Below are positions 1-27,998 of a stretch of DNA of 27,998 bases, one piece after another. Positions within the stretch are counted from its first letter, which is position 1. Each line of letters opens with the position of its first letter. A program made the translations under genes and the position numbers. The stretch is taken from IMG/VR virus record IMGVR_UViG_3300010354_000479, positions 1-27,998 of that record. One strand, given 5' to 3'. This stretch comes from a virus. Under the pieces are notes generated by a model, which saw only the letters and a list, made by a program, of their open reading frames with translations, had not been told where the DNA came from and searched no databases.

Positions 1-57
1 GCCGCCTGTAAACGGTGAGCGTGAACCACGGCGCCTTGCGACCATCGTTCACGATCA
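1..57 (-). CDS. possible N-terminus of a leftward gene, cut by window edge
   Basis: Reading leftward from an ATG at 55-57, the minus strand is open to the window edge for 19 codons (MIVNDGRKAPWFTLTVYRR). The composition looks like real protein, and it follows a minus-strand terminator at 134-164, so it would be a new leftward unit. An in-frame stop lies just upstream, so the ATG is a natural start, but no clear Shine-Dalgarno is present. A plus-strand frame ending at 86-88 is also open from base 2, and I cannot exclude that one. No function can be given from 19 residues. Confidence 0.35.
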
Positions 58-133
58 TAAGTTTTACTTATCAATCAGGGCTGACTGATCAGGATTGCTT
101 ATCGTTGCAAAAGTTCACAAAAACTTTTCGACT

Positions 134-164
134 AAAAAGCCCCCAGTACGGGTGTACCAGGGGC
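134..164 (-). terminator. rho-independent terminator, minus strand
   Basis: On the minus strand a GCCCC...GGGGC stem, extended by GTAC/GTAC, is followed directly by TTTTT. It lies 20 nt past the stop of the 184-405 gene and would end leftward transcription from it. Confidence 0.7.
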
Positions 165-183
165 GATTGATTGGCGATGCTGA

Positions 184-405
184 TCAGAGGACTGAGCGCA
201 CCACCCGCCAGGGGGCGGCCATCGGGTAGCGGGTGTGGAAGTCTCCCCGCCAGGGGCGGACATAGGCGAGGGCAAGGAAGGCTTTCCAGGGGTTGATGTC
301 GTACCCCTCGCGGGCAGAGATGAACTCAGCCCAGGAGCGGGCCTCGTAGGCTGCACAGCAGAGGTCGCCGATGTCAGAGGTGAGCAGGAGCTTGATGGTC
401 TGCAT
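184..405 (-). CDS. small hypothetical protein, 73 aa
   Basis: I do not recognise the family. The protein is 73 residues, rich in Trp, Ala and Arg, with a Cys pair (DLCCAAYEARSW) and no membrane segment. The ATG at 403-405 is chosen because it sits at the end of a promoter/leader that recurs before two other genes in this patch (434-406, 708-677, 801-832). A terminator follows at 134-164, so the gene may be a single unit or the distal part of a leftward pair with 479-676. GC content is visibly higher than in the psbA region. Compact size and position suggest a phage accessory protein. Other overlapping frames here lack the shared leader. Confidence 0.6.
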   Translation of the reverse strand: MQTIKLLLTSDIGDLCCAAYEARSWAEFISAREGYDINPWKAFLALAYVRPWRGDFHTRYPMAAPWRVVRSVL

Positions 406-439
406 GGGAGGAGGGCCTCGTGTTGACTTCCTTAGTATA
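406..439 (-). promoter_or_regulatory. shared promoter/leader, copy 1 (minus)
   Basis: The minus strand carries a -10-like TATACT (434-439) followed by AAGGAAGTCAACACGAGGCC and a pyrimidine-rich CTCC stretch ending at the ATG of the 184-405 gene. The same arrangement occurs at 677-708 and 801-832. The GGA-rich block is too far from the ATG to act as a normal Shine-Dalgarno site. Confidence 0.5.
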
Positions 440-478
440 AAGGATGGGGCCGCGTGGTGCGACCCCTGTTACAAATCG

Positions 479-676
479 TTACCCGACAGGGCGTGACCAG
501 CAGAGGCGGTAGCCCTTGGCAACCGTAGCCCAGGCATTGGCTGCCCAGTACTCACGGGCAAAGCGCCCATCCGCCTTGCCTGCTGCCAGCTCTGCCCGTT
601 GTGAGGCGCAGTGAGCCAGGTTGATCACATCGAGCATCGACAGATCGCGGTCTTCGGTGTAGTAGACAGGGGTCAT
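479..676 (-). CDS. small hypothetical protein, 65 aa
   Basis: This 65-aa protein is of unknown function. It starts MTPVYYTEDRDLSMLDVI and has an Ala-rich, probably helical middle (SQRAELAAGKADGRFAREYW) and an aromatic, basic C-terminus. The start at 674-676 is fixed by the shared leader (677-708). It lies upstream of the 184-405 gene in the same direction with its own promoter copy, so the two look like independently promoted, similarly regulated genes. No metal site or membrane segment is seen. Confidence 0.6.
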   Translation of the reverse strand: MTPVYYTEDRDLSMLDVINLAHCASQRAELAAGKADGRFAREYWAANAWATVAKGYRLCWSRPVG

Positions 677-708
677 GGGAGAGGTCCCGTGTTGACCTCC
701 TTAGTATA
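677..708 (-). promoter_or_regulatory. shared promoter/leader, copy 2 (minus), with hairpin
   Basis: TATACT at 703-708 (minus) is followed by AAGGAGGTCAACACGGGACC and TCTCCC before the ATG. GAGGTC and GACCTC can pair as a perfect 6-bp hairpin with a 7-nt loop, which would hide the AAGGAGGT block. The -10 to ATG distance is 26 nt, the same as in copy 3. Confidence 0.55.
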
Positions 709-800
709 AGGCCAGGCCTACTGCTGCAGTGGGTTGTATGCAACATCTCTTTACATTAAGGGATGTTACAGGCTGGCTGGCCATCGGCTGCCCCATGCTC

Positions 801-832
801 TATACTATGGAGGTCACCAAGGGAACCCTCCC
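801..832 (+). promoter_or_regulatory. shared promoter/leader, copy 3 (plus)
   Basis: TATACT (801-806) is followed by ATGGAGGTCACCAAGGGAAC and CCTCCC, then the ATG at 833. GGAGG and CCTCC can pair. Upstream, a GCCCCAT block resembles the sequence preceding copy 1. Spacing to the ATG is 26 nt. Confidence 0.5.
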
Positions 833-1066
833 ATGAAGCTCTTCCTTCTGACTGCTGCTTTCGTTTCGGGTGCCGGCTTTGCTGGTATCGCCTACCTCGA
901 TAGTCAGGCTGCCCCTGTCATCGAGTCTGCTCGCGTGCGTACCTTCTCTGCATGGTGTGAGGCTGGAGAGGAGGAGGCCTGCCGCCTGCTCGCAATCGAG
1001 ACCAAGGGACAGTGCGCAGGTCCTGCCGGTAGTGGCTGCCAGTACGACAGTACCATCGTGAAGTGA
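833..1066 (+). CDS. small exported or membrane-anchored protein, 77 aa
   Basis: The protein begins MKLFLLTAAFVSGAGFAGIAYL, a classic signal peptide or N-terminal anchor with one Lys and a hydrophobic core over residues 3-21, and a possible cleavage after SQA near residue 26. The remaining ~50 residues hold four Cys (WCEAGEEEAC, KGQC, GCQYD), which could form two disulfides in the periplasm. The ATG at 833 is preferred to upstream in-frame starts because it lies at the end of the shared leader. It is followed by a perfect inverted repeat at 1078-1097. Function is unknown; a secreted host-modifying peptide is one possibility. Confidence 0.6.
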   Translation: MKLFLLTAAFVSGAGFAGIAYLDSQAAPVIESARVRTFSAWCEAGEEEACRLLAIETKGQCAGPAGSGCQYDSTIVK

Positions 1067-1077
1067 TGCATTTTTAT

Positions 1078-1097
1078 GGGGGTACATTTGTACCCCC
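1078..1097. repeat. perfect inverted repeat, 9-bp arms
   Basis: GGGGGTACA (1078-1086) and TGTACCCCC (1089-1097) are perfect complements around a 2-nt loop. No proper T-tract follows on either strand, so it is a weak terminator at best; a protein-binding palindrome is equally possible. It sits at the switch from GC-rich to C-poor, AT-rich sequence. Confidence 0.6.
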
Positions 1098-1169
1098 CAC
1101 CCCCAACTTTTCATCTCTGAACCTGTGGCTACCCCCTCTGGAAATCTCGCAAAATTTCTGAAATCGAAA

Positions 1170-1325
1170 ATGCCAATTTTGAAATTGACCACCAGTTTTA
1201 TTATTATTGTTGGGTTAGTGTTGATTAATTGTGGAGAGGTTGAGGCTAAGCGGGAGAAGAGTGAGCAGAAGTGGAGGAGTTGTTGGGTGACGAGTGGGGT
1301 TAAGAGGGTTAAGGTTCAGTGTTAG
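1170..1325 (+). CDS. putative small membrane or secreted protein, 51 aa
   Basis: From the ATG at 1170 the protein is 51 aa: a short N-terminus, a hydrophobic stretch of about 15 residues (FIIIVGLVLI) ending in NCGEVEAK, then a basic tail with two more Cys. It could be a signal peptide or single membrane anchor; the residues before the first Cys are not a standard lipobox. A GTG at 1125 would add 15 residues (66 aa) and cannot be excluded. It converges on, and overlaps by four bases, the minus-strand gene at 1322-1537. Third codon positions are rich in G and T, unlike its GC-balanced neighbour. Confidence 0.45.
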   Translation: MPILKLTTSFIIIVGLVLINCGEVEAKREKSEQKWRSCWVTSGVKRVKVQC

Positions 1326-1537
1326 GAGCAGGAGTTAAGTTTAAGGAGGATATAGGAGAGGAGGGGGATACCGATTGAGGCGGATATGATAGCGACACGA
1401 ATTTCGTGCAAGCGGATACGTTGATCAATTTTTTGGAGAAGGATTGAGTGATCAGTGGTGGAGGTATTGGGGGAGGAGAGGTTTAGGGTGAATTGATCTT
1501 GAGGGTCTGGGCGACGGGATTGAGGATTAGAGGTCAT
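1322..1537 (-). CDS. small protein with C-terminal membrane segment, 71 aa
   Basis: The first ~45 residues are polar, Pro/Ser/Thr-rich and then charged (QKIDQRIRLHEIR), and residues ~48-66 (VAIISASIGIPLLSYILL) form one membrane helix, so a tail-anchored inner-membrane topology is likely. The start (1535-1537) overlaps the stop of the upstream 1534-1725 gene in an ATGA junction, which supports translational coupling. Codons end mainly in C or T. Unknown family. Confidence 0.55.
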   Translation of the reverse strand: MTSNPQSRRPDPQDQFTLNLSSPNTSTTDHSILLQKIDQRIRLHEIRVAIISASIGIPLLSYILLKLNSCS

Positions 1538-1725
1538 GACGAGATAGAGCGAAAGTAATCGCGTTGATGAGGGGAGAGGAGGGGGAGAGTTTTGAGGAGT
1601 AATTTTTTAGAGGTATCGAAGCCTAGTGTATGGTACATTTGTTGAAGGATTTGAGTTATAGCGATATCAGATTTAGCGTGAATTGAGAGGATAAGGGAGA
1701 GAGGGAGTAGGATATTATTGGGCAT
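1534..1725 (-). CDS. small hypothetical protein, 63 aa
   Basis: This is the first gene of a leftward pair. It has a hydrophobic N-terminus (MPNNILLPLSLILSI), then an amphipathic, Gln- and Leu-rich segment and a basic C-terminus. Its stop overlaps the next ATG. The start at 1723-1725 follows a run of C residues rather than a Shine-Dalgarno site, and a TATAAT lies about 20 nt upstream (1746-1751). No family recognised; the hydrophobic start may be a signal or membrane-association sequence. Confidence 0.5.
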   Translation of the reverse strand: MPNNILLPLSLILSIHAKSDIAITQILQQMYHTLGFDTSKKLLLKTLPLLSPHQRDYFRSISS

Positions 1726-1745
1726 GGGGGGAGAATAGATATATA

Positions 1746-1751
1746 ATTATA
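1746..1751 (-). promoter_or_regulatory. candidate -10 box for the leftward pair
   Basis: Minus-strand TATAAT, preceded by GG, stands 20 nt before the ATG at 1725. No convincing -35 is seen, so transcription may depend on a phage factor. Confidence 0.35.
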
Positions 1752-1809
1752 CCATTTTAACAAAGTATTTAGGAATACTAATAATTGTGGCTACAAAAAG
1801 GTAATAAAA

Positions 1810-1820
1810 CTGGTAGACTA
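1810..1820 (+). promoter_or_regulatory. candidate phage promoter motif, copy a
   Basis: CTGGTAGACTA, followed by GGGG, resembles the TTGGCACACTA motif that precedes several virion genes. It lies 21 nt before the GTG of the 1842 gene. Confidence 0.35.
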
Positions 1821-1841
1821 GGGGTAGATTTTTTATGAACA

Positions 1842-2246
1842 GTGGCGACATTAAATACTAGTTCTGGTTGGGTTGCTGGTGATGTAGAGAGAATTTTAAT
1901 TGCGATTGGTGTATGGGTGAGTCCTTTTACGATTAGCGAGGCGACTGTATGTTGCAATGAGCTTGCAAGTAACAGTCCAACGCTTGTTGCGAGGGTTCGG
2001 GAGTTATTGAGTGAGTTTGATGCTGCTGTTGAGGCGCAGAAAGAGGCTAATGTTGGTGGAAATGTTGGCAGGGTATTGCGGAAGGCTGATGTTTTGGAGT
2101 GGGATACGGAGAATAGTGGGACTCCATATGATGGTGCATTAAGAGAGAGAGCAAGAATTGTTGATGAGTTAACGACGATTTTCGGTTCCTGTCCGATTTT
2201 AAGTCAGAAAGGGTCCGATTCAGTCGTTGCTCTTTACAGGTCATGA
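1842..2246 (+). CDS. hypothetical phage protein, 134 aa
   Basis: Unknown protein. From a GTG start (1842) it reads MATLNTSSGWVAGDVERIL and is largely helical, with a heptad-like segment (LVARVRELLSEFDAAVEAQKEA) at about residues 49-70. An ATG seven bases upstream is in another frame and stops quickly. Its stop overlaps the ATG of the zinc-ribbon gene at 2243 (ATGA). A promoter-like motif lies at 1810. The N-terminal composition resembles small structural or connector proteins of tailed phages, but I cannot assign it; it stands apart from the virion cluster. Confidence 0.6.
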   Translation: MATLNTSSGWVAGDVERILIAIGVWVSPFTISEATVCCNELASNSPTLVARVRELLSEFDAAVEAQKEANVGGNVGRVLRKADVLEWDTENSGTPYDGALRERARIVDELTTIFGSCPILSQKGSDSVVALYRS

Positions 2247-2422
2247 GTACGCACCCCGAAAATGATGGTCCACTAAACGAATTAATTGAATTTGTTGAAA
2301 AGCAAGAGATGATTGATGTCTGGTGTACTGGATGTCAAGCATTTCGGAAGGCAAATGGAGTATTTGCCAAGTATTTAAATGGTGAAATTGGCAGTTGTCG
2401 GTTTTGCAGGGATCAAAAGTAG
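2243..2422 (+). CDS. zinc-ribbon mini protein, 59 aa
   Basis: The ATG at 2243 overlaps the previous stop (ATGA) and opens a 59-aa frame ending TAG at 2420-2422. It has a helical acidic N-terminus (LIEFVEKQEM) and then two Cys pairs, WCTGC (residues 28-31) and SCRFC (52-55), separated by 20 residues. That is the layout of a four-Cys zinc ribbon. Such mini zinc proteins are common phage products that bind nucleic acid or host polymerase, but the target here is unknown. Confidence 0.6.
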   Translation: MSTHPENDGPLNELIEFVEKQEMIDVWCTGCQAFRKANGVFAKYLNGEIGSCRFCRDQK

Positions 2423-2429
2423 GGGTGTT

Positions 2430-2549
2430 ATGACGGATGAGGATTTGAAAGAGCTGCAGGAGCGTGTATTTGAATTAAAGATGAGTGAATTATTTGAGGA
2501 GCCCTGTAGTTACGAGGATGAGGACGAATTTAGCGATGAATATCGCTAG
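2430..2549 (+). CDS. very acidic mini protein, 39 aa
   Basis: An ATG at 2430, seven bases after the zinc-ribbon stop, opens 39 codons ending TAG at 2547-2549. About 17 of 39 residues are Asp or Glu (ending SYEDEDEFSDEYR), giving a strongly negative peptide. It could mimic DNA or bind a basic host protein, but size alone makes this speculative. It is the last small gene before psbA. Confidence 0.45.
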   Translation: MTDEDLKELQERVFELKMSELFEEPCSYEDEDEFSDEYR

Positions 2550-2622
2550 TTTTGTAAGGATTCTTTAACAATTGAGGTAAACTGTACTAGTCCTTATGGA
2601 CTTGTCCTTATCGTTTACTTCG

Positions 2623-3702
2623 ATGACTGCTACTCTTTCTCGTCAGCAGCCAGTAAACCAATGGGAGTCATTTTGCCAATGGGTCACTTCGACCAACAAC
2701 CGACTTTATGTGGGTTGGTTTGGCGTTTTAATGATTCCCTGCTTGCTGGCGGCTACCATTTGCTTTATCGTTGCCTTTGTTGCAGCCCCTCCGGTTGACA
2801 TTGATGGTATTCGTGAGCCCGTTGCTGGTTCGTTGCTTTATGGCAACAATATTATCAGTGGTGCTGTTGTACCCAGTAGCAATGCTATTGGTTTGCATTT
2901 CTATCCGATTTGGGAGGCATTATCGTTAGATGAATGGCTCTACAATGGTGGTCCGTACCAACTTGTGGTATTTCATTTTCTGATTGGTGTATTTGCTTAT
3001 GCTGGTCGGGAATGGGAGCTTAGCTACCGACTTGGTATGCGTCCTTGGATTTTTGTTGCCTATCTCGCACCCGTGGCTGCTGCTTCTGCAGTGTTCCTCG
3101 TGTATCCGTTTGGACAAGGTTCCTTCTCTGATGGTATGCCTCTTGGCATTTCAGGAACATTTAATTACATGCTTGTTTTCCAGGCGGAGCATAATATCCT
3201 CATGCACCCCTTCCATATGCTTGGGGTGGCTGGTGTATTTGGGGGTGCTCTTTTCTCTGCTATGCATGGATCTCTGGTCACTTCTTCACTCGTTCGCGAG
3301 ACGACTGAAACTGTAAGTCAGAATTATGGCTATAAATTTGGTCAAGAAGAAGAGACTTATAATATTGTTGCTGCTCACGGGTATTTTGGTCGGCTCATCT
3401 TCCAGTACGCTTCCTTTAATAACAGCCGTAGTCTTCACTTTTTCCTCGCTGCTTGGCCTGTTGTTGGTATTTGGTTTGCTGCACTGGGTGTGAGTACCAT
3501 GGCATTTAATTTGAATGGTTTTAATTTCAACCAGTCGCTGATTAGTGCTGATGGTCGAGTGGTTAACACTTGGGCCGACATTTTAAATCGTGCTAATCTG
3601 GGTTTTGAGGTGATGCATGAACGTAATGCTCATAACTTCCCCCTTGACCTTGCTACTGCTAGCACTAGCACTGTTGGTCTTACTGCGCCGGCAATTGGTT
3701 AG
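2623..3702 (+). CDS. psbA: photosystem II D1 protein
   Basis: Full-length D1 reaction-centre protein in the thylakoid membrane; with D2 it binds the primary charge-separating pigments and the oxygen-evolving manganese cluster. From the ATG at 2623 it is 359 aa and aligns without gaps to cyanobacterial D1 (MTATLSRQQ...[16 protein letters not shown]). An ATG at 2596 would add nine residues not typical of D1. Key residues are present: Y161, D170, E189, H190, H198, H215, S264, H272, H332, E333, H337, D342 and the processing site after A344. Residue 130 is Glu (GREWELSYR), the form associated with high-light D1. The [10 protein letters not shown] stretch is typical of marine picocyanobacteria and their phages. 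No intron or frameshift. A terminator follows at 3732. Phage D1 replaces host D1 lost to photodamage during infection (established for cyanophages). Confidence 0.97.
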
Positions 3703-3730
3703 TTGACAAGTCGGGGTACTGGCTTATGAT
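3703..3730 (+). promoter_or_regulatory. sigma70-like promoter immediately after psbA
   Basis: TTGACA (3703-3708), a 16-nt spacer and TATGAT (3725-3730) form one of the best sigma70 promoters in the window. It begins at the base after the psbA stop codon and ends one base before a terminator hairpin; predicted initiation (about 3736-3738) lies inside the first arm of that hairpin. Confidence 0.65.
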
Positions 3731-3731
3731 T

Positions 3732-3757
3732 GAGGGGTCCTTGACCCCTCTTTTTTT
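3732..3757 (+). terminator. rho-independent terminator after psbA
   Basis: GAGGGGTC (3732-3739) pairs perfectly with GACCCCTC (3743-3750) around a 3-nt loop and is followed by seven T. The next start codon follows the T run with no gap. Confidence 0.85.
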
Positions 3758-4126
3758 ATGGCTGAAGATCTTGTGACGATACTGCGGTATCGGTATGTGA
3801 TTGAAGAAATGGTGATGAAGCGTAGCGAATTCGACAAAATCAACAAAGCTCCAACGGATCAAAGCTTCGAGGATACTTCATTGTTTATCTTGGGACGGTG
3901 CTCAAACGCTGAATTTGTTGATTGGCAATGGGGCTCTGAAGAGGAATTCTTGCCATCAAAAAACTGTGACATGAGAGAACCCCACGGTTATCTGGTTTTC
4001 GATGGCGATGTGACCAATTATTCGGATGATTGCGCGTATGCCAATGGGGAAGAGTGGGAGCACGAGTTCCCCTTTGAAATAAGAGGAGTTAGCGAAGGTA
4101 TTAAGTTATTGAATGCTATTGGATGA
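3758..4126 (+). CDS. hypothetical protein, 122 aa
   Basis: Unknown acidic protein with an N-terminal helix (VTILRYRYVIEEMVMKRSEF) and a mixed second half rich in aromatic and acidic residues (WQWGSEEEF, NGEEWEHEFPFEI). The ATG at 3758 is the base after the terminator T run, so there is no room for a normal ribosome site apart from hairpin sequence. If the promoter at 3703 is used, the message would have a leader of only about 20 nt. Internal ATGs at residues 18 and 20 are alternatives. It ends within the first copy of a 47-bp terminator-bearing repeat. Confidence 0.65.
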   Translation: MAEDLVTILRYRYVIEEMVMKRSEFDKINKAPTDQSFEDTSLFILGRCSNAEFVDWQWGSEEEFLPSKNCDMREPHGYLVFDGDVTNYSDDCAYANGEEWEHEFPFEIRGVSEGIKLLNAIG

Positions 4127-4164
4127 CGGTAAACTGGGGCCGAGAGGCCCCTTTTTTATTGGTT
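4118..4164 (+). repeat. 47-bp terminator repeat, copy 1
   Basis: This copy matches 4639-4685 at 45 of 47 positions. The core is ACGGTAAACTGGGGCC, a GAGA loop, GGCCCC, six T, then ATTGGTT. It overlaps the last codons of the 3758-4126 gene, so the repeat includes coding and noncoding sequence. Confidence 0.85.
4136..4157 (+). terminator. terminator with GNRA loop, copy 1
   Basis: GGGGCC (4136-4141) pairs with GGCCCC (4146-4151) around a GAGA tetraloop, followed by six T. Confidence 0.85.
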
Positions 4165-4191
4165 TGACTTGCCAGGCCGGTGATTGGCTCG

Positions 4192-4219
4192 TTGACAGAG
4201 AAGGAGACCTTGGTACGAT
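4192..4219 (+). promoter_or_regulatory. sigma70-like promoter
   Basis: TTGACA (4192-4197), a 16-nt spacer and TACGAT (4214-4219). It lies between terminator copy 1 and the 4243 gene and would restart transcription. The spacing equals that of the promoter at 3703. Confidence 0.5.
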
Positions 4220-4242
4220 AGAAGAGTTCTTGCTGTTTTGAT

Positions 4243-4632
4243 GTGACCCAGACCAGAAGGCCCAAGCTTAACTGGGGTGATTGGACCCTTAATCGTTCTA
4301 CTTATGAGTTGATTTACAAGAAGGGTATATATCATGTTGATCTTGACAGGTGCTGTACCAGTGCTCAAGTGTTAGATTGGATTCAACATATTACTGGTAA
4401 GACTTTTGCGCATAAGGATCCGAGGTGCATCTTTGATCTTGTTTGCGCCTTAAGGGATTTACTCGAGCTTCCCGTTGGTTATTGCACCTGGGGAAATATG
4501 AGCGATGAAATCATTGACACAAGAAGTCGCGTCGATCAGATTGATGAAAGAAATAGGGCAACGACCAGTCTTTACGCAAAGATGTCTGCAAAATCTTTGC
4601 GCTTAAAGAATCTGCTTACCGGTACTAAGTGA
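4243..4632 (+). CDS. hypothetical protein, 129 aa
   Basis: The only usable start after an in-frame stop at 4219-4221 is the GTG at 4243. The core (KLNWGDWTLNRSTYELIYKK, then YHVDLDRCCTSAQVLDWIQH, GKTFAH and LVCALRDLLE) resembles a family of small phage and bacterial proteins I recall, with the pattern D-L-x-x-C-x-T-x-A-x-x-L-D-W-I and a following LV-AL-D helix. The family has no function known to me. The C-terminal ~40 residues are a charged helical tail. It lies between the two terminator repeats and has its own promoter. Confidence 0.65.
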   Translation: MTQTRRPKLNWGDWTLNRSTYELIYKKGIYHVDLDRCCTSAQVLDWIQHITGKTFAHKDPRCIFDLVCALRDLLELPVGYCTWGNMSDEIIDTRSRVDQIDERNRATTSLYAKMSAKSLRLKNLLTGTK

Positions 4633-4638
4633 GGCGTC

Positions 4639-4685
4639 ATTGGGTAACGGTAAACTGGGGCCGAGAGGCCCCTTTTTTATTGGTT
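4639..4685 (+). repeat. 47-bp terminator repeat, copy 2
   Basis: Second copy of the 4118-4164 element with two mismatches, both before the hairpin. It begins seven bases after the 4243-4632 stop and ends at the base before the ATG at 4686. Confidence 0.85.
4657..4678 (+). terminator. terminator with GNRA loop, copy 2
   Basis: Identical to the hairpin at 4136-4157, a 6-bp G/C stem with GAGA loop and six T. Confidence 0.85.
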
Positions 4686-4871
4686 ATGTGGCGGATATGG
4701 TGTAAGGCGCTTGGGGAGAAAGCTTCAGAGTGCGATAAGGAATCAGATCTGGTAGCAATTGTCAGAACAGTAATATTTGCTACATATCTAGTAACAAATA
4801 TCGCAATTGTAGCAAATGCCGTAAGGCATTGGAGTGATGTTGACTGCAGGCAGCAGGAGCGGCTTTCATGA
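4686..4871 (+). CDS. small membrane protein, 61 aa
   Basis: From the ATG at 4686 the protein is 61 aa with one membrane segment in the second half (LVAIVRTVIFATYLVTNIAIVANAV, about residues 22-46) and a charged C-terminus. A GTG at 4629 overlapping the previous stop would give an 80-aa form, but that would translate the terminator hairpin, so the ATG is preferred. It sits directly after repeat copy 2 with no visible Shine-Dalgarno site. Its stop overlaps the next ATG (ATGA). A role in the host membrane is plausible but unproven. Confidence 0.5.
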   Translation: MWRIWCKALGEKASECDKESDLVAIVRTVIFATYLVTNIAIVANAVRHWSDVDCRQQERLS

Positions 4872-5020
4872 TAAACGAAGACACCCCGCCCAAGTTGGCT
4901 GAAATCATTAGGGATACTTGGCCTGGAATCTATATGAGACCCAAAAGAGATGACGAGGGAACATTGACACGAGATGAAGAAGATGTAAAGTTAACGAGGA
5001 ATGTTCGCAGAGGGCCTTGA
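4868..5020 (+). CDS. charged mini protein, 50 aa
   Basis: The ATG at 4868 overlaps the previous TGA. The 50-residue product has about half charged residues (RPKRDDEGTLTRDEEDVKLT) and no hydrophobic core. Its stop codon at 5018-5020 lies inside the loop of the terminator at 5012-5033, so the gene end and terminator are fused. Function unknown. Confidence 0.5.
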   Translation: MINEDTPPKLAEIIRDTWPGIYMRPKRDDEGTLTRDEEDVKLTRNVRRGP

Positions 5021-5033
5021 CAGGCCCTTTTTT
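5012..5033 (+). terminator. terminator whose loop is a -35-like hexamer
   Basis: GGGCC and GGCCC flank a TTGACA loop and are followed by six T. The loop is also a perfect -35 hexamer, and TAAGGT lies 16 nt further on (5039-5044), a weak -10, so a promoter could overlap this terminator as behind psbA. Confidence 0.75.
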
Positions 5034-5054
5034 ATTGATAAGGTACGCGAGGTC

Positions 5055-5065
5055 TTGGACCACTA
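5055..5065 (+). promoter_or_regulatory. candidate phage promoter motif, copy b
   Basis: TTGGACCACTA agrees with TTGGCACACTA at 9 of 11 positions and lies 22 nt before the ATG at 5088. Confidence 0.35.
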
Positions 5066-5087
5066 AACACAAGCCTTGGAGGGGCAA

Positions 5088-5279
5088 ATGGGTGGCAGTA
5101 ATTGCGAGCACAAGATCAGGCTATTAAGGGGTGCAATGTTTGAATATTTAGATGATGGGATGCTAGATGAAATGATTGAGGATATGAAGATCTTTCTCAA
5201 AGAGGAGGAGGATAAGATGATCGACATGGCCAAAATGTATAAGAAAGCACAGAAAATTCTTTGTGGAAATAATAAATGA
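5088..5279 (+). CDS. acidic helical protein, 63 aa
   Basis: A clear Shine-Dalgarno site (GGAGG, 5078-5082) fixes the ATG at 5088; an upstream TTG is less likely. The protein has Cys at residues 6 and 59 and a long charged helix (DDGMLDEMIEDMKIFLKEEEDKMIDMAKMYKKA) rich in Met and acidic residues, likely a coiled coil or helical hairpin. It opens an array of overlapping small genes up to 7530. No family recognised. Confidence 0.6.
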   Translation: MGGSNCEHKIRLLRGAMFEYLDDGMLDEMIEDMKIFLKEEEDKMIDMAKMYKKAQKILCGNNK

Positions 5280-5428
5280 CAAAAGAACATCCTATTAACA
5301 AGCCGCCAAGCCTGAAGCAGCAAGCATTGATTGCACTTCATGCAATTGCCACAGGCGCAAATAACGCCCGTGAACAGTACTTAGATCTGGAGACAATCCG
5401 TCTCGCACTGGAGCAACTCGATGACTGA
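5276..5428 (+). CDS. small phage protein, 50 aa
   Basis: The ATG overlaps the previous stop (ATGA). The sequence (NKPPSLKQQALIALHAIATG, then an LETIRLALEQL helix ending in Asp-Asp) resembles short helical proteins I recall from cyanophage and cyanobacterial genomes with a terminal D-x-x-T-I-R-x-A-L-E pattern; no function is known to me. Its end overlaps the next gene by eight bases. Confidence 0.6.
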   Translation: MTKEHPINKPPSLKQQALIALHAIATGANNAREQYLDLETIRLALEQLDD

Positions 5429-5657
5429 GTACCGCGCAAAGCACAGGGAATGGTGCGAAATCGAGGAGTGGGCGGAAACGTCTGAAAGCCCCTGGGATTC
5501 ATGCATTCTTGAGCTTCGTTCCAGAATCGAAGACCTTGAAGCGCTCAACTATGACTTACGGGTGCAGCTTCTTCGCATGGCTAATGCCATAGCGAAACAA
5601 CTCCCCGACAAGAATAAGTTTTTTGCTGACCTCACTCCCGACCGGGAAGAAAACTAA
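5421..5657 (+). CDS. small phage protein with CILELR motif, 78 aa
   Basis: The N-terminus is Trp- and Glu-rich (YRAKHREWCEIEEWAE). SCILELRSRIEDLEALN then begins a helix of about 30 residues that is very likely a dimeric coiled coil. I recall similar CILELR-x-R-x-E-x-LE proteins in cyanophage accessory regions, without known function. It overlaps both neighbours and so is probably translated from the same message. Confidence 0.65.
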   Translation: MTEYRAKHREWCEIEEWAETSESPWDSCILELRSRIEDLEALNYDLRVQLLRMANAIAKQLPDKNKFFADLTPDREEN

Positions 5658-5875
5658 TGAACAACAAGCAATTAATCAAAAAACTGAAAAATGCCAACGT
5701 TACCTGCAATGAATGCGGTGACAAATACGGCGTCTATTCCGTGGGTTGTTCTAGTTGGTGGACTGGCGTTTGTCACGTCTGCGACAGACCGGGAATCGTT
5801 ACGGAGACCAGGGATTTTGCTTATTTCGTCACGGGCATCAGAAAACTTACCCTTGAGGGAACGACCAATGACTAG
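5657..5875 (+). CDS. small zinc-binding protein, 72 aa
   Basis: Start and previous stop share one base (TAATG). Two Cys pairs, CNECG (residues 17-20) and CHVCD (39-42), with a further Cys in CSSWWTG between them, indicate a zinc ribbon with a Trp-rich loop. The C-terminal part is a short mixed domain. Ribbons of this kind often contact nucleic acid or polymerase; the partner is not visible here. Confidence 0.65.
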   Translation: MNNKQLIKKLKNANVTCNECGDKYGVYSVGCSSWWTGVCHVCDRPGIVTETRDFAYFVTGIRKLTLEGTTND

Positions 5876-6179
5876 TACAAATATACTCAAGCTCACTGAC
5901 GACCAATTCCGCGTGCTTTATGAAGTACTTACCGATGTTTATCCGTTGGTCAAGGATCCTGAGCCGGCCTTCCTTGAACTTTTCGACTATGTCACAGAGG
6001 AGTATGAGTTAAATCACGGCAAATGGGAACTTAGCCCAGTGGCAAAGGCTTTTATGAAGGTTTACCCTGAGCAGGGATTGGTGTGGATCTCCCAAGAATC
6101 AAAAGAATGGAGGGAATTTAAGGAAGCTTATGATCGGATGAGTGAACTTGGGTTTATTAATCCGGAGTCGGCTCTATGA
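5868..6179 (+). CDS. hypothetical protein, 103 aa
   Basis: The start at 5868 (MTSTNILKLTDDQFRVL) overlaps the zinc protein by eight bases and is chosen over a much earlier in-frame ATG at 5691 that would lie inside that gene. The product is acidic and mainly helical (FRVLYEVLTDVYPLVKD, AFLELFDYVTEEYEL), without metal or membrane motifs. It overlaps the next ATG by four bases. Unknown function. Confidence 0.6.
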   Translation: MTSTNILKLTDDQFRVLYEVLTDVYPLVKDPEPAFLELFDYVTEEYELNHGKWELSPVAKAFMKVYPEQGLVWISQESKEWREFKEAYDRMSELGFINPESAL

Positions 6180-6502
6180 ATATCGCTACATATTATTTCA
6201 GGCATGCCATCCCGACTGGTTGGCAAACGATTGGTGGTGCGTTTAGGGCCTGGAAAGACCTTCTGACGGGCAATTGGGAGCCCTATGCATTGCTTAGCGA
6301 TGATGACCCTTATGAGGAATGCAAGGGTTGGTTCTGGCAGCTTCTGGGTGAAGACAACGTCTACCCTAAGGCCTTTCTTGAGGATCTCTATGAACTTATC
6401 GAGAAAATCGAGAGTGGTGATCAAGAGTTGATTACTATGACACTCGAAGACCTGGCAACACTGGACCGAATGTTCCCGGAGAAGAACAATGGGGATGTTT
6501 GA
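6176..6502 (+). CDS. hypothetical protein, 108 aa
   Basis: The ATG at 6176 overlaps the previous stop. The protein is rich in Trp and acidic residues (WKDLLTGNWEPYALLSDDD, GWFWQLLGED) and ends in two charged helices. No signal or membrane segment. It overlaps the next gene by 14 bases, consistent with a single polycistronic message. No family recognised. Confidence 0.6.
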   Translation: MNIATYYFRHAIPTGWQTIGGAFRAWKDLLTGNWEPYALLSDDDPYEECKGWFWQLLGEDNVYPKAFLEDLYELIEKIESGDQELITMTLEDLATLDRMFPEKNNGDV

Positions 6503-6893
6503 TTATTTCCATTCAAGCTATGATCTTGGCAGGGAATTCACAAATACCCTGTGTCAGACAAAGGACATGGAGGTAGGACTTGGTGGGACCATGTCAAACT
6601 ACTGGCTTTCTCCTGTTGGCCACCTTTATGTGATGACCTATCGAAACACTCATAGTTTTGAAACCATAGAAGAAGATGATCCAGAATATAAAGAAAGTCT
6701 GAAGTTTTTGAATTACAGGTGGGTTCCAACCGGCGAAAACGGAAGAGTGCAACCCCATCGCATCACTGCTTATGTCGAAGTTTATCCTGCAACATGGAGG
6801 GGTGAATGGGACGATTGGCCAAGAATGATGTTACACTTCAAGTCAGGTAAACTTGTGGAGTACCGTCGCATTCAGCGTGGTGAAACTTTTTAA
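6489..6893 (+). CDS. MGMFDYF-type conserved phage protein, 134 aa
   Basis: The start is MGMFDYFHSSYDLG, which with the QTKD motif at residues 23-26 matches a widespread family of phage and bacterial proteins beginning MGMFDYV; its role is unknown to me. A WVPTGENGRVQPH segment and the YVEVYPATWRGEWDDWP stretch look like a compact beta-rich domain. The ATG at 6489 lies inside the previous gene. It is one of the best supported of the small genes here because of the family resemblance. Confidence 0.75.
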   Translation: MGMFDYFHSSYDLGREFTNTLCQTKDMEVGLGGTMSNYWLSPVGHLYVMTYRNTHSFETIEEDDPEYKESLKFLNYRWVPTGENGRVQPHRITAYVEVYPATWRGEWDDWPRMMLHFKSGKLVEYRRIQRGETF

Positions 6894-7104
6894 ATTTGAC
6901 TTTATTGAGGATTTTGGGGAAGAGGTTTATATTAACTTTTTGATGTTTAAAGATTTTACGGTGCTAGCAATAACTGGTTTTCATGAAGTCTACGGGAGTC
7001 CTCCTTGTTTTGAACTTGTGATTGGCCTGGGACAACTAGTCAGTATCCTGATCGGCGTCCCAAGGTGGACCCTTAAGGTCCAGCTTTTTGCGAAAAGATA
7101 CTAG
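6880..7104 (+). CDS. hypothetical protein, 74 aa
   Basis: The likely start is the GTG at 6880 (MKLFKFDFIEDFGEEVYINF), 14 bases inside the previous gene; a GTG at 6877 or TTG at 6853 is possible. The pattern of an F-D-F-x-E-x-x-G-E-x-V-Y-I start, a hydrophobic strand-rich middle and a G-x-G-x-L-x-S-I-L segment resembles short phage proteins I have seen in similar arrays. Hydrophobic stretches are too short and broken for clear membrane helices. Function unknown. Confidence 0.5.
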   Translation: MKLFKFDFIEDFGEEVYINFLMFKDFTVLAITGFHEVYGSPPCFELVIGLGQLVSILIGVPRWTLKVQLFAKRY

Positions 7105-7112
7105 CGCGATTC

Positions 7113-7334
7113 ATGAAGTATGACTATGCTCTTGGCGCCCTCAGTGGCTTTGCGGTTAGCATGATTATTTCGGCTTTTAGTTGGTTTGGAAACCAGCCAC
7201 CCCAGAAAGGGGTGGAATCACCCCGTTTTGAAGTGGTGGATAGCTACAGAGGTTGTGATGTTGTGCGCTATGAGGTCCATAGCATGGCTACATATCAGTA
7301 TTTCCTCGATTGCAGCAAAAAAAATGACAATTGA
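7113..7334 (+). CDS. membrane-anchored protein with YRGCD motif, 73 aa
   Basis: One N-terminal membrane helix (ALGALSGFAVSMIISAFSWF, residues 6-25) is followed by a soluble domain with YRGCDVVRY and YQYFLDC, whose two Cys may form a disulfide. The YxGCDVxRY...YFLxC pattern is one I recall from other cyanophage accessory proteins. An N-in topology with a periplasmic domain is likely. Its 3' end contains a run of eight A that also holds the next start codon. Confidence 0.65.
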   Translation: MKYDYALGALSGFAVSMIISAFSWFGNQPPQKGVESPRFEVVDSYRGCDVVRYEVHSMATYQYFLDCSKKNDN

Positions 7335-7530
7335 AGTCGTTGAAACAGAAGAGGGTTTTGAGATCTCCTGGGACCCAGAAGACCCGATAGAGCGAGCTTT
7401 TAACGATTGGACAGAAGAAGATTTCCGTACAGTTATTGTAAAAGCAGCAGAAAAAGTGATTGCTGAACACGAAATTGCGCAAAACGGTTCAGGTGACAAC
7501 ACTTTTGAACAGGAGTTCCTGGCAAAATAG
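7324..7530 (+). CDS. acidic hypothetical protein, 68 aa
   Basis: The ATG at 7324 follows a run of A and overlaps the previous gene by 11 bases; a longer in-frame ORF from 7186 would lie inside that gene and is rejected. The product (VVETEEGFEISWDPEDPIERAFNDWTEEDF) is acidic with a Trp-Asp/Glu-rich N-terminus and a C-terminal helix. It is the last gene of the overlapping array. Unknown function. Confidence 0.6.
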   Translation: MTIEVVETEEGFEISWDPEDPIERAFNDWTEEDFRTVIVKAAEKVIAEHEIAQNGSGDNTFEQEFLAK

Positions 7531-7540
7531 GGTACGTTCA

Positions 7541-7562
7541 TTCGCTATTCGCAAATAGCGAA
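7541..7562. repeat. perfect inverted repeat, 9-bp arms
   Basis: TTCGCTATT (7541-7549) and AATAGCGAA (7554-7562) are perfect complements with a CGCA loop. No T run follows. A second small palindrome, GAACG-GAT-CGTTC, lies at 7581-7593. The pair occupies the 160-nt gap before the next gene and may be an operator or an RNA end-protecting hairpin. Confidence 0.55.
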
Positions 7563-7690
7563 CGGAAGTAAGCCGACGCGGAACGGATCGTTCATATTCA
7601 GATTCTTGATAAAAACCATTTATTGGGAATTCGAATACGCAAACGCCGACTGAAGGAACGCTCTTTAACCCTCGTTAAGGAGTTTCAATC

Positions 7691-7843
7691 ATGTCGATTG
7701 CAACATATCGCGGTGTTAAGTACAACACCGACACACCCAAGCAAGAGTACAAGGAGTGGTGGAATAAAATCCACCATGACGCTTCCAAGCACTTGGTTTA
7801 CCGGGGCACCGACTACAGGCCAGTCCAGACTGGTCAGCAGTAG
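7691..7843 (+). CDS. DUF4278-like YRG protein, 50 aa
   Basis: The ATG at 7691 follows an AAGGAG ribosome site (7678-7683) that itself follows a small TTAAC/GTTAA hairpin. The 50-aa product carries two YRG motifs: ATYRGVKYNTD at the start and LVYRGTDYRP near the end. That duplicated YRG..Y layout is typical of the cyanobacterial DUF4278 family (established family, unknown function), which also occurs in picocyanobacterial phages. It supports a cyanobacterial host. A GTAGCA/TGCTAC hairpin overlaps the stop. Confidence 0.7.
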   Translation: MSIATYRGVKYNTDTPKQEYKEWWNKIHHDASKHLVYRGTDYRPVQTGQQ

Positions 7844-7879
7844 TAGCATCTGCTACAATATTACTTCGCCTCAAGCGCC

Positions 7880-8020
7880 ATGACCGCACTCGTCCTCATT
7901 CAAAAACAACTCAAAAAACAGCAGAAGATCGGAGAATTTCCGTACTTACGCTGGAAATTAGCACAGGAGAAGGCCGATGCCACTGCTAAAACGATGGGAG
8001 AGGCCCTCAGAAGGTCCTAG
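7880..8020 (+). CDS. basic mini protein, 46 aa
   Basis: From the ATG at 7880, 46 codons encode a Lys/Gln-rich, probably helical peptide (ALVLIQKQLKKQQKIGEFPY, then LRWKLAQEKADATAKTMGEA). No Shine-Dalgarno site is seen. A terminator lies 74 nt after the stop. Size and composition make this tentative; a nucleic-acid-binding role would fit the charge but is not shown. Confidence 0.45.
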   Translation: MTALVLIQKQLKKQQKIGEFPYLRWKLAQEKADATAKTMGEALRRS

Positions 8021-8093
8021 ACGCAACGACAAAAGCCGACAGGCATCAGCGCGTCTAAGGCAAATTAAGAAGGCCACAAAGGCCCAGATGAAG

Positions 8094-8120
8094 CGGCTCC
8101 GGGAACGGGGTCGTTTTTTT
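8094..8120 (+). terminator. rho-independent terminator
   Basis: CGGCTCC (8094-8100) pairs with GGGGTCG (8107-8113), including two G-U pairs, around a 6-nt loop and is followed by seven T. It ends the rightward transcript before the leftward RNA locus. Confidence 0.7.
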
Positions 8121-8124
8121 GTAG

Positions 8125-8199
8125 CACCCAGGCAGGATTCGAACCTGCATCGTCCCGCAGCGGCGGTAACCGTCTTGTCCAATTAGCTCGGACTGGGTG
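8125..8199 (-). tRNA. tRNA-like element 1 with collapsed anticodon arm
   Basis: On the minus strand a perfect 7-bp acceptor stem (CACCCAG/CTGGGTG) and a perfect T arm (GCAGG-TTCGAAT-CCTGC) enclose 44 nt, so overall size is that of a tRNA. The D loop has TTGGA, but the D stem is poor and no 5-bp stem with a 7-nt anticodon loop can be drawn. The best pairing in the arm is CCGC-CGCT-GCGG, a 4-nt loop. The arm recalls an arginine (CCG) tRNA that has lost three loop bases (inference). No CCA is encoded. It could be a decaying tRNA, a tRNA mimic or a processing signal. Confidence 0.55.
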
Positions 8200-8201
8200 A
8201 G

Positions 8202-8271
8202 GGCATCTCCGGGAATCGAACCCGGCATTCTGGGCTATCTGCCCAACGTGTACCCATAACACTTAGATGCA
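8202..8271 (-). tRNA. tRNA-like element 2, Ile(GAT)-like but lacking U33
   Basis: The minus strand folds as a 70-nt cloverleaf: acceptor TGCATCT/AGATGCC (six pairs and a mismatch at 1-72), D stem GTGT/ACAC with loop TATGGGT, anticodon stem TTGGG/CCCAG, T arm CCGGG-TTCGATT-CCCGG. The 7-nt anticodon loop is CAGATAG, putting GAT at 34-36, but position 33 is A, whereas U33 is nearly invariant. C32 and G38 could also pair, shrinking the loop to 5 nt. It is two bases upstream of element 1 and directly downstream of the structured RNA. No CCA is encoded. Decoding ability is doubtful. Confidence 0.65.
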
Positions 8272-8500
8272 GGGACCCCTCTGTTTGTGCGTCATCCGGC
8301 GTCCCGGAGCTAAGCATGAGGGGTGTTGACGCAAACCAGGAAAGGTAACCCACAACCAGCGGTGGACCTCAGAACTGGCTGCACCCTACCGACAGAGCGG
8401 TGGGGGTGGTTGGATAGATGGCTTAAGCGTGACCGGCCTACCGACAGTCGGGCTGTGAGTTAACCAGGCGTATCCGAACAGAGGCTTAAGCTCTATCCCC
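8272..8500 (-). ncRNA. structured RNA region with pseudoknot, upstream of tRNA-like pair
   Basis: This 230-nt region holds no convincing gene but is full of perfect complementarity. At 8275-8336 are three stems: ACCCCTC/GAGGGGT (8275-8281 with 8318-8324), GTTTG..CGTCA/TGACGCAAAC (8283-8294 with 8327-8336, 2-nt bulge) and TCCGG/CCGGA (8295-8299 with 8304-8308); the first two interleave as a pseudoknot. At 8412-8498, GGATAG pairs with CTATCC and two GCTTAAGC blocks pair with each other, closing a long arm that contains CCGAC-A-GTCGG. A sigma70-like promoter at 8504-8531 would start leftward RNA at about 8497, so the 5' end would sit in that long stem. Strand choice is inferred from this promoter and from the tRNA-like elements downstream. 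Confidence 0.5.
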
Positions 8501-9016
8501 CACATTATACCGACTCCGCACCTCCTCCCAATCAATTGGAGTGTAATCTGTGTGTTCAACACAGACGCACTGATAGCGCTCGTCAGGAGTGCCATCGTCC
8601 AGAAGTACCCTTCTATAATGTAAATGCCCATGAATGTTGCCCTTGTAACGCATTAAATTGACAGGATGGACCGGTATATGAGTCAAGATGATCCCATCCA
8701 GATAATGGCATCCACGGATATCTCTGAAGTGTTGAGTATAATCACTCAATTTAAATATGTCATGATTGCCTCTAATTAAGACTTTTTTGCCATTCAGGCG
8801 TTCAAGACAGCGTAATCCTTGACGTGCAATTGCAACATCCCCTAGGTGATAAACCTTATCATCTGGCTTTACTACCGAATTCCACCGGTCAATTAGCTCT
8901 TCTTCCATTTCCCGAACATCGTCCCATGGCCTAAGGGGCGTGCCATCATCACGCAGAAACTTGCAAACGCCAGCATGGCCAAAGTGAGTGTCGGCAGTGA
9001 GAAAGGTTCTTGTCAT
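8486..9016 (-). CDS. calcineurin-like metallophosphoesterase, 176 aa
   Basis: A compact two-metal phosphoesterase. The motif order is complete: TADTHFGH (D9, H11), GDVA, RGNHD, THIPVH and GHLH. These residues coordinate two divalent metals (Fe, Mn or similar) and hydrolyse phosphomono- or diesters. The length of 176 aa is that of the small single-domain phage and bacterial enzymes; the substrate cannot be read from sequence. An ATG at 9014-9016 is preferred to a GTG two codons upstream; neither has a Shine-Dalgarno site. It is divergent from the virion operon at 9062, and its 3' end contains the promoter of the downstream RNA locus, so readthrough would also transcribe that locus. Confidence 0.85.
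   Translation of the reverse strand: MTRTFLTADTHFGHAGVCKFLRDDGTPLRPWDDVREMEEELIDRWNSVVKPDDKVYHLGDVAIARQGLRCLERLNGKKVLIRGNHDIFKLSDYTQHFRDIRGCHYLDGIILTHIPVHPVNLMRYKGNIHGHLHYRRVLLDDGTPDERYQCVCVEHTDYTPIDWEEVRSRYNVGDRA
8504..8531 (-). promoter_or_regulatory. sigma70-like promoter for the RNA locus
   Basis: On the minus strand TTGGGA (8526-8531), a 16-nt spacer and TATAAT (8504-8509). It lies within the last codons of the metallophosphoesterase gene and points at the structured RNA and tRNA-like elements. Confidence 0.55.
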
Positions 9017-9031
9017 AGCCACATTTTACCG

Positions 9032-9042
9032 TAGGCAATCTA
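9032..9042 (+). promoter_or_regulatory. candidate phage promoter motif, copy c
   Basis: TAGGCAATCTA, 19 nt before the ATG of the first virion gene in the window and in the short divergent gap after the metallophosphoesterase start. Confidence 0.4.
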
Positions 9043-9061
9043 ACCTAGGGGTTTCATTGGC

Positions 9062-9565
9062 ATGGCAAGTCCGTTACTAGAATTTGCTAACGCCAGGATT
9101 ATGACTCGTTCGGGCGGCGTAGTCGGGCAAGACGCTGATGGCCGCATTTACACCTCAGACGAAACGAGGACACTTGTTATCTGCTACATGAAGCGGATTC
9201 AGTATACGGGTGTTACATCTGGATCAAGAAAAGTTCCTCTGGCCTCTGAGTTGAACGGAGAAATGCTTCCAGGCGCCAGTGGCGATGAGTTCTACTACAG
9301 GGGCTACGCGCTACAGGCGGCTACGGTGGATTCTTCATACGATTGGACAAAGGCAGACGTATCGGACGCAACTTTTACGGATATCACCAGTGATCAACCT
9401 TACCTGAGATCCCAAAAAGAGATTCAGTTCCTTTTCGGTGATCAACTTATGAAGGGTACGATTCAAAGAGGCATCGGCAAATTCGGTGGTTCTGGCATTG
9501 ATGAGATCATTTATCCAGCCATCGGTGTCGAATTACAGATCACGGGTGGCGAGGTTCTTAATTAA
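9062..9565 (+). CDS. putative head-closure or neck protein, 167 aa
   Basis: First gene of the virion cluster seen here. The sequence is beta-rich and starts MASPLLEFANARIMTRSGGV; a YRGYAL segment and a C-terminal GVELQI strand fit a small head-tail connector barrel. I assign it by position (immediately before an HK97 gp10-like gene) rather than by clear motifs. Stop and next ATG overlap by one base (TAATG). Alternative: another small neck or stopper protein. There is a weak AGGGG upstream and the motif TAGGCAATCTA at 9032. Confidence 0.5.
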   Translation: MASPLLEFANARIMTRSGGVVGQDADGRIYTSDETRTLVICYMKRIQYTGVTSGSRKVPLASELNGEMLPGASGDEFYYRGYALQAATVDSSYDWTKADVSDATFTDITSDQPYLRSQKEIQFLFGDQLMKGTIQRGIGKFGGSGIDEIIYPAIGVELQITGGEVLN

Positions 9566-10134
9566 TGGCTCGAGGCAAAGGGTTTGGTAAGACTGTCAAG
9601 AACCTGGAGAGTTTTGAAAAGAAAATTCTTAACGTAACTGGATCAGCCCAGGGTAGCAAAAAGAGATACTCCATACCTTTGCCCAAATTTTCTTTCAAGG
9701 GTGAAGGTTTCAAGGACGTATTAAGCTTCTTCAAGGAATTTCCAAAAGCTTCTAGGAAGGCTCACTCCGAAACGATGGCCCTACTTGCCGTCGACATCAA
9801 GGAAGCGCTTGATGCCGCAATGGATGCTGATGTTTGGGACTGGATCTCGGATACTAGGGACATCATAGATACTGGAGCACTGAAGGCATCTGGCAAAGTC
9901 GAATATATTCCTGCTAGTGAAACTCTTAGCATAAGCTACGACGAAGATTATGCTGCTATCGTTCACTTTGGCGGCGTCATAACATCTGGATGGAATCCCG
10001 ATGTTCAAATTATCTACCCCGCCAGACCATGGGTAACTGCAGTAATAGAGGGTGGATACGCCGTTCCGAAATTTGAATTCGAAAAGAGATACCTTGAGTA
10101 CTTTATAGATATACTGATAAGAGAAACTTCATAG
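9565..10134 (+). CDS. HK97 gp10-like tail completion/neck protein, 189 aa
   Basis: After a basic N-terminal stretch of about 50 residues comes a long helix (FPKASRKAHSETMALLAVDI) and then the family signature: DTGALKASGKVEY, a strand pair ending DYAAIVHFG, and YPARPWVTAVIE near the end. DTG-L, YA-x-x-V-x-F-G and the PARPW block are characteristic of HK97 gp10-type proteins, which join the completed head to the tail. It overlaps the previous gene by one base and is followed by a promoter-like motif at 10137. Confidence 0.75.
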   Translation: MARGKGFGKTVKNLESFEKKILNVTGSAQGSKKRYSIPLPKFSFKGEGFKDVLSFFKEFPKASRKAHSETMALLAVDIKEALDAAMDADVWDWISDTRDIIDTGALKASGKVEYIPASETLSISYDEDYAAIVHFGGVITSGWNPDVQIIYPARPWVTAVIEGGYAVPKFEFEKRYLEYFIDILIRETS

Positions 10135-10136
10135 GT

Positions 10137-10147
10137 TTGGCACACTA
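10137..10147 (+). promoter_or_regulatory. candidate phage promoter motif, copy d
   Basis: TTGGCACACTA, three bases after the previous stop and 18 nt before the ATG at 10166. Used here as the reference copy of the motif. Confidence 0.45.
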
Positions 10148-10165
10148 TTGCGCTCGGTTTAGAAT

Positions 10166-10747
10166 ATGAAAACTCTTCCTTTCGTAGTTCAGCCAAAGAA
10201 GAAGTTCAGCAAGGTAAAAATTGGAACCGAGCAGACTGGTGTTCTCGAAATTGAACGCCGTGGCTATCTCACCGTAAGTGAAAAAGCTTTCGTGGATGGC
10301 GTGACACAGGGGACAGATGGCATCACTGCAATCGTAAATCTTGCGACGCGTATCGGCTCAAAGACGAAGCATACAACCGAAGAGGCCTTCAATGCGGTAA
10401 TGAAGGCTGTTCAAGGTGATATGACCGATCCTTTCGCCGTTAAGATCCGGGAAGATTATCCCGATGAACTTAGCGCAATCCTCTCACAGATGACTGACGC
10501 AGTGCAGAAGCGTGGTATCGCGGCTGCAACTATCCTTATTCGGTCTCGTATTGATTCCGAGTGGACTCTTGATGATACACTCGAACAGGATCCTGCACTG
10601 ATCCAGGCTTTCGCTGATTTCTACACAGAAGAGGAGTCTGGCCTGTCTCCTGGTGATGTCGACGAGGAGCCCGCTGCTGAGCCGAAGGGCGAGGAGGCAG
10701 CGGCTGAAATCGTGGGAAAGTCAACAGAGGAGAATGGGGAAAAGTAA
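10166..10747 (+). CDS. tail assembly chaperone (G-like), 193 aa
   Basis: Predicted to coat the tape measure protein during tail assembly, like lambda gpG. The segment LEIERRGYLTVSEKAFVDG is of a type I associate with siphophage tail chaperones; the rest is helical, with an acidic, Ala-rich tail (EEPAAEPKGEEAAAEIV). It ends GGG GAA AAG TAA, and the -1 frame is open through this point into 202 further codons that lack a normal start, which is the layout of a G/GT frameshift. Position before, rather than after, the major tail gene is unusual. No strong Shine-Dalgarno site is visible before the ATG. Confidence 0.65.
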   Translation: MKTLPFVVQPKKKFSKVKIGTEQTGVLEIERRGYLTVSEKAFVDGVTQGTDGITAIVNLATRIGSKTKHTTEEAFNAVMKAVQGDMTDPFAVKIREDYPDELSAILSQMTDAVQKRGIAAATILIRSRIDSEWTLDDTLEQDPALIQAFADFYTEEESGLSPGDVDEEPAAEPKGEEAAAEIVGKSTEENGEK

Positions 10748-11349
10748 TAGACTTTGACCTTATCTTCTGGGAGCTGAAAACAATATTTCCCGGAAGCGAA
10801 GAGTTTAATGTAAATAACTACTGGGACCTACCATACGCATACGTCTTGGACGCATACTCGTATGGGAAGAAGCACCAATCAAGGGCTTTGCATTACACAG
10901 AGGCCCCCGTTGCGCTGCTTTCTTCTCTGATTGCCAATGCCAACAGAGATCCCAAAAAGAAGAAAGAGCCATTCAAGATGGAAGATTTCTTCCTGTTCGA
11001 GCCACGGGACGATCGCAATATTCCGACGAATGTATACGGATCTGCTGCCATGGCTCTAACGGAGCGTGGGCTGCTACCATCCTGGGCGTTGTTTGTGTTC
11101 AAGGATTTACGGGAGGCTGCAGATGGCGTACCTCCATCTCTTCTTGCTTACATTTGCGAGGACGCCGTTATTCTTGCTCCCCTACACTATGGGCATAGCG
11201 TGAAGGGAATGTTGATCGCAAAGCACAGCGCAAGTGGCCAAAGAAGGACCCTCACCTCTCCCTGCGGAAAGACTGTTTATTTGGAGATTCCGGTTGGGAA
11301 TGGGAAATTCTACGCCAGAGAAGATGTAGAGTTCCCTTTAATCAGCTAG
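10744..11349 (+). CDS. tail chaperone frameshift extension (T-like), 201 codons
   Basis: This frame is -1 relative to 10166-10747 and has no ATG or GTG before the coding-like sequence FDLIFWELKTIFPGSEEFNV; the first possible start is a TTG at 10846 that would delete that part. A slip at GGAAAAG (10738-10744) would join 193 upstream residues to 201 here (394 aa). The segment ANANRDPKKKKEPFKMEDFF resembles the N-x-P-K-x-x-x-P-F-x-x-D-F end of T domains in siphophage GT chaperones, although here ~115 residues follow it. A 9-bp hairpin (10764-10772 with 10788-10796) lies 19 nt downstream of the slip site. Confidence 0.6.
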   Translation, partial: VIDFDLIFWELKTIFPGSEEFNVNNYWDLPYAYVLDAYSYGKKHQSRALHYTEAPVALLSSLIANANRDPKKKKEPFKMEDFFLFEPRDDRNIPTNVYGSAAMALTERGLLPSWALFVFKDLREAADGVPPSLLAYICEDAVILAPLHYGHSVKGMLIAKHSASGQRRTLTSPCGKTVYLEIPVGNGKFYAREDVEFPLIS

Positions 11350-11728
11350 CCATCCACTGTTCGTAGATAGAGCTTTCTACAATTCCCGTTTGAAGCCAGT
11401 TTTTGATACGCATCTCTGAGTGTGCCGTATAGAAGTCCTGTCTTCGGTACCACTTAATCCAGTCTTCACTCCCCTTGGAATGATTACATTCCTTGCAGGC
11501 AGGAACACAGTTGCTGGTTCTGTCTTCGCCGCCTTTACTTTTAGGCCTTACATGGTCTAGTGTTAAGCTTTTGATGTCGATTGGTGGGCAGTCGCAGTAG
11601 GCACATCTGTTGTTCCATGCATCACGAATGGATTGCCTCCAGAGGCGTTTTGCTTCTTTACCGTTCATGGCCTCAAGATTAAAAAGGTACTCACCAGCCC
11701 GTTCACGGGGCACACTTGAGAGGCTCAT
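11342..11728 (-). CDS. HNH endonuclease, 128 aa
   Basis: Free-standing HNH nuclease with zinc knuckles. C42-x-x-C45 (CAYC) and C78-x-x-C81 (CKEC) hold the metal fold; D58-H59 (LTLDHVRPKSKGGED), N73 and N82-H83-x-K85 complete the HNH motif. Such enzymes nick or cut DNA and often behave as homing endonucleases in phages (established). It is antisense within the virion cluster, overlaps the chaperone stop by eight bases, and is preceded by a strong hairpin ending at its ATG. The C-terminal ~40 residues (DWIKWYRRQDFYTAHSEMRI) may add DNA binding. Likely a recent insertion. Confidence 0.88.
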   Translation of the reverse strand: MSLSSVPRERAGEYLFNLEAMNGKEAKRLWRQSIRDAWNNRCAYCDCPPIDIKSLTLDHVRPKSKGGEDRTSNCVPACKECNHSKGSEDWIKWYRRQDFYTAHSEMRIKNWLQTGIVESSIYEQWMAS

Positions 11729-11757
11729 CGTCTACGGGGCAGGAATGACGTAGACGA
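11728..11757 (-). promoter_or_regulatory. inverted repeat at the HNH start codon
   Basis: TCGTCTACG (11728-11736) and CGTAGACGA (11749-11757) form a perfect 9-bp stem with a 12-nt loop. On the minus strand the stem runs into the A of the HNH start codon, so in RNA it would block ribosome access. Confidence 0.6.
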
Positions 11758-11809
11758 CAAAGTCACCAATCGCCATAAGCATTCTTGCGCCTGATATATG
11801 TTTCCACCT

Positions 11810-11820
11810 ATGGCACACTA
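11810..11820 (+). promoter_or_regulatory. candidate phage promoter motif, copy e
   Basis: ATGGCACACTA followed by GGAGG, 23 nt before the ATG at 11844. Upstream is the divergent HNH gene. Confidence 0.45.
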
Positions 11821-11843
11821 GGAGGCAGGGATTCGCTCGTCAA

Positions 11844-12764
11844 ATGTCTCAAGTTTTTCCGGATACACCCGGTGTAATTTACAGACTTCTTGACGCGGAC
11901 TCTGAGTTTCTGTCGTATATTGGTAGCTATAAATTTACCAATGGTCAAGTAAGAAATGCGATAAGCATGTTAACGCCTGGCGCCAATATTCCAGGTGTAC
12001 AAGAAGTAACTGGAGTTGAGTGCATTATTCATGATATTTCAAATATTAGAAGGGTCGACTACTTAACAGACTCTAGCACTCTAATTAATGAATGGAAAGT
12101 TTTCCTTGTTGCTTGGGATCCGGCGACTGGAGAAGATGTAAACAACGCTGCACGGCGGATCATGGATCTATTTCGTGGCGCGACATCGACGCAAACCGTA
12201 AAGACTTCAGAGGGGTTGAACGCAAGGGTTCAGACGGTGGTAACGATCCCGTCGAACCGCCCGCTTGATATTGACGGCATGGCGATTTACGGTCCGCAGC
12301 CTGTTGTAGAAATTACTAGTAATAGAAATTATATTCAGCCTGGGGACGAGATCACTCTTTCCTGGATTGTTTCCAGCTCCGTTTGGGCTGAGATGGATAA
12401 TGAGGTTGGCAATATTCCCTTGACAGGATCACAAGATTTTGTAGTTGACAAGACTACAACATTTAATATTACTGCTTATAACGATTTCACTAGCGGGAAA
12501 ACTGGCATCGAGATCGTCGTACTTGATCCTGCTATCGCGATGTTCGACTACGAGCAGATCACGGGAACTAATAATTATAGAGTTTATTGGGCGGTTTCCA
12601 ATGCTCAAGAGGTGCGGTTCAATGGGAGGTATGATTGGCCTTCCAGTGGAGAGACAATTCTAGAGGGCATTATAACCGTTACGGAGTTTGAGCTTGAAGC
12701 GTGGAGCACTCAAGGTAGTGAGACGGCAACAATCACTATTCCTGGGTTCCCAACTGTTGGATGA
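11844..12764 (+). CDS. tail terminator-like protein with C-terminal Ig-like domains, 306 aa
   Basis: Residues 1-~145 (TPGVIYRLLDADSEFLSYIG, NEWKVFLVAWDPATGEDVNN, AARRIMDLF) have the size and alpha/beta pattern of tail terminator proteins that cap the tail tube; this is by position and pattern, not by a diagnostic motif. Residues ~150-225 (QPVVEITSNRNYIQPGDEIT, LSWIVSSS, TTTFNITAYN) are a typical bacterial Ig-like fold, and a second similar unit (FDYEQITGTNNYRVYWAVSN, then TVTEFELEAWS) follows. Ig-like domains on virions often decorate the surface and bind cell-surface glycans. A fusion onto a terminator is unusual. Next in line is the major tail gene. Confidence 0.55.
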   Translation: MSQVFPDTPGVIYRLLDADSEFLSYIGSYKFTNGQVRNAISMLTPGANIPGVQEVTGVECIIHDISNIRRVDYLTDSSTLINEWKVFLVAWDPATGEDVNNAARRIMDLFRGATSTQTVKTSEGLNARVQTVVTIPSNRPLDIDGMAIYGPQPVVEITSNRNYIQPGDEITLSWIVSSSVWAEMDNEVGNIPLTGSQDFVVDKTTTFNITAYNDFTSGKTGIEIVVLDPAIAMFDYEQITGTNNYRVYWAVSNAQEVRFNGRYDWPSSGETILEGIITVTEFELEAWSTQGSETATITIPGFPTVG

Positions 12765-12786
12765 AAATTAAGTAGGGTTCCATAAT

Positions 12787-12797
12787 TTGGCACCCTA
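12787..12797 (+). promoter_or_regulatory. candidate phage promoter motif, copy f
   Basis: TTGGCACCCTA, 63 nt before the major tail gene start, the longest leader among the copies. Confidence 0.4.
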
Positions 12798-12804
12798 CAG
12801 AAGA

Positions 12805-12856
12805 GGGGTGGGTCCCCCCGATTTTGTTGTTTCGGCCGGATTCATTCCGGATTTTT
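12805..12856 (+). promoter_or_regulatory. two-hairpin leader before major tail gene
   Basis: GGGG/CCCC around a 5-nt loop (12805-12817) and CCGGA/TCCGG around TTCAT (12836-12850), the latter followed by ATTTTT, lie between motif copy f and the GTG at 12861. The second looks like a short terminator four bases from the start codon; no Shine-Dalgarno site is present. Confidence 0.5.
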
Positions 12857-12860
12857 ATCC

Positions 12861-13496
12861 GTGGCGAACTATTCCGCAGCCTTTGGCTACGACGTTTACA
12901 TCTTACCTCTGGCTTCCAACGAGGTTGATATTGCGTTCACTGGTGTGACCAGTGCTACTGGTACTTCTGCTACTACTGCATTTCTTAAGACCGATAGCTC
13001 TGCAGCAGGTGATGGTCTGAACATTGCTCCCCCCAGCGCAACGGTTGCCTTCAACAGCTCTACAGGTATTTTTACCGTTGAGTCGACCGCTTATGGCATG
13101 GATGGTGCTGACCAACCTTTCCGTCTGTATGGTCTGACTAACGCCGCACTTGAGACTGATACTTCGTCCGAAGACATCGTTACCTACGATGACGAAACCA
13201 AGGGTTTCAACACTTCGATCGCAACTTCCAAGTCCTGGAGCGTGAGCCTCGAGGGTGTGGCCGACTTCCGTGATGCCGGTTACCAGGTGCTGCGTCTCAC
13301 TGAGCAGAACACCGTGGCAAGCAGCCTGCGCGTGAAATTCGTCCGTGTTGGTCCCACCGGTACCGATGAGGCTGTATATGGTTATGGTACCCTGCAGGGT
13401 TATTCTGAATCGATTGAAGCAGGCTCGATCGTTTCTTGGTCTGCAACCCTTCAGGGCTATGGCCCCTACAAGCTCGATCTGGATGTCAATCCCTGA
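12861..13496 (+). CDS. major tail (tube) protein, 211 aa
   Basis: Beta-rich protein with low charge and many Thr, Ser and Gly, starting MANYSAAFGYDVYIL from a GTG at 12861. Features typical of tail tube subunits are the KGFNTSIATSKSWSVSLEGV segment (a strand with T-x-K-x-W-S-V), a later RVKFVRVGPTGTDEAVYGYG strand pair and a C-terminal SIVSWSATLQGYGP. A single gene of this type directly before the tape measure gene supports a non-contractile tail. Codon use is richer in C-ending codons than its neighbours, as often seen for highly expressed virion genes. A strong terminator follows at 13520. Confidence 0.75.
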   Translation: MANYSAAFGYDVYILPLASNEVDIAFTGVTSATGTSATTAFLKTDSSAAGDGLNIAPPSATVAFNSSTGIFTVESTAYGMDGADQPFRLYGLTNAALETDTSSEDIVTYDDETKGFNTSIATSKSWSVSLEGVADFRDAGYQVLRLTEQNTVASSLRVKFVRVGPTGTDEAVYGYGTLQGYSESIEAGSIVSWSATLQGYGPYKLDLDVNP

Positions 13497-13519
13497 GATT
13501 ACTGATCTCTACTGGATTT

Positions 13520-13544
13520 ACGGGGGCTTCGGCCCCCGTTTTTT
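13520..13544 (+). terminator. strong terminator with UUCG loop
   Basis: ACGGGGGC (13520-13527) pairs with GCCCCCGT (13532-13539) around TTCG and is followed by T residues. It insulates the highly expressed major tail gene from the tape measure gene. Confidence 0.9.
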
Positions 13545-13545
13545 G

Positions 13546-13556
13546 TTGGCAGACTA
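13546..13556 (+). promoter_or_regulatory. candidate phage promoter motif, copy g
   Basis: TTGGCAGACTA, directly after the terminator T run and 27 nt before the tape measure ATG. Confidence 0.45.
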
Positions 13557-13583
13557 ATTTAGCTTATTCTGACCTAAGGATAA

Positions 13584-16500
13584 ATGGCTGATTTTAGCTT
13601 TAGACTTAGGGCCGATGTATCAACTGAAGAGGCGCGGAGAAGATTACAAGGCCTGGAAGGTGATGTCCAGGAGTTAAATAAAGCAATTGGAGATCTTACC
13701 GATAGCACTGGTACCAGTACAAATCAATTAAATATTGATATTGTAACTACCGAAAAGGGCAAGGGTACCATTGGTAGAGTTACTCAGCAGGTAGTCACTT
13801 TAGACAAGGCTGAGCAAGATCGAATCAAGACGCTTCAGAAAAAGACGAGTGTTGAACAGGGTAGTTTAACGAGTTTACGTCAGTCGCTCAATGTAGAAAA
13901 GCAATTAAAGAATGCGCTAGCGCCTGGTACTGCGGCATATCAGCAAAGAGTTGATAAGATCGCCCAGCTTGAGGCTGCCGTCAGAAGAGCGCAGGGCGTA
14001 CAAGACGGAAGCGTTGCTGCCATCAGAGCAGAAGGTAAAGCACTTCTAGAACAACTCAACAATCAGAATTTATCGATAGCGCAAAGAGAAAAGCTGACAC
14101 AAGCGATTAATTCAAATGCGGAGGCAGAGCGTAGAGCCCAGGGGATTCAGTCGGGTAGTATTGCTGATCTTCGTGCCCAGCAAGCAGAATACCAACGCCT
14201 TGCTGAATCGCTGAGAGTTGGTACGGCGGAGCAGATCAGAGCGCAACAGGCTGCTGATGAATTAGGCAATAGAATTGCCGCATTAACACCTAAGACCACT
14301 TCATTTATTGGTCAGTTAAACAAGCTCGCGACTATCCAAGCTGGAATTCAGGCAATCACGGCTATTTTTGGCCAGATTGCTGGTTCCATTGATAAAGTCG
14401 TAAAAAGAATCAAAGAGGTTGAGGCCTTTGATCTTGCATTAAGAAACCTTGGTGTATCTGCCAGTGACTCTGCGGCTGCCTTCTCTCAGGCGGCCAATAC
14501 GGCAAACGCCCTGGGTGCGCCAATCCAACAGGTTGAAAAAGCATACAAGAGAATAACTCCGGCACTCAGGGATATTGGTGCCTCTGCTGCTGAGAGCGAC
14601 CGTTTCATTGAGAACCTAACTGCCAGAACGCAGGTTTTAGGTTTGACGACTGAGGAGTCTGGACGCTTGCAAGAGGCATTTGCCCAGGTTCTGGCTAAGG
14701 GCAAATTACAGGCAGAAGAATTAACACAGCAAATTGCTGAAGTTGACGGAGCCTTTAGAACACAATTCGCAGAGGCCTTGGGCATCACCTCTGCGGAGTT
14801 ACAGGAACTTACAAAGAACGGACAGATCACCTCGCAGGTATTTGTCAAAGGTGTTAACGCCATGAACAATGGCGTTGATTTACTTAAAGGTAATATTGAA
14901 AGTGGCAACGCAACTATACAACAGTTGCAGAATCTTATTGCCAATATTAACCTTAAATCTCTCGAGGAAATTGGCCGGCAGATAGAGCCTGGTATCAGAG
15001 CGTTTTTAGAGGCTGGTAGGGTATTTGCGGAATTCGTAAGAACAGTCATAGATTCTCCTGTTGGCCAATTATTGGGAGATACCTTCAACCAAGTCGCCGG
15101 AGCGACCAAAAACTTTATTACCGCTTTAACCGGGTTATTAACTGTACTCTTGCAGATTATTTCACCAATTGCTGCGCTTTTGAGGCTCTTCTCACCTCTT
15201 ATTGGTGTTTTTGTCTTCTTTGTCGCTACACTCAAAACAGCAGGCTTGGCCCTTACAGCGTACAAGGCCGTATTGGCAGCCACGACAGTTGTTGCAGGGC
15301 AAAAGGTAACTGCGATCAATCTTGCAGCCCAAGCAATCGTAAGGTTTGGCACCGCGATCAAATCACTTTTAGCCTTGGATGTAAAAGGATTCTTTACGCA
15401 GTTAGCTGGATCCGCTGTTAAAGCAACAGAAGCATTGGTTGGTGGTGATATCGTCAAACTGAAAGATGCACTCAAGAATTTAACTGGAGCCGGCGGCACC
15501 GCCGGGAAGACCTTATCCTCCCTGGTCGGCAATGTAAACAAGGTTGGCGGTGCGGGAAGTGCTGTAACCCCAGTTGTATCTTCCCTAAGCAATGCAATTG
15601 GCAATGCCGGCAAAATATCTACAACTTTTGGTGCTACATCTACTAATTTAGCTGCTGGCTTAGCTAGCACAGCAAAGGCTGCCAGTGGCAGCATTCCTTC
15701 ACTCACGGCTCACGCTGGAGCTATAGGCAATATGGCATTAGCCTCAAAGCTGGCTGGCGGCGCCACGGGGGCACTCGGAACTGCGGCTACGTCTCTTACG
15801 CCCGCCATGGTAACAGTTGGAACAGCTACTGCCGGGGCTGGAGCCGCCGCCGGCGGCGCGGCCGTTGGTTTTGGAGCATTATTAATAGCAGCCTTACCGT
15901 TTGTCGCGATTGCGGCGGCGGTTATAGCGGCCATAGCTGCATTGTCCATGTCTTTGAACAGTTTTGGCCAGGCAGGAAAGCTCTCGGGTGGAGCGATGAG
16001 ACAGTTGAGTGTCGACCTGAAGAAACTAGGAACTGAAACCAAGCCGCAAAAGAGCGCTTGGCAGCAATTCACGGATGCATTTGTTAGATCCAACCCGGTC
16101 CTTTGGGCAACTGTTGCCCTCTTCGAGAAAATCCAACTTGGCTTGCAAAAACTTGGTTTTGCTAAGCAGACCGCTGAATTGAGGGCCGTAGTTCAACAGG
16201 TTGACGCTGACTTCAAGAAGGCCGGCCTAGGTGGTCTGACTGATTTTGCTAATGCCTCTAAATTAACCGGTAAAGAGGCGGCTAACTTGGTCGGCAAACT
16301 TGGTGCGCTTGCAAAATCGCAAGATGAAGTTGCGGCCTCCATCCAAAGGGAGATTGATGAGAAGAAGAGGAAGAACAGCTTCTGGCCTGGAGAGCAGGCA
16401 AACCTTGAGAAGGAGCTTGAGCTTGCCAAGGAGAGATCTGCTGGCTTCCAAATTCTTCAAAGACAACTTGCTGCAGCAACCGCCGAGCAACGGCAGGCAG

Positions 16501-18350
16501 CGTTAGCGGAGAATGATTATGCGAATGCAGTTGACATTACAAAGGCTGCACTAGAGAAAAAATCAGCCCAGATCGAGCAGGCTCAACAGGTACTTGATAC
16601 CAAGTCGACGCAGGATTACAATAATGGGTTGATAACCGAAGCGCAGCTTGAGTTGAACACTGGTGCTGCTGCGGTTGCCGCATCTAAGCAAAAACTGGCT
16701 GCAATCGATCAGGAGATACAGGCTAATAAAAAAGCGGTACAAGCTGATGCAAAAGACAGCCTTCAACAGGTAAATCAGAAGCAGCAACTTGCAGAAGAGC
16801 TAAAGGCTAAAAGGATTGAGGCCGAAGCTGCCGTTGCTGAAGCTCAAAAAGCGTACAGAGCAGCAGAAATTGCCAGAATTCAAGAAGTCATCAAGAATGC
16901 AGAGGAACTCGCGGGCATTTACCTCGATACAGCAAGCAGTGCGTCTTCCGCTCTTAACGACTTAGGTTCTTCGGTCGGCACTGCCCTTCAGGGGATTTCT
17001 GACGCAATTACTCAACAGTCGGCTCTTGAGTTCAGTATTACCGGTGATGATGCAATCATCCAAAGAGCTGTTGATGCTCAAGGCAAGATTCTAGCATTTG
17101 AATATACAATTGGAAAGGTTAAGAACGAAATCGCCCAGAAGCAACGTGAAGCAGAACTTCAATTGCAACAACTCAAGCTTCAGGGCTTGCTTGCCGAAGC
17201 TCAAGCTGATCCGAATGCCGAATCCAGGGAACGTCGGGTAGCTGCGCTCCAGAATGCCCTGGCACTTACTCAGCAGATTGGAGCACTGCAGGCAACTCAG
17301 GCCGCTGCGGAGAATATTGCCTTAGATGCACAGACGCAGAAGCAGCAACAGGCTCTAAACGCACAGAGAGAGGCCTTGGGTCTACCGCCAATTAAGATTG
17401 TAGACGAAAAATCGGTTGATCAATTATCTTCCGACTTTGACAACCTGTACCAGCAGGCAACCACTCAGGCTCAAGGGATTGGTGCAGCAACGACCGGTTC
17501 CGTTAGTCAGGGTATTGCAGCCGGCAAGGCTGGCGTAGAGGAACTCGGCAACACGGTCAACACAATCAAAACTCAGCAAGAAGAGTTCAACAAAAAACTG
17601 ACTGAGGGCGTTACGGCTCTCGGCGAAGCAGCCAAGGAGCTTGCCAATACTAACTACGGTGTTAAGCTCGGCGAAGAGCTTAAGAAGGCTCTTGGCGGTG
17701 CATTTGATTCGTTCAATGAATCTCTTAAAAATGCGCCAAAGTTAACTAGTGAAGTAGCCAAGGGTGCTGAGGGAATTGGCAAGGGCTTCGAGGGCGTCAA
17801 CGACAGAGTCGGCAAGCTCAATGGCACTCTTGATAGCACCGCTGGTAAGTTACGCACCCTACAAGGCCTCTCCAAGGGGCTTCCAGGGGGCTCTACTCCG
17901 GGCTCGATGGCGCAGGCGCTAGCGACTGGTGGACCCGTTACAGCGGGCTCTCAGTACTTCGTGAATGACGGCGGTGGCCGAGAAGCTTTTGTCGATATGC
18001 AGGGTCGAACCCAGCTCCTGCCAGCAGCAAGAAACATTCATTGGAGAGCACCCAGGGATGGCTATGTGTTGCCCGCACCAATGACAAGTGAGTTGATTCA
18101 GAATAGTAAAATTAATGCAAAAATCCAAGCTGCAGCGAATCAAGGTCGCCCGAGACTCGAGGCTTCTGGATACGCATCTGGAATGTCTAGTTCCGGCAAC
18201 CTAATCAAGCAGATGGGTGCAATGATGACGGGTGGTAATACCCAGAGAATCACCAACAATGTAACCATCCAAAGTCAGAACCCTGTAATGGATGCCTCGA
18301 AGATTATGGCAAACGTTGCAAGAATGAAAGCTAGAAGAGGAATGCTCTAA
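13584..18350 (+). CDS. tail tape measure protein, 1588 aa
   Basis: Largest gene here. It sets tail length and is thought to aid DNA passage into the cell. The N-terminal ~250 residues are coiled-coil; residues ~345-430 (LGLTTEESGRLQEAFAQVLA, KGKLQAEELTQQI, ALGITSAELQELTKNGQI) match the tape-measure N-terminal domain family. Hydrophobic segments at ~515-555 (ALTGLLTVLLQIISPIAALL onward) and ~760-790 (GFGALLIAALPFVAIAAAV) could insert in the host membrane. Long Ala/Gln/Glu coiled coils follow at ~900-1330. The ATG has AAGGA at 13575. At about 1.5 angstrom per residue the tail would be near 240 nm. The end overlaps the next ATG by one base. Confidence 0.95.
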   Translation: MADFSFRLRADVSTEEARRRLQGLEGDVQELNKAIGDLTDSTGTSTNQLNIDIVTTEKGKGTIGRVTQQVVTLDKAEQDRIKTLQKKTSVEQGSLTSLRQSLNVEKQLKNALAPGTAAYQQRVDKIAQLEAAVRRAQGVQDGSVAAIRAEGKALLEQLNNQNLSIAQREKLTQAINSNAEAERRAQGIQSGSIADLRAQQAEYQRLAESLRVGTAEQIRAQQAADELGNRIAALTPKTTSFIGQLNKLATIQAGIQAITAIFGQIAGSIDKVVKRIKEVEAFDLALRNLGVSASDSAAAFSQAANTANALGAPIQQVEKAYKRITPALRDIGASAAESDRFIENLTARTQVLGLTTEESGRLQEAFAQVLAKGKLQAEELTQQIAEVDGAFRTQFAEALGITSAELQELTKNGQITSQVFVKGVNAMNNGVDLLKGNIESGNATIQQLQNLIANINLKSLEEIGRQIEPGIRAFLEAGRVFAEFVRTVIDSPVGQLLGDTFNQVAGATKNFITALTGLLTVLLQIISPIAALLRLFSPLIGVFVFFVATLKTAGLALTAYKAVLAATTVVAGQKVTAINLAAQAIVRFGTAIKSLLALDVKGFFTQLAGSAVKATEALVGGDIVKLKDALKNLTGAGGTAGKTLSSLVGNVNKVGGAGSAVTPVVSSLSNAIGNAGKISTTFGATSTNLAAGLASTAKAASGSIPSLTAHAGAIGNMALASKLAGGATGALGTAATSLTPAMVTVGTATAGAGAAAGGAAVGFGALLIAALPFVAIAAAVIAAIAALSMSLNSFGQAGKLSGGAMRQLSVDLKKLGTETKPQKSAWQQFTDAFVRSNPVLWATVALFEKIQLGLQKLGFAKQTAELRAVVQQVDADFKKAGLGGLTDFANASKLTGKEAANLVGKLGALAKSQDEVAASIQREIDEKKRKNSFWPGEQANLEKELELAKERSAGFQILQRQLAAATAEQRQAALAENDYANAVDITKAALEKKSAQIEQAQQVLDTKSTQDYNNGLITEAQLELNTGAAAVAASKQKLAAIDQEIQANKKAVQADAKDSLQQVNQKQQLAEELKAKRIEAEAAVAEAQKAYRAAEIARIQEVIKNAEELAGIYLDTASSASSALNDLGSSVGTALQGISDAITQQSALEFSITGDDAIIQRAVDAQGKILAFEYTIGKVKNEIAQKQREAELQLQQLKLQGLLAEAQADPNAESRERRVAALQNALALTQQIGALQATQAAAENIALDAQTQKQQQALNAQREALGLPPIKIVDEKSVDQLSSDFDNLYQQATTQAQGIGAATTGSVSQGIAAGKAGVEELGNTVNTIKTQQEEFNKKLTEGVTALGEAAKELANTNYGVKLGEELKKALGGAFDSFNESLKNAPKLTSEVAKGAEGIGKGFEGVNDRVGKLNGTLDSTAGKLRTLQGLSKGLPGGSTPGSMAQALATGGPVTAGSQYFVNDGGGREAFVDMQGRTQLLPAARNIHWRAPRDGYVLPAPMTSELIQNSKINAKIQAAANQGRPRLEASGYASGMSSSGNLIKQMGAMMTGGNTQRITNNVTIQSQNPVMDASKIMANVARMKARRGML

Positions 18351-18751
18351 TGGCAAGAGGGAAAATCACGGTTTCTTTTAATGGTAGTTCCGTTGAGTTT
18401 GACCGTTTCACGGATACAGAGTTCCCTCGTACATATATGGCTCAGGCGAGTCTCGAGTTTTCTCAGATAGGCACTGCCTACGCGAGTGGACCGGCGAGAA
18501 AGCAACGGCAGATGTGGTCTATTTCAAGTCATATCGGCGTAACTAAGTGGGACCAGATCAGAGCCCTGTATGATGCCTGGGACGCCAAAAGAGCAACCGG
18601 TGATAACCTGGCATTTGTAGAGATTAATGACGAACTGATTGGCACCGCCAAGAATTACAAGGCGTTTTTCACGGAACCACCTGCGCTCACCAAGATTTCT
18701 CCTGGAAACAATAGAAATTTTATTGTGACTTTTGTCTTGGTCGAAATATAA
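18350..18751 (+). CDS. minor tail protein, 133 aa
   Basis: Small beta-rich protein following the tape measure gene, in the position of lambda gpM or small distal-tail proteins. Visible features are a starting strand (GKITVSFNGSSVEFDRF), a central QMWSISSHIGVTKWDQIRAL with a helix, and a C-terminal NFIVTFVLVEI strand. No enzymatic motif. It overlaps the tape measure gene by one base and the next gene starts directly after its stop, so it belongs to the tail-tip operon. Family assignment is by position. Confidence 0.6.
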   Translation: MARGKITVSFNGSSVEFDRFTDTEFPRTYMAQASLEFSQIGTAYASGPARKQRQMWSISSHIGVTKWDQIRALYDAWDAKRATGDNLAFVEINDELIGTAKNYKAFFTEPPALTKISPGNNRNFIVTFVLVEI

Positions 18752-21472
18752 ATGTCGTACATCAATACTACAACACCAACAAGAATTTGGATCGGTGGTA
18801 AGGAATACACCGAATTTCTTATCAATGGCTCGTGCAATGACGACTCCTCTCTGACGAATTCAGTCATTAAAACGAGTGGTTCAATTAAGTTGGGCGGGGT
18901 TCACAACTCTCCGGTTGTCAGGGAATTTCCTCTTCCGATTGGAAGCGAGATCATTGTTCAATGCTCTCTTCCTGGTGGTCTTTCCGTTCGCCATCCAAGG
19001 GGCACCCTTTATCTAATTAATTCTACGATCAACTATGAAACTCAGGAAGTTGACTTAGAGGTAGGCTGCTCTCTTTATTTGGTTAGTGTTTACGAGAATT
19101 CCTTTAGAGATAGAATCAAGTCTTTGTTTAATTTTATCGGAGCGAATTACGACGTTTTCGATGTTAAAGATTTCAGCTTCAGTGAGCTATCTTCGGTATT
19201 AGAAGCTCTGGGGAGGGTGATGTGGCAAGATAAAAATGGTCGAATTCAGTGTGCGAAAGCGTTTGGTGGAGCAGGGTTTGGCAGTATTTTTTCGAATGCC
19301 AAATTCACTTCTTACGATGACAAGACGGCTCTTTCTGTTGAAAGTCTTTCTGAATCATCTACTCTACTGGATCCATCTTCTCTGACAATTACCGTTGACT
19401 GGGATTTGCCCGTATACGAGGAACCGGATCCCGAAGACCAAAGAGATAGCGACGGGGATGGCATTCCTGATAAAGACGAGGACATGGACGGCGACGGAGT
19501 ACCTGATAAGGATGACGATGACATGGATGGGGATGGGATCATAAATGATCTCGATGATGACGCAGACGGCAATGGAATTCCAGACGACGAGGAAGAAAGC
19601 GATGCAGAAAAAGAGGCTGGTCGTCCTCTTGATCAAGTAATTGAGGATATTACTTTCGTTAAAACGCGCTATACCAGGCTACGACCGATTGGTGATTGCC
19701 TTTTTGGATATGACGGCCTGAAATTGAAGGTCAGCGAAGAAAAAGTATTTAGTTGCGGCAAGTTTCTAAACCCAGAATATATTACAGCACGAAGTCAAAC
19801 GATTGAATGGTTGAAAAATCCTGATCTATGCAAGAGGCCTGTTGCCGAAGGCGAGTTTTTTGATAATTATGACCTTTACTATGCATACGAAGTGAAGGGT
19901 AAGTTGGTTACTGATGATGCCTACTTTTCTGATGAGGTCAAAAGATACCAGGTCGCTGATTACTTGGGACCGGGCAATCAGTTAAATTATGAAAAGACAT
20001 TTGAAGAGATGAGTCTTTGGCGTTTTGCCGACGCAGCAATTGGTCAGTGGTTTGACAATGTTTCCAAGGAATACGACTTAGCGATTGAAGAGGCTAACCA
20101 GAAGTGTCAGGAAATGAATGAGTATGCAGAAATCAGAGACGAGAACAATTACTACTTGAAGACGAGGGCGGAACAGGCCTGTTTAACCCCAAAGGAAAAG
20201 ATATTAATGGACAAAACTTGGGGTTTTTATGATTGCCTGTTTGCAGAAAGAAACAGACAGAAAGATCTCATTATAAATTACGCTCTAGAAATTTATAATA
20301 TCGCCCTATGGGGGTTAAACTTCTTTGAAGGAAGAAGGGGAATTACAAACATCAATGAACGCTTTGTATTCTTTGGCGAAGGTGGCGAGATTGTTAAGAA
20401 AGTTGAGACAACAACTCTTCATACCGGAGCTGCGAAAGCAACTTCCGATTTAATACGACGTGCAGGTGAAATATACGAACTGAACAACGAAGAAGAAGGT
20501 GCAGTTGTTGATACAAGGAAAGAGTCACAGTTGGGTAAATATGATTTTGGTCCACCTCTCGATGTTATTATTGGTGGGTTGCCAAGGGATATCACTTTTG
20601 AAGCTGGTGGGTATAGCTATGCGGGTTGGCCTTCAACATTTCTAAAGTCGGAAGCAACTGATGAGTATATTTTCGGGCGAGGAATTGTAACCCAACGCAG
20701 CACAAGAGTTGATTACGAGAACCCCGAGAATAACACAGTTGACATCAAGACTTCTACCGATAACTCACTAGCCGCATCTGCTGAGCCCAGGAACGATACA
20801 GGCGTAACGGACGATGGCAGGACAGTTGACGACATAGATGGAGACGGCGTCCCGAATCGACTCGATCCCGATATGGATGGAGATGGCCTGGCGAACACTA
20901 TAGACGATGATATCGATGGAGATGGTTCGCCAAACGAATCTGATCCACAGCCTACCAATCCTGCGGTCGAAGGTTTGGCCGTTAGTGCCTGCAATATCCC
21001 AACAGAGACTAAGACAGTTGTTTACAAGACTTTTGGAGTAAACACAGAGCCAACAGTGGGAGCTTCTTGGGCCGGATCTTTCTTGCCGTCACCAGAAGAA
21101 ATCTCCATGCCAATTGGATTCAAGCCATTAATACCAGAGGATATGGAGCCAGAGGAAGACATGACCGAATGGAGTTGCAATATTCTTACCGATGACTTTA
21201 TAAGAGTCGCCAAGAAGAATATGATTACATATGAGCGGTACATTAACAAGTATCTGGCTATCGCTATGTCCAAAAGAATGATGGATAATAGGGGCATTCG
21301 AGTTGTAGAAAAGATGCGTCCAGAAGTTTTCGGGTATCATCCGTTTATGCCGATCACTGTTGTGTTATCGGCAAACAGAAAAGTTTTTATGACAAGAACA
21401 AGTGCTGCGACGTGGGCATTTGACTCCACAAATGCCATTTGTTCATTCGACTGTTATGTAACTTCTAAGTAA
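18752..21472 (+). CDS. large tail-tip protein with two calcium-binding repeat blocks, 906 aa
   Basis: Residues 1-~215 are beta-rich (TPTRIWIGGKEYTEFLINGS onward) and resemble the start of distal tail or hub proteins; the C-terminal ~100 residues (IRVVEKMRPEVFGYHPFMPI) resemble a hub end, so it may be the tail hub analogue. Two blocks of Asp-rich D-x-D-x-D-G-x-x-D repeats, as in thrombospondin type 3 repeats, are inserted at ~229-282 (DSDGDGIPDKDEDMDGDGVP and onward) and ~690-735 (DIDGDGVPNRLDPDMDGDGL and onward). Each bears several calcium sites. A helical part lies between. The ATG follows the previous stop with no gap. No peptidase or lysozyme motif is visible. Confidence 0.6.
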   Translation: MSYINTTTPTRIWIGGKEYTEFLINGSCNDDSSLTNSVIKTSGSIKLGGVHNSPVVREFPLPIGSEIIVQCSLPGGLSVRHPRGTLYLINSTINYETQEVDLEVGCSLYLVSVYENSFRDRIKSLFNFIGANYDVFDVKDFSFSELSSVLEALGRVMWQDKNGRIQCAKAFGGAGFGSIFSNAKFTSYDDKTALSVESLSESSTLLDPSSLTITVDWDLPVYEEPDPEDQRDSDGDGIPDKDEDMDGDGVPDKDDDDMDGDGIINDLDDDADGNGIPDDEEESDAEKEAGRPLDQVIEDITFVKTRYTRLRPIGDCLFGYDGLKLKVSEEKVFSCGKFLNPEYITARSQTIEWLKNPDLCKRPVAEGEFFDNYDLYYAYEVKGKLVTDDAYFSDEVKRYQVADYLGPGNQLNYEKTFEEMSLWRFADAAIGQWFDNVSKEYDLAIEEANQKCQEMNEYAEIRDENNYYLKTRAEQACLTPKEKILMDKTWGFYDCLFAERNRQKDLIINYALEIYNIALWGLNFFEGRRGITNINERFVFFGEGGEIVKKVETTTLHTGAAKATSDLIRRAGEIYELNNEEEGAVVDTRKESQLGKYDFGPPLDVIIGGLPRDITFEAGGYSYAGWPSTFLKSEATDEYIFGRGIVTQRSTRVDYENPENNTVDIKTSTDNSLAASAEPRNDTGVTDDGRTVDDIDGDGVPNRLDPDMDGDGLANTIDDDIDGDGSPNESDPQPTNPAVEGLAVSACNIPTETKTVVYKTFGVNTEPTVGASWAGSFLPSPEEISMPIGFKPLIPEDMEPEEDMTEWSCNILTDDFIRVAKKNMITYERYINKYLAIAMSKRMMDNRGIRVVEKMRPEVFGYHPFMPITVVLSANRKVFMTRTSAATWAFDSTNAICSFDCYVTSK

Positions 21473-21473
21473 G

Positions 21474-22340
21474 ATGGAACAGCTCACCTCTCCTGATCTA
21501 TATAACATATATGACAAGGTAACCCTTGACTCTTCGGGTGCTTATTTATTAGACCGTCAGGTTCTGCATCTCCCAGACAAGGCTGGTTCTGTCATATTTA
21601 ATCACACTCCCTCGTCCGGACAAATTCTTTTAGACGGGGAGGCCGTGGAAGAAGGTGAGACCGAAATTCCGGTTGCCGATGTAGACGCCGGACTGCTTGT
21701 CTGGGATGTTGGTACCCCGAATGCAGATATTTTGTTAGATACAAACTATTTCGTCTTTGACACAGACGGCACCCTTATTTCGCTTTTAAGAGTTTACTAT
21801 CCTTTAGACATTGTACAGGACGTAGTTGATAACGTTGTCAATGGTGGAAATTTCCTGACGGGCGAAGATGGCCAGGGCGTCAATACGGATGCGGGTGATT
21901 TCGACACTGGTGTCATGGTCAGTATTGGCTACTCATTCAACGGGGGTGACTTCAATACTGGAGAGAGAGTGGGGGTCGCCCCACCGCCAATCAGTCTTGG
22001 CGATTACTATATGGATGGGGAACTCGATCCAGAGGCTCAGAGTATTGTTACTCTGTTGGATGAAAACCTTGAGCCAGTTCCGACTGCGGAGTTGCCGAAT
22101 ACAAGGTACTTCTCCCAATCTGTAATAGATATTGACACTGTGATTGATATCAACTACACTATAGAATGCGAAATTGCTTATGTTTCTAAATACTTCGAAG
22201 GATTTAATTACGGCGCAATTACTCCGAACTATGGTTACGATATTGATTATGGTTCAATAGATACCGAGAACCCTGAGGGCTATGACTTCAACTCGATTGA
22301 AAATTACATAGAGCCCACTCCTGCCAACTCTGTATCTTGA
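21474..22340 (+). CDS. putative tail-tip or fiber protein, 288 aa
   Basis: Acidic, Gly/Asp-rich, beta-type protein without Cys except one. Residues ~123-165 hold three GG-x-F-x-TG-like units (GGNFLTG, AGDFDTG, GGDFNTG) about 17-20 residues apart, a short beta-repeat. The C-terminus is Tyr-rich and repetitive (NYGYDIDYGSIDTENPEGYD). It starts one base after the previous stop. Likely a structural component of the adhesion apparatus; no family recognised. Confidence 0.5.
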   Translation: MEQLTSPDLYNIYDKVTLDSSGAYLLDRQVLHLPDKAGSVIFNHTPSSGQILLDGEAVEEGETEIPVADVDAGLLVWDVGTPNADILLDTNYFVFDTDGTLISLLRVYYPLDIVQDVVDNVVNGGNFLTGEDGQGVNTDAGDFDTGVMVSIGYSFNGGDFNTGERVGVAPPPISLGDYYMDGELDPEAQSIVTLLDENLEPVPTAELPNTRYFSQSVIDIDTVIDINYTIECEIAYVSKYFEGFNYGAITPNYGYDIDYGSIDTENPEGYDFNSIENYIEPTPANSVS

Positions 22341-22351
22341 TAGGCACACTA
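22341..22351 (+). promoter_or_regulatory. candidate phage promoter motif, copy h
   Basis: TAGGCACACTA, beginning at the base after the previous stop codon and 19 nt before the ATG at 22371. Confidence 0.4.
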
Positions 22352-22370
22352 GTTCAGATTATAAGCTCAG

Positions 22371-22802
22371 ATGTCAGTTATCAGCTCTTCTGAGCTAATC
22401 ACAAGAACAAGAGAGATTGTTACAGATCGAATATTTGAAGGTATTTTGCTGTATGGAGGAGTTGTAACTTTTACTCCAAACACAGCCTATTCATCTTTAA
22501 TTCAGTACGAAGTTCCGACAACTGCAGGCGGTTATTCGCGGCTAGAGTTTACTTTTGATAATCAAAATATTTTAGAGACATCGACAGGAGCAAGTACTCA
22601 GACTCGCTATTTAACCTGGGTTCACAATGGAAATGCAACCCCGATTGAGTTTGATACTATTCTGATTGTTGAAAGGAAATTCGCGCAGCCACTTAATGAG
22701 TACTATGTAATTGCGACGCATTCGCTAGGGTTAAAGTATATCCTTACGGATACTGGTGATCGTGCTAGATTTGCATTTAGATTCAATATCAAAGACAAAT
22801 GA
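22371..22802 (+). CDS. hypothetical virion protein, 143 aa
   Basis: Mostly beta structure, with an N-terminal helix (SSELITRTREIVTDRIFEGI) and strands ending ARFAFRFNIKD. No motif recognised. Position within the tail-tip and fiber cluster suggests a small structural or assembly protein. A promoter-like motif at 22341 may make it the head of a new unit. Its stop overlaps the next ATG by four bases, coupling it to the 92-aa gene. Confidence 0.55.
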   Translation: MSVISSSELITRTREIVTDRIFEGILLYGGVVTFTPNTAYSSLIQYEVPTTAGGYSRLEFTFDNQNILETSTGASTQTRYLTWVHNGNATPIEFDTILIVERKFAQPLNEYYVIATHSLGLKYILTDTGDRARFAFRFNIKDK

Positions 22803-23077
22803 CCGTACAGGCCGCTACAGTTACGCTTCTTGAGCTGGTTAATCAAAACGCGGCCTCAAATAGGCTAAATACTATCGACCAGGCATTGAGCGGATCAGGT
22901 ATTGGCCAAAAAAACTTCAAAGGAACATGGCAGGGATATAGTCAAAATAACAAACCAACCGTTAAAGTTAACGGACGTATTTACAATGTGGACGCGGTAG
23001 GATTTAGTGGCAAAAAATTCGGAGATGACGTAACTGTTCGCGCTGGGAAAGATACACTGACCGCTTCCTGGCGATAA
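22799..23077 (+). CDS. small beta-domain protein related to N-terminus of next gene, 92 aa
   Basis: An N-terminal helix of ~30 residues (LLELVNQNAASNRLNTIDQA) is followed by a small beta domain at 40-91 (FKGTWQGYSQNNKPTVKVNG). The same pattern occurs at residues 36-84 of the next protein (KAIWNGYGTNGQATVIKNNK): W-x-GY, a turn, T-V strand, N-x-x-I-x-NV, G-x-x-V-x-V. The two genes therefore share a domain, probably by duplication. Overlaps on both sides (ATGA, TAATG) indicate one message. Confidence 0.55.
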   Translation: MTVQAATVTLLELVNQNAASNRLNTIDQALSGSGIGQKNFKGTWQGYSQNNKPTVKVNGRIYNVDAVGFSGKKFGDDVTVRAGKDTLTASWR

Positions 23078-26067
23078 TGGATTTATTCGATAGCATTGAG
23101 GCCAAGGCCAAGAACCTGGCGGATGCGGCTCGTAAAATAATCCTTGCTGAACTGGAATCAAAGAAGCTGGGGATTCCTGGTAAGGCTATTTGGAACGGTT
23201 ATGGCACAAACGGACAGGCAACTGTAATTAAAAACAATAAGATCATCAATGTTAAAACAACTTCTACGATTGTATTACCACTAGGTACCGAGGTCTATGT
23301 TGACGAAACATTCACGGTAGAGTACAAGACAAAAGACGTTAAGAAGGAAGACCAACCAAAGACGCCCAAAGAACCCAAGATTGTAAAGAGGGTCAAGAAG
23401 AATAGAAGGCCAAGCTTGCCAGGGCCAGAAGTCGTTGAGGATGTCCGTGGGGCTACCTGGCTTGTTTATCATGAATACCTCAAGGAGCTTAACTGGACGA
23501 CTGAAGCGGAGACGGGTACAAATCCCTATTTTGAAGGGTGGAGCCTTTTTCTGACCTTGCTTCCCCTTGCTTTTCTTGGTGGAGGAGTATTGCTGGGTGT
23601 GATTTACTGGACATTGTTTGAGTTTAAGATTGAAACCGTTCCAAGCATTACAATTAGTGATCTGCCGACCCCTGAAACACATCCCGACGTTGAAGCTAAT
23701 CCGGACTTGAATGGTGAAGACTACAATTATTTTCTTATCCTTCAAGGGGTGGTAGATCAATTATTCACAAGTAGTGGAATTCTTGCTTTCCCCCCAAACA
23801 TAAGCGATGGCTTTTGGTTGGGCAAGAATCAAGCAATATCGAATAACTTATTTTTTATTGGCCAAGACAACCAGGCCAGTGTCGAGTCTTCACTTTCCGG
23901 CGGCTTAACATTTAGCGACAAGATTTTTATTAGACCTTGGCAATATGGTCCTGATGACAGACTTGCTGGTCTGTTGACCCATTTTGGGCCTGGTAAGGTA
24001 CAAGCAGCGCTATATCGAGTTGTTGGTGTTTTCCCTTCTAAGAAATTCATAGTTAATGTTCATTCCTGGCCCACTCCAGATTTTGATATTACACCATACA
24101 ACGACGAGTGGAGTGACGAGCAAAAGACTGCTTGGAGAGATAACTTGCCAGAGATGCGTCATAAACAATTCGTTATTCCAGATGATATTGCGGAATGGGA
24201 CAAAATTCTCGGCGATGGCTTGGTTGATCAAGATAATGAGAAGGCCGATATAGTTCCTTACGAGATTGTTCCTTTGCACGACTGGAAAACATACGAAGGC
24301 GAAAATGAGCCTTATGATTTAACTAAATTTGCCTCCTATTCGGAGAACAATCTTTTTCTAAATTACATGGTCAAGTGCTATGCCCCATGGACGAACTTGG
24401 GCGATACTTTCCGAATTAATTATTTTCTTTTGACTGTTCGCTTTACTAATTCTACGGAAGACAATACCATAAGCACATCGTATAAATTCACTCCATCCAC
24501 ATTCGATTTGCCCCAGGAATTCAAGGTTTTCGGAGATATTGTTCTCGAAGATCCTAATTTCCCGTTGCAGGCTGGGGAGAGAAATATAGCAGAGAGACAG
24601 ATTACTTTTACGATACAAGGAACAAACGATGATCCAAGTCAGCCCGAAGCGGTCATTATAAACGCTGTTCGAGGAGATCAGGAGAAGACGGGCTTCTTGC
24701 CCGGTTCAGATCCGGATGGTCAAGGCGCTTATTCAGAAGACGAAAACGGCAACCCCGTTTATATCATTGGGGAAAATTTATATTTTCAGATTGACGGAGA
24801 GGAGCCTCCTGGTTTCTTGTATAACAATTACACCGGTCAGTATGTCTTTAATCAAAATAATGAGGCTTATGTAACTCTCAAACGCGGTCAGTCTGTAACC
24901 TTTGAAATTGATTATACTGTAGTTGATCCAGAAGGCAGTATTATTGTTAATCAAGTGATAATTGAAGTACAGGGCAGCGACTCAACGTTCACCGCGCCAG
25001 ATCCTTCGCCTCCGATTGCAAACGGTGTCGAACGATTTGATCAGTTGGAAGATAATCCAGCACCAGTTAATGACTGGGACCCCGAACCTTTTGTGGAGTC
25101 CCTAGAGCTTGGCGAGACGCAAGTTTTTGAAAAGGTCGAGGTGACTATACCATTACCGGAAAGGGATAGCGATAACAATATCCTGGGATGGCAGGGCAGG
25201 GTATCCAGGGTTGAGCTAAAAGACGTTCAACCACCAGTAATAAGGAAGAAGTATAGAAATGGTAAGACGATAATCCTCGGTTCCGCTGATGAGGCAGATG
25301 CACAGGTGGGTGTTGACGACTTTATCTTTTCTGTCGTGACAGATGGAAAGGAGAATGGAAGCGGTGCTCAGAATTACCTGGTTGACTTTACTCCTAAACC
25401 CAAAAACTATGATTTCCTCGCTCAGGGAGAAGAGATTAAAATTACATACACGATTCAGGGTCTAGTTAACAATGCTCCTTTCGTTGGCAACTTCGAGAAT
25501 GTGAGTGAGTTTCAGCAAAGGAAGATCTTGAGTGACGCTATTGCCTTTGCTTATCCTGATGACTGGAGGTCGAAGATATGGAACCCACGGGAAGCCCCTA
25601 CATTCAATAATATATTTGTTCAGCCGACTGGAGATTCAATCACGAGGGATTCCAACATCCCAGTAATTAATATTGATCAAGTAACCAGGGCGGTATCTAC
25701 TAACTTTATTGCAGAATTTAATATGGTTGATCCCGGCAGCACATCTCCCTTTGGGGCTGCCTCAATTACAAACGAAGACGAGGTGTTCTTGACTAGAGGA
25801 CTTGTTTATGAGTTTGACGAAGCATCTGAAGAGTTACTCTTTTACGCATCCGATGACCTGCAAAGGCAATCGCCGCTGGATTGGGAATCAGTGATAAGTA
25901 TTTTAGAAACGAGTGGGCAACAAGTCAAGAAAACCGATTATTTTGTTGATGCCATGCTGCCTCAAGGATTAGATAGATTGGATGAAACTGGGAAAAAATG
26001 GAGGTATAATTATCAATATTCGGTCCCAAGTAAAGGTTACATGATCTATGGTTATATCCCGCGCTGA
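23077..26067 (+). CDS. large beta-repeat virion protein with a membrane segment, 996 aa
   Basis: Order of parts: helical start; small beta domain at 36-84 shared with the preceding protein; basic Pro/Lys linker (KEPKIVKRVKKNRRPSLPGP) at ~97-118; a hydrophobic helix at ~155-181 (WSLFLTLLPLAFLGGGVLLG); then ~800 residues of acidic beta sequence. Residues ~505-640 contain SDPDGQGAYSEDENGNPVYI, then GQYVFNQ and VTFEIDYTVVDPEGSI, a pattern like VCBS or cadherin-type domains that often mediate adhesion. A membrane helix is unusual in a virion protein; it may be an assembly or entry element. Probably part of the host-recognition apparatus. Confidence 0.55.
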   Translation: MDLFDSIEAKAKNLADAARKIILAELESKKLGIPGKAIWNGYGTNGQATVIKNNKIINVKTTSTIVLPLGTEVYVDETFTVEYKTKDVKKEDQPKTPKEPKIVKRVKKNRRPSLPGPEVVEDVRGATWLVYHEYLKELNWTTEAETGTNPYFEGWSLFLTLLPLAFLGGGVLLGVIYWTLFEFKIETVPSITISDLPTPETHPDVEANPDLNGEDYNYFLILQGVVDQLFTSSGILAFPPNISDGFWLGKNQAISNNLFFIGQDNQASVESSLSGGLTFSDKIFIRPWQYGPDDRLAGLLTHFGPGKVQAALYRVVGVFPSKKFIVNVHSWPTPDFDITPYNDEWSDEQKTAWRDNLPEMRHKQFVIPDDIAEWDKILGDGLVDQDNEKADIVPYEIVPLHDWKTYEGENEPYDLTKFASYSENNLFLNYMVKCYAPWTNLGDTFRINYFLLTVRFTNSTEDNTISTSYKFTPSTFDLPQEFKVFGDIVLEDPNFPLQAGERNIAERQITFTIQGTNDDPSQPEAVIINAVRGDQEKTGFLPGSDPDGQGAYSEDENGNPVYIIGENLYFQIDGEEPPGFLYNNYTGQYVFNQNNEAYVTLKRGQSVTFEIDYTVVDPEGSIIVNQVIIEVQGSDSTFTAPDPSPPIANGVERFDQLEDNPAPVNDWDPEPFVESLELGETQVFEKVEVTIPLPERDSDNNILGWQGRVSRVELKDVQPPVIRKKYRNGKTIILGSADEADAQVGVDDFIFSVVTDGKENGSGAQNYLVDFTPKPKNYDFLAQGEEIKITYTIQGLVNNAPFVGNFENVSEFQQRKILSDAIAFAYPDDWRSKIWNPREAPTFNNIFVQPTGDSITRDSNIPVINIDQVTRAVSTNFIAEFNMVDPGSTSPFGAASITNEDEVFLTRGLVYEFDEASEELLFYASDDLQRQSPLDWESVISILETSGQQVKKTDYFVDAMLPQGLDRLDETGKKWRYNYQYSVPSKGYMIYGYIPR

Positions 26068-26100
26068 TGGCGGTATCCTAATGGCAGATTGGGTTTTTGG

Positions 26101-27998
26101 ATGGCTCTGCAGTTCAGGAAAGTAACAGAGCAGCAGCGCCTGACGATTACCCCAGTGGTTGGAGAACCGCTTTATACAATAGACACCAAAAGACTTTATC
26201 TTGGGGATGGAGTAACGGTCGGTGGCGTTAATATAATTTCCAATATCCTTGTACAAGATTTTGTCAACGCAGACTTAGACGAATCCGAATTAAAAGATGG
26301 TGATTTTCTGTATTATAGTGATGCAGAGAATAAATGGAAGATAGGCAAGCATGCGCTAGAGACTTCTGAGCTTGATGACGTAACGCCTGCGGAAGCACTC
26401 GAAAGCGACTTCATGCTTGTGTATGACGCCACTACGTCAAAATGGCTGGTCAGAGAACCCCTTCCAAAGACCATCGACAATATTGAAGAGTTTTCTTCTC
26501 CAGGTCCTACCACGAATAGCTTGCTGGAGTATAACGCAGAGACTGAAAAATTCGAAGCTACTCCAATCCCTGTCGAACCTGCGATAGGAGAACTGCTTGG
26601 CATTCAAGTTAATGGGTCTGCTGAGAGGGGGCAAATCTTTGCTCATGATCAGACTTCGGGTAATTATGTAAATACATACATCACCTACGGAGATGGACCA
26701 GAATACAATGCAAACCTGACTGGCTTTACTGATCTTGACTATATTGAGTTTAATGGTCTAACCAATCGATTCGAGAAAAAAACCCCATTCTTAAAAGATG
26801 TTGATTTATTGAGCCTGAGTGGACTAGAAGAATCCGCGCCAGTACCCATAGTCTTTGAATTCAATGTGGCGGCAGACGGCAAATTTGCAATTGGCAATAG
26901 CTCCGCGCCACCAATAACACTTACTAAACGCAATATTTACGAGTTTGATCTTTCAGATCCCTCACTGGCGGGTAAAACGTTTGCGCTCTCCCTTGTTCTT
27001 GATGGAACGCATAGTATTGATCCTCCTGGAGAGATACTTGAGGACAGGCGAGTTGTTATTGAGGGCGTCCCTGGTGTTGACGGCGTACTAAGGCTGAACC
27101 TGATGCCTGCGGATAACCAGTACGGTTTTCCTGACGATACCAGCGGTGTCCCAGAATTTCCCTGGGATACCGATGATTACGGCGATGCAGAAATCTATTA
27201 TTTCTGTGTTGAAGAGCCCGAAATGGGTAACAAGATTACAATTCAGCCTCCAGTTATCCAGCCATTCGTCCTTCAATGGGATGAGGCGAACAATCAGTTT
27301 GATATCAAGAGATTTTCTTATTCTCTTAATGACCTTGGTAATGTTTACCTAGAACCAGACGAAGAGGGCAAATTCTTCAATCAACAATTGCTCGCATACG
27401 ATGCCGGCAACAATGTTTGGACGAATCCTGGGGATCTTGTTGTTGGCATTAGTATTGGATCGCAATTGCCAAGAAGCAGAACAAAGTTTTCCAGTGCCAT
27501 GTGGGTTGGCGGGATTAAAGGTCTCGGCAGTTTTGATCTTCAGTTAGAGGAAGGGCAAGAACTCAAGGATATTGTCATCAAATTAGATGAACTTGAGATG
27601 GAGGGGATGGAACAGGACTTTGATGCGTTCATGTTCGATTCCGAGGAAGATAGAGAAGAATTTTATGAAATGCTGGAGGAGGCCGAGGCGGCCCTGGGTC
27701 CTGGAGGAGTACTCTCACCTCAAGCTATTGAAGATATTGCCGAGGAGTTTTCCGCTAGAGGTCGGAAGATTAAGCGTTCTCGGATTAAGGCCAATCAAAA
27801 GGAATATGTAAGGGACGGAAAATCTACGCCGCCAACTGCCAGGAGGGTCATTGCGGAGGGAGGCGACCTGGGCGGGGGTGGTGGAGGCCTTGGGAGCTTA
27901 GGATCCATGGGCAGCCTGGATCTTGGCGGCCTCGGTGGTGGCCTTGGCGGCGGTGGCGGCGGCGGAGAAGGCACGGGAGACTCCGATGGAGACGGATA
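26101..27998 (+). CDS. tail fiber protein, N-terminal 632 residues, cut by window edge
   Basis: From the ATG at 26101 the frame is open to the end of the window with no stop. The N-terminus (RKVTEQQRLTITPVVGEPLY, then TIDTKRLYLGDGVTVGG) matches the short attachment domain that begins many phage tail fibers, with pattern GE-x-x-Y-D-T-x-x-x-x-L-Y-x-GDG-x-T-x-GG. It is followed by at least six units like LVYDATTSKW, LLEYNAETEKF and LLAYDAGNNVW, repeats common in phage fibers. Residues ~505-560 are an acidic helix. The end is extremely Gly-rich (GGDLGGGGGGLGSLG onward), then DSDGDG at the edge, which may begin another calcium-binding repeat. The start lies 33 nt after the previous stop, without a clear Shine-Dalgarno site. 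Confidence 0.75.
   Translation, partial: MALQFRKVTEQQRLTITPVVGEPLYTIDTKRLYLGDGVTVGGVNIISNILVQDFVNADLDESELKDGDFLYYSDAENKWKIGKHALETSELDDVTPAEALESDFMLVYDATTSKWLVREPLPKTIDNIEEFSSPGPTTNSLLEYNAETEKFEATPIPVEPAIGELLGIQVNGSAERGQIFAHDQTSGNYVNTYITYGDGPEYNANLTGFTDLDYIEFNGLTNRFEKKTPFLKDVDLLSLSGLEESAPVPIVFEFNVAADGKFAIGNSSAPPITLTKRNIYEFDLSDPSLAGKTFALSLVLDGTHSIDPPGEILEDRRVVIEGVPGVDGVLRLNLMPADNQYGFPDDTSGVPEFPWDTDDYGDAEIYYFCVEEPEMGNKITIQPPVIQPFVLQWDEANNQFDIKRFSYSLNDLGNVYLEPDEEGKFFNQQLLAYDAGNNVWTNPGDLVVGISIGSQLPRSRTKFSSAMWVGGIKGLGSFDLQLEEGQELKDIVIKLDELEMEGMEQDFDAFMFDSEEDREEFYEMLEEAEAALGPGGVLSPQAIEDIAEEFSARGRKIKRSRIKANQKEYVRDGKSTPPTARRVIAEGGDLGGGGGGLGSLGSMGSLDLGGLGGGLGGGGGGGEGTGDSDGDG

Follow-up and report, generated by a model that had tools for sequence, protein, structure and literature searches.

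AbiF is a recently characterized HEPN RNase toxin of abortive infection that is related to Cas13 or the ancestor of Cas13. The abiF RNA (Rfam RF03085) is the antitoxin of this toxin (Abi_2, PF07751), and a structure of an Abi family protein has been solved (PDB 8vz6). The abiF-motif RNA, represented in Clostridioides difficile by RCd22, in which P1-breaking and compensatory changes have been made, neutralizes the HEPN-type toxin AbiF in trans, by direct binding (PMC12373285). A cyanophage abiF sRNA has already been reported once, as an annotation in S-CREM1, and the available part of that report does not link it to AbiF neutralization (PMC9964418). Pseudo-ToxI of phage PhiTE is an RNA mimic of ToxI that defeats ToxIN (PMC3475682).

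The stretch of DNA analyzed here (27,998 nucleotides of the IMG/VR record IMGVR_UViG_3300010354_000479; hereafter, the window) is a fragment of a cyanosiphophage genome; it contains psbA and a glutamine riboswitch, and its tail genes most closely resemble those of S-CBS2 and S-CRES phages. The riboswitch (RF01739; 7533-7664, plus strand) contains a 77-nt insertion and is followed by a 50-aa ORF (7691-7843). The original prediction identified, in noncoding sequence, three stems that are indeed present: a 7-bp stem (8275-8281/8318-8324), a 10-bp stem (8283-8294/8327-8336, with a bulge at 8288-8289) that crosses the first one, and a 5-bp hairpin (8295-8299/8304-8308). This much complementarity is not a chance occurrence, as originally argued: the architecture (a 7-bp stem, crossed by a 9-bp stem whose bulge does not exceed 2 nt, and an enclosed 5-bp hairpin, in 66 nt) is found once in the window and in none of 300 full-length shuffles of it that preserve the dinucleotides. 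The stretch that holds the folded element is noncoding as far as visible.

The active strand of the element is the minus strand, read leftward. A TATAAT box (8509-8504) located at the end of a phosphoesterase gene precedes a structured leader of ∼230 nt, which is followed by a tRNA-like gene and then by a second, degenerate tRNA-like element (Table 1). Related cyanophage contigs, collected via the phosphoesterase and a neck protein, contain a promoter-like -10 box, RNA modules and a tRNA-like element in the same order and on the same strand, which bears out the view of a structured phage RNA that is read leftward, ahead of a tRNA-like element. The tRNA-like gene does adjoin the element, at a distance of 3 nt, not the 4 nt first noted. 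The plus-strand reading is rejected because the minus strand is the one indicated by the promoter, the relatives and the covariance model hits alike. Blast searches of the region against annotated phages yield, at most, short matches confined to a tRNA T-arm region.

Table 1. Features of the leader and the adjoining tRNA-like elements (coordinates in the window)
Feature	Coordinates	Strand	Evidence or remarks
Promoter-like site (TTGGGA, 16 nt, TATAAT) that would serve the leader and the tRNA-like genes	8504..8531	-	TATAAT likewise placed in two related loci (L002, L003)
Module A (GAG-NNN-AAGCCUCUG..hairpin..CACGCUU-NNN-CCAUC), structured RNA without Rfam match	8412..8498	-	Flank pairing
Module B (variable 6-bp stem around UGCUCUGUCG, then RGCAR), without Rfam match	8379..8405	-	Stem pairing
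Module C (CCAGUUCUGAGGUCC...CCUGG), conserved RNA without Rfam match	8336..8378	-	25-nt core in 19 viral loci
5' strand of the crossing helix (GUUUGCGUCA), pairing with 8283-8294	8327..8336	-	Outside the antitoxin fold
abiF-type antitoxin RNA, enlarged (long) form	8275..8324	-	Rfam RF03085, models R1 and R2
P1 (the earlier 7-bp stem), ACCCCUC/GAGGGGU	8324-8318/8281-8275	-	Closing stem
P2, UGC/GCA	8316-8314/8290-8288	-	3 bp, one base inside P1
P3 hairpin (the earlier 5-bp hairpin), enlarged insert	8308-8304/8299-8295	-	Apical part
Conserved single strand CAAACA (CAAAC, 8287-8283)	8287-8282	-	Follows P2
tRNA-like element (ARAGORN: tRNA-Ile, GAT)	8201..8271	-	Rfam 28.3 bits, just below cut-off
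Second, degenerate tRNA-like element; normal T-arm, odd anticodon arm	8123..8199	-	Rfam tRNA 21.0 bits

The element had been thought to match no known RNA class but, judged by covariance models, it is an enlarged (long) form of an RNA of the abiF antitoxin family (RF03085). In several relatives, its place is occupied by a compact 37-nt hairpin with AAGCCTCTYAACRATGCTCAAAC, a pattern that is found in 113 viral stretches and corresponds to the abiF RNA of Rfam. Other relatives have a longer form, in which the closing stem, P2 and the ...GCUCAAACA strand are the same as in the short form and a large hairpin replaces the short loop; one locus (L212) is intermediate between the two. The long form, to which the window element belongs, substitutes for the short one ahead of a tRNA-like element of the same type. 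The Rfam alignment of the window element spans the whole abiF model with a score of 24.0 bits (E 0.0098, 84 nt searched), without reaching the gathering score of 37 bits. A model built solely from 11 bacterial RNAs, all from AbiF loci (R2), matches the 28-kb window at the element alone (26.8 bits, E 2.5e-5), and a mixed model built without the window sequence (R1) yields 39.5 bits (E 3.7e-9), these two E-values being rough because the models were quickly calibrated. The cyanobacterial AbiF-linked RNAs that were tested (L353-L356) are also unreported by RF03085, so that the Rfam cut-off misses likely genuine antitoxins; for this reason, the window element is classified as an extended variant rather than as a curated member of RF03085. 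Because both the enlarged form and these cyanobacterial RNAs fall below the cut-off, the abiF family is wider than the current Rfam model, which could be widened to the AbiF-linked cyanobacterial RNAs. ToxI-type (type III toxin-antitoxin) families are absent from the window at gathering scores, and from positions 7500-9100 at E-values up to 10. The HDV-like, hammerhead, twister and pistol readings, as well as tmRNA, RNase P, group I intron and GOLLD/ROOL-like RNAs, were rejected, as the window contains no Rfam match that would support any of them.

The hallmarks of the abiF family, namely, a closing stem P1 of 6-7 bp, a 3-bp P2 and then a CAAAY-N strand, are all present in the window element. 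Among the relatives, the sequence of P1 varies and the pairing is kept, 66 distinct stems being 92% paired compared with 63% for shuffled ones. In an alignment of 21 sequences, 98.1% of the P1 and P2 cells are paired, against 77.8% in shuffles, none of 500 shuffles being as high, and in nine of the 10 pairs, both sides have changed. Compensatory variants of P2 across the relatives include AGC/GCU, AGG/CCU, UGC/GCA and GGC/GCC. The phage long forms have AGC/GCU, UGC/GCA (the window and four others) or GGC/GCC, all paired, the few further combinations in the long-form table being due to misparsing or to a fortuitous match in coding sequence; the UGC/GCA of the window differs from AGC/GCU by a double change that preserves pairing. 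The predicted minimum-energy fold of the element lacks P2, although the family fold lies only 0.7 kcal/mol above that minimum. An antitoxin copy that was acquired by recombination with a host plasmid and now drifts without function could be expected to diverge from the Rfam consensus and to carry an enlarged loop, as the window element does; however, many phages show compensatory changes in P1 and P2, the enlarged form occurs in ∼20 distinct phage units, and the CAAAC strand is retained exactly, all of which speaks for selection, so that the element is most improbable as a relic.

The 10-bp crossing helix, which would make the element an H-type pseudoknot, fares differently. It occupies the conserved CAAAC (8287-8283) together with the P2 base G8290, and the two other P2 bases are bulged out. 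Of the distinct phage long forms that were parsed correctly (∼20), about half allow the GUUUG:CAAAC pairing, and all of those that do share one upstream leader, GUUUGCGU; in two loci with this leader (L208 and L220), the helix is broken without compensation, and it is missing in the other long forms, including the four others with the P2 variant of the window. The AbiF-linked RNAs examined are not preceded by any GUUUG leader. Because the helix is broken or absent in about half of the long forms and overlaps P2, it is not a conserved fold, and the pseudoknot is rejected as the working fold; the crossing helix is probably an incidental or alternative pairing outside the antitoxin fold and, as an alternative, might form. 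Thus, of the two large stems, the 7-bp one shows compensatory changes and the 10-bp one does not.

Comparison of the phage and bacterial loci indicates that the window element is an orphan. No Abi_2 toxin gene is detectable in the 49 viral records examined (the window and 48 related ones, several of 60-185 kb), whereas 12 of the 15 bacterial genomes that carry the RNA have one, and an AbiF ORF is found around the RNA in none of the 124 viral loci against 53 of the 100 bacterial loci. The annotated regions of cyanophage S-SZBM1 and mycobacteriophage Thibault contain tRNAs and no nearby Abi gene. Given this absence of Abi_2, the window element is considered an orphan copy, which is a property of the locus, not of the RNA fold. 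Because the window and many of the phage records are fragments, individual phages among these might have a toxin gene elsewhere in the genome. The element could then be the antitoxin of an AbiF encoded in the same phage, within a complete toxin-antitoxin or superinfection-exclusion system; such complete AbiF systems are known in some temperate phages, for example, Clostridioides phage phiC2 (PMC12373285), and the window is but a 28-kb fragment. Nevertheless, the lack of the toxin in all these records, the long ones included, and around every viral copy of the RNA, as well as in the tRNA-containing regions of S-SZBM1 and Thibault, makes a phage-borne system very unlikely. Orphan abiF RNAs are also found in mycobacteriophages (Thibault, L365, and others), in tRNA-containing regions whose DNA is mostly noncoding.

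The context of the phage copies differs from that of the bacterial ones in another respect. A tRNA detected by ARAGORN follows within 60 nt in 38 of the 108 distinct phage copies and in none of the 115 bacterial copies, whereas a T-run follows the RNA in seven and 90 of these copies, respectively. The coupling to tRNAs, the 3-nt distance in the window and the possibility that the crossing helix occludes the CAAAC strand are compatible with a cis-acting leader or pseudoknot switch that would guide how the downstream tRNA-like RNAs are processed, stabilized or terminated, without any role against AbiF. This interpretation appears unlikely, given that conservation falls on the residues of the AbiF-linked antitoxin and not on those of a tRNA leader, many phage copies do not adjoin a tRNA, the same RNA lies upstream of bacterial toxin genes, and the crossing helix is not conserved.

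Cyanobacteria encode both the toxin and a similar RNA. Abi_2 proteins are encoded by plasmids of Picosynechococcus (for example, pAQ3 of PCC 7002), Synechocystis and Cyanobacterium, and an abiF-like RNA is located directly upstream of most of these genes, including those of Picosynechococcus and Synechocystis; cyanobacterial AbiF was seen on plasmids only, and the carriers of these plasmids may not be hosts of this phage. The cyanobacterial AbiF-linked antitoxin-like RNAs (L353-L358) have an AGG/CCU P2 and a small extra hairpin. An Acinetobacter plasmid RNA that adjoins an Abi gene has the core AUGCYUAG..hairpin..CACGCACAAAY in common with the window.

Without a toxin gene and with a position that is frequently ahead of tRNA-like elements, the element is probably a decoy that disarms a host defense, so that the decoy RNA suggested in the original prediction is the best functional reading. 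Specifically, the element is likely to be an orphan abiF antitoxin RNA, a phage mimic that neutralizes the AbiF of the host. We infer transcription, processing, binding to AbiF and a benefit to the phage along the following lines: the promoter at 8509-8504 would drive the element together with the tRNA-like genes, the RNA would adopt the P1-P2-P3 fold and leave the conserved CAAAC strand exposed, its 3' side would presumably be trimmed by 5'-end processing of the tRNA, and the released RNA would bind host AbiF in the course of infection, keeping the toxin silenced even once the host's own antitoxin is lost.

The tRNA-like element next to the abiF RNA has a normal T-arm, a short D-loop and an A at position 33, and is likely to enable the leader to be processed at its 3' end. 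The anticodons of the tRNA-like elements in the relatives are CAT, GAT or GAC. These elements may themselves be decoys for tRNA-cleaving defenses. Upstream of the abiF RNA, modules A, B and C form a mosaic array in the leader (window 8498-8336, minus strand) that is shuffled between cyanophages, with variable stems and conserved loops, and arrays of at least three structured modules are also found in other loci (L109, L149, L200, L215 and L366-L378). Modules A and B have compensatory pairing of their own: the 3-nt flanks of module A are paired in all nine distinct NNN/NNN combinations among the relatives, and 13 distinct relatives pair at 6/6 positions of module B with several different stems, the window copy pairing at 5/6; module B is possibly a small pseudoknot. 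Two of these loci (L149 and L200) have a further conserved element, GACGGTNYAAGCYTGGCA...ACCGTT, upstream of module B. The search of plasmids with modules B and C gave no match, so that no host counterpart has been found for them.

Taken together, the modules and the tRNA-like elements suggest an RNA counter-defense island. Tentatively, and with appreciably less confidence than in the case of the abiF mimic itself, the leader (8498-8275) might be considered one cassette of such a phage island, shuffled between cyanophages and consisting of RNA antitoxin or substrate mimics along with degenerate tRNA-like decoys. Under this scenario, the abiF RNA, modules A, B and C, and others in the relatives would be unrelated antitoxin or substrate mimics, each mimic or decoy would disarm a different host RNase or tRNA-cleaving defense, and tRNA processing would free all the mimics from one transcript.

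The presence in many phages of an orphan abiF RNA that is coupled to tRNA genes, and not to the toxin, suggests that an RNA-based means of escaping AbiF is widespread, and the neighboring modules, conserved in the same manner, are candidate antitoxins or decoys for other defenses. The literature searched contains no orphan abiF RNA as a counter-defense, no enlarged form and no tRNA coupling, which is weak evidence of absence. The comparison with the known systems is as follows. Like the abiF RNA proper (RF03085 and RCd22), the window element combines a P1 of free sequence, one unpaired base, a 3-bp P2 and the conserved CAAAY strand, and its flanks (AACA before P1 and U after its 3' strand) are those of the short phage forms; unlike RF03085, it has UGC/GCA in place of AGC/GCU in P2, an enlarged apical hairpin of 23 nt compared with 11, and no downstream toxin gene, a tRNA-like gene replacing the terminator. 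The S-CREM1 RNA is likewise an abiF RNA in a cyanophage, but of the short canonical form, with a score of 51.6 bits that exceeds the gathering score. Pseudo-ToxI would be the functional analog, in which a phage-encoded RNA imitates an RNA antitoxin and thereby defeats an RNase toxin of the host, although the ToxI repeat RNA and the ToxN toxin belong to families unrelated to those considered here.
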